A stretch of DNA of 64,000 nt from Gammaproteobacteria bacterium. Lineage in GTDB: Bacteria; Pseudomonadota; Gammaproteobacteria; VBWC01. Each line of letters starts with the position of its first letter. Position 1 is the first letter of the stretch. The stretch covers positions 73,939 to 137,938 of the forward strand of contig JAHFRU010000007.1 of assembly GCA_023266115.1 (NCBI GenBank), given 5' to 3'. The notes under the pieces were generated by a model. The model saw only the letters and a list, made by a program, of their open reading frames with translations. It did not search any database and was not told where the DNA came from. The position numbers and the translations under genes were made by a program. Shown here piece after piece: positions 1 through 64,000 of the stretch.

Positions 1-284
1 CGCCGAAGCTCGTAACGGCAAACAGTTTTCCGAAGGTATTGCCTGACATGGCCGGTATTGTAACGGGTTATATGTTTTTCGTCCTGTTTCCAGTCAGTTA
101 GAAAATCTTGTCGGACACTCGTTGCGCTATCCACGACACGTTAATGCGCCGGTCAGCGTCATTCAATCAGCAATATGCCCGATTACTACGTAGGCTACGG
201 CACCGCGCTGTCTTGTCCTTGTGAACATGGGGGTTTTGCTTTACATTCGACAGGCATATACGGCCATTGGCATTCGTCAACGTT
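1..284. other. Left-edge region without a confident gene
   Basis: Frame 2 is open from the window edge to a TGA at 44-46. It could be the last 14 codons of a gene that starts outside the window, but this is too short to identify. I see no RNA gene and no clear promoter in the remainder up to the histidine kinase. Confidence 0.4.
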
Positions 285-1601
285 ATGTCGCTGCCAACGT
301 ACGCGGTGTCCGCTACCCGCCGCCCGGCTCTATCAACGATAGTGTCAGGGAAGAGGACCGCATCATTGGCTGAATCGGCCCATCATACCCACGGTCCTGA
401 CCGCACCTCGCCGGAGTCGCGTTCCCCGCTGCCCGGAACCGATGCCGGTGAAACCAGGTTCCGCAAACTGCTGGAGTCCGCGCCGGATGCGATTGTCATC
501 GTCGACAGCGCCGGCAGCATCGAGATCGTCAACCAGAAAACCGAAGAGCTATTCGGTTACCCGCGCGACGAACTGATCGGCAGGTCCGTCGACGACCTGT
601 TGCCCGAGCGCTTCCGCGGCCGTCACACTCAAGCCCGCGCCGGTTATACCGCCGACCCTTACCGCCGCCCGATGGGCGCCGGTCTTGACCTGTTCGGGTT
701 GCGCAAGGACGGTAGCGAATTTCCGGTGGAGATCAGCCTCAGTCCGATGGAATCGGAGGGCAAACGCCTCGTGACGGCGATCATCCGCGACATCTCCGAC
801 CGCACGGCCGCTGAAGTGGCGCTGAAAAAGCATGTCGCTGCGCTGGCGTGCTCGAACAAGGAGCTGGAGCAATTCGCTTACATCGCCTCCCACGACCTGC
901 AGGAACCGTTGCGCATGGTCACGAGTTACCTGCAACTGCTGTCGCAACGTTACAAGGGACGGCTCGACGCCGACGCCGATGAATTCATCGGCTATGCCGT
1001 CGACGGCGCGACACGGATGCGCAACCTGATCGATGATCTGCTGACATACTCGCGCGTCACGCGCAAGGGCAAGGAGTTTGTCCCGACCGATTGTTCGGCC
1101 GTGCTGAAACAGGCTGCCACGAATCTTGAGCTGGCGATCGAGGAGTCCGGCGCGGTCATCACGCACGACGAATTGCCGACCGTCATGGCGGATGACATCC
1201 AGCTGGTGCAGCTGTTCCAGAACCTGATCTCGAACGCGATCAAGTACCGCAGCGCGGCATCGCCGGAGATTCACATCAGCGCCGCGCGGCAGGACAACGA
1301 CTGGCTGTTCCGCTTCCTCGACAACGGCATCGGGATCGATCCGCGGTTCCATGAACGGATCTTCGAAATCTTCAAAACCTTGCATCCCAAACACCCGTTC
1401 GTCGGCACAGGGATCGGGCTTGCGATCTGCCAGCGCATTGTTGAACGCCACGGCGGACGTATCTGGGTGGACTCCAGTTCTGGCCAGGGATCGACCTTCT
1501 GTTTCACGCTGCCGCGCGGCGATGCAAGGAATTTTTCCGAGCAACACCATTCGTATCCAGAGGCAACCGATGGCGCACGGGCTGGACATATTGCTTGTTG
1601 A
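285..1601 (+). CDS. PAS-domain sensor histidine kinase
   Basis: Soluble two-component sensor kinase. A PAS domain lies at about residues 55-175 and ends in the usual PAC sequence ([10 protein letters not shown]). A HisKA domain follows, with the phospho-accepting His at about 203 in [11 protein letters not shown] HATPase_c domain fills about 300-415, with an N box (NAIKYR), G1 (DNGIGID) and G2 (GTGIGLAI). No transmembrane segment is visible, so the signal is probably cytoplasmic; a ligand bound in the PAS pocket is inference. A TTG at 267 would add six residues, but ATG 285 is the better start. The 3' end overlaps the next response regulator by 32 bases, so the two are translationally linked and probably form a cognate pair. 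The HisKA sequence is of the type often found with Rcp1-like regulators. Confidence 0.9.
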
Positions 1602-2022
1602 GGACAATCCCGGCGACGTCCGCCTGACCCGGGAGGCGTTTCGCGACGCCAAGGTACGAAACCGCCTGCAGGTCGTCTCTGACGGCCTCGAGGCGCTCGA
1701 TTACCTGTACCGCAGGCGCAAGTTCGCCGATGCCCGCCGGCCGGATCTGATCCTGCTGGATCTGAATCTCCCCGGCAAGGACGGGCGGGAAGTGCTCGCG
1801 GACATCAAACAGGATCCCGATCTGAGGACAATTCCGGTGGTGGTGCTGACCACATCGCAGGCCGAGGAAGACATCCTGCGTTCCTACAATCTGCATGCCA
1901 ATTGCTACATCACAAAACCGCTCGATTTCGCACAATTCATGAAAGTGGTCCGTGCCATTGAGAATTTCTGGCTCACGGTGGTGAAGTTGCCGCCCGACGA
2001 TGGCGCAGCCGACACCGAATAG
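1570..2022 (+). CDS. Single-domain response regulator, Rcp1-like
   Basis: A 150-residue stand-alone receiver domain with no output domain. It has the acidic pocket (VEDNPGD, residues 10-16), the phospho-acceptor Asp at about 64 in [10 protein letters not shown], the conserved Thr/Ser in VVLTTS, and the Lys in ITKP. ATG 1570 was chosen because the receiver fold begins exactly there; the open frame extends upstream only as a shadow of the kinase. It overlaps the kinase gene by 32 bases and is followed 37 bases later by a REC-GGDEF-EAL gene. The trio looks like one signalling unit in which this protein either shuttles phosphate or acts as a sink. Confidence 0.92.
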
Positions 2023-2059
2023 CTGCCGCTGATTCTTCCGGAGACACACGGGCTTACTG

Positions 2060-3769
2060 ATGACGCTGCCGAAGATGTTCAGAATACTGTTGGTGGAAGA
2101 CAATCCAGGGGACGTCCGGCTGGTCCGTGAGATGCTCGCGGAAGCAAACCCGGGCAGTTTCGACATTACGCACGTCAGTTGCCTGTCCAACGTGTCGCGG
2201 ACCATGGGCAACCAGGAGTTCGACGTGGCGCTGGTGGACCTGTCATTGCCGGACGCCAGCGGTCTGTGCACGGTCACGCACCTGCATAACGTCAACGCGA
2301 GTCTGCCGATCGTGGTACTCAGCAGCCTGACCGACGAAGATACCGCGCTGCTCGCGCTGCAGAACGGTGCGCAGGATTATCTCGTCAAGGGCCGTGGCGA
2401 CGCGCATACCCTGGTACGCGCGTTGCGGTACGCCGTCGAACGCAAACAGTCCGAGGACAAGCTGACGTACCTCGCCCAATACGACCACCTGACCGGTCTG
2501 CCGAACCGGGCCCTGTTCCGCGACCGGCTCAACCACGCCATGACACTGGTGACACGCTACCAGGGCACGACAGGACTGATGTTCCTGGATCTGGATCATT
2601 TCAAGGAGATCAACGATACGCTCGGCCACGATGTCGGCGACCTGTTGTTGAAGGCAATGGCGGTGCGATTGAAGAATTGCGTCCGGGAAGGCGATACGCT
2701 GGCACGGCTCGGGGGCGATGAGTTCACTATCATTCTCGACAACCTCGGCGGTGCCGACGATGCCACAGCGGTTGCCGAAAAAATCATCGCGGCGATGCAA
2801 CCGCCATTCGAACTCGGGGAACACGAGATCTTTGTCACTACAAGCGTCGGCATTGCGTTGTATCCGAACGGCGGGAAGACGGCCGAGGATCTGATCAAGC
2901 ACGCCGACGCGGCGATGTATCACGCAAAAAGCCTCGGCCGCAACAACTACCAGTTTTACACCGCGACACTCGATTCACAGGGATTGCAGCGCATGACGCT
3001 CGAAAACCGGCTGCGCCATGCGCTGGAACGCGAGGAATTCCTGATCTATTACCAGCCGCTGATCGATCCTCATTCGAAGCGGATTACCGGCGCCGAAGCG
3101 TTGCTGCGCTGGCAACCGGCCGGCGAAGAACTGATCCTGCCGGGCGAATTCATCTATCTACTGGAACAAACTGGCTTGATAATCGCCGTCGGGAAGTGGG
3201 TTCTGCATACCGCCTGCGCCCGGAACCGGGCCTGGCAAAACGACGGCCTGGCACCGATCCCGGTCGCCGTCAACCTGTCGGCGCGGCAGTTCCGCCAGAA
3301 GGAGCTGGCGGCCACCGTGGAACGCGCGCTCCTCGCCACCGGCCTGGAGTCGCAGTACCTGCAGATGGAGCTTACCGAGGGTCTGCTGATGGAGAACACA
3401 GGGTTGACGGACAGGACGCTGACCACACTCAAGGACATGGGCGTGAGGTTATCGGTCGATGATTTCGGTACCGGCTATTCTTCGCTCAGCTACCTGAAAC
3501 GATTCCCGCTCGATACGCTCAAGATCGACCAGTCGTTCGTCCACGACCTGGCCACCGGCCCCACTGATCCGGCACTGGTAAATGCGATCATCGCACTGGG
3601 TCACAGCCTGCGTCTGACAGTCGTCGCCGAAGGCGTGGAAACGGCCGAACAACTGGCCTTTCTGAGCAAACGCGGCTGCGATGAAGTGCAGGGCTACTAT
3701 TTCAGCCACCCGTTACCGGCGGCGGAATTCACCGCGATGCTTGCCGGCGGACGACCGTCGGCGCCGTAG
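2060..3769 (+). CDS. Response regulator with GGDEF and EAL domains (cyclic di-GMP turnover)
   Basis: A 569-residue protein with three domains. An N-terminal receiver (about 1-125) carries VEDNPGD and the phospho-acceptor Asp in VALVDLSLPD. A GGDEF domain (about 150-305) has an intact GGDEF signature near residue 218 (ARLGGDEF). An EAL domain (about 320-560) has AEALLRW near 345 and the loop-6 DDFGTGYSS. Both catalytic signatures are intact, so it could both make and degrade cyclic di-GMP; which activity dominates cannot be read from the sequence. It lies directly downstream of the kinase and single-domain regulator, so phosphorylation by that kinase is the simplest inference. A likely output is control of attachment or biofilm, which would suit a cell that uses surface-exposed cytochromes. 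Confidence 0.93.
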   Translation: MTLPKMFRILLVEDNPGDVRLVREMLAEANPGSFDITHVSCLSNVSRTMGNQEFDVALVDLSLPDASGLCTVTHLHNVNASLPIVVLSSLTDEDTALLALQNGAQDYLVKGRGDAHTLVRALRYAVERKQSEDKLTYLAQYDHLTGLPNRALFRDRLNHAMTLVTRYQGTTGLMFLDLDHFKEINDTLGHDVGDLLLKAMAVRLKNCVREGDTLARLGGDEFTIILDNLGGADDATAVAEKIIAAMQPPFELGEHEIFVTTSVGIALYPNGGKTAEDLIKHADAAMYHAKSLGRNNYQFYTATLDSQGLQRMTLENRLRHALEREEFLIYYQPLIDPHSKRITGAEALLRWQPAGEELILPGEFIYLLEQTGLIIAVGKWVLHTACARNRAWQNDGLAPIPVAVNLSARQFRQKELAATVERALLATGLESQYLQMELTEGLLMENTGLTDRTLTTLKDMGVRLSVDDFGTGYSSLSYLKRFPLDTLKIDQSFVHDLATGPTDPALVNAIIALGHSLRLTVVAEGVETAEQLAFLSKRGCDEVQGYYFSHPLPAAEFTAMLAGGRPSAP

Positions 3770-3780
3770 ACCGACGCTCT

Positions 3781-4518
3781 TCAGGAACCCTCGCGCGGCG
3801 GCGGCGTTTTCGCCAGCCACATCTGGTACATCGATACCAGCCACTGCACGGCAAACGATATACCCATCAGACCGCCGCCGACGACTACCACATAGGCGAA
3901 CGGCGTCGACACCTTGGTCAACCACCACGACGCAATGTCCAGGATGATCGCGACAAACGGCATCGCGATAATGACGTTCTTCAGCACGCGGGAGCGCATA
4001 TGAGCGTGGCAAAACACCAGCCCCATGAAGCCGAAAATAAACGTGATGCCGAACAGATGAATATGTGAAACCCGCACCAGCGTACCGACACTGACACCGG
4101 TATCGAGCACCACCATCTTGCTCAGTTCGTTGTAACTGATGAGCGACGGGATATGCGGGTTGGCGCCGTTATGGCAGGCCTTGCAGCGTGTCTCGACGAT
4201 CGGCTTGATGTCCGCCTGATAGGCGGATTCGGACGCCTTGTCCTTGCGCACCCAGTCAAAAATGCGCTGGCGCTCGACGCCGGGCAACATGCCGGCCATC
4301 GGGCCTTTCAGCGCGATCTCCAAACGCGTATCCGCCTTGCTGCCGCTATAGGCAATGCGGATATCCTCGACCGACAGGCCAGGCCGGCCGTCCCTGCCGG
4401 CCTGCACTTCGTAGATCTGGATCAAGGCAAAAACATAGCCTATGCCGAGCACGATCAGAATCATCGTGTACAGAGTCTTCAAACTCGTCGGCACCTGGTT
4501 GAACAGCGGGTAACTCAT
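3781..4518 (-). CDS. Membrane-bound monohaem c-type protein, function unknown
   Basis: A 245-residue integral membrane protein. One transmembrane segment (about residues 14-37) is followed by a periplasmic stretch with a single haem c motif (CKACH, about residue 132). Three more hydrophobic segments lie in the C-terminal half. Several His residues sit in or near these (RVSHIHLFG, FCHAHMR), so an additional b-type haem is possible. It runs in the same direction as the small cytochrome c gene upstream of it at 4768-5094, separated by about 250 bases. The two may exchange electrons. I do not recognise a named family. The start is ATG with a GGAAG sequence upstream. It converges on the GGDEF-EAL gene with only 11 bases between them. 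Confidence 0.75.
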   Translation of the reverse strand: MSYPLFNQVPTSLKTLYTMILIVLGIGYVFALIQIYEVQAGRDGRPGLSVEDIRIAYSGSKADTRLEIALKGPMAGMLPGVERQRIFDWVRKDKASESAYQADIKPIVETRCKACHNGANPHIPSLISYNELSKMVVLDTGVSVGTLVRVSHIHLFGITFIFGFMGLVFCHAHMRSRVLKNVIIAMPFVAIILDIASWWLTKVSTPFAYVVVVGGGLMGISFAVQWLVSMYQMWLAKTPPPREGS

Positions 4519-4767
4519 TGCAGCGGACTTCCATTTGGTTAATGGGCCAAGGGTAGTCGACTAATGCCTGCGCCGTCGCTCCTGTGCAAGCAGCAATCGG
4601 AAAAGCGTTGCAGCTTGCATGGATTCCGGCGCGCCGACCGGAGTGAACAGATTAATCAGCGACTCCCTCGGCGCCAGGGGGATTCATTCAAGGGCGCGCA
4701 GTCTACGTCAACGGCATGCCCGGTTCAACCGCCAGGACAGCGATTAAACCAACCGGCGCAAAAGCGG

Positions 4768-5094
4768 CTACCTGGCCGGCTGGGCGGCGTAATACGCGGC
4801 GAGATCGGCAATATCATCATCACCGAGTTTCGCCGCCATCATGTTCATCATGCTGTTACTGCGCGCGCCGGACCGGAAATCCTGCAACTGCTCCGCCAGA
4901 TAGGCGGCATCCTTGCCCGCAAGCGGCGTCGCGCCGTTGCCGTCAACACCGTGGCAGGATACGCAGGCACTGGATTTCTGCTTGCCTGCCGTTGCATCGC
5001 CCGCCGCCAGGACACCGCCCGAAACGCCCGACATCATCACGGCAACCAATAGCGCTATCGTCTTTCTCATTACCCACTCCTTGCTGTGCATCAT
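4768..5094 (-). CDS. Small periplasmic cytochrome c (class I)
   Basis: A 108-residue precursor with a typical signal peptide ending near ...GGVLAAG. A single haem motif (CVSCH) lies early in the mature protein, followed by the distal Met region (MMNMMAAKL) and a closing helix (DLAAYYAAQ) as in cytochrome c4/c553 family domains. It should act as a soluble periplasmic electron carrier. It is read in the same direction as hemN (24 bases away), which supplies haem precursor under low oxygen, and the membrane monohaem protein. Its redox partner is not evident. The protein is short enough to be a complete single-domain class I cytochrome. Confidence 0.88.
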   Translation of the reverse strand: MMHSKEWVMRKTIALLVAVMMSGVSGGVLAAGDATAGKQKSSACVSCHGVDGNGATPLAGKDAAYLAEQLQDFRSGARSNSMMNMMAAKLGDDDIADLAAYYAAQPAR

Positions 5095-5117
5095 GGTGAT
5101 TCAAGCGACCGGTGTTG

Positions 5118-6506
5118 TTAGATCACCTTGGAAAATCGTTGTTCCGTTTTGTCACGCAGATACCGGTCGAACACCATGCAGATATTGCGGATGAGCAGCC
5201 GCCCGGCCGGCAACACGCGAATATTGTGTTCATCCAGCGCGATCAATCCATCCTGCCGCATCGCAGCGAGCCCGGCCAGTTCGACTGCAAAATAATCGGC
5301 AAAGTCGATCCCATACCGGCGCGCAATTGACGTAATGTCGAGCCCAAACTGGCAGATCAGCTGCGTAATGACCTCGCGCCGCAGCCGGTCATCGGTGTCG
5401 AGTTGAATACCACGCCAGACCGGCAAGCGGTCCGCGTCGATCGCCGCGTAATACTCATCCAGCGTTTTGAGGTTCTGGCTGTAGGTATCACCGACCTTAC
5501 CGATGGACGTCACGCCCATCGCAACCAGATCGCAACCCGAATGCGTCGAGTAGCCCTGAAAATTGCGATACAACGTACCGCTGCGCTGCGCAACCGCCAG
5601 CTCGTCATCCGGTTTGGCGAAATGGTCCATACCAATATAGACATAACCCGCCTGCGTCAGGCGTTCGATGACGACCTGCAATATCGCCAGTTTTTCCGCG
5701 GGGCTCGGCAGATCGGCGGCGATGATGCGGCGTTGCGGCTTGAACAGTTCCGGCATGTGCGCATAGTTGAACACCGACAGCCTGTCGGGCCCCGCGGCGA
5801 TCACCTTGTCCAGCGTGCGCGTGAAACTCGCTACACTCTGAAACGGCAGGCCATAGATAAGATCGACGCTCACCGACCGGAAACCGCTGGCCCGCGCACT
5901 GTTCATGACGGCCCAGGTCTCTGCCTCGGTCTGAATCCGGTTGACGGCCTGTTGCACCGCCGGATCGAAATCCTGCACGCCCATGCTGAGCCGGTTGAAA
6001 CCCAGCCCACGCAGTAAATCAATCGTCTCCACGGAAACCTCGCGCGGATCGATCTCGATCGAATACTCACCGCTGTCATCGTCGCGCAACGTGAAATGCC
6101 GCGCCGTTTTCTGCATCAGCGCGCGCATCTCGTCATGGCTGATGAATGTCGGCGTGCCGCCACCCCAGTGCAACTGATCCACCGGGCGCGAGCGGTCGAA
6201 CAATGCCGCCTGCATTTCGATCTCGCGAAACAGATGGGCGAGATACGGCGCAGCGCGCGAGCGGTTCTTGGTGACGACCTTGTTGCAGGCGCAATAGAAA
6301 CAGACCGTATCGCAGAACGGCAGATGGAAATACAGCGACAACGGCCGTGCCGGCGTTTCGCTATTGGTGGCCATGGCACAGGCGCGATAGTCCGCGTCCG
6401 TGAATCGCTGGCGAAACTCGACGGCGGTCGGATACGACGTATAGCGCGGCCCGGCCGTGTCGTAGCGGCGTATCAGATCGGGATCGAATTGTATGGACTG
6501 GTCCAC
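5118..6506 (-). CDS. hemN: Oxygen-independent coproporphyrinogen III oxidase (HemN)
   Basis: A radical-SAM enzyme converting coproporphyrinogen III to protoporphyrinogen IX without oxygen. The CX3CX2C cluster motif is FCDTVCFYC (about residues 65-75), followed by NKVV. The GGGTPT glycine-rich motif and the full HemN length (462 residues) are present. The start is GTG (complement of 6504-6506), placing MDQSIQFDPDLIRRYD at the N terminus as in characterised HemN proteins. Presence of hemN means haem can be made under oxygen limitation, in keeping with the large haem demand implied by the multihaem cytochromes in this window. No convincing FNR box was found immediately upstream. Confidence 0.96.
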   Translation of the reverse strand: MDQSIQFDPDLIRRYDTAGPRYTSYPTAVEFRQRFTDADYRACAMATNSETPARPLSLYFHLPFCDTVCFYCACNKVVTKNRSRAAPYLAHLFREIEMQAALFDRSRPVDQLHWGGGTPTFISHDEMRALMQKTARHFTLRDDDSGEYSIEIDPREVSVETIDLLRGLGFNRLSMGVQDFDPAVQQAVNRIQTEAETWAVMNSARASGFRSVSVDLIYGLPFQSVASFTRTLDKVIAAGPDRLSVFNYAHMPELFKPQRRIIAADLPSPAEKLAILQVVIERLTQAGYVYIGMDHFAKPDDELAVAQRSGTLYRNFQGYSTHSGCDLVAMGVTSIGKVGDTYSQNLKTLDEYYAAIDADRLPVWRGIQLDTDDRLRREVITQLICQFGLDITSIARRYGIDFADYFAVELAGLAAMRQDGLIALDEHNIRVLPAGRLLIRNICMVFDRYLRDKTEQRFSKVI

Positions 6507-6590
6507 AACTGCTCCAACAGTGATGACATATTGCGATACGCGGAGCGGAGCTATTGAGAGCGACTGGATTACCTGACAAACACTGCGACC

Positions 6591-6720
6591 GTCATTCCGG
6601 GCGGAGCGCAGCGGAGACCCGGAATCCGGTGGTCATTCAGTGTGACTGGATTCCTCGGCGGCCGTTCCCGACGCCGCTCTACCTCCTGCGTCCGTGCAGT
6701 CGCGCTTCCGCGGGAATGAC
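6591..6720. repeat. Family A palindromic repeat, copy 1
   Basis: Begins GTCATTCCGGGC and ends GCGGGAATGAC. It contains GACCCGGAATCC and CTGGATTCC internal arms. It lies between hemN and prmB. The left flank (ACACTGCGACC) resembles the flank of copy 6. Confidence 0.8.
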
Positions 6721-6753
6721 GCACTTCAGGTCTGTCAGGTATGCCAGCGATTC

Positions 6754-7716
6754 TCAACAATCACGCCTGTTGACGATCTCGCGACGCGCGCCCTTATTAT
6801 ACGCATGCAGCTGTGCGGCGGTCAGCAAAAACACGCCGCCACCGCCGCGTTCGAACTCCAGCCAGACAAACGGCAAAGCCGGCAATCGCGTCTCCAACGC
6901 GGTCTCGCTATTCCCGACTTCGACGATCAGAATTCCGTCCGGTGCAAGATAATCCGCTGCCTGATCGAGCATGCGCAACACAATGTCCAGCCCGTGTTCG
7001 CCCGCCGCCAGGCCCAGTGACGGCTCGTGACGAAACTCATCGGTCAGCGCGGCCATCTCGGCGGCATCGACATACGGTGGATTACTGACGATCAGGTCGT
7101 AACGTTGCGCTTCAATACCATCGAACACATCGGCTTCAATCAGGCGCACGCGCTCTTCCAGGCCGTAACGCTCGACGTTGATGCGCGCGACAGCGAGCGC
7201 GTCGGGCGAAATATCCGCGGCATCGACCAGCACGTCCGGAAACACGTGCGCGCAGGCGATCGCGATGCAACCGCTGCCGGTGCAAAGATCCAGTATCCTG
7301 TTGACGCGATGATGCGCCAGCCACGGCTCGAAGCCCTGCTCGATCAGCTCGGCGAGCGGCGAGCGCGGCACCAGCACGCGTTCGTCGACATAGAACGGCA
7401 GACCGGCAAACCAGGCCTCGCGCGTCAGATAGGCAGCCGGAATGCGTTCGGTAATGCGCCGGATCAGCAGTGCGATGACCCTGTCCTCGTCACTCGCATT
7501 GAGGCGCGCGTCAAACAGCTCGACCGGCAGCGGCTGCGGCAGATGCAATGCGTGCAGGACCAGGCCGGTCGCTTCATCAATCGCATTGTCGGTGCCATGA
7601 CCGAACATCAGCCCGGCCTCGCTGAAGCGGCTGGCGCCCCAGCGGATAAAATCCCGCACCGTGTCGAGCGACTCACGGGCTTCGGCGGCTTGTTTGTTTA
7701 ACTTATCGGTGGACAT
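6754..7716 (-). CDS. prmB: Ribosomal protein L3 N5-glutamine methyltransferase
   Basis: A SAM-dependent methyltransferase modifying a glutamine of ribosomal protein uL3. The N-terminal helical domain (about 1-115) includes the PrmB-typical [11 protein letters not shown]. The methyltransferase core has the SAM loop ([12 protein letters not shown]) and the catalytic SNPPYVD motif at about residues 210-216. Both the length (320) and the LVPRSP motif favour PrmB over the release-factor methyltransferase PrmC, which lacks this N-terminal sequence. The start is ATG; the gene is monocistronic and divergent from glcD, with 90 bases between. Confidence 0.94.
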
Positions 7717-7806
7717 AGGCGGGTCATTCTAAACCATTCCGGGTCCGGTGATAAAAACGCACGGTTTCGTATAAACTAGGTCGCGATTTCACTCTTCCCA
7801 TGGTGC

Positions 7807-9300
7807 GTGGTGAGCAGCGAGGCTTCGGCAAGACTTGAGAATACGGCAGACCGGGCGACGCTTGTCGCCCTGTGCCGCACCCTGCTGCCCGCTACCGCGA
7901 TACTCCATGAAGACGACGAGCTGCAGCCCTACGAGTGCGACGGCCTGTCGGCCTATCGCGAAAGGCCGCTGATCGTCTGCCTGCCGGAGAATCTCGAGCA
8001 ACTGCGCTCGCTGGTCAAGCTGTGCTACGACCGCCAGGTACCGGTGGTCGCACGTGGCGCCGGCACCGGTCTGTCCGGCGGCGCGTTGCCACTGCGCGAC
8101 GGCGTGCTGATCAGCCTGGCACGCTTCAACAACATACTCGGTATCGATGTAGCCAATCGCGTCGCACGGGTTGAACCAGGCGTACGTAATCTGGCGATCT
8201 CCGAGGCCGTTGCACCACATGGACTTTACTACGCGCCGGACCCGTCGTCACAGATCGCCTGTTCGATCGGCGGCAACGTCGCCGAGAACGCCGGCGGCGT
8301 GCATTGCCTGAAGTACGGGTTAACGGTGCACAACGTGCTCGGGCTGAAATTGCTGACGATGGAAGGCGAACTGCTGACGATCGGCGGCGCGCGACTCGAC
8401 AATCCAGGCTACGACCTGCTCGCGCTGCTGAATGGCTCCGAAGGACTGCTCAGTATCATTGTCGAGGTCACCGTCAAACTGCTGCCGATACCGGAGCGCG
8501 CCCAGGTGGTGCTGGCCGCCTTCGACGATGTCGAAAAGGCCGGCGCCGCGGTCAGCCGGATCATTGCGGCAGGTATTATCCCCGCCGGGCTGGAGATGAT
8601 GGACACGCTGGCGATCCGTGCCGCTGACGACTACGTGCACGCCGGCTATCCGACGGATGCGGCGGCGATACTGCTGTGCGAACTCGATGGTGATAACGCC
8701 GAGGTGTCCGAATATATCCTGCGTGTGCACGCCTTGCTCAAGGAGTGCGGCGCGACCGAGATTCGCACCGCGGTCGACGAGACCGAGCGTAAACGCTTCT
8801 GGGCGGGCCGCAAGGCGGCGTTCGCCGCGATCGGCCGGCTGGCGCCGGATTATTACTGCATGGACGGCACGATCCCGCGGCACCGCCTGCCGGAGGTGCT
8901 GAAACAGATATCGCAGTGGTCACGGGAGTACGGCCTGCCAGTCGCGAATGTATTTCATGCCGGTGACGGCAATCTCCATCCGCTGATTCTTTACGACGCC
9001 AACCGGCCCGGCGAACTGGAGCGCACCGAGGAATTTGGCGGCCGTGTCCTGGAACTCTGCATCGCGGTGGGCGGCACTATCACCGGCGAGCACGGCGTCG
9101 GCATGGAGAAGATCAATCAGATGTGCGTGCAGTTCACCACCGCCGAGCTGGAACAGTTTCATGCGATCAAATACGCGTTCGATCCGCACGGCCTGCTAAA
9201 TCCCGGCAAGGCGGTACCGACGCTCGCGCGCTGCGCGGAGTTCGGCGCGATGCACGTACACCGCGGTCAACTTCCGTTTCCTGATATCGAGCGTTTCTGA
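7807..9300 (+). CDS. glcD: Glycolate oxidase subunit GlcD (FAD-linked)
   Basis: The 497-residue FAD-linked catalytic subunit of glycolate oxidase, which oxidises glycolate to glyoxylate. An FAD_binding_4 domain (about 45-220) carries the glycine-rich VVARGAGTGLSGG and DPSSQIACSIGGNVAENAGG-type flavin-binding loops. A FAD-oxidase C domain follows, with FHAGDGNLHP and GEHGVG signatures near the C terminus. The start is GTG 7807; GTG 7810 is equally possible. The partner subunits glcE (19865) and glcF (23856) are on the same strand but lie more than 10 kb away, because an accessory electron-transfer cluster sits between glcD and glcE. That split of a normally compact glcDEF operon is the unusual feature here. 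Glycolate would come from 2-phosphoglycolate if the host fixes CO2 through RuBisCO (inference). Confidence 0.95.
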   Translation: MVSSEASARLENTADRATLVALCRTLLPATAILHEDDELQPYECDGLSAYRERPLIVCLPENLEQLRSLVKLCYDRQVPVVARGAGTGLSGGALPLRDGVLISLARFNNILGIDVANRVARVEPGVRNLAISEAVAPHGLYYAPDPSSQIACSIGGNVAENAGGVHCLKYGLTVHNVLGLKLLTMEGELLTIGGARLDNPGYDLLALLNGSEGLLSIIVEVTVKLLPIPERAQVVLAAFDDVEKAGAAVSRIIAAGIIPAGLEMMDTLAIRAADDYVHAGYPTDAAAILLCELDGDNAEVSEYILRVHALLKECGATEIRTAVDETERKRFWAGRKAAFAAIGRLAPDYYCMDGTIPRHRLPEVLKQISQWSREYGLPVANVFHAGDGNLHPLILYDANRPGELERTEEFGGRVLELCIAVGGTITGEHGVGMEKINQMCVQFTTAELEQFHAIKYAFDPHGLLNPGKAVPTLARCAEFGAMHVHRGQLPFPDIERF

Positions 9301-9330
9301 TTCCGGGAAGTTCTGATACATTTCTTGCCC

Positions 9331-9370
9331 GTCATTCCCGCGCGTGCCCGGGTGAAAACAGGGGAATGAC
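9331..9370. repeat. Family A repeat, copy 2 (40-bp minimal form)
   Basis: GTCATTCCCGCG paired with GGGGAATGAC, with almost no interior. It lies immediately after the glcD stop, at the left edge of the accessory electron-transfer block. Confidence 0.65.
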
Positions 9371-9387
9371 GACACATCAGACGCGCA

Positions 9388-11430
9388 CTAACGCAACAGC
9401 GTAAAAATTCCGTCGGCTGCTTTGCGGGAATCGATCAGCTGGATGAGATCATCACGTCGCAGGCGTTGCGCTACGCGGCGCGCATATTCATCCTTGACGT
9501 TCTTGACGTCCGGATTCGCACCGGCCGCCAGCAACTGTTCGGCAACCTCATAGTGACCACCGCTGACGGCTATCAACAGCGCGGTATCACCATGGCGGTT
9601 TTGCCGGTCGAGTTCCGCGCCGGTAACGATCAACTGCTGCGCGACATCCGCGCTGCCGCGGTTGGCAGCGAGCATCAGCGGCGTGTTACCGTCACCGCTC
9701 GGCGCATTGACCGCCGCGCCGGCGCGCAACAAAGCCCCGACGGTGTCATCCGCCCCGGCTTGTACCGCGCGCAGCAGAGGCGTACGCCCTTCGTTGTCGG
9801 CGACATCCGGCAGCGCCCCGGCATTCAATAGCGCGGCAACGACATCCCCGCGCCTGCCGTCAACGGCAAACCACAACGCACTGCGGCCATGATTATCGGT
9901 GGCATTCACGGCGGCACCGCCGGCGATTAGCCGGGCGACCATGTCTGCCGTCGTATACCGGGCGGCCAACATCAGCGTTGTCGAACCGTCGCGGTCCACA
10001 GTATTGATATTCGCTCCGGAGCGCACCAAAGCGTCCGCCGCCGCGTCATGCCCGTTTGCGATGGCCAACGCCAACGCGGTCGCACCATCGCTCGCCACGG
10101 CACCGGTGGCAGCACCGCCACTGACGAGTCGCTCGACGCCTTTTGCATGCCCGTGCTCCGCGGCCAGCATCAGCGCGGTCTTGCCATCCGCCAGCGCAGC
10201 GTCCGCCTGCGCGCCGGCCCGCAACAGCATATCGACGATGATGTCATGACCACGCATCGCCGTGCGAGCCAGCGCCGTGTAGCCCTCGTTATCGCGAACA
10301 TCCACCGCGACATTTCTTTCTTTCAGAAGGCCGGCCACGATTTCCCGCTGTCCCAGCCATGCCGCAACCATCAACGGCGTCCAGCCGGCGTACGGGTTAC
10401 GCGCGTCATCCGGCTCAGGACCCGCGTTTCCGGTCATCGCGGCCCGTGGTCGTTGCGCCGCCTCCGACCGCTGCGCACCGGCTGCCAGCAGCAATCGCGT
10501 TACCGTTTCGTGATTCCGGATGCTCGCAATTTCCAGCGCCGTCCAGCCCTTGTTGTTCGTGGAATCAATGGTCGCTTTACGGTCAAGCAGTATTTGGGTC
10601 AGCGCGGCGTCGCCGCGTGCGGCCACGAGCAGCAGCGGCGTATTGCCATTCTCGTCACGCTCGTTGACGTCGGTCCCCGCAGCGAGTAACGCCTGAACGA
10701 TCTCGACATGTGCGTCCTTGACCGCCAGTAACAGCGCCGTATCGCCGATGCCATCGCGCAGACCGGTTCGCGCGCTGTGTTCCAGAAGCAACCGTGCAAT
10801 CGGCAGGTAACCGGCCGCCACCGCATCCATCAGTGCTGTCCGGCCATACTTGTCCTGCGCGTCGACATTGACGCTGCCACGAAGCAACTCGCTGACGCCT
10901 GCGGCATCGTTGTCACGCACGGCCCAGCGCAGCTTTTCTTCTGCCGGCGCGTCACCGGCCACCGCCCAACGGCTCGGTGGCGCCTGCGCAGTTCCAGCTG
11001 CTTCGTCCGAGGCTGTTTTCGCGAGCGCCAGCGCATGCCCCTGTATCGCAGCCAGGCGATACCAGCGCAACGCCTGCACGGCGTCGACTGGCGTCCCCCA
11101 GCCATTCTCATACATCGTCCCCAGGTTGTACTGCGCCTTGGCATGTCCTTGCGCCGCTGCCTTCGTCAGCAGTGCGAAAGCGGCGTCATGATTCTTGGCA
11201 ACGCCCTGTCCGGCACGATAAAGCGCGGCCAGCTGATATTGCGCCTCGGCATCGCCCCGCTCCGCCAGCGGCTGCAACAACCGCGCGACGTTGCCGTAGT
11301 CGCGGACGCGCGCGGACGCGCGTACGTCATTCATCACATCGTCAATCGAATCAGCGCCGATCGCGGATGAAGCCATAGCGATCGCAAGCACCACGATCGC
11401 CAACGTACTGTTACGCTTACGCGGTGCCAT
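9388..11430 (-). CDS. Secreted Sel1- and ankyrin-repeat protein
   Basis: A 680-residue protein with a signal peptide (about 1-25, ending ...SAIGAD). Two to three Sel1-type helical repeats follow (about 45-140; QYQLAALYRAGQGV, AQYNLGTMYENGWGT). About 14 ankyrin repeats run from residue 165 to near the C terminus, each with the G-TAL/TPL core. Such solenoids are protein-binding scaffolds; no catalytic domain is seen. It overlaps the start-distal end of the ferredoxin/FAD oxidoreductase gene by 14 bases (same strand, downstream), so the two are probably co-transcribed from the divergent promoter at about 12.75 kb. Its position suggests a periplasmic assembly or docking role for the multihaem cytochromes. 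That role is inference. Confidence 0.9.
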   Translation of the reverse strand: MAPRKRNSTLAIVVLAIAMASSAIGADSIDDVMNDVRASARVRDYGNVARLLQPLAERGDAEAQYQLAALYRAGQGVAKNHDAAFALLTKAAAQGHAKAQYNLGTMYENGWGTPVDAVQALRWYRLAAIQGHALALAKTASDEAAGTAQAPPSRWAVAGDAPAEEKLRWAVRDNDAAGVSELLRGSVNVDAQDKYGRTALMDAVAAGYLPIARLLLEHSARTGLRDGIGDTALLLAVKDAHVEIVQALLAAGTDVNERDENGNTPLLLVAARGDAALTQILLDRKATIDSTNNKGWTALEIASIRNHETVTRLLLAAGAQRSEAAQRPRAAMTGNAGPEPDDARNPYAGWTPLMVAAWLGQREIVAGLLKERNVAVDVRDNEGYTALARTAMRGHDIIVDMLLRAGAQADAALADGKTALMLAAEHGHAKGVERLVSGGAATGAVASDGATALALAIANGHDAAADALVRSGANINTVDRDGSTTLMLAARYTTADMVARLIAGGAAVNATDNHGRSALWFAVDGRRGDVVAALLNAGALPDVADNEGRTPLLRAVQAGADDTVGALLRAGAAVNAPSGDGNTPLMLAANRGSADVAQQLIVTGAELDRQNRHGDTALLIAVSGGHYEVAEQLLAAGANPDVKNVKDEYARRVAQRLRRDDLIQLIDSRKAADGIFTLLR

Positions 11431-12727
11431 ATTTCGTCTCGACCTGAATGCCGAGCTTCTGCAAAAAAGGTGTCGGCAGAATACCGCCAGCGCAAATAAT
11501 AACGGCGTCGTTGGATAGTGCGAACGCGCGCCCGTCGTGCTCGATATGCACGTCTGCGGGGTTGATCCGCTGTATTGTTGACTGCAGCAAAACAGTTAGG
11601 CGCCTTTCCTGCGCTGCCAGCGCGATACCTTGCCGGTTCTTCTCTTTTGCACGGGAAAACGCCGCCGATCGATACGACAGCGTGACCGTTGTCCCCGGCT
11701 GGTCGGCAAGACTCAGTGCGGCTTCCAGCGCGCTGTCCCCGCCACCGACGACGAGCACGTGCAGACCGCGGTACTGTTCGGGATCAATCAGGCGGTACAC
11801 CACCTTCGGCAGGTGCTCACCAGCCACCTCCAGCGGGCGCGGCGTGCCTCGCCTGCCGATCGCCAGCAATACCGCCCGGGTGCGATAAGAATCCTTCGTG
11901 GTCCTGACGACAAACCCGTCACCGGACCGTTCGACACCATCGACGCGCTCGTGATAACGAATCTTCAGCCCGGTCTGCCGCTCGATGCCCTGCCAAAACG
12001 CGAGCAACGCCTCTTTGCTGGTCTCGATCAGTTTCACCTTGCCGATTATCGGTAGCTCGACCGGCGCGGTCATGACGATCTTGCCGCGCGGATAATGCGC
12101 CACGGTACCGCCCAGCGAGCCCTGCTCGAGGTTCGCATAACGCAGACCCAATTGCATCGCCGCGAGCGACGCCGCAATGCCCGCCGGTCCGGCGCCGACG
12201 ATGACGACGTCCAGCCGGTCGCCTTTACCGATACCAGCGAGTTTTGCTATCGACGTTATCGCCTGATGCCCCTGCTCGATCGCGTTGCGAATCAACCCCA
12301 TGCCGCCCAGCTCACCGGCGATAAAGATCCCCGGCACATTGGTCTCGAAATTATGTTTGACCAAGGGAATATCGACACCGCGTGCCTCGCTACCGAATAC
12401 CAGCGTGATGGCCCCCTCGGGACAGGCCTCGCGGCAGGCGCCGTGCCCGATGCACGATGCCGGATTGATCAACTCGGCCTTGCGGCCAATAACTCCTAGC
12501 ACGCGGTCCTCCGGACAGGCACTCACGCAGGACCCGCAACCGATGCACAGCAACGGATCGACCACCGGATGTAGCGATGCGGGTTCCATGAGCCCGGCAA
12601 TGCGCGCATTGTCACGCGCAGCAATATTCTTTCGCTGCCGGCGGGTCCGCACGTAAAAATACGCTACCCATATAAATAGCAACGGGACGAAGTAGACGAG
12701 ATATTCAATATCCTGTAACGCCAACAT
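11417..12727 (-). CDS. Membrane-anchored 4Fe-4S ferredoxin / FAD-NAD(P) oxidoreductase
   Basis: A 436-residue flavoprotein. An N-terminal transmembrane helix (about 8-26) anchors it. A di-cluster ferredoxin domain (about 55-110) follows. The first cluster is canonical (CIGCGSCVSACP), but in the second (CIGHGACREACP) His replaces the second Cys. A thioredoxin-reductase-like domain has an FAD loop (DVVIVGAGPAGIAAS, about 175) and an NAD(P) loop (VLVVGGGDSALEAA, about 325). The domain order suggests electron exchange between NAD(P)H, flavin and Fe-S centres on the cytoplasmic face of the inner membrane. It is divergent from the b-type membrane protein and multihaem genes across a 242-base promoter region. 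The likely job is to pass electrons between the cytoplasm and the membrane/periplasmic haem chain; direction is unknown. Confidence 0.9.
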   Translation of the reverse strand: MLALQDIEYLVYFVPLLFIWVAYFYVRTRRQRKNIAARDNARIAGLMEPASLHPVVDPLLCIGCGSCVSACPEDRVLGVIGRKAELINPASCIGHGACREACPEGAITLVFGSEARGVDIPLVKHNFETNVPGIFIAGELGGMGLIRNAIEQGHQAITSIAKLAGIGKGDRLDVVIVGAGPAGIAASLAAMQLGLRYANLEQGSLGGTVAHYPRGKIVMTAPVELPIIGKVKLIETSKEALLAFWQGIERQTGLKIRYHERVDGVERSGDGFVVRTTKDSYRTRAVLLAIGRRGTPRPLEVAGEHLPKVVYRLIDPEQYRGLHVLVVGGGDSALEAALSLADQPGTTVTLSYRSAAFSRAKEKNRQGIALAAQERRLTVLLQSTIQRINPADVHIEHDGRAFALSNDAVIICAGGILPTPFLQKLGIQVETKYGTA

Positions 12728-12762
12728 ACAATGTTGTGTATATCAATTCTCTTTGTAAACGG

Positions 12763-12780
12763 TTGCGACTTCGGTCACAA
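12763..12780. promoter_or_regulatory. CRP/FNR-family-like operator 1
   Basis: The palindrome TTGCGACTTCGGTCACAA matches TGTGA-N6-TCACA with one mismatch (TGCGA-N6-TCACA). Its centre is about 44 bases upstream of the oxidoreductase start codon, in the divergent region of the electron-transfer cluster. Confidence 0.55.
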
Positions 12781-12821
12781 TACGCGGCCTTTTGCGTTTA
12801 GCTCTCGGGCAAATATCAAAC

Positions 12822-12837
12822 CGTGAACAAAATCACA
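12822..12837. promoter_or_regulatory. CRP/FNR-family-like operator 2
   Basis: CGTGA-ACAAAA-TCACA: a perfect right half and four of five bases in the left half of the CRP-type consensus. Its centre is 58 bases from operator 1, in the same 242-base divergent intergenic region. Two such sites in one short region make chance less likely. Confidence 0.55.
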
Positions 12838-12969
12838 CGGCCGGTGTCGAATCAGTTCGCTACCTTAGGACAAGAAACCTTGGGCGCTGGTTCAATCCGG
12901 TCATCTAGCTGACCAGAAGAGTATCAGAGCGATCAACCCGGGTTTTGAGATGTCGATTTATCACCTGAA

Positions 12970-13923
12970 GTGAGTAGTTCGCATCGTCGTGTTGCAAAAA
13001 ATAACGAACCATCTGTCGGAATGCCAACGTCGTCCGGGACCGTAGTCGGGGAAGAGGCTGGCCATGCCTCGTCGACCAGACCCCCGCTCGCATCGCGCCT
13101 TGGTGTGTTGCTGTTCTCTATCGGCGTAATGCTGGCGATCTACACCGGCTGGCAGAACCGGACCACCAGCCTGATGACCGCCGAGTCCGGCGCCGGATAT
13201 GCGCTGGGTATCCTGGGCTCGGTATTGATGCTGGTATTACTGCTGTATCCGCTGCGCAAGCGCGCACGGTTCATGCGCAACCTCGGGCCGATCAAGTACT
13301 GGTTCCGCACCCATATGATCCTCGGTGTCGTCGGGCCCGTGTGCGTGCTGTTTCATGCCAGCTTCCAGTGGGGATCGTTGAACAGTAATGTTGCCCTGGT
13401 CTGCATGCTGCTCGTTGCCGGTAGCGGACTTATCGGACGTTATATCTACACGCGTATTCATTTTGGGCTGTACGGCAGCAAGGCATCACTGCCCGTGCTG
13501 ACGCAGCATGCCATGGAGACATGGGAACAGTTGGCTGCCAGCACAGATCTGCCGCCAGAACTCACGCAGCGGCTGCAACGTCTTGAACAGGCTGCGCTGA
13601 TCCCGCTGCGCGGCCTGCTACACGGCGCTGCCCGCGCAGCCGGATTCGGCATCGCCGTACCGTGGCATGAACTTCGCGCGCGTCTTGCCCTGCGACGGCA
13701 TCTGCAACATGGCGCCGCCGCCGTACTCGACCGGCAACGAAAAAAACAACTGTACCGGCACACCAGACGCTATGTATCGGACTATATCGCCACTATTCGC
13801 AAGATAGCGGTCCTGGGTTTCTATGAACGCCTGTTTGCGCTGTGGCACGTGCTGCATATGCCACTGTTCCTGATGATGCTGATCACCGGTATCGTTCACG
13901 TTGTCTTTGTCCACATGTACTGA
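12970..13923 (+). CDS. Ferric-reductase-like b-type haem membrane protein
   Basis: A 317-residue inner-membrane protein. A polar N-terminal tail of about 40 residues is followed by hydrophobic segments at about 42-60, 77-95, 110-130 and 137-157. After a soluble loop, the last pair lies around 278-317. Candidate haem-ligating His residues lie in the membrane segments (RTHMILG, LFHASF, LWHVLHMP, GIVHVVFVHMY), spaced as in cytochrome b561/ferric-reductase-like proteins; this is motif-based inference. The start is GTG 12970; ATG 13021 is an alternative that shortens the tail by 17 residues. It is the first gene of the rightward arm and is followed 17 bases later by the 21-haem cytochrome. It is the natural candidate for moving electrons across the inner membrane between the quinone pool or the flavoprotein and periplasmic haems. 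Confidence 0.82.
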   Translation: MSSSHRRVAKNNEPSVGMPTSSGTVVGEEAGHASSTRPPLASRLGVLLFSIGVMLAIYTGWQNRTTSLMTAESGAGYALGILGSVLMLVLLLYPLRKRARFMRNLGPIKYWFRTHMILGVVGPVCVLFHASFQWGSLNSNVALVCMLLVAGSGLIGRYIYTRIHFGLYGSKASLPVLTQHAMETWEQLAASTDLPPELTQRLQRLEQAALIPLRGLLHGAARAAGFGIAVPWHELRARLALRRHLQHGAAAVLDRQRKKQLYRHTRRYVSDYIATIRKIAVLGFYERLFALWHVLHMPLFLMMLITGIVHVVFVHMY

Positions 13924-13940
13924 CCGGTGCCAGAGACGGC

Positions 13941-15506
13941 ATGATCAGAACTCTGGCCAGATTACTTGTTTGCGTGTACGCGATGCTGCCGGGTACCGGC
14001 AGTCCTGTGCTGGCCGCCAACATCGAAACACTGATGATGCCGGGCCCGCTGATCACGGGGCATGCGAAATACGAAAACGAGTGTCAGAAATGCCACAAGC
14101 CGTTCAGCAAGGCACGTCAGAATGATCTCTGCCTGGATTGTCATGACAAGGTCGCGGCCGACATCAAGAAGCTCGCCGGCCACCACGGCCGAATCAAGGA
14201 CATCGGCGAACTTGAGTGCAAGCAGTGCCATACGGACCACAAGGGCCGGGGCCACGACATCGTCCAGTTCAACCGCGAGACGTTCGACCATGACATGACG
14301 GACCTCGCGCTGACCGGCGGTCATCGTACCGTCCGCTGCGCGGCCTGTCATAAGAGCGGCACACGGTATCGCGACGCGCCGACGGATTGTTACAGCTGCC
14401 ATAAAGACAACGACCCGCATCGGGGAAAACTTGGCAAGGATTGCAAATCCTGTCATGACACCACCCGCTGGGCAAAGGTCGCATTCGATCACGACAAGAC
14501 CGATTTTCCGTTGAAGGGCGAGCACAAACGAACGGCGTGCCAGGGCTGTCACCTGAACGAGCGCTACAAGGATGTGGCAACGGCCTGCGTCGCCTGTCAT
14601 CGCCTGGCGGACATCCACGGCGGACGATACGGCGAGAAATGCGGCGACTGCCACACAGCGGCGGACTGGAAAAAATTCGCCTTCGACCACGACACAACCG
14701 ACTTTGTGCTGCGCGGCCGGCACGGAAAGATTGCCTGCAGCGTCTGTCATATCAAAACACTCTACAAAGACAAGCTCGGCAAGACCTGCATTGACTGTCA
14801 CAAAAACGATGACGACCACAAGGGTACCTACGGCAAGAAATGCCAGAGCTGCCACCGCGAAGACACATGGACCCGCATAGCGTTCGATCACGACAAGGAC
14901 ACCGACTTCCGCCTGACCGGAAAACATCGCAAGGTCGCCTGCCGCGACTGCCACATGGGCGATATCTACGACGAGAAAACCGCGACGCAGTGCATCGCCT
15001 GCCACAAAAAGAATGATGTGCACAACGGCCAGCAGGGCAAGCAGTGCGGCCGCTGCCATAACGACGAAGGCTGGGGCAGGAAAATCGTGTTCGATCACGA
15101 CCTGACCGGAATGCCGCTGATCGGCCTGCACGCGCTGGCACCCTGCGAAGAATGCCACCTGACCGCCGGTTTCAAGGACACCAAATCCGACTGCATCGCC
15201 TGTCATCTCGCCGACGACAAACACAAACTGCGACTCGGACCCGGCTGCGGCCTGTGCCATAACCCGAATGGCTGGGCGCTGTGGCGTTTTGATCACAATA
15301 CCCAGACCGACTACAAGCTCGACGGCGCGCACAAGGGCCTCGACTGCCATGCATGCCACACCACTCCCGCCGTCAAGGACGTGCACGTAACGCAGGCATG
15401 CGGCGTCTGCCACCGGCCCGACGACATCCATGACGGGCGTTTCGGTCAGTACTGCGAGCGCTGTCACGTCACGGAATCGTTTAAAAAAATAAAATCATTG
15501 CGTTGA
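13941..15506 (+). CDS. 21-haem periplasmic c-type cytochrome
   Basis: A 521-residue secreted protein with a signal peptide (about 1-25, ending ...SPVLAAN) and 21 CxxCH motifs, one haem per 24 residues. After an N-terminal three-haem section, six modules of about 60 residues recur. Each opens with FDHD or FDHN, then a G-x-H, and contains three CxxCH motifs (for example CQGCH, CVACH, CGDCH). ATG 13941 was chosen because the signal peptide begins there, 17 bases after the upstream stop; an in-frame extension to 13842 is only overlap with the membrane protein gene. Downstream, TGATG couples it to the next cytochrome. It should form a long haem wire through the periplasm. High Lys/His/Asp content is visible. 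No catalytic domain is recognisable. Confidence 0.93.
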   Translation: MIRTLARLLVCVYAMLPGTGSPVLAANIETLMMPGPLITGHAKYENECQKCHKPFSKARQNDLCLDCHDKVAADIKKLAGHHGRIKDIGELECKQCHTDHKGRGHDIVQFNRETFDHDMTDLALTGGHRTVRCAACHKSGTRYRDAPTDCYSCHKDNDPHRGKLGKDCKSCHDTTRWAKVAFDHDKTDFPLKGEHKRTACQGCHLNERYKDVATACVACHRLADIHGGRYGEKCGDCHTAADWKKFAFDHDTTDFVLRGRHGKIACSVCHIKTLYKDKLGKTCIDCHKNDDDHKGTYGKKCQSCHREDTWTRIAFDHDKDTDFRLTGKHRKVACRDCHMGDIYDEKTATQCIACHKKNDVHNGQQGKQCGRCHNDEGWGRKIVFDHDLTGMPLIGLHALAPCEECHLTAGFKDTKSDCIACHLADDKHKLRLGPGCGLCHNPNGWALWRFDHNTQTDYKLDGAHKGLDCHACHTTPAVKDVHVTQACGVCHRPDDIHDGRFGQYCERCHVTESFKKIKSLR

Positions 15507-17431
15507 TGACCAAACGGAATCGCTGCCCTATGAGCCCTACAAACCCGCCATCACACCCTGTCCTCTACAGGATCGCCGCATGCGTCATGGTCGTACTCGC
15601 AATGACGCTGGCGATGCCCACGCAGGCGGCACCGGACTCCGGCAGCGAATTCGATCACTTTGCGACCGGTTTTCCGCTCAGCGGCGGCCACGCCCGCGTC
15701 GACTGCGAAAGCTGCCATGTGCGCGGCGTATTCAAGGGCACGCCACTGCGCTGTAGCGCCTGCCACGTGCAGTCCGGTTACGTCAACGCATCCATCAAGC
15801 CCCGCAACCATATTCCCAGCACCGATGACTGCGAGGACTGCCACCGCGAAGCGAACTGGCGCTTCGTCAGCCGGGTTGATCACCTCGCCGTACGCGGCAG
15901 CTGCGCCAGCTGTCACAATGGCTCGGTCGCCTCAGGCAAACCCCCGCTGCATATCGCCAGCGGCAACAACTGTGACGATTGCCATACGACGGGCTCATGG
16001 GCGTCGGCGGTGTTCGATCATGCGACAGTGACCGCCGCGTGCGTCAGCTGTCATAACGGCGGCACCGCAACAGGCAAGTCGCCAACCCATATACAGACCA
16101 CCAATATCTGCGAGGACTGTCACTCAACCCGCGGCTGGGCGCCAGTCTTGCGCGTCGACCACCTCGCTGTCATCGGTGCCTGCTTCAGCTGTCATAACGG
16201 CGTTACCGCTACCGGCAAACATAGCCGACATATCACGAGCAGTAATAACTGCGGCGATTGCCACACGACCCGCAACTGGGACGCAGCCGTATATGACCAC
16301 AGCAACATCACCGGCAACTGTGCGAGCTGCCATAACGGCTCTACCGCGACCGGTAAATCATCCGGCCATATCCAGAGCACGAATGTCTGCGAAGACTGCC
16401 ACTCAACAGGCCAGTGGACGCCGGCGCTGCGTGTCGATCACCTTGCCGTCATCGGCACCTGTATCAGCTGCCACAACGGTGTTATTGCCACCGGCAAACA
16501 TGCCGGGCATATCGCCAGCGGCAACACCTGCGGCGACTGCCACTCGACCAGCGCGTGGACCCCGGCCGTATTCGATCACAGTGGCGTCACCGGAAATTGC
16601 GCCAGCTGCCATAACGGCTCCACCGCGACCGGCAAGTCGCCGACCCATATACAGACCACCAATGTCTGCGAGGACTGTCATGCCACGCGCGGCTGGGCAC
16701 CGGTCTTGCGTGTAGACCATCTTGCCGTCATCGGCGCCTGCTACAGCTGCCACAACGGCGTTATTGCCACCGGCAAACACCCCGGACATCTGACCAGCGG
16801 CAACAGTTGTGGCGACTGCCACTCGACCAACGCGTGGACGCCGGCGGTGTTCGACCACATCGGCGTCACCGGCAACTGTGCCAGCTGCCATAACGGCAGC
16901 ACGGCCACCGGAAAATCTGCCAGCCATATTGCGACCTCGGGCGGCTGCGAGCTCTGCCATACCGCGGTGGCATGGACACCGACGCATTTCGATCACAACG
17001 CGGTCAGCGGATCATGCTCCAGCTGTCACAACGGCAGCGCCGCAACCGGCAAGGGTGCCGGCCACTTCGTCACGAGTCTGCAGTGCGATACCTGTCACTC
17101 GACCACCAACTGGACGACACTGAGATTCACGCACAGCTCACCGGACTATCCGGGCGATCACCGCGGCAACCTGGCGTGCACCGCATGCCATACCGCTAAT
17201 TCCCAGGTCGTTAACTGGACCAGCGCCGCGTACAAGCCGAATTGCGCCGGATGCCATGCGAACCGCTACAAGAGCGGACCTCACAAGAAGCACCAGAATC
17301 CCGATGTTTTTTATACGGTCTCCGAACTGCGCGACTGTTCGGGAAGTTGTCATATCTATTCAGACAGTTCCCTGACTACGATCACGACGAGACGTAGCGG
17401 CGAACACAAGGTCAACGATGGAGGCTTCTAA
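15506..17431 (+). CDS. Giant repeat cytochrome with 23 CxxCH plus one CxxxCH motif
   Basis: A 641-residue secreted multihaem cytochrome. The start overlaps the previous stop (TGATG, 15504-15508). The signal peptide ends at about residue 43 (MPTQAA); a second Met (15530) would shorten the N region. I count 23 CxxCH motifs, plus DCSGSCH near the C terminus, which is CX3CH and may bind a 24th haem. The centre is a tandem array of alternating 47- and 46-residue di-haem modules (CEDCH...SCHNG then CGDCH...SCHNG), a 93-residue / 279-bp unit repeated about three times with high DNA identity. The N-terminal module (FDHFATGFPLSGGH) matches the modules of the preceding cytochrome, showing common ancestry. 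It is probably extracellular or threaded through the outer membrane by the downstream barrel (inference). Confidence 0.93.
   Translation: MTKRNRCPMSPTNPPSHPVLYRIAACVMVVLAMTLAMPTQAAPDSGSEFDHFATGFPLSGGHARVDCESCHVRGVFKGTPLRCSACHVQSGYVNASIKPRNHIPSTDDCEDCHREANWRFVSRVDHLAVRGSCASCHNGSVASGKPPLHIASGNNCDDCHTTGSWASAVFDHATVTAACVSCHNGGTATGKSPTHIQTTNICEDCHSTRGWAPVLRVDHLAVIGACFSCHNGVTATGKHSRHITSSNNCGDCHTTRNWDAAVYDHSNITGNCASCHNGSTATGKSSGHIQSTNVCEDCHSTGQWTPALRVDHLAVIGTCISCHNGVIATGKHAGHIASGNTCGDCHSTSAWTPAVFDHSGVTGNCASCHNGSTATGKSPTHIQTTNVCEDCHATRGWAPVLRVDHLAVIGACYSCHNGVIATGKHPGHLTSGNSCGDCHSTNAWTPAVFDHIGVTGNCASCHNGSTATGKSASHIATSGGCELCHTAVAWTPTHFDHNAVSGSCSSCHNGSAATGKGAGHFVTSLQCDTCHSTTNWTTLRFTHSSPDYPGDHRGNLACTACHTANSQVVNWTSAAYKPNCAGCHANRYKSGPHKKHQNPDVFYTVSELRDCSGSCHIYSDSSLTTITTRRSGEHKVNDGGF
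15890..17060 (+). repeat. 279-bp tandem repeats within the giant cytochrome gene
   Basis: Blocks encoding the GKSPTHIQTTN-CEDCH segment recur 558 bases apart (near 16075 and 16633), exactly two 279-bp units. The units remain similar at DNA level, suggesting recent duplication or gene conversion and possible copy-number variation. Confidence 0.75.
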
Positions 17432-17963
17432 CAACGTGATCGCATACATACGACGTTCTTCGATGGCGGCGCTGGCGTTGGTCGCTGCGACGGCCGGACC
17501 GTGGTCCGTAGCGCACGCCGCGCCGATGGCAACCCGCATAATCGACGGCATCGCCTTGACTACTGAAGGCCACTGCAGCGTGATTACACTGACCTTTCTG
17601 TTGCCGCTGCAATATATCCGGCATTTCCCCGACAGTTACGGCGACGAAGTACTGGTACGTGTCGAGCCACTCGAGACGGGCCGCGTGGACAACGACGCAC
17701 TATCCGCCCGCGAAGCGGTCCGTCCGCAACCGCCAGTCGATACGCCGCTGGTAATGGCGATCTACGAAGGCGATATCGCCGACGGTCCCTACGTACGTTT
17801 TCAGTTCGAGCACCCGGTGAATTTCAGCGTATCCCAGGGCACTGACTTTCGCAGCCTGATCGTGACCGTCGCCGACACCGGTCAGGACGGCGGTGCACCG
17901 GCCTGCGGCAGCGAGCCGCCTCCGTTACCACAACCGCTATCCGTATTATATGAGGAGCAATAA
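17418..17963 (+). CDS. Small secreted protein of the multihaem cluster
   Basis: A 181-residue protein whose gene begins 14 bases before the giant cytochrome stop, so translation is coupled. A basic N region (YIRRSS) and a hydrophobic stretch (AALALVAATAGPW) end at VAHAAP, which looks like a cleavable signal peptide. The mature part is predicted to be mostly beta-strand (ITLTFLLPLQYI, VLVRVEPLE, YVRFQFEHPV, RSLIVTVAD), loosely similar to AMIN-like peptidoglycan- or partner-binding domains. I do not assign a family. No haem motif; two Cys residues in the mature protein (one early, one near the Pro-rich C terminus). Position between the cytochrome and the beta-barrel suggests an assembly or anchoring factor. 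GTG 17436 is a possible alternative start. Confidence 0.8.
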   Translation: MEASNNVIAYIRRSSMAALALVAATAGPWSVAHAAPMATRIIDGIALTTEGHCSVITLTFLLPLQYIRHFPDSYGDEVLVRVEPLETGRVDNDALSAREAVRPQPPVDTPLVMAIYEGDIADGPYVRFQFEHPVNFSVSQGTDFRSLIVTVADTGQDGGAPACGSEPPPLPQPLSVLYEEQ

Positions 17964-18024
17964 TGCGGCTCTCCCGACCCGTTTACCGACCACGCCGGCC
18001 AACTCACCCGGCAGCCGCAACAAG

Positions 18025-19758
18025 ATGATTTCTCCGGGCACTTACCGTTTGACTACCCGCTGGCTGCTGGCCGTGCTGGTATTGTGCATGCTGCACGCAA
18101 CGCCCGTTCAGGCAGCGGACGAGGCGCAACCGCTGCCGGCGCTTACCGCGGAGCGCCAGGCCGAACTGATGGAGCAGGCACGCCAGGCGATGGCGGCCCA
18201 AAAGTATGATGATGCGATTCGCATCTATACCCGGCTGACCGAGGAACCCGCGCCGGAAATTCACCAGCAGGCGCTGGAGTATCTCGGCGTCGCCCGCGAA
18301 CGTAACGGCCAGGTCGCGCACGCCAAGGCACTGTACGAGGACTATCTGCAACGTTACCCGAAAGACGACGGTGCAAAACGCGTCAGCCAGCGCCTCGCCG
18401 GTCTCACGACCGCGCGCGAAGAACCGCCGGACGAATTGCGGCGCGGCAAATCCCGGAATGCGCTCGCCCATTGGGACTCCCACGCGGGTATCTCGCAGTA
18501 CTACCGGCGCGATGTCAGCTCCACCGACGCCGGCGGCGATACCGTTGACCGCTCGTCACTCGATACCGGCATCGATGTCACCTCGCGCCTGCGCGGCGCG
18601 GACTTCGACCTCGGCGCACGCTTCTCGGGCAACAACGAATACGATTTTCTCGCTGCCGGCGACCATCAGACACGCATCAGTTCGCTGTACATCGACGGCG
18701 CGACGTCGCAACGCCTGCTGTCCGGCCGGCTGGGACGCCAGACCAGCACCCGCGGCGGCGTACTCGGTCGCTTCGACGGTCTGTTCGCGGGCTATCAACT
18801 GACTCCGACCAGCCGGCTCAACATCGTGACGGGATATCCGGTCGAAACCACGACGGCGACGGCGATCGATACCGCGCGGCCGTTTTACGGCCTGAATGTC
18901 GATCTGGGCGCGCCGGGCAGTGCATGGGAGCTCAATGTATACACAATCGAACAACGCGTCGGCGCGATCACCGACCGTCAGGCCGTCGGCGGGGAAATGC
19001 GTTACTTTCAGGCCAGCCGCTCAATGTTCGCCATGCTCGACTACGACACGTTGTTCAACGACGTCGACCTCGCGCTGCTGACCGGCAACTGGCTGTTGCC
19101 GGGCAACAGCAATCTTAGCATCGTTGCCGACCATCGTCGGAGCCCGCTGCTGATGACCAGCAACGCGTTGATCGGCCAGACGGCAACGTCCATCGATGAA
19201 CTGCGGCTGAGCAACAGCGACGACGCGATTCAGCAACTGGCACAGGACCGGACCGCCACCAGCGACTCGCTGATGCTCGGCCTGTCGCGCCCCGTCAGTG
19301 CACGCCTGCAGCTCAGCGGCGATGTCACCGTGTCCAGCCTGTCGGGTACGCCGGCCTCCGGCGGCGTCGCGGCCAACGATGATACCGGCAACGACTACTA
19401 CTATTCCGTGCAGCTGGTCGGCAACGATCTGCTGAAACAGGGCGACACCGCAATCGTCGGCCTGCGTTTTGCCGACACCAGCAGCGCCGCGACAACATCG
19501 TTGATGCTGAACACGCGCTACCCGCTCGGCGATGCCTGGCGCGTCAATCCCCGTTTGCGCGTCGACCACCGCGAATTTTCCCTGGCCGCTGGCGACCAGT
19601 GGACGGCAGCGCCGTCGATCCGCGTCAACTACCGCTGGCGCAAACGTTATTTCTTCGAGATCGAATCCGGCGGCGAGTGGTCGTCCCGGCGCCTGAGCAA
19701 CACCACCGACAGAACCACGAGCTCCTATCTCAGCCTCGGCTACCGGGCCGACTTCTAG
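18025..19758 (+). CDS. TPR-domain outer-membrane beta-barrel protein
   Basis: A 577-residue protein. The signal peptide is at about 1-32 (LLAVLVLCMLHATPVQAA), followed by periplasmic TPR helices at about 40-130 (KYDDAIRIYTRLTEE, AKALYEDYLQRYPKD). The rest is alternating amphipathic strands characteristic of a beta-barrel, with a terminal aromatic residue (YRADF) as expected for Bam-dependent insertion. ATG 18025 gives the signal peptide directly; ATG 17950, overlapping the previous gene, is an alternative. It closes the rightward arm of the cluster. By analogy with porin-cytochrome conduits (MtrAB type, established for other families), the barrel could hold a multihaem cytochrome across the outer membrane and the TPR could dock the periplasmic partner; both points are inference. 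glcE follows after 106 bases. Confidence 0.85.
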   Translation: MISPGTYRLTTRWLLAVLVLCMLHATPVQAADEAQPLPALTAERQAELMEQARQAMAAQKYDDAIRIYTRLTEEPAPEIHQQALEYLGVARERNGQVAHAKALYEDYLQRYPKDDGAKRVSQRLAGLTTAREEPPDELRRGKSRNALAHWDSHAGISQYYRRDVSSTDAGGDTVDRSSLDTGIDVTSRLRGADFDLGARFSGNNEYDFLAAGDHQTRISSLYIDGATSQRLLSGRLGRQTSTRGGVLGRFDGLFAGYQLTPTSRLNIVTGYPVETTTATAIDTARPFYGLNVDLGAPGSAWELNVYTIEQRVGAITDRQAVGGEMRYFQASRSMFAMLDYDTLFNDVDLALLTGNWLLPGNSNLSIVADHRRSPLLMTSNALIGQTATSIDELRLSNSDDAIQQLAQDRTATSDSLMLGLSRPVSARLQLSGDVTVSSLSGTPASGGVAANDDTGNDYYYSVQLVGNDLLKQGDTAIVGLRFADTSSAATTSLMLNTRYPLGDAWRVNPRLRVDHREFSLAAGDQWTAAPSIRVNYRWRKRYFFEIESGGEWSSRRLSNTTDRTTSSYLSLGYRADF

Positions 19759-19864
19759 CCGCATCCACAGACCTGCATACCTCCCGCGACGCGTTGTCTT
19801 CGCCGCCACGAATCTCTATAGTGGCGGCAGTCCGGATACTGGCTGTGACGACCACCGACCGCAG

Positions 19865-20929
19865 ATGAATGCCGATATAAGTAACGAACTCCGCGATACT
19901 GTCCTGAAAGCCGCAAACGCCAAAACGCCGTTGCGCATTCAGGGCAGCGGCAGCAAGGATTTCATCGGTCAGGCGCCGTCCGGCGAACGCCTGTCGCTGC
20001 GCGAACATCACGGCATCGTCAATTACCAGCCCAGCGAACTGGTGCTGACAGCGCGCGCCGGCACGCGGCTGTCGGACATCGAATCACAACTCGCGCAACA
20101 CCGGCAGATGCTGCCGTTCGAGCCGCCGCACTTCGGTCCCGATGCGACTCTCGGCGGCACCATCGCCTGCGGCCTGTCGGGGCCACGCCGCCCGTACGCG
20201 GGCAGTGCCCGCGACTTCGTGCTCGGCGTACGGCTGATCAACGGCAAGGGCGAGATACTGCGCTTCGGCGGCGAGGTCATGAAAAACGTCGCCGGTTTCG
20301 ACGCATCGCGATTGATGGTCGGTGCGATGGGCACGCTCGGCGTACTGCTGGATATCTCGATGAAGGTCCTGCCCCGGCCCGAGACCGAGGCAACACTGGT
20401 ATTCGAACTGGGCACAGCGGCGGCGATCGACCGGATGACGCAGTGGTCGGGTCAACCGCTGCCGGTCAGCGCCGCATGCCACGACGGCCAGCGGCTGCAT
20501 CTGCGGCTGTCGGGCGCGGCGTCCGGCGTTAATGCCGCGCGGCAACGCCTTGGCGGCGAAACGCTGAATGGCGCTGACGCGTTCTGGCGCAGCGTGCGCG
20601 AGCTGAGCCATCCGTTCTTCGACGATGACGCACCGTTGTGGCGTTACTCGCTGCCGCCGGCCACGGCGGCGCTGACGTTCAGCAAGCACTGGTTTATCGA
20701 CTGGGGTGGTGCGCAGCGCTGGGTGAAAACCGTATTACCCGCCAGCATCGTGCGCGAAACCGCCGCTCGCGCCGGCGGTCACGCCACGCTGTTTTACAGC
20801 GTCAGGCGCGAAAGCACGTTCTTCCACCCGCTGACGCCGGCGGCATTGACACTGCACAAGCGCCTCAAGGCGGCGTTCGATCCGCACGGCATACTTAATC
20901 CCGGCAGACTTTACCGTGATATCGGATAA
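19865..20929 (+). CDS. glcE: Glycolate oxidase FAD-binding subunit GlcE
   Basis: A 354-residue second flavin subunit of glycolate oxidase. The FAD_binding_4 domain includes the GSGSKDF motif near residue 21, LVLTARAGTRLSDIE, and the glycine-rich LGGTIACGLSGPRRP and GEVMKNVAGFD regions typical of GlcE. The C terminus ends with FDPHGILNPGRLY, the motif shared with GlcD. Its true operon partners are glcD, now 10.5 kb upstream, and glcF, 3 kb downstream. Transcription may read through from the multihaem cluster, which ends 106 bases before it. Confidence 0.93.
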   Translation: MNADISNELRDTVLKAANAKTPLRIQGSGSKDFIGQAPSGERLSLREHHGIVNYQPSELVLTARAGTRLSDIESQLAQHRQMLPFEPPHFGPDATLGGTIACGLSGPRRPYAGSARDFVLGVRLINGKGEILRFGGEVMKNVAGFDASRLMVGAMGTLGVLLDISMKVLPRPETEATLVFELGTAAAIDRMTQWSGQPLPVSAACHDGQRLHLRLSGAASGVNAARQRLGGETLNGADAFWRSVRELSHPFFDDDAPLWRYSLPPATAALTFSKHWFIDWGGAQRWVKTVLPASIVRETAARAGGHATLFYSVRRESTFFHPLTPAALTLHKRLKAAFDPHGILNPGRLYRDIG

Positions 20930-20958
20930 CGATACCGGCATCGATATCAGACGACCCA

Positions 20959-21474
20959 ATGACCTTGAGAAAGAGCTTCGATTACAGCGCCCGCGCCGAC
21001 GCGCAGGTGTTGATACTCGGCTCGATGCCCGGCGAGGAATCGCTGCGCCGGCAGCAGTACTATGCCCATCCACGCAACCGCTTCTGGGACATCATGTCGG
21101 TATTGTTCGACATCAACCGCGAGCTGCCTTACCCGCAACGTCTGGCGAAACTGCAGCAACAGCGGATCGCGTTATGGGACGTCGCCCGCTCGTGCCGACG
21201 CCGCGGCAGCCTGGATACGAGCATCGCCATGCCGTCCGTGCGGGCGAACGACTTCGCGGCGCTGTTCGATCACTGTCCCGATATCACGCACGTGTTCTTC
21301 AACGGGCGCAAGGCCGCCGAGCTGTTCAACAAACTGGTGACCCATTCTGTTGCGGACCTGGCGCGCACCATGGAATTAACTACGTTACCCTCGACCAGTC
21401 CGGCCAATGCATCGATATCGAACGCCGAAAAACTTGCGCAATGGCGGGCCATAACAAAGGCGCTGACAGGATGA
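20959..21474 (+). CDS. DNA-deoxyinosine / uracil-DNA glycosylase family protein
   Basis: A 171-residue member of the UDG superfamily, of the type annotated as hypoxanthine (deoxyinosine) DNA glycosylase. The N-terminal active-site segment (LILGSMPGEESL) and the following YYAHPRNRFWDI are characteristic. The C-terminal motif LPSTSPAN is the usual substrate-grip region of the superfamily. It would excise deaminated bases. It starts 29 bases after glcE and overlaps the next gene by four bases (ATGA), so it is inside a co-directional gene string but functionally unrelated to glycolate use. Confidence 0.87.
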   Translation: MTLRKSFDYSARADAQVLILGSMPGEESLRRQQYYAHPRNRFWDIMSVLFDINRELPYPQRLAKLQQQRIALWDVARSCRRRGSLDTSIAMPSVRANDFAALFDHCPDITHVFFNGRKAAELFNKLVTHSVADLARTMELTTLPSTSPANASISNAEKLAQWRAITKALTG

Positions 21475-22484
21475 CCAGGCACGGTCGTATGTCACGCGCG
21501 CTGACCGCCGCGTTGTTCGCGCCTGGATTGATCGTTCCGGTGCAAGTCCGAGCTGAGGTCACGCCATTCTATACGCGCAACCTGAATCCGTTTATCCAGA
21601 TCTTCGGCCTGCCGGCAATGGAAAGCGGTACGCTGGTACCGGCCGGCGGCATCGATACGAAACTGGTGCTGGATATCGCCAACAATGCCGTGCAAGGCGG
21701 CAACGCCTTTGAACAGGTGGTGATCGACGGTGAAACGTATCGCGCGGCGCTGACCTTGCGCTACCGCCTGAGCCCGGCGATCGAGCTCGGCCTCGATCTG
21801 CCGCTGGTGCATCACAGCGGCGGGAAATTCGATAGTTTCATCGAGGGCTGGCACGATACCTTCGGCCTGTCCAACAATGCCAGACGCCAGTTCGAAAACA
21901 GCACGCTGAACTACCGTTACACGCGCGACGGTATACAGCGCGTCGCAATTACCCAGGCCGACGACGGCGTCGGTGACCTGCGGCTGTCGGCCGGCTACCG
22001 CCTGTTCCAGGACGATGGCCCGCTGCCGCGCGCGATCGCGCTGCGTGCCGGACTGAAACTGCCGACCGGCGATCCGGATCTGCTGCTCGGCAGCGGCGGT
22101 ACCGATCTGTCGCTCGGCATCAACTTCAGCGACAGCCAGCTGTTCGGCTCTGCCGACTGGACCTTGTTCGGCGCGGCCGGGGTTGTCGCGCTCGGCAACG
22201 GCGACGTACTGCCGGAACTGCATCATGATACCGCCGGTTTCGGCGTGCTCGGTGTCGGCTGGCACGCCTGGCGCATCGTCAATCTGAAGACGCAGCTCAA
22301 TACCCATACCGCGATGTATCGCAGCGATCTCGCCGAACTCGGTTCGGGTGCCATCGAATTGATTGTCGGCGGCGATATCGCGCTGCCGCACCGCATGACC
22401 CTCGACATCGGCGTGACCGAAAACCTGTTCTCGGGCCCGACCCCGGACGTGGCGCTGCATTTGCTGCTGAGGCGCGCGTACTAG
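21471..22484 (+). CDS. DUF3187-like secreted / outer-membrane protein
   Basis: A 337-residue protein with a signal peptide (ALTAALFAPGLIVPVQVRAE). Many short beta-strands and the sequence TRNLNPFIQIFGLP at the mature N terminus resemble DUF3187 proteins, which are predicted outer-membrane barrels. The start overlaps the upstream glycosylase stop (ATGA), so the two are coupled. Function is unknown. A longer in-frame ORF reaching 20916 is only the overlap with glcE and the glycosylase, so ATG 21471 was chosen. Confidence 0.8.
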   Translation: MTRHGRMSRALTAALFAPGLIVPVQVRAEVTPFYTRNLNPFIQIFGLPAMESGTLVPAGGIDTKLVLDIANNAVQGGNAFEQVVIDGETYRAALTLRYRLSPAIELGLDLPLVHHSGGKFDSFIEGWHDTFGLSNNARRQFENSTLNYRYTRDGIQRVAITQADDGVGDLRLSAGYRLFQDDGPLPRAIALRAGLKLPTGDPDLLLGSGGTDLSLGINFSDSQLFGSADWTLFGAAGVVALGNGDVLPELHHDTAGFGVLGVGWHAWRIVNLKTQLNTHTAMYRSDLAELGSGAIELIVGGDIALPHRMTLDIGVTENLFSGPTPDVALHLLLRRAY

Positions 22485-22555
22485 CCGTGCAGACGCGCGT
22501 CGCCCGACCTGTCCGAACAGGTAAATCCGCATCAATCTGTGTAAACTACGCGCCC

Positions 22556-23437
22556 ATGTTGCGCTTGATGATCATCCTGTCCCTGGCGATACTCCCGGCG
22601 ATCGTGTCAGCGGCGATACCCGATCCCGGCGCCACAGGTACGACGGCCATGGCAACGACGCTCGCGAGCGCGGCTGACGATGCGCCGTCCACTGCCGGAC
22701 AGTCACCCATGGATGCGGACTACCGCCCCGCCAGCGCAGTACTCGGCCTGACCGGACAGCAACTGCCCGACCGCCGCGACTGGGCCGGCATGCGCAAGGA
22801 CACCGCTTATTTCGCGGCCTACCAGTTCGTCGTCATCGGCGTACTGTACATCGTACCGGAAAGCGTCTCCGGCTGGACCCCGGAACAAAAACAAAACTTC
22901 AGCGGCGGCAAATGGAAGGATCATATCCGCCACGTGGTCTGGGATCACGACGAGTGGTACATCAATTACATCCTGCATCCGTACTGGGGCGCCGCCTATT
23001 ACGTGCGCGCACAGCAGCGCGGCTTCGGCCCGGCCGGCTCGTTCTGGTATGCGGCCATGCTGTCGACGATCTATGAATTTGGCGCCGAAGCGATATTCGA
23101 GAAACCATCGATACAGGACATGATCTTCACACCGGTCGGCGGCGCCTTTGTCGGCGATTATTTCATGACACTGCGCGGCGAGATCCAGGCACGCAGGCAA
23201 GCGAGCGGCAAGACCAGCGGCATGGACAGTTTCCTGCTGGTCGCCACCGACCCGCTCGGCGCATTGAACAACAATGTCGACCGCCTGTTCGGCAAGAACG
23301 CGAGTGTCACCGTGCTGCCGGTGTTCGGGCCGACGATTGTGCCAACGACGATGCACAACCCGGCGTTCGGTGATAGCGCGCAGTCGTTTTCACTCAGCGC
23401 GCCGATGCTCGGCGTAAGAACCACGATCCGCTGGTGA
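22556..23437 (+). CDS. DUF3943-like membrane-associated protein
   Basis: A 293-residue protein with a signal peptide (MIILSLAILPAIVSAA). Motifs such as WDHDEWYINYILHPYWG, YYVRAQQRG and TIYEFGAEAIFE match the DUF3943 family, whose role is unknown but which is generally envelope-localised. ATG 22556 gives the signal peptide directly; the open frame extends upstream to 22487 without a better start. It follows the DUF3187 gene by 71 bases and may belong to the same transcript. Confidence 0.78.
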   Translation: MLRLMIILSLAILPAIVSAAIPDPGATGTTAMATTLASAADDAPSTAGQSPMDADYRPASAVLGLTGQQLPDRRDWAGMRKDTAYFAAYQFVVIGVLYIVPESVSGWTPEQKQNFSGGKWKDHIRHVVWDHDEWYINYILHPYWGAAYYVRAQQRGFGPAGSFWYAAMLSTIYEFGAEAIFEKPSIQDMIFTPVGGAFVGDYFMTLRGEIQARRQASGKTSGMDSFLLVATDPLGALNNNVDRLFGKNASVTVLPVFGPTIVPTTMHNPAFGDSAQSFSLSAPMLGVRTTIRW

Positions 23438-23695
23438 GCCCTGCCCCGCCGTCACGTTGATGCGGTAGTCCGGCGTCGGATTCAGCCGACAGGAAAACAG
23501 ATAGTCCCCTTCCTTCAGTTCGATTGCGTAGTCCTGCGTCACGCCGGGGGCTGGCCCGCCACCGGAGACACCGGGCAGCGACACTCGATCCGGCAGACTC
23601 GCCGACCTGAGATAAAATCCTGGCCGGCTCGTAGCGTTCTCCATATAGAGAAAGGCATTCGCGTACCCGCCAGGTACATACTCCGCGAGAATGCC
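23390..23695 (-). other. Possible decayed or very small reading frame
   Basis: A minus-strand frame open from about 23695 to 23390 encodes a stretch with protein-like composition (DYAIELKEGDYLFSC, NPTPDYRINV). It has only one late ATG (23644) and overlaps the DUF3943 gene tail by 48 bases. It may be a remnant of a degraded gene or chance. An imperfect hairpin with AAGGCATTC / GAATGCCTT arms lies at 23652-23697. Confidence 0.2.
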
Positions 23696-23855
23696 TTACC
23701 TGACACAAGTTCCCAGGGTTGAGTGACGGACCGGGGCCGGAACACCCGGCCCGGGTCTGATCAACGGTCGCCGCAACAGGTGATTACGTCACCCGCCGCC
23801 GGTTATGCTATCGTTGCGTTTGCCAGTTCCGGAACACCGATCATTACATCGAACC

Positions 23856-25070
23856 ATGCAAACCACGCTCGCTGAACCGTACAAATCCACCCCGGCAGGA
23901 CAGGAAGCAGACGCAATACTACGCAGTTGCGTGCATTGCGGCTTCTGCAATGCCACCTGTCCGACCTACCAGTTGCTCGGCGATGAACTCGATGGCCCGC
24001 GCGGCCGTATCTACCAGATCAAACAACTGGTCGAGGGTGCGCCGGCGACCGAGCGTATACGCCTGCATCTGGACCGCTGCCTGACCTGCCGCAATTGCGA
24101 AACCACTTGCCCGTCGGGCGTGCAATACGGTCACTTGCTCGACATCGGACGCGACATCGTCGAGGCCCAGGTGCCGCGTCCATGGCGCGAGCGCACCTTC
24201 CGGCGGCTGTTACGCATGGTACTGCCCTACCCGCGGCGGCTGCGCCCGGTATTATGGTTCGCCGGAATGTTCCGCGCGCTCCTGCCCGCGACACTGCGCG
24301 AACACCTGCCGCGGCGGCGCAAGACGTTGGCGTGGCCCGCATCGGCGCAGCAACGCAAGGTCGTCATGCTGGACGGCTGCGTGCAGTCGGTATCCGAACC
24401 GGGCATCAACGCCGCCGCCGCCCGCGTGCTCGACCGCCTCGGTTACGCCACGCAGCGCGCCACCGGCGCAAATTGCTGCGGCGCGGTCAGCTTTCACCTG
24501 TCGGCCGCCGCCGAAGCGCGCGGTTTCATGCGCGCCAACATCGACGCGTGGTGGCCGCTGATTGCACAAGGCGCGGAGGCTATTATCGTTACGTCGAGCG
24601 CCTGCAGCCTGATGGTCAAGGATTACGGCCAGCTGCTTAAGGATGACGCCGCCTATGCGGGGAAGGCCACGCGCGTATCCGAACTGTGCTGCGATATCGC
24701 CGAGTTCGTTGCCCGCGCCGACCTCTCCCGGCTAAAAGCGGTCCAGCCACAACAGATCGCGTTTCACGCGCCGTGCACCTTGCAGCACGGCAGCAAATTG
24801 CCGGGCATCGTCGAACAGATACTCGGCTCGCTGGGTTTTACACTGACACCGGTCAAGGACGCCCATCTGTGCTGCGGCGCTGCCGGCACCTACAGCATCC
24901 TGCAACCGGCGCTGTCAAAGCAGTTGCTCGCGAACAAGGTCGCCGCGCTCGAAAACGGCGCGCCCGCGCTTATTGCGACCGCGAATATCGGTTGCCTGCT
25001 GCATCTGCAAAGCGGCAGCCACCGGCCGGTGAAACACTGGATAGAATTGCTGGATTACCCCGCCCGTTGA
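23856..25070 (+). CDS. glcF: Glycolate oxidase iron-sulfur subunit GlcF
   Basis: The 404-residue Fe-S subunit. Two 4Fe-4S motifs lie near the N terminus (CVHCGFCNATCP and CLTCRNCETTCP). Two CCG-type cysteine-rich domains follow (NCCGAVSFHL, and HLCCGAAGTYSIL with an upstream HAPCTLQHG), as in heterodisulfide-reductase-like proteins. It carries electrons from GlcD/GlcE flavins to the quinone pool. ATG 23856 was chosen because it starts the conserved MQTTLAEPY segment; an upstream in-frame ATG at 23805 gives unconserved sequence. With glcD and glcE, this completes a three-subunit enzyme. The aminotransferase at 25307 is its metabolic follow-on. Confidence 0.95.
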   Translation: MQTTLAEPYKSTPAGQEADAILRSCVHCGFCNATCPTYQLLGDELDGPRGRIYQIKQLVEGAPATERIRLHLDRCLTCRNCETTCPSGVQYGHLLDIGRDIVEAQVPRPWRERTFRRLLRMVLPYPRRLRPVLWFAGMFRALLPATLREHLPRRRKTLAWPASAQQRKVVMLDGCVQSVSEPGINAAAARVLDRLGYATQRATGANCCGAVSFHLSAAAEARGFMRANIDAWWPLIAQGAEAIIVTSSACSLMVKDYGQLLKDDAAYAGKATRVSELCCDIAEFVARADLSRLKAVQPQQIAFHAPCTLQHGSKLPGIVEQILGSLGFTLTPVKDAHLCCGAAGTYSILQPALSKQLLANKVAALENGAPALIATANIGCLLHLQSGSHRPVKHWIELLDYPAR

Positions 25071-25171
25071 GGCTATCCCCCACGCGCCGCGGGGTGACAG
25101 CGAGGCGAATATTTTTTATGCTTGGCGACCGTTTGTGCGGGTGAGCCAAGCACGGAACCTTCGCCATCATG

Positions 25172-25243
25172 GTCATTCCGGCCTTGAGCCGGAATCCAGT
25201 CATATGAAAATAATTTCTGGATTCCCGCCTGCGCGGGAATGAC
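25172..25243. repeat. Family A repeat, copy 3
   Basis: GTCATTCCGGCC at the left and GCGGGAATGAC at the right, with internal CCGGAATCCAG / CTGGATTCCCG arms. It lies between glcF and the aminotransferase gene. Confidence 0.8.
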
Positions 25244-25306
25244 AATAGTGAACCGAATCTATAAGACCGTTGTACCGTCACCGATCAATCGCAACCGAGG
25301 TTTACC

Positions 25307-26485
25307 ATGCCGATACACTCGTTTCATCCGCCGCAGCGCACGCTGATGGGGCCCGGCCCTTCCGATGTCAGTCCGCGCGTGCTTGAGGCGATGTCACGGC
25401 CGACCATCGGCCACCTTGATCCGCGCTTCATCGAGATGATGGATGAGATCAAACAGCTGTTGCAGTACGCGTTCCAGACCAAAAACGAACTGACGATGCC
25501 GGTCTCCGGCCCCGGTTCGGCCGGCATGGAAACCTGCTTCGTCAATCTGGTGCAGCCCGGCGACACGGTCGTTGTCTGCCAGAACGGCGTGTTCGGCGGC
25601 CGCATGAAAGAAAACGTCGAGCGCTGCGGCGCAACCGCGATCATGGTCGAAAACGCCTGGGGCGAGGCCGTCGATCCGGGCAAACTCGAAGACGCGCTGA
25701 AGAAGAATGGCGCGGCGAAGCTGGTGGCGTTCGTTCATGCCGAGACGTCGACCGGTGCGCAGTCGGATGCGAAAACGCTGGTCGACATCGCGCACCGGCA
25801 TGATTGTCTGACGATAGTGGACGCGGTCACATCGCTCGGCGGCACGCCTTTGAAGGTCGACGACTGGGGCATAGACGCGATCTATTCCGGCAGCCAGAAG
25901 TGCTTGTCGTGCACGCCCGGCCTGTCGCCGGTCAGCTTCAGCGCCCGCGCGCTGGAGGTGATAAAAAACCGCAAGCACAAGGTGCAAAGCTGGTTCATGG
26001 ACCTGAATCTGGTGATGGCCTACTGGGGCAGCGGCGCCAAGCGCGCTTACCATCACACCGCGCCGATCAACGCGCTGTATGGTTTGCACGAGGCGCTGGT
26101 GATCTTGCAGGATGAAGGCATGGAAAACGCATGGCGTCGTCATCAGCACAACCACGAGGCGTTGCGCGCCGGTATCGAGGCGATGGGCCTGTCGTTCGTC
26201 GTCAAGCCCGAGGCACGTCTGCCACAATTGAACAGCATCAATATACCGGCCGGTGTCGACGACGCCGCGGTACGCAAGGAACTGCTAAACAGCTACCAGC
26301 TGGAAATCGGCGCCGGCCTCGGCGCGATGGCCGGCAAGGTGTGGCGCATCGGCCTGATGGGCCACGCCAGCAACCCGCGCAACGTTTTGCTATGCTTGGG
26401 CGCGCTGGACGATGTGTTGAGCCGCGCCGGTGCGCGCATCAACAAGGGTATAGCAGTCGCCGCGGCAGACAGGGTGTTGTCATGA
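25307..26485 (+). CDS. Alanine/serine-glyoxylate aminotransferase family protein
   Basis: A 392-residue class V, PLP-dependent aminotransferase. The N terminus (LMGPGPSDVSPRVLEAM), the aspartate in TIVDAVTSLGG, and the PLP lysine in SGSQKCLSCTPG are all present and are typical of alanine-glyoxylate or serine-glyoxylate enzymes. It would convert the glyoxylate made by GlcDEF into glycine. Which amino donor it uses cannot be read from the sequence. The start ATG has a GAGG sequence seven bases upstream. Clustering with glcF supports a glycolate salvage route. Confidence 0.92.
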   Translation: MPIHSFHPPQRTLMGPGPSDVSPRVLEAMSRPTIGHLDPRFIEMMDEIKQLLQYAFQTKNELTMPVSGPGSAGMETCFVNLVQPGDTVVVCQNGVFGGRMKENVERCGATAIMVENAWGEAVDPGKLEDALKKNGAAKLVAFVHAETSTGAQSDAKTLVDIAHRHDCLTIVDAVTSLGGTPLKVDDWGIDAIYSGSQKCLSCTPGLSPVSFSARALEVIKNRKHKVQSWFMDLNLVMAYWGSGAKRAYHHTAPINALYGLHEALVILQDEGMENAWRRHQHNHEALRAGIEAMGLSFVVKPEARLPQLNSINIPAGVDDAAVRKELLNSYQLEIGAGLGAMAGKVWRIGLMGHASNPRNVLLCLGALDDVLSRAGARINKGIAVAAADRVLS

Positions 26486-26508
26486 ATGCCGGGAACTTTA
26501 GGTAATTC

Positions 26509-26629
26509 GTCATTCCGGGCGAAGCGCAGCGGAGACCCGGAATCCAGTCCCCACCGGAGCCGTTGCAATCCGGGTTACCTGGGCCACTCGTAACCGGAAG
26601 GACTGGATTCCTGCTTTCGCAGGAATGAC
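26509..26629. repeat. Family A repeat, copy 4
   Basis: GTCATTCCGGGCGAAGCGC at the left, GACCCGGAATCCAG and CTGGATTCC arms, and CAGGAATGAC at the right. It lies between the aminotransferase gene and ettA. Confidence 0.8.
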
Positions 26630-26693
26630 GAATTCTGGTCCCGTCATGTTTTTAGGTAATGTTTAACAAAACTTAATCACAGGCAGATAAGCA

Positions 26694-28364
26694 ATGGCGC
26701 AGTACATCTACACCATGAATCGCGTAGGCAAGGTCGTTCCGCCCAAGCGCCAAATCCTCAAAGACATCTCGCTGTCGTTCTTTCCCGGCGCGAAGATCGG
26801 CGTGCTCGGCCTGAACGGCTCCGGCAAGTCGACCGTGCTGCGCATCATGGCCGGTGTCGACACCGACATCATCGGCGAGGCGCGCCCGCAGGCGGGCATC
26901 AAGATCGGCTACCTGCCGCAGGAACCGCAGCTCGACGACACCAAGGACGTGCGCGGCAATGTCGAAGAGGCGATCAGCGAGACCAAGGCGCTGGTCGACC
27001 GCTTCAACGAGATCAGCATGAAGTTCGCCGAGCCGATGAGCGACGACGAGATGAACGCGCTGCTGGAAGAGCAGGCGAAGATGCAGGATGCGATCGATGC
27101 CGCCGGCGCGTGGGATCTGGATCGCAAGCTCGAGGTCGCCGCCGAGGCGCTGCGCCTGCCACCGTGGGACGCCGATGTCGCCACGTTGTCCGGCGGCGAG
27201 CGCCGCCGTGTCGCGCTGTGCAAGCTGCTTCTGTCGAACCCTGACATGCTGTTGCTCGACGAGCCAACCAACCATCTCGATGCCGAATCCGTTGCGTGGC
27301 TCGAACGCTTCCTGCACGACTTCAAGGGCACCGTTGTCGCCGTCACACACGACCGCTATTTTCTTGATAACGTCGCTGGCTGGATACTCGAACTCGACCG
27401 CGGTCGCGGCATTCCGTGGGAAGGCAATTATTCGTCATGGCTGGAACAGAAGGACAAGCGTCTGGGCCAGGAAGAAAAATCCGAGGCCGCGCGCCAGCGC
27501 GCGATCAAGGCCGAGCTCGAATGGGTGCGCGCCAATCCGAAGGGCCGTCACGCCAAGAGCAAGGCGCGCCTGGCACGCTTCGATGAACTGATCTCGCAGG
27601 AAAGCCAGAAGCGCGCCGAGACCAAGGAGCTGTATATTCCGCCGGGCCCGCGTCTGGGCGATCGGGTGGTCGAGGCGAAGAATCTGCGTAAAGGATTCGG
27701 CGATCGCCTGCTGGTCGACGGCCTGAGTTTCAATCTGCCGCCCGGCGGCATCGTCGGCATCATCGGTCCGAACGGCGCCGGCAAGACCACGCTGTTTCGC
27801 ATGCTCACCGGCCAGGAAAAACCGGACGGCGGCGAACTGCGCATCGGCGAGACCGTGCAACTGGCCTACGTCGACCAGAGCCGCGATTCGCTCGACGGCA
27901 ACAAGACCGTCTGGCAGGAGATCTCCGACGGCGCCGACATCATCACGGTCGGCAAACACGAGATGCCGTCGCGCGGCTACGTCAGCCGCTTCAACTTCCG
28001 GGGCTCCGACCAGCAGAAGTTTGTCAAGGACCTGTCGGGCGGCGAACGCAACCGCGTGCATCTGGCGAAGCTGCTAAAGAGCGGCGGCAACGTATTGCTG
28101 CTCGACGAACCGACCAACGACCTCGACATCGAAACACTGCGCGCGCTCGAAGAAGCGCTGCTCGACTTCCCCGGCTGCGCCGTCGTCATCTCGCACGACC
28201 GCTGGTTCCTGGATCGCATCGCGACCCACATGCTCGCCTTCGAAGGCGACAGCCAGGTCGTCTGGTTCGAAGGCAACTACGCCGACTACGAGGCCGACAA
28301 ACATCGCCGTTTAGGCACGGACGCGGATCAGCCGCACAGGATCAAGTACCGGAAGCTTGCCTGA
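26694..28364 (+). CDS. ettA: Energy-dependent translational throttle protein EttA (ABC-F)
   Basis: A 556-residue ABC-F ATPase that binds the ribosomal E site and gates entry into elongation according to ATP/ADP. Two nucleotide-binding domains are visible, with Walker [10 protein letters not shown] (about 43) and GPNGAGKTT (about 360), signature LSGGERRRV and LSGGERNRV, and Walker [13 protein letters not shown] and [11 protein letters not shown]. The inter-domain linker and the arm segment ([20 protein letters not shown]) are characteristic of EttA. Length equals the family norm. It is monocistronic. Confidence 0.96.
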
Positions 28365-28365
28365 T

Positions 28366-28435
28366 GTAGGATGCGGTGAACACTGTGAACCGCATCATTC
28401 GCGATCGATGCGGTTCGTACCTCACCGCATCCTAC
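28366..28435. repeat. Family B palindromic repeat, copy 1
   Basis: A perfect 14-base inverted terminal repeat, GTAGGATGCGGTGA / TCACCGCATCCTAC, enclosing smaller nested palindromes (GAACCGCATC / GATGCGGTTC). It starts right after the ettA stop and could act as a transcript-end hairpin. Confidence 0.75.
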
Positions 28436-28467
28436 GGCCTGCCATACCACCGAACCCATCATTCAAT

Positions 28468-28510
28468 GTAGGGTGGGTGAGCGATGCGCCCGCATCGCGT
28501 AACCCGCCAG
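28468..28510. repeat. TAGGGTGGGT-type intergenic palindrome
   Basis: TGTAGGGTGGGTGAGCG followed by CGCGTAACCCGCC forms an imperfect palindrome. A short relative, GGTGGGTTACGAACCCACC, is at 62441-62459. Confidence 0.5.
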
Positions 28511-28595
28511 CCGTGCCCAAAGCGCTTCGCGGGGCAGGCCCTTGCGCAGCAACACAGACTAAATGCAGATCGACGCAGCGACTCCGGACCCCGTT

Positions 28596-28629
28596 CGGCG
28601 CAATGCGCTACGCCTATTGCGCCCTACGG
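28596..28629. repeat. Family C repeat, copy 1 (distal flank of the SIR2 gene)
   Basis: GGCGCAATGCGC and TATTGCGCCCTACGG halves. This copy is inverted relative to copy 2 at 29647, and its last bases provide the stop codon of the SIR2-domain gene. Confidence 0.75.
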
Positions 28630-29619
28630 GTTCTTGAAATAATTCATCACATGGTCGTGAGATACCGGGTCATTTCCAAATGTTTCGGACAATCCTCGCC
28701 GCGAAGCACCAATCAATCCTTGTCTAAACGCATCATCTAATGCATTGGGAACATAAACAGCACCACCAAAAGACGGGTTGGCACGCATGGCAACTTCGCT
28801 GCCCGATGGATCAATGACAAAGAGCTTAAGGTTGCTATTACTTATCGCCTCAATAATTACTTCATTCACATGGGAATCACGGAATCCATATCCTATTACA
28901 CACAGTCTTGCGTCCGGCACAGACAAATATTCACGAAATTTTTCAAAGTACCATCCCAAGACAGCGTGAGATTGGATAGCACTGCCCTTATTTCCACCAA
29001 TCACCAACAACGGGCCGCCCTCGGAATCTATCCAGTTCGACGAGCCATGAAGTTTGAAACATGGCTGGAAGCCTGCCTCGACTAGAAAGCGCTCCTTCTC
29101 TAGTGGCACCCAAGTATCTTTCTCCCAAGACTGGTCGATAATTTCTGTAGCATTAGGGATTCGTTTTAAACCCGGCATTTGAGCGCCGATCCACCTTCGT
29201 GGCCCCGCTAACTCAACGTGACGGAAATAGTGGTGCTCCAACAGGACATCTTGGTTCAGCGTGAATATCGCATCAAACCGCACAAGGAAAGTTCGAAGCA
29301 ATCGATCGATATCCTGCTGGAACTCAATCCCCGGAATGTTAAATAACGCGGCATTCATTCGACCGAAAACATTCGAAACCGCAGTTTGGAACTTGTCGAG
29401 ACTGGGGCCGTATCTTACGGGGTCAGAAGAATATCTAACCTGAACTTCGGCGAGAGCATTTTCGAAGCCGCCATTAGCCTTGTGGTTCCACAGCAACTCT
29501 CGTAAATACCCATCGTGCGCGATTGTTTCTTGGCTAATTAGTAATTCGAAAATCTCAGTAGCAAGCAGTCCGCCCCAGTTTCGACTGAAACCTGCACCAA
29601 GTAAGAGTATGTGTGTCAT
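28624..29619 (-). CDS. SIR2-like domain protein, putative defence effector
   Basis: A 331-residue protein. The N terminus is a Rossmann-type nucleotide loop (HILLLGAGFSRNWGG), and the middle holds SIR2-type motifs (IFTLNQDVLLEHHY, FKLHGSSNW, LCVIGYGFRDSHVNE). This combination marks the SIR2_2-like family, many members of which are NAD-consuming effectors of anti-phage or toxin systems (established for relatives, not shown here). No second gene of a defence pair is adjacent. ATG 29619 was chosen because the Rossmann loop begins there; the frame upstream merely reads through repeat copy 2. Base composition is visibly lower in G+C than the neighbours, and inverted family C repeats touch both ends. 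Together these suggest a transferred cassette. Confidence 0.82.
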   Translation of the reverse strand: MTHILLLGAGFSRNWGGLLATEIFELLISQETIAHDGYLRELLWNHKANGGFENALAEVQVRYSSDPVRYGPSLDKFQTAVSNVFGRMNAALFNIPGIEFQQDIDRLLRTFLVRFDAIFTLNQDVLLEHHYFRHVELAGPRRWIGAQMPGLKRIPNATEIIDQSWEKDTWVPLEKERFLVEAGFQPCFKLHGSSNWIDSEGGPLLVIGGNKGSAIQSHAVLGWYFEKFREYLSVPDARLCVIGYGFRDSHVNEVIIEAISNSNLKLFVIDPSGSEVAMRANPSFGGAVYVPNALDDAFRQGLIGASRRGLSETFGNDPVSHDHVMNYFKNP

Positions 29620-29646
29620 ATGAATGCCTTGCGGAAAATTGAGAAT

Positions 29647-29682
29647 CCGTAGGGCGCAATAAGCAAAGCGCATTGCGCCGAA
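29647..29682. repeat. Family C repeat, copy 2 (proximal flank of the SIR2 gene)
   Basis: CCGTAGGGCGCAATAAG with GCGCATTGCGCCGAA; near-exact inverted partner of copy 1. Together they bracket the SIR2 gene. Confidence 0.8.
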
Positions 29683-29684
29683 TG

Positions 29685-29870
29685 TCAGTCCGAATACTCC
29701 AACCTCTCCTCATTACCACCAGCCCAATCGGCCGAGTGAACGCCCCGCTCCACCAGCCGATGAAACGTCGAATGCGGCCATTGTGCCACAGCCTTTACCA
29801 ACCCGTGTTTCACCGGGTTGATGTGCACGTAATCCATGTGCGCCTGAAAGTCGGCGTCGTTCGGTGATAA
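29685..29870 (-). pseudogene. C-terminal remnant of a REP-associated tyrosine transposase (RAYT)
   Basis: The last 55-60 residues match the C terminus of Y1/IS200-like RAYT transposases: DYVHINPVKHGLV, then QWPHSTFHRLV and a DWAGG ending. The catalytic HUH and Tyr regions are missing. Upstream on the coding strand the frame runs into a family A repeat (29906-30029) instead of the rest of the gene, so the gene is truncated. RAYTs are established partners of palindromic repeats, so the juxtaposition with the repeat family is suggestive. Confidence 0.75.
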
Positions 29871-29905
29871 TTCGATTGTGAAGACAGAACGCTGCATGAT
29901 AGCCG

Positions 29906-30029
29906 TCATTCCGGGCGTAGCGAAGACCCGAAATCCAGGGGTCATTAGCAGGACTGGATTCCTCGGCGGCCGCTCCCGGCGCCACTCTACCTCGCCCATC
30001 CCTGGGCTCGCGCTTTCGTGGGAATGACG
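29906..30029. repeat. Family A repeat, copy 5
   Basis: GTCATTCCGGGCGTAGCG at the left, CTGGATTCCTCGGCGGCCG in the middle, and GTGGGAATGAC at the right. It abuts the broken RAYT gene. The right flank (TTTAGATATGTCAGACG) resembles the flank of copy 10. Confidence 0.8.
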
Positions 30030-30305
30030 TTCTTTAGATATGTCAGACGTTTTCCTGACAGGTTATCAATAAAGATGCCGGACCACCGGCACCAGGTGCG
30101 GCGGTAGTCGGGCATCGTGGAATCTTCGCGCCGTTTTGCATGCGGCGCAATGCGAATCTCCGCCACGTTCCAGGTGGTAAATTCCCGGTCACACCAGGAA
30201 TATTTGTCAGTCGCTTGGCGAGAGCCTATGGTGAATGACCATCGGATCCCGCCACGGATGATCGGCGAACGGCGGAAGCCATAACGTTATGGAGGCGCAC
30301 CCCGC

Positions 30306-30452
30306 ATGAAATCGGTTGCCGCTATTGGCCTGGTGATATTTCTGTTCATCGGCGTCGGCTTTGTTCACTACTTGATGAAGTTGAATCGTCGGGCCAAGAA
30401 AGAACAAAGTGAAATCGATCCCGCCAAACTCCGCCAGTGGCGCGACGACTGA
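30306..30452 (+). CDS. Small single-pass membrane protein (48 residues)
   Basis: An ATG preceded by GGAGG (about 12 bases upstream) opens a 48-codon frame. A hydrophobic helix (AAIGLVIFLFIGVGFVHYL) is followed by a basic stretch (KLNRRAKKEQ) and a polar tail (DPAKLRQWRDD). By the positive-inside rule, the tail should be cytoplasmic. There is no recognisable family. It stands alone between the repeat-rich island and the phosphoketolase operon and was found by direct reading because it is very short. Confidence 0.5.
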   Translation: MKSVAAIGLVIFLFIGVGFVHYLMKLNRRAKKEQSEIDPAKLRQWRDD

Positions 30453-30780
30453 TCCGATCACGCCCTGTCGGGGTTGAGGCACCGGCCCCAGCTCCGCCAT
30501 CGGCATTGTGCCTATGAACCGGATGTTTACAGCGCTCTGACATATCAACCCTGTCGTAACATCGGCGACGCTGCTGCGCACCTGGACGAACACGCCGGAA
30601 TTCTATCAACGGATTTTTCTGACCGCCTGCCGGTTCGGTTTCACAAAATTATTTCTGTTCTTCGACTGCAAAAGCAACAGGCTCGTCATCGAGCACCTCG
30701 CGCACCTGCATCGGCCGCGTTTCGATCCGCGCGCGATCATGCGGGGATGCTATGTTGCAATCGGCCAGCACTGGTTGACC
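30453..30780. other. Intergenic region downstream of the phosphoketolase gene
   Basis: No confident gene. On the minus strand, a GTG-started frame of 40 codons (30771 to 30649), in the same frame as the phosphoketolase stop, ends in a plausible C-terminal sequence (REVLDDEPVAFAVEEQK). It is either a tiny gene or chance read-through. I see no strong terminator. Confidence 0.4.
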
Positions 30781-33150
30781 TTATTCATGTGTCGGGCGCC
30801 ACCTCCAGTTGCGGATCTCCGGCATGTCCTGGCCGTGCCTGTTGATGTATTGCCTGTGCTCGATCAATTTTTCCTTGAGCTGCTGCTTGAGGTAAATGCC
30901 CTTGTCGCCGGTCTGCGGCAGGCGGTCGATGGCGTCCATCACCAGATGGAAGCGATCCAGATCGTTCAGCACCGTCATGTCGAAGGGCGTGGTGATGGTG
31001 CCCTCTTCCTTGTAGCCGCGCACGTGGATGTTGTCGTGATTGGTGCGGCGGTAGGTCAGCCGGTGGATCAGCCACGGGTAGGCATGGTAGGCGAAGATCA
31101 CCGGCTTGTCCCGGGTGAAGAGCTCGTCGAAATCCGTGTCGCTCAGGCCGTGCGGATGTTCACTGGGCGGTTGCAGCTTCATCAGGTCGACAATATTGAC
31201 CACGCGGATCTTCAGCTCGGGCAAGTGCTCGCGCAGGATGGAAACGGCGGCGAGCGTTTCCAGCGTGGGCACGTCGCCACAGCAGGCCATGACCACGTCG
31301 GGCGCAACCGCCTGGTCGTTGCTCGCCCACTGCCAGATACCAATGCCGACGGTGCAGTGCTTGACAGCCGCGTCCATCGTCAGCCACTGCGGCGCCGGAT
31401 GTTTGCCGGCGACCACGACGTTAACGTAATGACGGCTTTTCAGACAGTGGTCCATCACCGACAGCAGGCAGTTCGCATCCGGTGGCAGGTATACCCGCAC
31501 GATCCCGGCCTTCTTGTTCACGACGTGATCGATAAATCCGGGGTCCTGGTGAGTGAAGCCGTTGTGATCCTGGCGCCAGACATGCGACGCCAGCAGGTAG
31601 TTCAGCGAGGCGATCTTGCGCCGCCACGGCAGCTGCGCCGTGACCTTGAGCCACTTGGCGTGCTGGTTGAACATCGAATCGACGATGTGGATGAACGCCT
31701 CGTAGCAGTTGAAGAGTCCATGCCGCCCGGTAAGCAAATAGCCCTCGAGCCAGCCCTCGCACTGGTGCTCGCTGAGCATTTCCATCACGCGTCCGGTGGG
31801 CGCGAGAAACTCATCGTTCGGCACGGTCGCCGCGTCCCACTGGCGCTGCGTCACTTCGAAGAGTGCTCCCAGACCGTTGGAGATCGTTTCGTCCGGGCCG
31901 AAGACGCGGAAATTCCGTTGCTCGCTGTTCAGCTTTGCGACATCGCGCAGAAAAGGCCCGAGCACACGGGTGTCGCCGCTGCCGTGTATGCCCGGCGCAG
32001 TCACGTCGACCGCGTAGTCGCGAAAATCCGGCATGCGCAGGTCGCGCAGCAGCATGCCGCCGTTAGCATGCGGGTTCGCGCCCATGCGTCGTTCGCCCTT
32101 GGGCGCAAGTTCCGCCAGCTCCGGTTTCAAGCGGCCCTGCGCATCGAAGAGTTCCTCCGGCCGGTAGCCCCTGAACCAGTCTTCCAGCAACTGTAGATGT
32201 TCGGGATGCGTGGCCGGGTGGAGCGGCACCTGGTGTGAACGGAAGGTGCCTTCCACCTGCCGACTGTCAACCATTGTCGGCCCCGTCCAACCCTTGGGTG
32301 ACGCCAGGACGATCATCGGCCAGTGCGGACGTGTGAGATCGCCATGGGCACGAGCGCGCTTTTGAATATGCTTGATCTGCTCCACTGCCGCATCGAGCGT
32401 CGCGGCCATCGCCTCGTGCATCAGCGCCGGTTCGTGACCCTCGACGAAGACGGGCGTCCACCCGTAGCCGCGCAGTAACTGTTCCAGTTCTTCACGGCCG
32501 ATACGCGCGAGCACGGCGGGATTGGCGATCTTGTGGCCATTGAGATGCAGGATCGGCAACACGGCGCCGTCGGTGGCCGGATCGAGAAACTTATTGGAAT
32601 GCCACGCCGTGGCCAGCGGTCCGGTCTCCGCCTCGCCATCGCCGACGACGCAGGCGACGATGAGATCGGGATTGTCGAACACCGCGCCGAACGCATGGCT
32701 GAGCGAATAGCCCAGCTCACCGCCTTCGTGGATCGAGCCCGGGCATTCCGGCGAGGCATGGCTGGGAATGCCGCCGGGAAACGAAAACTGCTTGAAGAGT
32801 TTCTGCAGACCGGCCGCATCCTGGCTGATGTCGGGATAGACCTCGCTGTAAGTGCCTTCAAGGTAGGTGTTGCCTACGACGGCCGGGCCGCCGTGCCCGG
32901 GGCCGGAGACATAGATCATGTCGAGGTCGTATTTTTTGATGACCCGGTTCAGGTGCACATAAATAAAATTCTGCCCGGGCGTCGTGCCCCAGTGCCCCAA
33001 CAGCACGGGCTTTATATCCGCTAGCGTCAGCGGCCGCTTCAGCAGCGGATTATCGTAAAGATAAATCTGGCCAACCGACAGATAGTTCGCGGCGCGCCAG
33101 TAGGCGTGCATTTTGTCGAGCAGTTCCGGAACAAGGGTTTTTTTCTTCAT
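30781..33150 (-). CDS. xfp: Xylulose-5-phosphate / fructose-6-phosphate phosphoketolase
   Basis: A 789-residue thiamine-diphosphate enzyme cleaving xylulose 5-phosphate (and often fructose 6-phosphate) with phosphate to acetyl phosphate plus glyceraldehyde 3-phosphate or erythrose 4-phosphate. The phosphoketolase signature region ([18 protein letters not shown]), the TPP-binding GDGEAETG and the second signature around [21 protein letters not shown] are present. Length is normal. It is the last gene of a minus-strand operon with ackA only 18 bases upstream, so its acetyl phosphate can be turned to acetate and ATP directly without Pta. In autotrophs this pathway is a carbon-shunt or fermentative overflow; which applies here is inference. 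Confidence 0.96.
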
Positions 33151-33168
33151 CGTTCAATGCTCCATGTT

Positions 33169-34362
33169 TCAGCCCATGCCGAGCACGCGGCAAACCGACC
33201 TGGCTATCATGCGCTCTTCGTCCGTGCGAATGACGCGGACCGCAACCCGGGCGGTCGTTGCAGAAATCACGCCCGCATTCGCCGCGTTGTGCCTTGCGTC
33301 GAGTTCGATGCCAAGAAAATCCAGCCCCGCACAGATCCGCGCGCGGACGGTGGGCGCGTTCTCGCCGATCCCGCCCGCAAACACCAGCGTATCCAGCCCG
33401 CCCAGCGCCGCCGCGTATGCGCCTATCCATTTCTTGACCTGGTAACAAAACAGCGCGATTGCTTCGGCCGCCCGCACGTCCCGCGTTTCGCACTCCAGCA
33501 AGTCGCGCATGTCGGCACTGGTCCCGGACACACCGAGCAGCCCGGATGCATGGTTGACCATTGCCTGAAATTGCATCGCGCTCATTTTCTCGGTGCGCGC
33601 CAGGTAGGCGACGAGTCCCGGATCCAGATCCCCCGAGCGAGTGCTCATCACCAATCCCGCTGTGGGTGTGAAGCCCATGCTGGTGTCGATACTCTTACCG
33701 TCGCGCACGGCGGCCAGGCTCGCGCCGTTGCCGAGATGGGCAAGGATCACGCGACCCTGCGTTGCCGCCGGGTCGCCGACGCGGACGAGTTCCTCCATGA
33801 GGAATTCATAAGACAAACCGTGGAAGCCGTAGCGCCGCACGCCCGCCGCCTCGTAGCGTCGGGGAATCGGCAACAGACTGGCGACCCGCGGCATGGTGCG
33901 GTGAAACGCCGTGTCAAAGCACGCCACCTGCGGCAATGCCGGATGGCGCTGGCGAAGTGTCTCCAGCAACTCGATCTCCAGCGGCAGATGCTCGGGATCG
34001 AACGGACTGAGCCGGAGCAGCTCCTCCACCAATGCAGCAGTGATACGCCGCGGCTCGCTGTACGTCGGCCCGCCGTGCACCACGCGATGCCCCACTGCGG
34101 TCAAGGCATCACGCCAGTTGTGTTCCTCAATCCAGTCCATCAGTGCGCCGACCGCCGCTGTACGATCCGGCGCCATCACTGACCGTGAACAATTGTCCGC
34201 GGGGTTCAGGCCTTTTACCCGCAGGGTGGTCTCGGGCAGTCCAATCCGCTCAATCACGCCTGCCAGCATCCGATGGTACGAGTCACCAACCTCGAACAGC
34301 GCAAACTTGATACTCGACGATCCGCCGTTGAGCGTTAGCACGCGTTCTTTAGTCTGGCTCAC
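33169..34362 (-). CDS. ackA: Acetate kinase
   Basis: A 397-residue ASKHA-fold kinase transferring phosphate between acetyl phosphate and ADP. The N-terminal LTLNGGSSSIKFAL, VGHRVVHGG, and STRSGDLDPG motifs identify AckA. The start is GTG (complement of 34360-34362) with AAGGA upstream. Clustered with xfp, it makes one ATP per acetyl phosphate. It lies 69 bases downstream of glgP. Confidence 0.96.
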   Translation of the reverse strand: MSQTKERVLTLNGGSSSIKFALFEVGDSYHRMLAGVIERIGLPETTLRVKGLNPADNCSRSVMAPDRTAAVGALMDWIEEHNWRDALTAVGHRVVHGGPTYSEPRRITAALVEELLRLSPFDPEHLPLEIELLETLRQRHPALPQVACFDTAFHRTMPRVASLLPIPRRYEAAGVRRYGFHGLSYEFLMEELVRVGDPAATQGRVILAHLGNGASLAAVRDGKSIDTSMGFTPTAGLVMSTRSGDLDPGLVAYLARTEKMSAMQFQAMVNHASGLLGVSGTSADMRDLLECETRDVRAAEAIALFCYQVKKWIGAYAAALGGLDTLVFAGGIGENAPTVRARICAGLDFLGIELDARHNAANAGVISATTARVAVRVIRTDEERMIARSVCRVLGMG

Positions 34363-34431
34363 ATTTCATTCCTTTGTTTTTTTTGCACGCACTGGATTTC
34401 GTTCTTAACTCCGATGCCTTGCCAAACTGAA

Positions 34432-36978
34432 TTACTGTTGCCACAGGATATGGGCGTCTTCCAGCGGAACCGCCACGCCGTCGCGGTGTGGTATGAGTCG
34501 CGCCGTATAGTCCGTCGCCGGGCGGGCTGCCGGCACGCCTGCACGATAGGCGAAACCGTTTATAGCGCCCACCAGTTGCCTCACAGGTTTCATCTCCACT
34601 CGCTCGGGTGCGGTACCGTTAACGCCATTGGCATAAAGTTCGACCCGCACGGCCTCGGGGTCGAGATCATCGAGATAAACCTGAACTTCAAATACGTGCT
34701 GTTCGCCATCGGTTTCAAGCTTCACCTCACCGAAGCGCAGCGCAGCCCATTTTTGTTCCAGCGCGTGCCGCCAATCAACCAGATTCACGCCAATTTTGCC
34801 TTTGTCGGCAGCCCGCGCCCGGTAGGCCGAGGCCGCCGGGAGATAGTATTGCCCGGTGTATTCGCGCACCGCGCGGTTGGTGGAAAAGCGCGGTGTCAAA
34901 TGCGCCATGCTTTCCCGCATCCGCGCCACCCATGCAGTGGGCACACCTTGCTCGTCGCGGGTGTAGAATTCGGGTATCACTTGGTGTTCAAGCAAGTCGT
35001 AAAGGGCGTCGGCATCACGCGCATCCCAGGCCGGATCGTCGCCGTGTTCCTGGCCATCGCCCAATGCCCACCCCACTTCCGGCGTGTAGGCCTCCGCCCA
35101 CCAGCCGTCCAGCACCGATAGATTGATACCGCCATTGACCAGCACCTTCATGCCGCTGGTGCCACTCGCTTCCCACGGCCGTCGCGGCGTGTTGAGCCAG
35201 ACATCCGTGCCCTGCACCAATTGCTCGGTCAGATGCATATCGTAGTCACTGAGGAAAATCACATGCGAGCGCACCTCGGGACGCTGGATGAAACGCGTCC
35301 ATTGTCGAATCAGGGCCTGTCCGGTCTGGTCCGCCGGATGCGCCTTGCCGGCGATGACGAGCTGTACCGGGCGTTGCGGATTCGTCAGCAGGCGCAGCAG
35401 TCGTTCCGGATCGTGGAGCAGCAGGTTCGGTCTTTTGTAGCTGGCAAAACGGCGCGCAAAACCCAGCGTCAACGTATTGCAGTCAAACAGATGCCTCGCT
35501 CCGTCAACCGTCTCGGGCGACGCGCCCGTGGCTGCCAGTTGCCTGGACAATCGTTCACGGACGTAGTCAACGAACGACCGGCTGGCGGCGGTGCGGAATT
35601 GCCAGAGCCTGGTATCGGAGACGCAGCAAATGTCCCGCTCGAGGGCTTCTGTTGTGCCCAGCCATCGATCCTTGCCACAGGTTTCCGTCCAAACAGTGTC
35701 GGCCTCCGCCGAATCCCAGGTCGGCACATGCACGCCGTTGGTGACGTGTCCGATAGGCACCTCGTCCGCCGGCCATTGCAAAAAGAGATGCTCAAAGAGA
35801 TGCCGGCTGACCTTTCCGTGCAAGCGGCTCACGCCATTGACCGCACCGCTGCCACGGATTGCCAGATAGGCCATATTGAAAGGTTCCGACGCGTCATTCG
35901 GATCCCGGCGGCCCAGGGCCAGCAAGTCGTGTAGTGTTATGCCGAGCCTTTGCTCGGCATAACCACCGAGATATTGTTCAATGAGCGCCGGCGCAAAACG
36001 GTCAAATCCGGCAGCGACTGCCGTGTGGGTAGTGAAGAGATTACCCGCGCGCGTGACGGCCAGCGCGACGTCGAACGGCTGCGCGTTGTCGTGCATGAAA
36101 CTGCGCGCGCGCTCCAGCACGGCAAACGCCGCATGCCCTTCATTCAGGTGACAGACTTCCGGTTGGATGCCAAGTGCGGCGAGCAATCGCCAGCCGCCGA
36201 TCCCAAGCAGAAGTTCCTGCTTGAGGCGCAGCTCCGGTCCGCCGCCGTAAAGCTCGCTGGTAATGCCGCGATGGGCCGGATAATTCGCGGCGTCGTTGCT
36301 GTCCAGCAGGTATAGCTGCGCGCGCCCGACCTGCACTTGCCAGGCGCGCAACCAGACGGAGTAACCGGGTAACGCGACCTCCAAACGCAGCCATTCCCCG
36401 TTCGGCTTACGCAACGGCGTGATCGGCAACTGTCCTGGGTCGTTATACGGGAAGAGCGCCTGTTGCGCACCATCCTTGTCGATTACCTGGCGAAAATAGC
36501 CTTGCTGGTAGAGCAGCCCCACGCCGATCACCGGCACGCCCAGATCGTTAGCGGCCTTGAGTTGATCACCGGCCACGTTGCCCAGCCCGCCAGAGTAAAT
36601 GGGCAAGGCCTCGCTCAACATGAATTCCATACTGAAGTACGCAACACAGCTCAACGGCGACTGCGGCCAGGTTTGCTGAAACCAGGCCGGTGCGTCCGCC
36701 GCCTCCCGCCTGGCTTGCACCAGATCATCAACGTTTTTTCGAAAAGCGGGATCGGCCAGGACATGCTTGAGTTTCTCCCGCGAGACCGTCTGCAGGACGA
36801 CCCACGGGTTGTGCGTGAGCTCCCACAGCACAGGATCCAGCTGCCGCCACACCTGGTCAGTGGCATGATTCCATGACGAACGCATGTCCAGCGCAAGCTC
36901 GGCCAGGGAATCGAATCCGTCGATATCGGCGGAAAAAAAATGCTGCTTGGGGTGACTGATCTGTGTTTGTTCGTTCAT
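34432..36978 (-). CDS. glgP: Alpha-glucan (glycogen) phosphorylase
   Basis: An 848-residue GT35 enzyme releasing glucose 1-phosphate from glycogen or maltodextrin. The C-terminal half has the PLP region EASGTSGMKVLVNGG and KRPNLLLHDPERL. The N-terminal extension (about 1-110, ALDMRSSWNHATDQVW) is the DUF3417 domain found in the shorter bacterial/archaeal phosphorylase subfamily rather than the GlgP of Escherichia coli. The start has GGAGA six bases upstream. It is co-directional with ackA and xfp, so stored glucan can feed phosphoketolase via glucose 1-phosphate. A phosphoglucomutase is needed to join the two steps, and a decayed one lies at 38.7-39.1 kb. Confidence 0.95.
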   Translation of the reverse strand: MNEQTQISHPKQHFFSADIDGFDSLAELALDMRSSWNHATDQVWRQLDPVLWELTHNPWVVLQTVSREKLKHVLADPAFRKNVDDLVQARREAADAPAWFQQTWPQSPLSCVAYFSMEFMLSEALPIYSGGLGNVAGDQLKAANDLGVPVIGVGLLYQQGYFRQVIDKDGAQQALFPYNDPGQLPITPLRKPNGEWLRLEVALPGYSVWLRAWQVQVGRAQLYLLDSNDAANYPAHRGITSELYGGGPELRLKQELLLGIGGWRLLAALGIQPEVCHLNEGHAAFAVLERARSFMHDNAQPFDVALAVTRAGNLFTTHTAVAAGFDRFAPALIEQYLGGYAEQRLGITLHDLLALGRRDPNDASEPFNMAYLAIRGSGAVNGVSRLHGKVSRHLFEHLFLQWPADEVPIGHVTNGVHVPTWDSAEADTVWTETCGKDRWLGTTEALERDICCVSDTRLWQFRTAASRSFVDYVRERLSRQLAATGASPETVDGARHLFDCNTLTLGFARRFASYKRPNLLLHDPERLLRLLTNPQRPVQLVIAGKAHPADQTGQALIRQWTRFIQRPEVRSHVIFLSDYDMHLTEQLVQGTDVWLNTPRRPWEASGTSGMKVLVNGGINLSVLDGWWAEAYTPEVGWALGDGQEHGDDPAWDARDADALYDLLEHQVIPEFYTRDEQGVPTAWVARMRESMAHLTPRFSTNRAVREYTGQYYLPAASAYRARAADKGKIGVNLVDWRHALEQKWAALRFGEVKLETDGEQHVFEVQVYLDDLDPEAVRVELYANGVNGTAPERVEMKPVRQLVGAINGFAYRAGVPAARPATDYTARLIPHRDGVAVPLEDAHILWQQ

Positions 36979-37008
36979 GGTTTCTCCTGCAAGGCCCCCG
37001 ACAGGCCC

Positions 37009-38241
37009 TCATTCGTTTTCGGTCGGGCCGCTCTCACTGGCATAGCCGCTGATTCCCGTCATCAATCGCAGCACACCGTAACTAAGCCAACTTATAAACC
37101 GTAAACCAGCGCGTTTCTGTTTCCAGTTGTCCGCCAGGATCCGCTGACCATCCGTTGCCACGGTCTTTTTCAGGCTTTGCGCCAGGATCGCGCCAAACGC
37201 TTCGTCATCAACGACCACATTCGCTTCGCGTGAAAGAAGCAGGCTGAACGGATCGATATTCGACGACCCCACCGTCGCCCAATGCCCGTCGATCACCGCC
37301 ACTTTGGCGTGGAGGAAGCCCTTGCGGTATTCGTAAATTTCAATTCCGGCATCGAGCAGACTGCCGTAGAGCGCGCGCGATGCGTAATGTTCGAGAAGAT
37401 ATTCCACTTTCCCCTGCAGAAGCAAAACCACCCGGACGCCGCGCCCGGCTGCATTGATAAGCGCATGACGAAAATCCACACCCGGCAAAAAGTAGGCATG
37501 GGCAAGAATAATTTCGGATTCCGCCTGCTCGATCGCCAGCATATACGCCGCCTCAATGTCCCGGCGATGGCGGAAATTGTCTCTCATCAAGAAGGCCGCG
37601 CTCATCGATCCCCCGTTGGCGGTCGAAACCGGTAGCGCCTTGTTCCGGACCGTCCCTTTGCGAAACGTGCTCCATGCCACCATGGACCACAAGCGCCGGG
37701 CGGAAAGGTGGACTACATCCACCAGCGGTCCTTCCACGGCGACGGCGTAATCATAGCGAGACGCCATGTCGCCCACCGGTTCCCTGTCGTCAATAATATT
37801 GATCCCTCCGACAAAGGCGATCTCGCGGTCTACCACGACAATTTTCCGGTGCATGCGGCGCAGGCGCTTGCGCCGCAATGTCCAGGGGGATATTTTTGGC
37901 CGGAAGATGAGCGTCTTCACACCGTCCGTCCGCAGCCGGTCCAGCATGCCCCGTGGCAGGTCGCTGGAGCCGTAGCCGTCGATCAATACATACACCTTTA
38001 CGCCGCGCCGGACCGCCCGTGTCAGCGCGTCGGCAATCCGCAGTCCGGTAGCGTCATTTTTGTAAATATACGTCTCAAGATAAATTTCATGCCTGGCCCG
38101 ATCGAACGCCGCTTCGATGGCGGGAAAATAGGCTGCTCCGTTCTGTAACAGGGTGACCTGATTGCCCGGGACAAAACCGGACCAACTCGCGGACAAAACC
38201 GCCTGATAAAAACTTCGGTGTCGTCGTTTTCCGTGGAGCAT
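37009..38241 (-). CDS. Cardiolipin synthase / phospholipase D family (ClsB-like)
   Basis: A 410-residue protein with two HKD motifs: MHRKIVVVDREIAFVGG (about residue 134) and LHAKVAVIDGHWATVGSSN (about 308). It lacks the N-terminal transmembrane pair of ClsA, so it resembles ClsB. It would condense phosphatidylglycerol molecules or use phosphatidylethanolamine at the inner membrane. It is the first gene of the minus-strand operon, 30 bases upstream of glgP; the functional link to glycogen breakdown is unclear. PLD-family proteins of similar length can have other substrates, so the exact activity is not certain. Confidence 0.88.
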   Translation of the reverse strand: MLHGKRRHRSFYQAVLSASWSGFVPGNQVTLLQNGAAYFPAIEAAFDRARHEIYLETYIYKNDATGLRIADALTRAVRRGVKVYVLIDGYGSSDLPRGMLDRLRTDGVKTLIFRPKISPWTLRRKRLRRMHRKIVVVDREIAFVGGINIIDDREPVGDMASRYDYAVAVEGPLVDVVHLSARRLWSMVAWSTFRKGTVRNKALPVSTANGGSMSAAFLMRDNFRHRRDIEAAYMLAIEQAESEIILAHAYFLPGVDFRHALINAAGRGVRVVLLLQGKVEYLLEHYASRALYGSLLDAGIEIYEYRKGFLHAKVAVIDGHWATVGSSNIDPFSLLLSREANVVVDDEAFGAILAQSLKKTVATDGQRILADNWKQKRAGLRFISWLSYGVLRLMTGISGYASESGPTENE

Positions 38242-38734
38242 AACAATAGACTAGTCCCTTATGCCCTCAGTAAATATCCCCGCAAGGTTGTCGGACTCTC
38301 CATGAGACGGCTGCGAAATCGTTTGCATGAGTCATATCCGCTCCCGGTTGCGGCCGATCGCCATGGCTGCGGGTGTGCAAACGATATCGAACACCCCGTA
38401 TTTCGCCGCGGCCTGCATAGTCCGACAGCACTCCACTGCCCGTGTTGCCGCAAGGGGTTTTACTATTGCGAATGACCAAATGACGTGACAACACATCGCG
38501 ACCGTCATTCCGGGCCCCTGCCTTCGCAGGGGCAGGTTGCGCGTAGCGGACGAATCCATGGATATGGACGAGGTAGAGTCCTGCATCCATGCAGTCGCGC
38601 TTTCGCGGGAATGACGGCCATTGGACGTGTCATGCTTATAGGTAATTCTCGATAATCACCCGGGGTGGCGTGCAACAGACGGTGTGTGCGGAAATAGATC
38701 CACGCCAATCTATTCGGGCTGGTTGAGCGGGGGT
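38242..38734. other. Intergenic region upstream of cls, with a repeat
   Basis: About 490 bases with no gene. It holds family A copy 6 and its long conserved flanks. It probably also contains the promoter of the cls-glgP-ackA-xfp operon near 38250-38330, but no clear promoter motif could be picked. Confidence 0.5.
38504..38615. repeat. Family A repeat, copy 6 with extended flanks
   Basis: GTCATTCCGGGC at the left, GCGGGAATGAC at the right. Both flanks (about 38472-38503 and 38616-38660) match the flanks of copy 9 in inverted orientation, including TATAGGTAATTCTCGATAA, so the full element is roughly 190 bases. Confidence 0.8.
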
Positions 38735-39065
38735 TCAGCATGCGCTTGCGGTCTCTTGATCAAGTACCGGCGACGCTCGACCTTTGCCCGGTTCCGGCGT
38801 CGCCCCTGCCGGAAGGGTATCGTTGACGATTGCCTGCGCTTCCTGCTGGATACGGCGCAGATGATCAACCCCGAGAAAGCTCTCCGCGTGGATATTATAA
38901 ACGTCCTCGGTGCCGGATGGCCGTGCGGCAAACCAGCCACTCTCCGCCACTACTTTCAAGGCGTCGATCGGTGCGTCGTTACCTGGCGCGGGTGAGGATG
39001 GCCCGGATTTTTTCGCCAGCCAGCGCTGCAGACAGTATTGGCTCTTCTACCCCTGCAACTTCGGT
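38735..39065 (-). pseudogene. Decayed phosphoglucomutase, C-terminal fragment
   Basis: The last 74 codons in one frame (ending at 38735) match the C terminus of phosphoglucomutase: LKVVAESGWFAARPSGTED and HAESFLG, the phosphate-binding loop region. Further upstream, a second frame continues the homology (EEPILSAALAGEKIRAILT) and joins only if a frameshift near 38982-38992 is corrected. Nothing recognisable remains of the N-terminal active-site Ser domain. It lies next to the glycogen phosphorylase operon, where an intact pgm would be expected. Confidence 0.7.
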
Positions 39066-39303
39066 AAGTTCTCACATTTCCGCCGGCACTATTTCGCCGT
39101 CTTATTTCGCGTCGTGTCCGATAATGATGCCTGTGTAGTGATGATGACGGCAACGGCAATGACATAGCCGCACCGTTCAGCGGTGCAACCCTTACTGTAT
39201 TCGGCCTGCACTGCCGATCTCGCGCAGTCATCACATCGATCCGGGCGGCACGCGACGCGTGTACCCCGGCCCTGTTTTCATCCAACCGTAACGGAGCACT
39301 GAT

Positions 39304-41406
39304 ATGGACGACGATCTGAAAAAGGCCGTGCAAAAGACCGAAGCTGCCTTGCAAGAGGCACATCCGCAGGCGCGGCAGAATTTCAAACTACTGCAACTAT
39401 CCAATCCCAACTACTTCGGTAATCTCATCGAGAGCCCGTTCAAGCCGGTGCTGCCGATCTGTTGCAACACGCATTACGAATCACTGGGCTGCGTTGGCTA
39501 TCAACCGCAGCAGAAGCAGCTGGAGGCGGTGGTTTACGTCTATCAGCCCAGCGGCTATGGCACCGACATCTGCGGTCCCGGTACCAGCGAGCACGTGCGC
39601 TTTTATCTTTCTTACGATCACGGCGTGAGCTGGCAGGATCAGGGGGCGACCAGTTTTCAGGCCCACAACATCCCCGCCGGCACCGACGGCAGCAAGCGTC
39701 TGGAGTATGCGGTATCGCTGCCGGTCAACCCCAACAGGAAACTCTGCTTCGCCGATCCGCTGATCCAGGTGCGCGCGATCCTGTCGTGGAATATCCAGCC
39801 GCCCGCCAACCAGCCGAACTGGAAACCGGTATGGGGCAACGTGCGCGATGCGACTATCCAGGTGGAACCGCGCCGCTTCTGGTTTCCGCCGGACCTGTTC
39901 GAGGCGGCCAAGATCAAGATGCCGCCGTTCCTCGCCGAGACGCTCGATCTCGAAACACCAATACAAACCCAGCAGAAGGCCCTGAACGCCGCCGAACTGT
40001 CCGTGCTTTACAAGGATAAAGGCGTGCCGGTCCATCGTTACGCGCTCAAGGAGATCGCGCACTTCGCCTCGACCCAGAGCGCGCTCAGCGCCGAGACGGT
40101 CGCGGCACTGCTGCCAGGCATCGCCTTCGATCCCAAGCTGATCGACGTGATCTTTCCGAAGACCGACGGCAACATCAGCTATGAGGAACTGAAGTGCATC
40201 GGCCTGGACCCGAACTCGCCTGACACACTGGTGGGCGTGATCCAGGTGAAGAAACCGTCGGGCTTTTCCGGCGGCCCGTGCACCGACGGCAGTCGCGAGT
40301 ACGTCACGTTCTGGGCGGACTTCGACGGTAACGGCAGCTTCGAGACCTGTCTCGGCACGGCGAGCGTGCGCGTCTATGATCTCAACAACGTTCCCGCGCA
40401 GGGCGTGTATTATGCGGTGCGGCTGCCGGTGGATCTCAGCGCGTATCGTCAAGCCTGCACCAAGGGAGCGAAGGTGATACGCATCCGCGCGACACTGTCG
40501 TGGAATGTCGCGGTGCCGTGCGCCAACCCCAACCATGTACCGACCTGGGGTAACCGCGAGGAGACATTGATCAACATCGCTCCGGTAGCGGGCGCGCCGG
40601 CGGGCAAGATCGCGATACTCGGTGGCATCCCGGTGTCCATGATCCATCCTGTCACAGGCGTGACCACGCCGAGTGCGGTGTTCGCCACCAACAATCTGCC
40701 GCCCGATGCACTGGGCCGGCCGTGTCCGTTCGCCGCGCGCGTCACCGCCCAGGGTGCGCCGTTGCTCGGTCATAGCTACAAGGTGGAAGTCATCCCCGAC
40801 GGCGGCGGCGCGCCGACCGCGGTGGTAACCAAGCTGGTGTTGACGCGCTTCGACGGCACCACGCATATCCACCAGGCCAATCCGGTGACCGGTCGCTTCA
40901 CCTATCTGCCGTTTACCGAAAACATCAACAGTGTGCTGGCGCAGTGGGACAGCACCGGCGATGCGAAATGGACGGTGCAGCTGTCGACCTTTGACGGCGG
41001 CGGCAATCCGGTCGGTGTCGACACGCATGTCGTGCAACTCGACAACACCGGGCCGGACGCGTCGATCGTCATCACCAGCGGCAGCGGTGACTGCGGCAAG
41101 TTCGGGCCCGGCACGGTGTTAAGCGGGAATTTCGTTGCGCGGGACGACTACCTCGGCAGCTACAGCCTCGGCGTCGAACCGGCGACCAATCCGCCCGGCG
41201 TCGGTGTGCCCAGCCCCAGCTCGGGACTGGTCAATACCGCCGTCGCGCCGGGCAATGGCTGGACGCTGGATACCACCGGCATGAAGCCTTGCGGCTATGT
41301 GATCCGCGTGGTGGCGGTCGATCGCGCCATCGTCAACAGCCAGTCGGTGGGACATCACACACCGTTCAGTGTCGGCTTCTGCCTGGAGGCGCCAACGGAA
41401 GGCTGA
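39304..41406 (+). CDS. Unrecognised 700-residue protein with a duplicated domain
   Basis: No family recognised. Two copies of a roughly 125-residue unit are visible, at about 60-185 and 295-420. Each begins with YESLGCVGY or YEELKCIGL, contains PSGY/PSGF and a conserved Cys-Gly/Cys-Thr turn, then a predicted beta segment (ILSWNIQPP, TLSWNVAVP) and W/TWGN. A linker of about 100 residues separates them. The C-terminal third (about 450-700) looks like one or two immunoglobulin-like beta-sandwiches. No signal peptide or membrane segment is evident, although the Cys-rich, strand-rich composition suits an extracytoplasmic protein. A clear terminator follows at 41427. It stands alone between repeats. 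Confidence 0.75.
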   Translation: MDDDLKKAVQKTEAALQEAHPQARQNFKLLQLSNPNYFGNLIESPFKPVLPICCNTHYESLGCVGYQPQQKQLEAVVYVYQPSGYGTDICGPGTSEHVRFYLSYDHGVSWQDQGATSFQAHNIPAGTDGSKRLEYAVSLPVNPNRKLCFADPLIQVRAILSWNIQPPANQPNWKPVWGNVRDATIQVEPRRFWFPPDLFEAAKIKMPPFLAETLDLETPIQTQQKALNAAELSVLYKDKGVPVHRYALKEIAHFASTQSALSAETVAALLPGIAFDPKLIDVIFPKTDGNISYEELKCIGLDPNSPDTLVGVIQVKKPSGFSGGPCTDGSREYVTFWADFDGNGSFETCLGTASVRVYDLNNVPAQGVYYAVRLPVDLSAYRQACTKGAKVIRIRATLSWNVAVPCANPNHVPTWGNREETLINIAPVAGAPAGKIAILGGIPVSMIHPVTGVTTPSAVFATNNLPPDALGRPCPFAARVTAQGAPLLGHSYKVEVIPDGGGAPTAVVTKLVLTRFDGTTHIHQANPVTGRFTYLPFTENINSVLAQWDSTGDAKWTVQLSTFDGGGNPVGVDTHVVQLDNTGPDASIVITSGSGDCGKFGPGTVLSGNFVARDDYLGSYSLGVEPATNPPGVGVPSPSSGLVNTAVAPGNGWTLDTTGMKPCGYVIRVVAVDRAIVNSQSVGHHTPFSVGFCLEAPTEG

Positions 41407-41426
41407 GTGGTAACAGGGAAGGTCGT

Positions 41427-41458
41427 GGGGTGCGGTAGCGATACCGCGCCCCTTTTTT
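41427..41458 (+). terminator. Rho-independent terminator of the duplicated-domain gene
   Basis: An 11-base stem GGGGTGCGGTA / TACCGCGCCCC (one G-T pair) with a GCGA loop, followed by six T residues, 20 bases after the stop codon. Confidence 0.85.
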
Positions 41459-41516
41459 ATGTGCGGCCGAAATGTGTCTGACGGCGGTCAGCCCGAACCT
41501 TTCCGCCGCTTTTCAC

Positions 41517-41662
41517 ACGGCGCAATGCGTTGCGAGACTGTGAAAGTATTCACCGAAACTTGAGAGGAACCCGGCGTCCGTTCTACCCTCCGGGCATAAA
41601 TCCCTGTGGGAGCGGGAGCAAAAGCCGAAAATACTTTCACGGTCTCTGCGCTTATTGCGCCC
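41517..41662. repeat. Family C repeat, copy 3, split by a MITE
   Basis: The left half (CGGCGCAATGCGT) and right half (GCGCTTATTGCGCCCTAC) of a family C element lie 113 bases further apart than usual because another element is inserted between them. Confidence 0.7.
41534..41646. mobile_element. 113-bp MITE-like element inserted in a family C repeat
   Basis: Terminal inverted repeats of 17 bases, GAGACTGTGAAAGTATT and AATACTTTCACGGTCTC (one mismatch), flanked by TGC on both sides (41531-41533 and 41647-41649), consistent with a 3-bp target duplication. Removing the element and one TGC restores a continuous family C repeat. It encodes nothing. Confidence 0.75.
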
Positions 41663-41720
41663 TACGATTGCACTACCATCGCGCCAGACGCGCGCTGTCT
41701 GAAATCGCCAGCTGTTAGAA

Positions 41721-42068
41721 CTATTTCGCCGCATCCACCATATAAACGACAGCCGCCTTGACGTCTGCGTCGCTCAGACTGGCCTTGCCACCCCTGGGCG
41801 GCATGACGCCTTTGTCCTTATAGCCATTGATCGCATGTTCTTCCAGTATTGCGACGCCTTTTGCGATACGGGGCTGCCAAGCCGCTTTGTCACCGATCCT
41901 GGGTGCGCCACCCATGCCGCTGCCATGGCACATGTTGCAGACAGCATTAAACACGGCGGCTCCATCGGCCGCCGCCAACGGTGCCGACACCAGCATGGCG
42001 CAGACACCGGCTGCAGCAAGCAACGAAGTTGTTTTTTTAACGCGGCAATTGCTTAACGTGACAGCCAT
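41721..42068 (-). CDS. Periplasmic cytochrome c5-like protein
   Basis: A 115-residue precursor. After a signal peptide (ending ...SAPLAAADG), the haem motif is CNMCHGSG and the distal Met is in GVMPPRGG, the usual c5/c-class I arrangement. It should be a small soluble electron carrier. It is monocistronic. It could be a periplasmic shuttle for the electron-transfer systems in this window, but nothing ties it to one of them specifically. Confidence 0.9.
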   Translation of the reverse strand: MAVTLSNCRVKKTTSLLAAAGVCAMLVSAPLAAADGAAVFNAVCNMCHGSGMGGAPRIGDKAAWQPRIAKGVAILEEHAINGYKDKGVMPPRGGKASLSDADVKAAVVYMVDAAK

Positions 42069-42177
42069 TGGTTATCTCCCGTAGTTGAGGTTATTTGTTC
42101 CGAGTTTACGCCGAACCTTAGCGGCCGCCTGCGGCAGAGAAGAATATATTAAGAAACCTCTGATTAATCGCTTTGCC

Positions 42178-42260
42178 GTCATTCCCGCGCAAGCGCGACT
42201 GCGTGGATGCAGGAGGTACGAGCCCAGGGACAGGCGAGGTAGCGTCCTGCCGGGAGCAAG
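42178..42260. repeat. Partial family A repeat, copy 7
   Basis: Starts GTCATTCCCGCGCAAGCG and shares the GCGACTGCGTGGATGCAGG interior of copies 6 and 9, but lacks a clear GGAATGAC right end. It lies in the 274-base gap between the cytochrome and VOC genes. Confidence 0.5.
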
Positions 42261-42342
42261 GACCGCGAGACTTTCCTCCCGGCGTTTAATGAGGGTGATC
42301 ATGCGAATGCACGGCTTCATGTGCGCTCACTGCTGTTATGCG

Positions 42343-42720
42343 TCATTGTTTCAATGGTTGCATCAGGTGTGCGATGGCGCCGGTGGGGTCCGCCACTACA
42401 CAAATGCGGCCAACATCCGGCACCACATGCGGGGGTACTACGACGCTTCCGCCAAGTAACGGGACTTGCCTGGCGCATTCCTCGATATCGTCCACTGCGA
42501 TATAGAAATGCCAGAACGATCCCTTGGTCGGCGTATCCGGTGTCGGGTTCATCATTCCTGCCACGTCCCGGCCACTCTTTTGAAACAGGGTGTAGATACC
42601 GAATGACCCTGCATCAACTTCCTTGCGTGTCCAGCCGAATAGCTGGCTGAAGAATGCGCCGCTGCTTGTCTGATCGGGAGTGACCAACTCGTGCCAAATG
42701 AACGGACCCGGCTCTGACAT
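42343..42720 (-). CDS. VOC-superfamily protein (glyoxalase/bleomycin-resistance fold)
   Basis: A 125-residue protein with two beta-alpha-beta-beta-beta units: FIWHELVTPD at the N terminus, then FWHFYIAVDDIEECA. The start at 42720 is fixed by AGGAGG placed ideally upstream; an ATG eight codons earlier is out of position relative to it. VOC proteins include dioxygenases, lyases and antibiotic-binding proteins, and the substrate cannot be read here. It has the metal-ligand-like H in WHELV and a C-terminal acid-poor strand, so catalysis is uncertain. Confidence 0.85.
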   Translation of the reverse strand: MSEPGPFIWHELVTPDQTSSGAFFSQLFGWTRKEVDAGSFGIYTLFQKSGRDVAGMMNPTPDTPTKGSFWHFYIAVDDIEECARQVPLLGGSVVVPPHVVPDVGRICVVADPTGAIAHLMQPLKQ

Positions 42721-42899
42721 GTGACATCCTCCTTCGTCGCTCATGATGCATCACGCGTCCGTTGAGCGGCCGGTGCACTCGATCGGGTTGGGCGTCACAC
42801 GTGCACGAGCAAAGCCATTGAGCCAAGCGTTTAACGTTGCCTTGGCAAACGCGAGCCGGCCGTGCGTACTGCAGAAAACGAAGACCTGCGGAGCAAAAA

Positions 42900-43055
42900 T
42901 CAGACAACAGTCTTCTCATCGGCAGGCGGCTGAGGCGCGCCCTCGGGAGGCTGTTCGCTCGGTGTACCGGCTTTACGCAGCCGCTTTTCTTCCTTCTTCT
43001 TTTTCTTGGCGATATCTCTCTGACGCTTCTCGAACTGGTAATTGGGTTTGGCCAT
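42900..43055 (-). CDS. Conserved small basic protein (51 residues)
   Basis: ATG 43055 opens a 51-codon frame. A Lys/Arg/Glu-rich N-terminal half (FEKRQRDIAKKKKKEEKRL) is followed by a Pro-rich acidic tail (EQPPEGAPQPPADEK). The MAKPNYQFEKRQR start is of a kind I recognise in short conserved gammaproteobacterial proteins, of unknown function. GAGG lies about 10 bases upstream of the start. The composition suggests nucleic-acid or ribosome binding. Found by direct reading because it is short. Confidence 0.7.
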   Translation of the reverse strand: MAKPNYQFEKRQRDIAKKKKKEEKRLRKAGTPSEQPPEGAPQPPADEKTVV

Positions 43056-43260
43056 AGCCGATCCTCTTCGATGGGAACGCTAGTTTAACAAAATATCCGG
43101 GTAAGTCTTCTCTCTGTGTGTTGTTCCCGGCAAGTCACCAGAACCGGAACGCGATCAACAGACACGCTAACGCCTGACTGACGCCGCCATTACAGCATGG
43201 CAAACACGTCGCGCGGGTAGCCAACACCGCTCGCACCCCCGGCATGCCCTGGCCAACCAA

Positions 43261-43674
43261 TTACTCGGAAACCCGGCCGCGCAGCGCCTTGGTCTTGCCG
43301 TGCCGGGTCTTGCTGTCCAGCCGCCGCGTTTTCGAGGCCCCGGTGGGTTTGGTCGGGCGCCGTTTCTTTTGCACCACGGCGACAGCCTTGATCAGTTCTT
43401 GCAATCGCTCCAGCGCGTCTTCGCGATTTTTTTCCCGGGTGCGAAAGCGCTGGCACTTGATAACGATCACCCCTTCGTTGCTGATACGCCGGTCGCGCAG
43501 ACCTAATAAACGCTCCTTGAAGACATCGGGCAGCGACGAGGCGTAGATGTCGAAGCGCAGATGAATCGCCGACGATACCTTGTTGACGTTCTGTCCGCCG
43601 GCCCCCTGGGCGCGGATCGCCGACAGATCGATCTCGTCATCCGGGATGGAGACATGCTGGGAAATTTTCAGCAT
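43261..43674 (-). CDS. arfB: Alternative ribosome-rescue factor B (peptidyl-tRNA hydrolase)
   Basis: A 137-residue release-factor-like protein. The catalytic GGQ is in [10 protein letters not shown] (about residues 26-36), and a basic C-terminal tail ([17 protein letters not shown]) fits into the mRNA channel of stalled ribosomes. It hydrolyses peptidyl-tRNA on ribosomes lacking a stop codon. It lacks the codon-recognition domain of RF1/2, which distinguishes ArfB. It is monocistronic. Confidence 0.95.
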
Positions 43675-43750
43675 GGGATGCGTGTTCGTTGTTTAATATC
43701 AATCCGGGCGGCGCGCAGCGCCGACCCGGAATGCGGGGCCTGACATAACC

Positions 43751-43818
43751 GGGATGCGGTGAGGTACGATCCGCATCGGTCGCGAGCGATCCGGTTCACT
43801 ACGTTCACCGCATCCTGC
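43751..43818. repeat. Family B palindromic repeat, copy 2
   Basis: GGGATGCGGTGA ... TCACCGCATCCTGC; same layout as copy 1, with the unit inverted. It lies between arfB and the peptidase gene. Confidence 0.75.
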
Positions 43819-43889
43819 AGCACTGGATGCGGGATAACGGCCACGCCATTTCAGGCATGACGTGACGATGTTGATGGCATGGCTGTGAC

Positions 43890-44966
43890 TCATCCCGCCT
43901 GTTCCATGCCGGCAATCTTCATCAGCAAGCGGCTGAACGCCCGGTTGGAATGCAACGACGACGATTCTTCCATCGTGTGGTAGCCGGTCGTCGGTAATTG
44001 CAGCGTCGTCCCCTGCACAAATCCATTGGACGCGGCGGTGATCCGCCCCATCTCGGTACTGCCCAGCGACTGCGGTTCCTTGCCTTGCGCTACGGCCTGC
44101 CGGTTTTGCGCCTCTATATATTCGTCCTTGAAGGTGTAGCTGACGTTCAGGGTCTTGCACAAATCTTCGAGCCGGGTCGACATCTCGCGGTTAAACACGG
44201 CATTGGCATCCCGCCGTCGCAAGACGACATTCTGCTGATCCGCACTGCCGCTGTCCGGGAAGGGACTGGTATCGACCACCACCAGTTTGTCGGTGGCACC
44301 GTTGAAGCGGCGAAACCATTCGAGCAGAAAGCGCCAGCTGCTGCCGGATTCCTCTTGCGCGGTAAAAAATGCCGTGCCCTGGAACCCGAGACCGAACATA
44401 TGCACCAGATGCGCCGCCGTCAGCACATTGTCGAGTTGCCCGCACAAGCGGTCTTCGGTGATAGTCAAGCGGTCGGTGAATGCGACCGGCGTGCCCGCCA
44501 CCAGATGTTCCAGACCTTCGACCTCGAATATCAGGTTGTTGCGGTACTCGCAGACATAGGACCGGGTAATCGTCCCGGAACCGCGATAGGCCCCGGACCA
44601 CGGCTCATAGGCCATGACAGGAATGGCCTGAAAGCGGTCGACGATCTTCCTCATTAACTTTTCCGATACCGAATTGCCGAGCAGGTCCGAGCGATGGCCG
44701 GTGACGAACGCGGCGTACTGAAATTCGTTGGGCCCGGTGCAGATCAGACCGTGCCGATCGATATGCGCGGAGAACATCGCGGATTCGGGCTTGCTCCCTT
44801 GCGCCACCAGCAGGCCTTCATACCAGGTGACTTTCGCGCCGCGCTCTTCCAGCTCGCGCTGCAATACGCGAAAGAACGAGTGCTCCGCACCGACAACACT
44901 GGGTTGCCGGATAAGGGCCTTCAACAGATCGATAAAGTGTTCGGCTTGTTGCACGGTGTGCGGCAC
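43890..44966 (-). CDS. M20/M28/M42-type zinc aminopeptidase-like protein
   Basis: A 358-residue putative metallopeptidase. Candidate metal ligands occur in the canonical order: His/Asp of FSAHIDRHG (about 68), Asp of CGQLDNVLTA (about 178), Glu pair in TAQEESGSSW (about 206), Asp in VVVDTSPFPD (about 230) and His in TTGYHTMEESSS near the C terminus. That layout is typical of M28/M42-like co-catalytic zinc peptidases. The start is GTG. No signal peptide, so cytoplasmic. Substrate is unknown. Confidence 0.85.
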   Translation of the reverse strand: MPHTVQQAEHFIDLLKALIRQPSVVGAEHSFFRVLQRELEERGAKVTWYEGLLVAQGSKPESAMFSAHIDRHGLICTGPNEFQYAAFVTGHRSDLLGNSVSEKLMRKIVDRFQAIPVMAYEPWSGAYRGSGTITRSYVCEYRNNLIFEVEGLEHLVAGTPVAFTDRLTITEDRLCGQLDNVLTAAHLVHMFGLGFQGTAFFTAQEESGSSWRFLLEWFRRFNGATDKLVVVDTSPFPDSGSADQQNVVLRRRDANAVFNREMSTRLEDLCKTLNVSYTFKDEYIEAQNRQAVAQGKEPQSLGSTEMGRITAASNGFVQGTTLQLPTTGYHTMEESSSLHSNRAFSRLLMKIAGMEQAG

Positions 44967-45226
44967 TCTCGGAAGATAGGCGGTAGATTTCTAATTGTAG
45001 CGGCTTTCGAGGGAAGTGCGCTGGAGATACTGTCCGGCGCGATGACGGGTGAATGGAGAAAATAATCGGGGTATAGTCACCGCTGCCCTATAAATACCGC
45101 GGCTTTTCGGACAATCCCCTCGCCCAAAGGGAGAAGGGACGCTTGAGCCATCTTCATGCTCGAGACCGATGTGAACCCTTACGGCATGGCGGGAAGAACC
45201 GAGACCTATCCTCGGAACGCGACCGG

Positions 45227-45643
45227 CTACGCATCACCGTCTTTAGGCCCAATCCAGAAAAACGGGTTGCGCGCGACCTCCCACAGATGGCCATCCGGGT
45301 CCTTGAAGTAGCCGCTGTAGCCGCCCCAAAACACCTTCTGCGGTTGCTTCACCAGCGTCGCTCCGGCGGCAACAGCCTGGCGTATAACGTCGTCCACTTC
45401 CGCCTCTGACTGGACGTTGTGCGCAAGCGCGAACGATTCGAATCCGTGACCTGCCGCAGAAATCGTCGCGTCCTCCGCCAACGCGTCACGTCCATACAGA
45501 CCCAGCCAGGTACCGTTGAGCGTGAAAAAGGCGACTTCCGGGGGCGATTCCATGCGGGGAAAGCCCAGGCCTTGTTCGTAGAACTTCACAGATGCCGCGA
45601 GGTCGCGCACACCCAGCGTAATCATGCTGATGCGGGGTTTCAC
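45227..45643 (-). CDS. VOC-superfamily protein (second)
   Basis: A 138-residue protein with two VOC modules: ITLGVRDLAASVKFYEQGLGF and, later, GYSGYFKDPDGHLWEVARNP, a common C-terminal signature. The start was placed at GTG 45643 because AGGAG sits about nine bases upstream; a longer ATG start (45691) adds 16 unconserved residues. The function could be a lactoylglutathione-lyase-like or ring-cleavage enzyme, and cannot be assigned. Confidence 0.85.
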   Translation of the reverse strand: MKPRISMITLGVRDLAASVKFYEQGLGFPRMESPPEVAFFTLNGTWLGLYGRDALAEDATISAAGHGFESFALAHNVQSEAEVDDVIRQAVAAGATLVKQPQKVFWGGYSGYFKDPDGHLWEVARNPFFWIGPKDGDA

Positions 45644-45697
45644 CGGTAATAACTCCTGCTCTGCTGCATGACGAACCACGTGGCAGGTCACGCCACG

Positions 45698-46198
45698 TCA
45701 AACAAAAAACGTTAAATCACGCCCCAGCACCAGCGCGTCCTCGCGACCGCTTTCGGCCGGATAGTAGTCCGGGCGCACGTGGATTTCGTTAAAGCCGATG
45801 CTGTTATACAGATTGATCGCGGCGATGTTGGATGGCCGCACTTCCAGATACATGGATTCGGCGCCGGCGACGCGCGCCTGTTGTATCAACAGGCCCAGCA
45901 GCTTGCGAGCATGGCCTTCGCGGCGGTAACCGGGATCGACGCACAGGTTCAGCATATGCGATTCGCCGGCACCGACGGACATGATGCCATAGCCGCGCAC
46001 GATGCCTTCACGTTCCAGCACACGACAGAAATACCCGGCGCGCATGCAGTCGCGAAAGATGGTCTCGCTCCAGGGGAAATGATACGAACGCCGCTCGATC
46101 GACAGTACCGCCGACACATCGCCGGGCTGCATCGGCCGTATCTGCTCGGTGAGTCCGTCGCGGGGCGGGGATTCGGGCTCTCTGAACTTGCGCACCAT
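45698..46198 (-). CDS. rimI: Ribosomal-protein-alanine N-acetyltransferase
   Basis: A 166-residue GNAT enzyme acetylating the N terminus of ribosomal protein bS18. The acetyl-CoA loop is in VDPGYRREGHARKLL (the RxxGxA form), followed by LEVRPSNIAAINLYNSIGF, the classic RimI signature. It is 12 bases downstream of the udg gene on the same strand, an arrangement common in gammaproteobacteria. Confidence 0.93.
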   Translation of the reverse strand: MVRKFREPESPPRDGLTEQIRPMQPGDVSAVLSIERRSYHFPWSETIFRDCMRAGYFCRVLEREGIVRGYGIMSVGAGESHMLNLCVDPGYRREGHARKLLGLLIQQARVAGAESMYLEVRPSNIAAINLYNSIGFNEIHVRPDYYPAESGREDALVLGRDLTFFV

Positions 46199-46210
46199 GG
46201 CAGGTAATTC

Positions 46211-46948
46211 CTACGTCGCGCCGCGACTGATTTTTACCGCGAATTGCAGATCCAGCCACGCCTTGCGCTTTTCGCCCGGCGAGCGCAGCAGATAGGCCGG
46301 ATGATAGGTAACCACCAGCGGCACGCCTGTCGCATCACCAGCGCCGGTCGAGTAACGGTGCACCTTGCCGCGCAGCGCACCGACGCGGGTGTCGGTCTTC
46401 AACAGATTCTGCGCGGCAATACGGCCGAGCGCCAGGATGATCTTCGGCCGGATCAGTTCCACCTGCCGTTGCAGATACGGCTCGCAATGCGCGACCTCGC
46501 CGGGCTGCGGATCGCGGTTGCCCGGCGGACGGCATTTCAGCACATTCGCGATATAGACCTGCTCGCGTTTCATGCCGATCGCCTCGATCATTGCGTTCAG
46601 CAACTGGCCGGCGCGCCCGACAAATGGCTCGCCCTGGCGGTCTTCCTCGGCCCCCGGTGCCTCGCCGACGATCAGCCAGTCGGCATTGCGGTCACCGACG
46701 CCGAACACCGTCTGCGTGCGTGTCTGGTGCAGACCGCACAATGTGCACGCGGCGACGCGTGCCTGCAAGGTATCCCAATCCAGTAGTGCTACCGATCCAT
46801 CAGCAGCATCGGCAACAAAATCCTGACCGGGCTTTGTTACCGCGACGCCTGCTTCCGGCACGGCAGACGAACGCGCGACCCAGCGCTGGATACCCATGGC
46901 GTCCAGATATTGCGCATGGAGAGCGGTTTTACGGTCAAGGTTTGCCAT
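46211..46948 (-). CDS. Family 4 uracil-DNA glycosylase (Fe-S type)
   Basis: A 245-residue glycosylase. The cluster-ligating Cys residues are visible ([23 protein letters not shown]). Catalytic motif [17 protein letters not shown] and substrate motif TYHPAYLLR are intact. An N-terminal extension of about 55 residues precedes the domain, which is longer than the thermophilic archetypes. It removes uracil from DNA. It is co-transcribed with rimI. Confidence 0.93.
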
Positions 46949-47015
46949 TACCGTGGATTACTTTTCATAAAGCAACGTACATTTGGTCGTGTTCTACGAA
47001 AAATACTGCTAATTC

Positions 47016-47096
47016 GTCATTCCGGGCGGAGCGTAGCGAAGACCCGGAATCCAGTAGTTATTAGTTGGACTGGATTCCAGCTTTCGCAGGAATGAC
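47016..47096. repeat. Family A repeat, copy 8
   Basis: GTCATTCCGGGCGGAGCG at the left, GACCCGGAATCCAG / CTGGATTCCAG arms, CAGGAATGAC at the right; between udg and leuA. Confidence 0.8.
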
Positions 47097-47142
47097 GACA
47101 AAGCAACCCGTCCGGAATCTCTCTTTTGCGCTGCATTTATCG

Positions 47143-48678
47143 TCACACCTGCGGATGCGCGCGCTCGGTGCGCATCATGATCTTGTTCAGCGCGTTGATG
47201 TAGGCCTTCGCCGACGCGATAACGATATCGGTATCGGCGCCCTGGCCGTTGACGATCATGCCGCCTTTCATCAGCCGCACCGTTACCTCGCCCTGCGAAT
47301 CGGTGCCGGTGGTGATGTTGTTGACCGAATAGAGTTGCAGCTCCGCCTCGCTCTTGATGATCATTTCAATCGCCTTGAACACGGCGTCGACGGGACCGGC
47401 GCCTTTCTCTTTCGCCTTGAATTCCTCGTTATCCAGGCGCAACGTCACCCTGGCCTCGGCACGTTCGCCGGTCTCCGATGAGGCCTTCAACGCTACCAGC
47501 TTGAGCCGCTCGTTTTCGGCATCGATATTGGCGTCTGTCACCAGCGCCTGCAAGTCGTCGTCGAATATCTCGTGCTTCTTGTCGGCGAGTTCCTTGAAGC
47601 GCGCAAATGTGTTGTTCAATTCCACCTCGGACGCGAACTCGACGCCGAGTTCTTTCAGCCGCGTGCGAAACGCGTTACGCCCGGAATGTTTGCCGAGCAC
47701 CATGCGGTTCGCGCTCCAGCCTACATCCTCGGCGCGCATGATTTCATAGGTCTCGCGCCGTTTGAGCACACCGTCCTGGTGGATACCGGATTCATGCGCG
47801 AATGCATTGGCGCCGACGATGGCCTTGTTCGGTTGCACCGCGAAACCGGTGATGCCGGACACCAGCCGGCTGGTTGGCACGATCTGCGTCGCATCGACCG
47901 TGGTATCGCACGGAAACAGGTCCTGACGCGTGCGCACCGCCATGACGATTTCCTCGAGCGACGCGTTGCCGGCGCGCTCGCCAAGACCGTTGATCGTGCA
48001 CTCGACCTGGCGCGCGCCGTTCAGCACCGCCGACAACGAATTCGCCACCGCCAGACCGAGATCATTGTGGCAATGCACCGAGAACACGGCCTGGTCGGCG
48101 TTCGGTACGCGTTCGATCAACTGCCTGAGCAACGCGCCGAACTGATGCGGCAGGTTGTATCCGACGGTGTCGGGAATATTGACCGTGCCCGCGCCGGCGG
48201 CAATCACCGCTTCGAGTATACGGCAAAGAAAATCCGGGTCCGAGCGGCCGGCATCCTCGGGCGAGAACTCGACGTTGTCGGTGTATTGCCGGGCGCGCTT
48301 GACCGCCCTGACCGCCTGTTCGACGACCTGATCAGGCTCCATGCGCAGCTTCTCCTTCATGTGGATAGGCGATGTCGCGATGAAGGTATGAATGCGCGCC
48401 GCATTGGCGCCCTTCAACGCCTCGCCGGCGCGGTCGATATCGATATCCTTGGCACGCGCGAGAGCGCAGACGATGCTGTCCTTGATGGTTTCGGCGACGG
48501 CCCTGACCGACTCGAAATCGCCGGGGCTCGCGACCGGGAAGCCGGCCTCTATGACGTCGACGCGCATCTTTTCCAATGCCTTGGCGATACGCACCTTTTC
48601 ATCGCGTGTCATCGATGCGCCGGGGCTTTGCTCGCCGTCGCGTAAGGTCGTATCGAATATAATCAACTTGTCTTTCAT
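47143..48678 (-). CDS. leuA: 2-isopropylmalate synthase
   Basis: A 511-residue enzyme condensing acetyl-CoA and 2-oxoisovalerate, the first step of leucine synthesis. The N-terminal [12 protein letters not shown] motif, [16 protein letters not shown] (metal-binding His-x-His) and [11 protein letters not shown] are present. A C-terminal LeuA-type regulatory domain (about 395-510) is intact, so leucine feedback inhibition is expected. ATG 48678 was chosen because it starts the conserved sequence; an earlier ATG adds 15 unconserved residues. A leader peptide and an attenuator-like terminator precede it, indicating leucine-dependent transcriptional control. Confidence 0.96.
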
Positions 48679-48729
48679 GGTCTGGCTCCAGTCCGCGAAC
48701 GCCAGTGTAACCGACGTCCGCATGGGTGC

Positions 48730-48755
48730 AAAAGCACGCCGCGATGCGGGCGCGC
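48730..48755 (-). terminator. Attenuator terminator upstream of leuA
   Basis: On the minus strand, GCGCGCCCGC pairs imperfectly with GCGGCGTGC (one bulge, one wobble, loop ATC), followed by TTTT. It lies between the leader peptide stop (48811) and the leuA start (48678), the position expected for an attenuator. Confidence 0.6.
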
Positions 48756-48810
48756 ATTCATTTACAGGGTATTTTCCGGCCGTGGCCGGGGGAGTGCGTA
48801 GGTGGCTGCC

Positions 48811-48936
48811 TTACGGCAGCAGTCGCAGCGCGCGCAGCAGGCGCACTTCGCCGAGGAGTAATGGCAACAACGGACGCACGGACGCTCCGACCAGCGGGAG
48901 CGTCGCACGTGCAAGGATATGGATGAAGTAGTTCAT
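48811..48936 (-). CDS. Leucine-rich leader peptide of leuA (41 residues)
   Basis: A 41-codon frame with 13 leucine codons of five types, including TTG TTG CCA TTA CTC CTC and CTG CTG runs (for example PLLPLLLGE and RLLRALRLLP). Its stop overlaps a small hairpin (CTGCC GTAA GGCAG). This is the hallmark of a translational attenuation leader, in which ribosome stalling at Leu codons controls the downstream terminator. A good -35/-10 pair puts +1 at or next to the ATG, so the leader may be translated from a leaderless mRNA. Function in this organism is inference. Confidence 0.65.
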   Translation of the reverse strand: MNYFIHILARATLPLVGASVRPLLPLLLGEVRLLRALRLLP

Positions 48937-48942
48937 GGGCCG

Positions 48943-48971
48943 ACTATATACCGAATAATTTGACTTGCCAA
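48943..48971 (-). promoter_or_regulatory. Sigma-70-like promoter of the leuA leader
   Basis: Minus strand TTGGCA (-35), exactly 17 bases, then TATAGT (-10); five of six consensus bases at each. Predicted +1 is near 48936, the A of the leader ATG. Confidence 0.65.
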
Positions 48972-49008
48972 GCCGGGACAGCGGCCGGCGGCGCCCCGGC
49001 TTTAACGG

Positions 49009-49806
49009 TCAGGTAGCTTTCCCGCCGCCACGCGCCGATTTTGTTTTTCGCAGTTGATGCAGCGTTAGTATCGGCCCCGACAGTACATAAACGACAAATC
49101 CGGTGAACAGTACGGTCGGCGGATGAATCGAGATGAACACGTAGATCAGCACTATCAGGAACACGGCTACAAACGGCACGCGGTCCTTCAGATCGAGATC
49201 CTTGAAACTGCGGTATCTGACGTTGCTGACCATCAGCACGCCGGCGAACATCGTCACGAGAAACGCGAGCCATGCGATCTCCGCACCGATCACGCCGTAG
49301 TCGACGCCGATCCAGATCGATCCGGCCACGATGCCCGCCGCGGAAGGGCTCGGCAGTCCCTGGAAATAGCGCTTGTCGCCATCGCCGACCTGCGTATTGA
49401 AGCGCGCCAGCCGCAGCGCGGCGCCGGCGGTATAGATAAACGCGCCCAGCCAGCCGATCTTGCCGAGCGATGACAGTGCCCACGAGTACATCACCAATGC
49501 CGGCGCGAGGCCGAACGACACCATGTCGACCAGGCTGTCATACTCGGCGCCGAAATCGCTCTGGGTATTCGTCAGACGCGCGACCCGCCCGTCGATGCCG
49601 TCCAGGATCATCGCGATAAATATCGCCACCGCCGCCGCCTCGAAACGCCCCTGCATGCCGGCGACGACGGCATAGAATCCGGCGAACAGGTTCGCCGTCG
49701 TGAACAGGTTGGGCAGCAGATAAATGCCGCGACGCGGCTTGCGTTCGCCGGTCTCCTGGGGCTTGCCGGGCTGCTCGTCTACTGGTTTATCAGGCTGCAT
49801 AGGCAT
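49009..49806 (-). CDS. pssA: CDP-diacylglycerol-serine O-phosphatidyltransferase
   Basis: A 265-residue integral membrane enzyme making phosphatidylserine. The CDP-alcohol phosphotransferase motif is complete: DGIDGRVARLTNTQSDFGAEYDSLVD. Multiple hydrophobic segments are visible (LFTTANLFAGFYAVVAG, WLAFLVTMFAGVLMV). The N-terminal extension is polar and Pro-rich. It overlaps the upstream psd-like gene by 17 bases, so the two are tightly coupled. Confidence 0.94.
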   Translation of the reverse strand: MPMQPDKPVDEQPGKPQETGERKPRRGIYLLPNLFTTANLFAGFYAVVAGMQGRFEAAAVAIFIAMILDGIDGRVARLTNTQSDFGAEYDSLVDMVSFGLAPALVMYSWALSSLGKIGWLGAFIYTAGAALRLARFNTQVGDGDKRYFQGLPSPSAAGIVAGSIWIGVDYGVIGAEIAWLAFLVTMFAGVLMVSNVRYRSFKDLDLKDRVPFVAVFLIVLIYVFISIHPPTVLFTGFVVYVLSGPILTLHQLRKTKSARGGGKAT

Positions 49807-50533
49807 CTTGTACTCCTTTTACCGCCGCCGGTTCGGCCACCACCGGAGCGTCGTGGACAACATTCGCTATCACGTCGCTGCCGGCAATCAGCGTATCGCC
49901 GGCACTGACCAGCAGCCGGGCGCTATCCGGCAGCAGCACTTCCAGCCGGGCGCCAAACGGGATAAAACCGCAGCGCTGGCCCTGCCCGATACGCTGGCCG
50001 ACGTGGATATAACAGCGCGGCGCGAAGCCAAACCGGCGCGGCACGACTGTCATCACAATATCATCCGACTCGTCGGTCTGTAGCCATAACGCGATCCGGT
50101 CGTTCGGCAACGATGTCGGGCCCGGAGTATTGATCGCCGCGTGCAGTTGGTTCGGGGCAGCATGGCTACCAGTGGACTTGCCGCCGCCGACCCAGCCCTG
50201 CACAAGCTTTGCTTCGATCGGGCTGCGTGTCGTGAACGGCCCTGACAGCGGCATCTGGATGGTGATCCGCCGGCATTTTCGCTGCAGGTAAGGATCATCG
50301 ACCAGCGCCACCGCGACCACGGTACCATCGACCGGACTGACAACTGCCAGCGGCGCAGCGGGAATCTCCCGGTCTGGATCCCGGTAGAGATAGACCAGCA
50401 GCGCGCCAAGAATCAACAAGGGCAGGCTGGCAAGCGGTCGCGACGCCAGCAACGCAATAACCGCAGCGCCGAACGCGGCCAGAACGATCGGGCGCCCTTC
50501 ACGCGAAATATACGAACCGCCTGTTCCAGCCAT
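49790..50533 (-). CDS. Phosphatidylserine decarboxylase-like protein lacking the pyruvoyl serine
   Basis: A 247-residue membrane-associated member of the PSD family. It has an N-terminal hydrophobic stretch (about 18-45), then the family core (YRDPDREIP, VSPVDGTVV). Two landmarks of an active enzyme are changed. The self-cleavage site, normally FGS, reads PFGARLEVLLP (Ala for Ser, about residue 198). The usual (D/N)VH-NR(A/S)P stretch reads GPFTTRSPIEAK, with no His. It therefore probably cannot form a pyruvoyl group. Its place between ilvC and pssA is the normal place for Psd, so it may be a diverged paralogue with a regulatory or lipid-binding role. An active Psd elsewhere would be needed to make phosphatidylethanolamine. 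Confidence 0.8.
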   Translation of the reverse strand: MAGTGGSYISREGRPIVLAAFGAAVIALLASRPLASLPLLILGALLVYLYRDPDREIPAAPLAVVSPVDGTVVAVALVDDPYLQRKCRRITIQMPLSGPFTTRSPIEAKLVQGWVGGGKSTGSHAAPNQLHAAINTPGPTSLPNDRIALWLQTDESDDIVMTVVPRRFGFAPRCYIHVGQRIGQGQRCGFIPFGARLEVLLPDSARLLVSAGDTLIAGSDVIANVVHDAPVVAEPAAVKGVQDAYAA

Positions 50534-50705
50534 GTTCCGGCCTCGCTGTTGCCGCGCGCCTGTTTAACGGGTAGCGGTAACCGGGTGGAGGCCCAGATCG
50601 CCGTAATCCTGGTTCTTGCTACGCCCACCCGGATTGCGCTGCGCTACATCCAGGCTACGGGTTTACTATCGAGAATTACCTATAAGCGTGGCACGCCCAA
50701 TGGCC

Positions 50706-50771
50706 GTCATTCCCGCGAAAGCGCGACTGCATGGATGCAGGACTCGTCCGCTGCGCTCCGCCCGGAATGAC
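50706..50771. repeat. Family A repeat, copy 9 (inverted relative to copy 6)
   Basis: GTCATTCCCGCGAAAGCG at the left and CCGGAATGAC at the right, with the long copy-6-type flanks on both sides (about 50670-50705 and 50772-50815). It lies between the psd-like gene and ilvC. Confidence 0.8.
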
Positions 50772-50826
50772 AGTCGCGATGTGTTGTCACGCAATTTGGT
50801 CATTCTCGATAATACAAAACGCTATT

Positions 50827-51882
<1,056 letters not shown>

Positions 51883-51897
51883 CTATTTGAATGAGCC

Positions 51898-51978
51898 GTC
51901 ATTCCGGGCATAGCGCAGCGAAGACCCGGAATCCAGTGGCCATTAGAGCAACTGGATTGCCGCTTTCGCGGGAATGAC
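51898..51978. repeat. Family A repeat, copy 10
   Basis: GTCATTCCGGGCATAGCGC at the left, GACCCGGAATCCAG arm, GCGGGAATGAC at the right; between ilvC and ilvH. The right flank (TTTAGACATGTCATGC then ATAGGTATGCTCTCG) matches the extended flank seen in copy 6. Confidence 0.8.
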
Positions 51979-52015
51979 GATCTTTAGACATGTCATGCAT
52001 ATAGGTATGCTCTCG

Positions 52016-52509
52016 TTAGATATGCAGGCTCTTCTCGCCGCGCGCGATGCCGGACACGCCGGAGCGTACCGTTTCGAGTATCTGCGCCCGGCCGACCGCC
52101 TCAATGAAGGCATCGAGCTTGTCGCCGGTGCCGGTCAGCTCGACCGTATAGGTGCTGCCGGTCACGTCGATGACGCGACCGCGGAAGATATCGCTGAGCC
52201 GCTTGATGTCCTCGCGATTGCCGTCGGTGGTGCCGATCTTGATGAGCATCATCTCACGCTCGATATGACCGCCCTCGGTCAGATCCATCAGCTTGACGAC
52301 ATCGATCAGCTTGTTGAGCTGTTTGGTGATCTGCTCGATGATCTCCTCCGAACCACGCGTCACTATCGTCATGCGCGACAGCGACGGGTCTTCGGTCGGC
52401 GCCACCGTCAGCGATTCGATGTTGTAGCCACGCGCCGAGAAAAGTCCAGCGACACGCGACAGCGCGCCGGCCTCGTTCTCGAGCAACAATGAAATAATGC
52501 GGCGCATCG

Positions 52510-52513
<4 letters not shown>
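52016..52513 (-). CDS. ilvH: Acetolactate synthase small subunit
   Basis: A 165-residue regulatory subunit. The N-terminal ACT domain ([28 protein letters not shown]) binds valine; the C-terminal domain completes the standard length. It overlaps the large subunit gene by four bases (52510-52513), so both are translated in equal amounts. Confidence 0.96.
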
Positions 52514-54204
<1,691 letters not shown>

Positions 54205-54411
54205 GGTCAATCCCCCCGAAAAACTTCTGAAAAGCCTGAACAATACGGCGGATCGCCACACCGATCCCGGCGCGGGTCCGCTGATAAAACGGGCTAGTAT
54301 AATGACAGGAATCGTCCAGCGATAGAATATGTTCGATAAAATAACCACTTGTTTGCCATGATATTGAATCGAACCGGCGCAACAGCGCCGCCGACAAAGA
54401 GGAGTGGCCGC

Positions 54412-54756
54412 ATGCCGTATCTGAAGATCCAGACCAATATCGAGCGCGAACCCGGCGACAGCCAGCCGGTGCTGGCACGGGCCTCAAAACTGGTCGCCGA
54501 ACTGCTCGGCAAGCCCGAAAAATACGTGATGGTCGCGCTCGAAACCGCGCTGCCGATGGTCCTGGGTGGCAGCGAAGCGCCCGCCGCCTATCTGGAGCTG
54601 AAAAGCATAGGATTGCCGCACGACAGGACCACGGAATTATCGCAGGCCCTGTGCGAACTGATCCACGCCGAATTCGGCGTCACGCCGGAGCGCGTCTACA
54701 TCGAATTCGCCGACGCACCACGCACGATGTGGGGCTGGAACGGCGGGACGTTTTGA
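54412..54756 (+). CDS. MIF-like tautomerase
   Basis: A 114-residue protein of the tautomerase superfamily. The catalytic Pro is the second residue (MPYLKIQTN). Downstream signature [20 protein letters not shown] and C-terminal [20 protein letters not shown] are those of bacterial macrophage-migration-inhibitory-factor homologues, which usually form trimers. GAGGAG lies upstream of ATG 54412; the longer ORF to 54349 is unconserved. Substrate is unknown. It is divergent from ilvB. Confidence 0.92.
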
Positions 54757-54899
54757 TGACGCCAACCCGCGTTTTTCGCCGTTGGATGCGGTGCTACAGG
54801 CGATGTATCGCTTGCGATTGATGCCGTTTGCGGTGCTCAACGCGTACGACTCGCGTTTCTGCCGCGCCGGCCTGTAACGGAAGCGCTGCTAAAAAACAT

Positions 54900-55163
54900 C
54901 TACCGGATCGACTTGATCGGTCCCGTCCTGACACGATCGATATCCGCCTGCACCTGTTCACGACTGCGCTGGTAGACGAGTTCCCGCCCCATGACACTCC
55001 CGGCGTACGCCTGCCCGGTCCGTGTCGGCTTCAGTTCGCAGCGCACACTGTGTGTACCCGCGCCAATGACGACCTCGATCCGGTCGGGCCGTTTGCTGAA
55101 TACGACGACCTCCATGGACTGGCCGGTCTCGGTAGCGATAACGGTGATCTTTTCATCGTTCAT
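54900..55163 (-). CDS. Small conserved protein of unknown function
   Basis: An 87-residue protein starting MNDEKITVIATETGQSMEVVV. Beta-strand-rich N-terminal half (VVVFSKRPDRIEVVIGAG), then an amphipathic C-terminal helix with a basic face (YQRSREQVQADIDRVRTG). No Cys, signal peptide or membrane segment. It could be a nucleic-acid or partner-binding protein; I do not recognise the family. GGAAT lies just upstream of the ATG. Confidence 0.6.
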   Translation of the reverse strand: MNDEKITVIATETGQSMEVVVFSKRPDRIEVVIGAGTHSVRCELKPTRTGQAYAGSVMGRELVYQRSREQVQADIDRVRTGPIKSIR

Positions 55164-55592
55164 AGAATTCCTGGCGGTCGGCGATCGAGAGAAAGGCATC
55201 TACCCTGCATATAACAACTGCCACCTGTCTTTTAACAATAACGCTGATCGCCTTGATTAACAATCCTGCTGCGCGGGATCCATCATGAGGGGCGCATTCG
55301 CTCCGCGTTCTGAGAAACGCAAGCGGACTCGCACTACGCGCTGAGGTTAATACGGGACAGACCGTGGTTTTCCGCTAAAATCACCCGTTGGATGTTGAAA
55401 AACGCCGTCCATGGCGTCTTTCAACGCGCAAAGCAAAACGCATGATTTTTTTCTTGTGTCGCTTTTCAAACGGATAAAGCCTGCTTGAAAAATTACAGGC
55501 TATCCCTGCGCCGCGCAGGCTGTGATTCAGCAGCCTGCTGGCCAGATGACAAGGAGCGAAACGCAGTGCAGCAAGAGTGGCAATGTCGAACA
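55164..55592. other. Intergenic region with a hairpin
   Basis: No gene seen. A 13-base stem (GTTGAAAAACGCC / GGCGTCTTTCAAC, one mismatch, six-base loop) lies at 55394-55425. It has no T-run, so a terminator is unlikely. A promoter for the L,D-transpeptidase gene is expected between it and 55593 but is not obvious. Confidence 0.5.
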
Positions 55593-56507
55593 ATGTCGTA
55601 TTTTCCTGCCCTGCGGGGTCATGCCCGCCGGGTCGGGCTGCTGACCTTCTGCCTGTGGATGGGCTGTGCTACGGCCGATGATTCGCCGGCCCTGTCGGAG
55701 AAGATCACCGGGGGCGAGTTCGAGTATGTGATCCAGCCCGGGGATTTCCTGATCAAGATCAGTGCGCGTTATGGCGTGGATCCGGTTGTGTTGGCGCGTG
55801 AAAACGGCATTGACTACAACGGCTACGTCTATCCGGGCCAGCGGCTGCGCATCACGAACCGGCACATCGTGCCCGAACGGCTTTCTGACGGCATCCTGAT
55901 CAATCTGCCCCAGCGCATGTTGTTCTTTTTTCGCGACGGCGAGTTGCGGGCGAGCTATCCGGTCGGTCTTGGCCGGCCAACGTGGCGCACGCCCGTCGGC
56001 GATTTCACGGTGCGCACGCTGGAGTTGAACAAGGAATGGATCGTGCCGAAGTCGATCCAGGAAGAGATGCGCCGCGAGGGGAAGATTGTGAATACCAGTG
56101 TGCCGCCGGGGCCGGACAATCCGCTCGGTAAATACTGGATAGGCCTGAGCCGCCTCGGCTACGGTATTCACAGCACGATTGCACCGGTGAGCATCTATCA
56201 GTTTCAGAGTCACGGTTGCATTCGCCTGCATCCTGACGATATCGGCGCGATGTTTGCCGCGGTCAGTATCGGCATGCCGGTGCGAATTATCTATCAAAAC
56301 ACGCTGCTGGCGCGTCTGCCCGACGGGCGAATTTTCCTCGAAGTGCATCCGGATGCGTATAATAGGCGCCTCGACCCGCTGGCCGGCGTGCGGACGCACG
56401 TGCAGGCGCATGGGCTCGATGAGCGCATTGACGAGCAACAAGTACGCGCGATGATCGCGGCGCGCGACGGCCTGGCACAAGAAATCACGCGGCCTGCCGA
56501 CAAATAA
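55593..56507 (+). CDS. LysM-containing L,D-transpeptidase
   Basis: A 304-residue envelope enzyme. A hydrophobic N-terminal segment (LLTFCLWMGCATADD, possibly a lipoprotein-like or signal sequence) is followed by a LysM motif (YVIQPGDFLIKISARYGV, about 50-90). The YkuD catalytic domain has the catalytic Cys in HGCIRLHPDD (about 210). It cross-links or anchors proteins to peptidoglycan; LysM targets it to the wall. ATG 55593 was chosen because it starts the signal-like segment; the frame upstream to 55485 is not conserved. The DUF882 gene follows 34 bases later. Confidence 0.93.
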   Translation: MSYFPALRGHARRVGLLTFCLWMGCATADDSPALSEKITGGEFEYVIQPGDFLIKISARYGVDPVVLARENGIDYNGYVYPGQRLRITNRHIVPERLSDGILINLPQRMLFFFRDGELRASYPVGLGRPTWRTPVGDFTVRTLELNKEWIVPKSIQEEMRREGKIVNTSVPPGPDNPLGKYWIGLSRLGYGIHSTIAPVSIYQFQSHGCIRLHPDDIGAMFAAVSIGMPVRIIYQNTLLARLPDGRIFLEVHPDAYNRRLDPLAGVRTHVQAHGLDERIDEQQVRAMIAARDGLAQEITRPADK

Positions 56508-56541
56508 CAAAGAGCTCCATGGTTAACGAAAAAGACGCGAC

Positions 56542-57084
56542 ATGTTTTTAAGCCGGCGTAGATTCCTGAAGCTGGGTTTGGTAGTCACCGGCGCGGGCCT
56601 GTTGCCCGCGTCAGTGCTTGCCAGCGCGCGCGTCGTACCGGCCGAGCGGGCACTGGCTCTTTACAATACGCACACAGGCGAGGCGCTGCGCACCGTGTAC
56701 TGGGCGCAGGGGCAATATCTCGCCGAGGCGTTGCATGATGTCAATCATATCCTGCGCGACCATCGCACCAACGAGGTCAGGCCCATTGAGCCGCAGCTGC
56801 TCGATCTGCTGCACACCCTCCATTACAACCTGGACAGCCAGCAGCCGTTCGAGATCATCTCCGGTTACCGCTCCGCCGCGAGTAACGCCATGCTGGCCGC
56901 GTCCAGCGACGGCGTCGCCAGGAAAAGCCTGCACTTGCATGGTAAAGCGGTGGACATCCGCCTGCCTGGACGTGCGTTACACGACCTGCACCAGGCCGCT
57001 GTGGCGCTAGGTACCGGCGGCGTCGGTTACTATTCGAGATCGAATTTTGTGCACGTGGATACCGGACGGGTGCGTTACTGGTAA
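56542..57084 (+). CDS. Tat-exported DUF882 (M15-like) peptidase
   Basis: A 180-residue protein with a twin-arginine signal (LSRRRFLKLGLVVTGAG, about residues 3-20), so it is exported folded. The mature domain carries zinc-ligand-like His/Asp residues (HLHGKAVDIRLPG and NFVHVDTGRVRYW), as in D-Ala-D-Ala carboxypeptidase-like M15A/DUF882 proteins such as YcbK. It is probably a peptidoglycan-modifying enzyme. It is co-directional with and only 34 bases from the L,D-transpeptidase gene, supporting a joint wall-remodelling role. Confidence 0.92.
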   Translation: MFLSRRRFLKLGLVVTGAGLLPASVLASARVVPAERALALYNTHTGEALRTVYWAQGQYLAEALHDVNHILRDHRTNEVRPIEPQLLDLLHTLHYNLDSQQPFEIISGYRSAASNAMLAASSDGVARKSLHLHGKAVDIRLPGRALHDLHQAAVALGTGGVGYYSRSNFVHVDTGRVRYW

Positions 57085-57218
57085 AAAATGGGGTCCCCCG
57101 TCAGCCGGTAGCAGTAACCGGAGGTGCGAAATAACTCGCAGGCTCCAGGTGAGCGATCATCACTTTCAATCATACTGATGCAAACATCATGGCCAGCGGG
57201 TTGCTTTGCCTTCCGCAC

Positions 57219-58034
57219 CTAAACCTTCTGCACCTCCAGGTACAACATGCCGTGATCGGAATACTGCCTGATCCACGTGTCCTGCTCCGTAGTGGCCGTC
57301 AGTGCCGGCCAGCCGCGCACATCGACCTCGGCCCCGGCGAATGATTTGAAGGACAGATGATCCGAGGCGACAACGTGATCGAGGTCCGCCGGGTGATAGC
57401 GCGACTTCGAGCCGTTCGACCAGGTAGCCGGCGCGTTCTTCGTCAGCCGGCGCATCGCGACCTTCTTCGCATCCACGTCGAGCTTTTTCAGCTCCCATTT
57501 CACCTCGACCGTCTGATTGAACGGATAGTCCATGCCCATCGTGTTCAGGTCGCCGAGGAAAATGAAATTCGCCTTGGCCTTGCCGCTCACCGCCTTGTCC
57601 AGCACCTTGCGCTTGAACTTGAACGCGCGTGCAAACTGGTCGTCGCGGATACCGAGCCCGATCGGATCGGCGCTGCTCTTGGTATGCAGGAACAGAATAC
57701 TGTAGTTCTCGCCGTCCACGTGCAGCGTCAGCAGCGCACCGGGCCGCAGATACTGGTTGCCGGACTTGAACTCGATTTTCTGCGTGAAGAATGCGGTCAG
57801 CCCTTTCCGGACGCCGACCAGCGCCTCCTGCGTCTGCGGTCCCTCGGTGATATGAAACTGATAACCCGGCATGCGCGTGACGAGCTCGGTAAATACGTCC
57901 TTGCCCTCGACCTCCAGCAGCGTGAACACATCCGGCTTCTGCTGGTTAACAAACGTGACGACGCGCTCCACGCGGTCGGGCTTGTTCTTGAAATGTTCGA
58001 CGTTCCATGATGCCAGTGAAAATGCCTTTGCCAC
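57219..58034 (-). CDS. Endonuclease/exonuclease/phosphatase (EEP) family protein
   Basis: A 271-residue Mg-dependent phosphoesterase fold. Motifs in order: N in SLASWNVEHF (about 10), E in LLEVEG, H in FLHTKSSAD, D and N in FLGDLNTMG, and the terminal catalytic SDHGMLYLEV. Substrates of this family range from DNA to lipids, and are not evident here. It is cytoplasmic by absence of a signal. The nearest same-strand gene upstream is 58092-60581, whose end lies 57 bases away. Confidence 0.88.
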   Translation of the reverse strand: MAKAFSLASWNVEHFKNKPDRVERVVTFVNQQKPDVFTLLEVEGKDVFTELVTRMPGYQFHITEGPQTQEALVGVRKGLTAFFTQKIEFKSGNQYLRPGALLTLHVDGENYSILFLHTKSSADPIGLGIRDDQFARAFKFKRKVLDKAVSGKAKANFIFLGDLNTMGMDYPFNQTVEVKWELKKLDVDAKKVAMRRLTKNAPATWSNGSKSRYHPADLDHVVASDHLSFKSFAGAEVDVRGWPALTATTEQDTWIRQYSDHGMLYLEVQKV

Positions 58035-58091
58035 AAAAGCCTCCGTGCCCCAGTAGATGATTAATGAGTAACTGCGTAATACCTGCGCCGG

Positions 58092-60581
58092 TTACAGCGC
58101 GCGCAGCGTCTGCAACGGCGGCTGGTTCAGCACAAAGCGCGTGCCGAAATAGCCGACGACGCCGATGCCCGTCATGCCGCCGAGCAGGCCGGCCGGCCAC
58201 AACCAGAGATTCAACGAATACCCCAGCTCGAAAACGCGCGTTGCGAGCAGGTAACTTATGGCGGTAGCCGCCAGTGACGCAACCGCGCCGGCCAGCAGGC
58301 CGAGCACGACGAATTCCGCCCGCAGGCTCTTCAGCAACTGACTACGGCTGGCACCCAGCGTGCGCAATATCGCGTTTTCGCGGATGCGTTCATCGAGCGT
58401 CGACTGGATCGCCGCGAACAACACCAGCAGCCCGGCCATGATGGTGAAGAAAAACACATAACTGACCGCCTGCGTGACGCGATCGATGATCTGCCGCACC
58501 TGCGCCATGATCTCGGCGACGTCGATTACAGTCGCGTTCGGAAAAGTCCGCACCAGATCATTGAGCAGCTGCTGATTTTCCGGCGGCAGATAAAAGGCGG
58601 TGATGTACGTCGCCGGATAGCGCTCCATCACCCCGGGCGGCGTGACGACAAAGAAATTGACGCGGAACGAATCCCACTCCACCGAACGCAGACTGACGAC
58701 GGTCGCCGTCAACTCGCTGCCGGCGATGCGCCAGGTCAGCGTGTCACCGTTGTGTATGCCCAGCGTTTTGGCAATGCCTTCTTCCACCGACAACCAATGC
58801 TCGCCGTTGCCACTGTCGCCCCACCACTGGCCGGTGACGATCTTGTTGTCGTCTTGCAGCGCGTCGGTCCACGACAGATTGAATTCGCGGGCGACGAGAC
58901 GCTGCGCGCGGTCGTCGTCGTAATCCCCGGCAATGACGGCGCGCTCGTTGATGCGCTCCAGTCTGCCACGCACCATCGGCAACAACTGCGGCGCGGGCTG
59001 TCCGGATTTCGCGAAAAATTGCCGGATCGCCGCCACCTGATCGGGCTGGATGTTGATGATGAATCGATTCGGCGCATCCGCGGGCAAACGCGCCTGCCAG
59101 TCGGCGAGCAGGTCATCGCGCACCACGGTCAGCAGCAACAACACCAGAATACCGAGTCCGCATGCGACGATTTGCAGCGTGCTTGCCTGCCCGCGGCGCG
59201 CAATGCCGCCGATGCCGAAACGCCACGTGATAGTACTGCGCGGTTGCACGCGCCGCAGCAGCTTCACCAGCAGCATGGCCAGCACTGCCAGCACGGCGAA
59301 CGCGGCCAGCAGGCCGAGCGTGACATAGATGCCGAGCCGGATATCGCCGATCTGCCACAGGATCAGCATCGCCAGCGCCGTCGCGCCGAGCGCATAGGCC
59401 AGCATATTACCGGCCTCGCGGTCACCGGCATCGCGCCGCAGCACGCGCAGCGCCGGCACATGCTTCAGACGCAGCAGCGGTGGCAGCGCGAAGCCGAGCA
59501 GTGTGACGATCCCGGTCGCAATACCGAATACCGCCGGCCACAACGATGGCGGCGGCAGCTCGATAGTGGCGAGACCGCCGAGCACATCGGTCAACACCAT
59601 CTGCGCGCCGTAGCCGATCGCGCAACCGGCGCTGCTGGCCACGAGGCCGAGCACCAGGATTTGCGACGCATAGATCTGCACGATCGTACCGTGGCGCGCG
59701 CCGACACAGCGCATGATCGCGCAGTTGTCCAGATGCCGCGCGACGTAACGCCGCGCCGACGTCGCCACCGCGATACCGGCCAGCACGACGCTGACCAGCG
59801 CCGCCAGCCCAAGAAAACGCCGCGCGCGGTCCAGCGCCGTGCGCACTTCCGGCCGCGCCTCCTCGACGCCTTCGAGGCGCTCATCCTGAGTGAGTTGTCT
59901 GTTCGCGAATTCTTTATAACGCGCGACGGCCTGCCGGTCGCCGGCCACCAGCAGACGATAACGCACGCGGCTCGCCGGCTGGATCAGACCGGTGCGGTCG
60001 AGATCGGCAATGTTCATCAATATCCGCGGGCCGATGGTGAACACATCGCCGGCGCGGCCCGGTTCACGGGTCAGCACGCCGGCGATTGTCAGGTGAATAT
60101 TGCCGAGCGCGATCTCGTCGCCAACAGCGACCTTCAATTCATTCAGCAAACGCGCCTCCGCCCAGACGGAACCCGGCGGCGGCACGCCGTCAGCCGGCTG
60201 GCCGAATTCAAACAGACGCGGCGCGATGAACAGCTTGCCGCGCAACGGGTAGGCGTCGCTGACGGCCTTGATCTCGCCGAGCTGGCTGTTGCCATTCGCC
60301 AGCGCCATGCTCGGAAAGCTGACGGCATCGGCAATGGCGAGACCGAGTGCAGTGGCCTGATCGCGATACACCGCCGGCAGCGCCTGACCCGACGCGATCA
60401 CCAGATCGCCACCCAGCAGTTCATTGGCCTGGTACTCCAGCGCCAGCCGCACACGATCGGTGAACGCATCAACCGCAACGATGCTCGCGACGGCGATCAT
60501 CACCGCGATCATCAACACGCGCAGCTCGCCGGCACGCCAGTCGCGCCGCAGCATGCGCAGGGAGATGGTGAGGGCGTTCAC
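58092..60581 (-). CDS. ABC exporter permease, YbbP/FtsX family
   Basis: An 829-residue permease. FtsX-type transmembrane segments occur near the N terminus (VLMIAVMIAVASIVAVDAF), in the middle (LAALVSVVLAGIAVATSA, and about 410-520) and at the C terminus (FFTIMAGLLVLFAAIQS, EFVVLGLLAGAVASLAATA). Large periplasmic domains lie between them. That architecture is typical of the YbbP (rather than LolC/MacB) branch. The partner ATPase is the gene at 60983-61669, separated by a 400-base repeat-rich gap. In Escherichia coli, ybbA-ybbP is next to tesA; the same trio is present here. Confidence 0.9.
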   Translation of the reverse strand: MNALTISLRMLRRDWRAGELRVLMIAVMIAVASIVAVDAFTDRVRLALEYQANELLGGDLVIASGQALPAVYRDQATALGLAIADAVSFPSMALANGNSQLGEIKAVSDAYPLRGKLFIAPRLFEFGQPADGVPPPGSVWAEARLLNELKVAVGDEIALGNIHLTIAGVLTREPGRAGDVFTIGPRILMNIADLDRTGLIQPASRVRYRLLVAGDRQAVARYKEFANRQLTQDERLEGVEEARPEVRTALDRARRFLGLAALVSVVLAGIAVATSARRYVARHLDNCAIMRCVGARHGTIVQIYASQILVLGLVASSAGCAIGYGAQMVLTDVLGGLATIELPPPSLWPAVFGIATGIVTLLGFALPPLLRLKHVPALRVLRRDAGDREAGNMLAYALGATALAMLILWQIGDIRLGIYVTLGLLAAFAVLAVLAMLLVKLLRRVQPRSTITWRFGIGGIARRGQASTLQIVACGLGILVLLLLTVVRDDLLADWQARLPADAPNRFIINIQPDQVAAIRQFFAKSGQPAPQLLPMVRGRLERINERAVIAGDYDDDRAQRLVAREFNLSWTDALQDDNKIVTGQWWGDSGNGEHWLSVEEGIAKTLGIHNGDTLTWRIAGSELTATVVSLRSVEWDSFRVNFFVVTPPGVMERYPATYITAFYLPPENQQLLNDLVRTFPNATVIDVAEIMAQVRQIIDRVTQAVSYVFFFTIMAGLLVLFAAIQSTLDERIRENAILRTLGASRSQLLKSLRAEFVVLGLLAGAVASLAATAISYLLATRVFELGYSLNLWLWPAGLLGGMTGIGVVGYFGTRFVLNQPPLQTLRAL

Positions 60582-60982
60582 GAATCAGGCATCGCCGGAT
60601 ATTGGCCGTTCATAACAGGATTGACGCACGATGCCAGCATGCAGTCATTCCCGCGCAAGCGCGAGCCCACGGATGGGCGAGGTAGAGCAGCGTCGGGAGC
60701 GGCCGCCGGGGAATCCAGAAATGCTTGCGGCAGAGCGGTGTCGGTAATGGCCACCGGTAAATCCTGGTAACTGCCAAAAAACTCTGGATGCCCGCCTGCG
60801 CGGGCATAACGATAGGGAGCAGCCGATATAAGATGAATCCATACGAAAATATCCGACGGTATCTTTCCCTTCTCCCTCCGGGAGAAGGGTTGGGATGAGG
60901 GAATCCAATTCAACGATATACCCCCTCACCCCCGCCCCTCTCCCTCCGGGAGAGGGGATTAAATTGCTTTCGCGTACTTCAC
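60582..60982. other. Repeat-rich spacer inside the ybbA-ybbP pair
   Basis: About 400 bases without a gene. It contains family A copy 11 and REP-like palindromes: CTTCTCCCTCCGGGAGAAGG near 60869 and CTCTCCCTCCGGGAGAGG near 60938, each flanked by CCCTCA-type sequence. It separates the two ABC subunit genes, which are usually contiguous. Confidence 0.7.
60644..60810. repeat. Family A repeat, copy 11 (degenerate right end)
   Basis: GTCATTCCCGCGCAAGCG at the left; right end GCGCGGGCATAAC departs from GGAATGAC. GGAATCC and CTCTGGATGC arms are inside. Confidence 0.6.
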
Positions 60983-61669
60983 TCACGCCGACCCCATCCG
61001 CCCGTCCACCAGCTCGAACTGCCGCGTACACCGCGCGGCCAGCCGCTCGTCATGTGTCACCAGCAACAGTGTCGTGCCGTGTTCGGCATTCAGATCGAAC
61101 AACAGATCCATGATCCGCGCACCGGTCGCGCGGTCGAGATTGCCGGTCGGCTCGTCGGCGCACAGCAGCGCCGGGCCGGGCGCGAACGCGCGCGCGATCG
61201 CGACGCGCTGCTGCTCGCCGCCGGACAACTGTTTCGGATAATGCCCCGCGCGCAGACCCAGCCCCACCCGTTCCATGACGTCACGCGCGACCGCGGTGGC
61301 GTCGCCACGTCCCGCCAGTTCCAGCGGCAACATGACATTTTCCAGTGCGGTCAGACTGGGCAACAAATGAAACGCCTGAAACACAAAACCGATCATCGCG
61401 CCGCGCAACTGCGCGCGGCCGTCCTCGTCGAGCGTCGACAGGTCGGTGCCGTTCAGCCAGACCGTGCCACTGGTCGCGGAATCCAGCCCGGCGAGCAGCC
61501 CGAGCAGTGTCGACTTGCCCGCGCCGGACGCGCCGACGATCGCGACCGACTCGCCCTTCGCTATCGTGAACGTAATACCGGACAATATGTCCAGCGTCCC
61601 CGCCGGACCGGTCACCTGTTTACCCAACCCTTCCGCGCGGATGATCGAAGACGTTACACTGGAGCTCAT
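60983..61669 (-). CDS. ABC transporter ATP-binding protein, YbbA family
   Basis: A 228-residue ATPase. Walker A GASGAGKST, Q-loop FVFQAFHLLPSL, signature LSGGEQQRVAIARAF, Walker B ALLCADEPTGNLD and H-loop LVTHDERLA are all present and canonical. ATG 61669 places it head-to-head with tesA with start codons overlapping in a shared CATG. It should energise the permease at 58092. Confidence 0.92.
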   Translation of the reverse strand: MSSSVTSSIIRAEGLGKQVTGPAGTLDILSGITFTIAKGESVAIVGASGAGKSTLLGLLAGLDSATSGTVWLNGTDLSTLDEDGRAQLRGAMIGFVFQAFHLLPSLTALENVMLPLELAGRGDATAVARDVMERVGLGLRAGHYPKQLSGGEQQRVAIARAFAPGPALLCADEPTGNLDRATGARIMDLLFDLNAEHGTTLLLVTHDERLAARCTRQFELVDGRMGSA

Positions 61670-62291
61670 GCTGAAACGAATCCTTATGATTGGCCTGTCG
61701 GTGCTCGCGCCTTTTTCCATCGCCGCCGCGAATGGCAGCGCGCCGGTCATCCTGGTGCTCGGTGACAGTTTAAGCGCAGGCTATGGCATTGATCAAAACC
61801 AGGGCTGGGTCGCACTGCTGCAACGCCGGCTGGCCAGGCACGGCGATCCGCATGATGTCGTCAACGCCAGCATCAGCGGCGACACCACCGCCGGCGGTCT
61901 GTTTCGGCTGGATTCCGCGCTGGCCGACCATCATCCCGCCATCGTCATTGTCGAACTCGGCGCCAACGACGGCCTGCGCGGCCTGTCACTGGCCGATATG
62001 GAAACGAATCTGACAAAGATCATCAAAAAATGCCGGGCCGGCAACGCACAGGTACTGCTCGTCGGCATGCGCATACCACCAAACTACGGCGCCGAATACA
62101 CCACCGGCTTTGCGAGTGTCTATACGCGGCTGGCAAAGAAATACAAGCTGCCGCTGGTACCGTTCCTGCTCGCCGGCGTCGCCGACAACAACGCATTGCT
62201 GCAATCCGACCGCCTCCATCCGAATGGCGATGCACAGGGGATAATTCTGGATACCGTCTGGCCGGAACTGGAACGGATGGTAGAGCAATAG
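61668..62291 (+). CDS. tesA: Multifunctional acyl-CoA thioesterase/lysophospholipase TesA
   Basis: A 207-residue SGNH hydrolase. Signal peptide (about 1-22, LSVLAPFSIAAANG). Block I VLGDSLSAGYG (catalytic Ser), block III LGANDGLRG, and block V DRLHPNGDAQ (catalytic Asp and His) are all intact. It acts in the periplasm on acyl-CoA, lysophospholipids or peptide esters. ATG 61668 overlaps the ybbA start codon in CATG; ATG 61686 would shorten the signal peptide. Confidence 0.94.
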   Translation: MLKRILMIGLSVLAPFSIAAANGSAPVILVLGDSLSAGYGIDQNQGWVALLQRRLARHGDPHDVVNASISGDTTAGGLFRLDSALADHHPAIVIVELGANDGLRGLSLADMETNLTKIIKKCRAGNAQVLLVGMRIPPNYGAEYTTGFASVYTRLAKKYKLPLVPFLLAGVADNNALLQSDRLHPNGDAQGIILDTVWPELERMVEQ

Positions 62292-62311
62292 CTCGCGCCA
62301 TACGAATATAT

Positions 62312-62343
62312 GCAGGGTGCAATAAGCACAGCGCATTGCACCG
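62312..62343. repeat. Family C repeat, copy 4
   Basis: GCAGGGTGCAATAAG with GCGCATTGCACCG, 21 bases after the tesA stop. Confidence 0.75.
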
Positions 62344-62525
62344 ATCGAGCAACGAAACCAGAAGATACGCCAGTCCCGCCCCCACGCCGCCCAGCGCCCC
62401 GGCAGTTCAATATAACGTGTCGCCTGCGGCGATAACCTTGGTGGGTTACGAACCCACCCTACAAAGATTTATTTTCGCGCCAGAACACTAACCGGCGCCA
62501 CGAGTTACAACGCGATCCCACTATA

Positions 62526-62558
62526 TGTAGGGTGCAATAAGCGCAGCGCATTGCACCG
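62526..62558. repeat. Family C repeat, copy 5
   Basis: GTAGGGTGCAATAAGCG with CAGCGCATTGCACCG, same orientation as copy 4 and 214 bases from it. Confidence 0.8.
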
Positions 62559-62609
62559 CTCGCGCCATCCTCGCGTCACGCGACAATAGTTGGACCGGCG
62601 CCAAGAGTC

Positions 62610-63578
62610 TCAACCACCATGCCACGACACCGACACCAGCACGCTGCGGTCTATCCCTTCATGCACGTACCGCTGATAGGCCGGAAACCCCAGGGCCGCG
62701 CCAACATCGATCGCCAATCCCGAAGTGCGATCCCGCAGCCCCATGCCCAGCGCGAGAAACGCATCACCGATATTGCCGGGTCTGCCGCCCGTCGCTGCGG
62801 TGCTGATGTCGAATCCCGGCCCCGTCATGCGCGTCGTGAATTCACCGGGCGCGAGCGGCGCGCCGATAATCACATGCGGCGTCAGCGCGAGGCGCGGCGT
62901 AATGTGCTGTATACCCTGCACGCCGAACAGCACCGTCACCAGCGTGTTCGAGCCGCTGTGATCGACCTCGCCCCCGGCACCGGCGTCGGCGCCACCGAGC
63001 AGGCGGTAGTGGACCCGGTAATCCGACAGGTCCAGCCGTTCCAGCAACAGACCGCCGATGTAACCCCACCTCGCCGTATCGTGAGCGCCGACGTGATCCC
63101 GCGTCACCACAACACCAACACCATGATGACGGAACGCGCCGGATGGCGCGGTAAATTCCGCGCTCTCCGGAATGTCGAGCGGCACGCCGTCGAGATTGCC
63201 CGGCGTCAACGCGCTTTGATAGCCTCCGCCATCGACATCAAAACGGTCGTAAAACGCGAACAGCCCAAGGCCCCAATGATTTCCCCACGCCCGGCTCGCC
63301 CCGGCCGCGAACAACTCACCGGAGGCCTCGGCAAATTCACCATCGGCACGTGCAATACCGGCCTGCACCACCGGCGTCCAGCGCGCAGATCGCACACCGA
63401 CTTCCGGCAGCGGCAACACCGAATAGCGCGCTTCCTGGGCCGCTTCGGCGAGGTGCTCCGCGCGGAAATGGATATCCTCGACTGGTGGATTGGATAGCGC
63501 CGCAAACGATAGCGCGGGCCACAGCAACAACAGGAGGCATGTGGCGGCGACGATCTTTAGACCGGATGAAAAAAGCAT
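62610..63578 (-). CDS. Secreted, probable outer-membrane beta-barrel protein
   Basis: A 322-residue protein with a signal peptide (about 1-28, AATCLLLLLWPALSFAA). The mature part has many short strands alternating hydrophobic and polar residues and frequent Gly (WGNHWGLGLFAFYDRF, RWGYIGGLLLERLDL). This suggests a small barrel or lipid-associated protein. No family is recognised, and the last residues (VSVSWHGG) lack the usual terminal aromatic. ATG 63578 was chosen for the signal peptide; the frame extends to 63677 without one. Monocistronic. Confidence 0.65.
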   Translation of the reverse strand: MLFSSGLKIVAATCLLLLLWPALSFAALSNPPVEDIHFRAEHLAEAAQEARYSVLPLPEVGVRSARWTPVVQAGIARADGEFAEASGELFAAGASRAWGNHWGLGLFAFYDRFDVDGGGYQSALTPGNLDGVPLDIPESAEFTAPSGAFRHHGVGVVVTRDHVGAHDTARWGYIGGLLLERLDLSDYRVHYRLLGGADAGAGGEVDHSGSNTLVTVLFGVQGIQHITPRLALTPHVIIGAPLAPGEFTTRMTGPGFDISTAATGGRPGNIGDAFLALGMGLRDRTSGLAIDVGAALGFPAYQRYVHEGIDRSVLVSVSWHGG

Positions 63579-63722
63579 GGGCGAACTATAGACAAGAGCG
63601 ATTAATTGACTCTGGCCACATGATTTCAATAACCGGCATATATCATTCAGCTTAACAGGCGCATTTGTAGCGAGCACAGCGAGCGAAAAATGCGTCCTTG
63701 TTGAAGCTATCGTTAGGCATTT

Positions 63723-64000
63723 TTACCCAGATTTTACCGCTTGATTCTTGACAATCCGGTAAGAGCGAAACGCTAACCGGCCTTGTGTAAGGCGAACGTT
63801 ATTATCCTGGGATGAAATGACCTTCCTAACATCTTTAGGCGATAGATCGCGCCTTGCCCCAATAATTACTTCCCTAAGATAAAGAGCATTGCAGAATGGA
63901 AGAAAGTACATCCCTTTTTCATGCACCGAGTCATTAAGATTCAGAACCATACGAACCTCGTCTTCATAGCGCCAGTGCTCATACTTTGTGATTAGGAGCT
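63723..64000 (-). CDS. DUF2971-like protein, C-terminal part (runs off the window)
   Basis: A frame open from the right edge to a stop at 63723, 91 codons seen. Readable features are YEHWRYEDEVRMVL, YFLPFCNALYLREVIIG and a basic tail (GRLAFRSYRIVKNQ). The spacing of WxYExEVR and LREVIIGA matches the C terminus of DUF2971 proteins, which often occur in accessory or defence-linked islands. Base composition is lower in G+C than the adjacent genes. An ATG at 63950 is internal to this frame, so the true start lies outside the window. Confidence 0.6.
   Translation of the reverse strand, partial: LLITKYEHWRYEDEVRMVLNLNDSVHEKGMYFLPFCNALYLREVIIGARRDLSPKDVRKVISSQDNNVRLTQGRLAFRSYRIVKNQAVKSG

Follow-up and report, generated by a model that had tools for sequence, protein, structure and literature searches.

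Among described systems, the porin-cytochrome clusters termed PCC3 come closest to the locus considered here. In the sections of He 2017 (PMC5566968) devoted to these clusters, PCC3 and PCC4 are defined by an inner-membrane protein with two WX3HX13H motifs and one SGXXG motif; the PCC3 cytochromes are described as carrying haem-bearing repeats, a role as a wire is already proposed for them, and a haem count of 85 was reported in 2017. PCC3 cytochromes of the Gallionellaceae have 10-35 haems and AlphaFold models that are long and mostly linear, according to the part of Hoover 2023 (PMC10734462) that deals with them. In published work the function of PCC3 is putative, the direction of electron transfer included (PMC12442390).

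The window analysed here is a stretch of 64,000 nucleotides from a gammaproteobacterium (positions 73,939 to 137,938 of contig JAHFRU010000007.1, assembly GCA_023266115.1). By its gene set, the region at 11417-19758 is a PCC3 porin-cytochrome cluster in the sense of He 2017 and Hoover 2023 (Table 1). PCC3 inner-membrane proteins of about 300 aa carry two WX3HX13H motifs and one SGXXG, and the protein found here has 317 aa, with WFRTH...H at 111, WHVLH...H at 292 and SGLIG at 152. The predicted periplasmic multihaem cytochromes of PCC3 have a median of 21 haem sites, and the gene here encodes 21 CXXCH motifs. Its TGA overlaps by one base the ATG of the 15506-17431 gene, whose product has the repeats and the low residue-to-haem ratio of a PCC3 multihaem cytochrome (600 mature residues for 24 sites, or about 25 residues per haem in the mature chain) and is probably extracellular. 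In relatives, homologues of the inner-membrane protein, the porin and the 21-haem cytochrome adjoin the gene for this cytochrome. Across 74 related loci, many of which end at contig edges, the porin is present in 59, the inner-membrane protein in 56 and the Fe-S/FAD oxidoreductase in 54. The porin occurs in 47 of the 369 genomes of the class, and in 38 of 314 when only good genomes are counted. The MtrB/PioB porin family model TIGR03509 gave no match in the window genome, nor did it match any control genome.

Table 1. Features of the PCC3 cluster in the window (positions as numbered in the window)
Feature	Position	Strand	Basis or remark
4Fe-4S/FAD-NAD(P) oxidoreductase, divergent, frequent PCC3 neighbour	11417..12727	-	54/74 loci
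PCC3 inner-membrane protein, 317 aa, likely di-haem b, two WX3HX13H and one SGXXG	12970..13923	+	
Periplasmic 21-haem PCC3 cytochrome, 21 CXXCH, first ATG 13941	13941..15506	+	periplasmic location predicted
Extracellular PCC3-type multihaem cytochrome, 641 aa, 23 CXXCH and 1 CX3CH	15506..17431	+	ATG-started ORF, cluster context; surface location inferred
Signal peptide, residues 1-41 (...AMPTQA|AP)	15506..15628	+	predicted, translation inspected by eye
Tetra-haem unit W1, most diverged unit	15833..16111	+	
Tetra-haem unit W2	16112..16390	+	
Tetra-haem unit W3	16391..16669	+	
Tetra-haem unit W4	16670..16948	+	
279-bp segment absent from sister L001	16458..16740	+	junction anywhere in 16458-16462 (+279)
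C-terminal CX3CH site, CSGSCH	17336..17353	+	Cys, Cys, His kept in 67/67 rows
His634, conserved free His, likely second ligand of CX3CH haem	17405..17407	+	His in all 45 rows that are not gapped at this column
Small conserved protein between cytochrome and porin genes, without family match	17418..17963	+	weak matches in 27/74 loci
PCC3 porin, N-terminal TPR, presumed beta-barrel	18025..19758	+	TPR match; homologue in 59/74 loci

The oxidoreductase has an N-terminal hydrophobic stretch and may connect PCC3 either with NAD(P)H or with the b-type protein of the inner membrane. The small protein that precedes the porin looks secreted and, by eye, resembles an AMIN-type beta domain. The cluster is adjoined by an Ankyrin/Sel1-repeat protein at 9388-11430, with matches in 24 of the 74 related loci. 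The whole PCC3 block (9388-19758) sits between the glycolate oxidase genes glcD (7807-9300) and glcE (19865-20929), and has the look of an insertion into a glycolate oxidase operon; in the sister genome described below, glcE likewise lies downstream of the block.

An earlier note on this DNA had counted 24 haem motifs in the 15506-17431 gene, and this count stands, with 23 CXXCH and one CX3CH (CSGSCH). The four-haem unit of 279 bp, or 93 residues, with halves of 47 and 46 residues, is likewise borne out: from haem 3 onward the haem spacings repeat as 24, 23, 23, 23, each half forming a di-haem module, and TRF returns a period of 279 with 3.5 copies and 75% matches. When the core is compared with itself at a lag of 279, identity reaches 0.72; the highest value that 500 codon shuffles gave at any lag was 0.38, so that chance does not account for the repeat. 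The unit had been thought to recur about three times; it does recur, but in four copies in register, the first of which is more diverged. The description of these copies as near-identical, with high DNA identity, does not survive. The four units share 63-78% identity in DNA and 61-80% in protein, the longest exact tract common to any of them is 21 bp, and codons for identical amino acids differ in 34-47% of cases. These figures argue that the units are old and have been maintained by conservation at the protein level. A fresh, near-identical duplication is ruled out as their origin by the identity between units and by exact tracts of at most 21 bp.

Only one other genome was found at the level of genus, family or order, that of a sister in the same genus (genome G001, locus L001); it and the window genome are both drafts in multiple contigs (46 for one and 60 for the other). 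Its cytochrome gene aligns to that of the window at 95.0% DNA identity with a single gap, which is exactly 279 bp long, and in the assembly it has 19 + 1 motifs. The junction can be pinned to 5 bp (16458-16462) between units 3 and 4, and the third unit of the sister is a W3/W4 mosaic. Since nothing else in the two genes matches the extra segment at more than 76%, the difference is better explained by a unit lost from the sister than by one newly gained in the window gene. At six sites to the left of the junction the sister has the base of unit 4; a single simple crossover may therefore not be the whole event, and gene conversion or later mutation may have contributed. A search of the sister gene for exact repeats of 20 bp or more found none.

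Complete extracellular homologues range from 13 to 93 CXXCH motifs (n=66), and the number is odd in 62 of the 66. Three of the four even counts are accounted for by a motif without its His (L046), an internal CX3CH (L122) and an internal CX4CH (L130), leaving L114 as the one true departure. When related proteins that differ in count are aligned in pairs, 81 of the 97 gaps of at least 15 residues have a length that is a multiple of 46-47 residues (~46.5), where about 8 would be expected by chance; the pairs overlap and are not independent, so that the figure is descriptive. The homologues with 49 and 61 haems (L010 and L022), for instance, are separated by gaps of 93 and 186. Of 56 relatives, 51 have a periplasmic partner with 21 haems. 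The proposal that such arrays expand and contract thus holds between species, the sister lacking 279 bp and more distant relatives differing by modules of 46/47 or 93 residues; it is near-identity as the setting for these changes that falls away in the window gene. Units that are nearly identical do occur in some relatives, with exact tracts at lag 279 of 126 bp in L050, whose array reaches the contig end, and of 110 bp in L124, there between units 3 and 4. Such tracts point to recent exchange in those genes. Gain and loss could not be polarised for the pair L113/L124, the sequences being too diverged.

Genomes assembled in one contig include one with a homologue of 19 haems (G080) and one with homologues of 23 and 69 haems (G034), the genes for the latter two lying in tandem (L112). 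Another locus, L033, has two complete copies and one cut copy. The longest array, in a Pseudorhodobacter MAG (L044:1897-8829), has 93 CXXCH and one CX3CH in 2311 aa, which exceeds the 85 of the 2017 account. A search of a plasmid collection returned one distant match only.

For a survey of the haem ligands, 122 in-register rows were aligned. Throughout the repeats, one free and fully conserved His lies between successive CXXCH motifs, as expected if the repeat haems are bis-His, each liganded by the His of its own motif and by a further, invariant His. The C-terminal half contains 13 CXXCH and the CX3CH, 14 haem sites in all, and 14 free His that are conserved, or mostly so. Among relatives, the terminal CXnCH loop has n = 3, 4 or 6, and the column of His634 is gapped in those with CX4CH; in L010, L013, L019 and others the protein has a terminal CX4CH or CX6CH, often ending ...CHRIS, and the later free His is absent. 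The terminal CX3CH is probably a haem site, since it is conserved, internal CX3CH and CX4CH motifs occur in relatives, a gene for CcmE is present in the window genome and there is a precedent in ImcH (PMC6295460). That precedent also means that CX3CH is known elsewhere, and the earlier view of it as an unusual haem site is probably right as regards the haem site and not upheld as regards its being unusual.

Structure prediction gave no linear stack of the modules, which the earlier note had proposed as a check. An AlphaFold model of the full length, from 24 homologues, had a pLDDT of 40.5 and a pTM of 0.18; one of the C-terminal half, from the 122 in-register rows, reached 66.6 and 0.41, with good confidence confined to the last ~120 residues. 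With the latter model, which is weak over the repeats, Foldseek matched no solved fold, and VIA-align, given a single chain to align, found no match. Stacking is thus without structural support here, given the low confidence over the repeats and the lack of a Foldseek match, and the linear wire is one that we infer from what is known of the family. The suggested resemblance to filament-forming cytochromes is not sustained either: the gene belongs to a porin-cytochrome cluster, and in a profile search of solved structures the nearest were decahaem cytochromes of the MtrA/MtrC type (6r2q at E 3e-9, MtrC entries at E ~1e-8). We take 6r2q to be the MtrCAB complex, although its file names chain A in a way that is at odds with this. 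OmcS, OmcE and OmcZ were not matched in the profile search, the fold comparison being limited by the weak model. The NCBIfam domain nanowire_3heme gave a sub-threshold match only.

The reading preferred here, to which we assign a probability of about 0.75, is that the 15506-17431 product is an extracellular PCC3 cytochrome built as a string of di-haem modules, that recombination alters the number of these modules and hence the reach or capacity of the protein, and that its partner stays fixed at 21 haems. Electrons would pass between a partner outside the cell and the quinone pool by way of the extracellular cytochrome, the porin, the 21-haem periplasmic cytochrome and the inner-membrane b-type protein. 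The extracellular chain would be a succession of di-haem modules of ~46.5 residues, mostly paired in relatives as 93-residue tetra-haem units, in which each haem, if loaded, would be bound by two His, that of its CXXCH motif and a further invariant one; the chain would end in a conserved cap that bears a CXnCH site. Misaligned recombination between partly matching units would add or remove whole modules in frame, changing external reach or capacity as the periplasmic part remained at 21 haems. That unit number changes the length of the wire, as had been supposed, is plausible on this model. The window genome carries two RuBisCO genes and a haem-copper oxidase (COX1), which point to an aerobe capable of carbon fixation, and on these grounds the uptake of electrons from an outside donor is somewhat favoured as the direction. 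More tentatively, and short of an even chance, PCC3 outer cytochromes in general may be natural length-variable wires, with di- or tetra-haem modules recombining in frame and selection tuning their reach against a partner locked at 21.

Unit number may instead drift neutrally. Recombination might change it under weak selection on length, and the span from 13 to 93 CXXCH without obvious constraint would suit such neutral drift, as would the loss of modules in frame, which keeps the ligand sets intact. Against this, haem number is the same in 43 of 98 close pairs, so that change is slow on this scale, and 11 complete homologues are all at 39, although shared ancestry alone could explain both. 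Drift is a serious, if minority, possibility. It is unlikely that the protein is instead mainly a surface store of electrons, or capacitor, whose charge capacity, rather than reach, would depend on haem number and whose chain could be non-linear. Storage is offered as an alternative in the PCC3 discussion of Hoover 2023 (PMC10734462), and the present AlphaFold models contain no linear stack; the regular spacing of ligands and the strict module size fit an ordered chain, as do the long, mostly linear Gallionellaceae models in that discussion (PMC10734462).

Two further explanations are both very improbable. One is that the unit missing from the sister was lost in assembly, both genomes being drafts and repeats a known cause of collapse, with the arrays of some relatives, such as L050, running to contig ends. 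Exact repeats in the two genes concerned are short, not exceeding 21 bp in the window gene and staying below 20 bp in the sister, and the spread in unit number is seen in one-contig genomes too. The other would make the protein a subunit of a polymerising nanowire. Long haem chains are a theme common to extracellular cytochromes such as OmcS, OmcE and OmcZ, and the protein is haem-dense and presumably extracellular, but its profile matches are of the MtrA/MtrC type rather than to those three, and its gene stands within a porin cluster beside that of a 21-haem partner.

The PCC3 cytochromes bear on how long haem chains evolve and on the adaptive value of their length. The family forms a natural length series, from 13 to 93 CXXCH, with a near-constant partner, and includes two congeners one exact unit apart; chain length could therefore, in principle, be measured directly against the range or rate of electron transfer.

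Of the known systems, the PCC3 clusters of Sideroxydans, Leptothrix and others are most like the locus, sharing with it, in the PCC3 accounts of PMC5566968 and PMC10734462, the gene set and order, the motifs of the inner-membrane protein, haem-bearing repeats and a low residue-to-haem ratio. What the present comparison appears to add to this known kind is an exact, quantised change of length set against a near-constant 21-haem partner; neither the module quantum nor the exact loss of a unit between congeners features in those PCC3 accounts of He 2017 and Hoover 2023. MtrA and MtrC are related to the protein at the profile level, have CXXCH motifs with separate His ligands and form part of a porin complex, but they have 10 haems and are without its 93-residue tandem units. 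OmcS, OmcE and OmcZ are extracellular haem chains too, but are polymerised from subunits, and the profile search showed no sequence relation between them and the window protein. The tandem c7-domain cytochromes of Geobacter, of the dodecahaem GSU1996 type, consist of repeated small haem domains and are wire-like repeat proteins as here, their units being trihaem whereas those of the window protein are tetra-haem.
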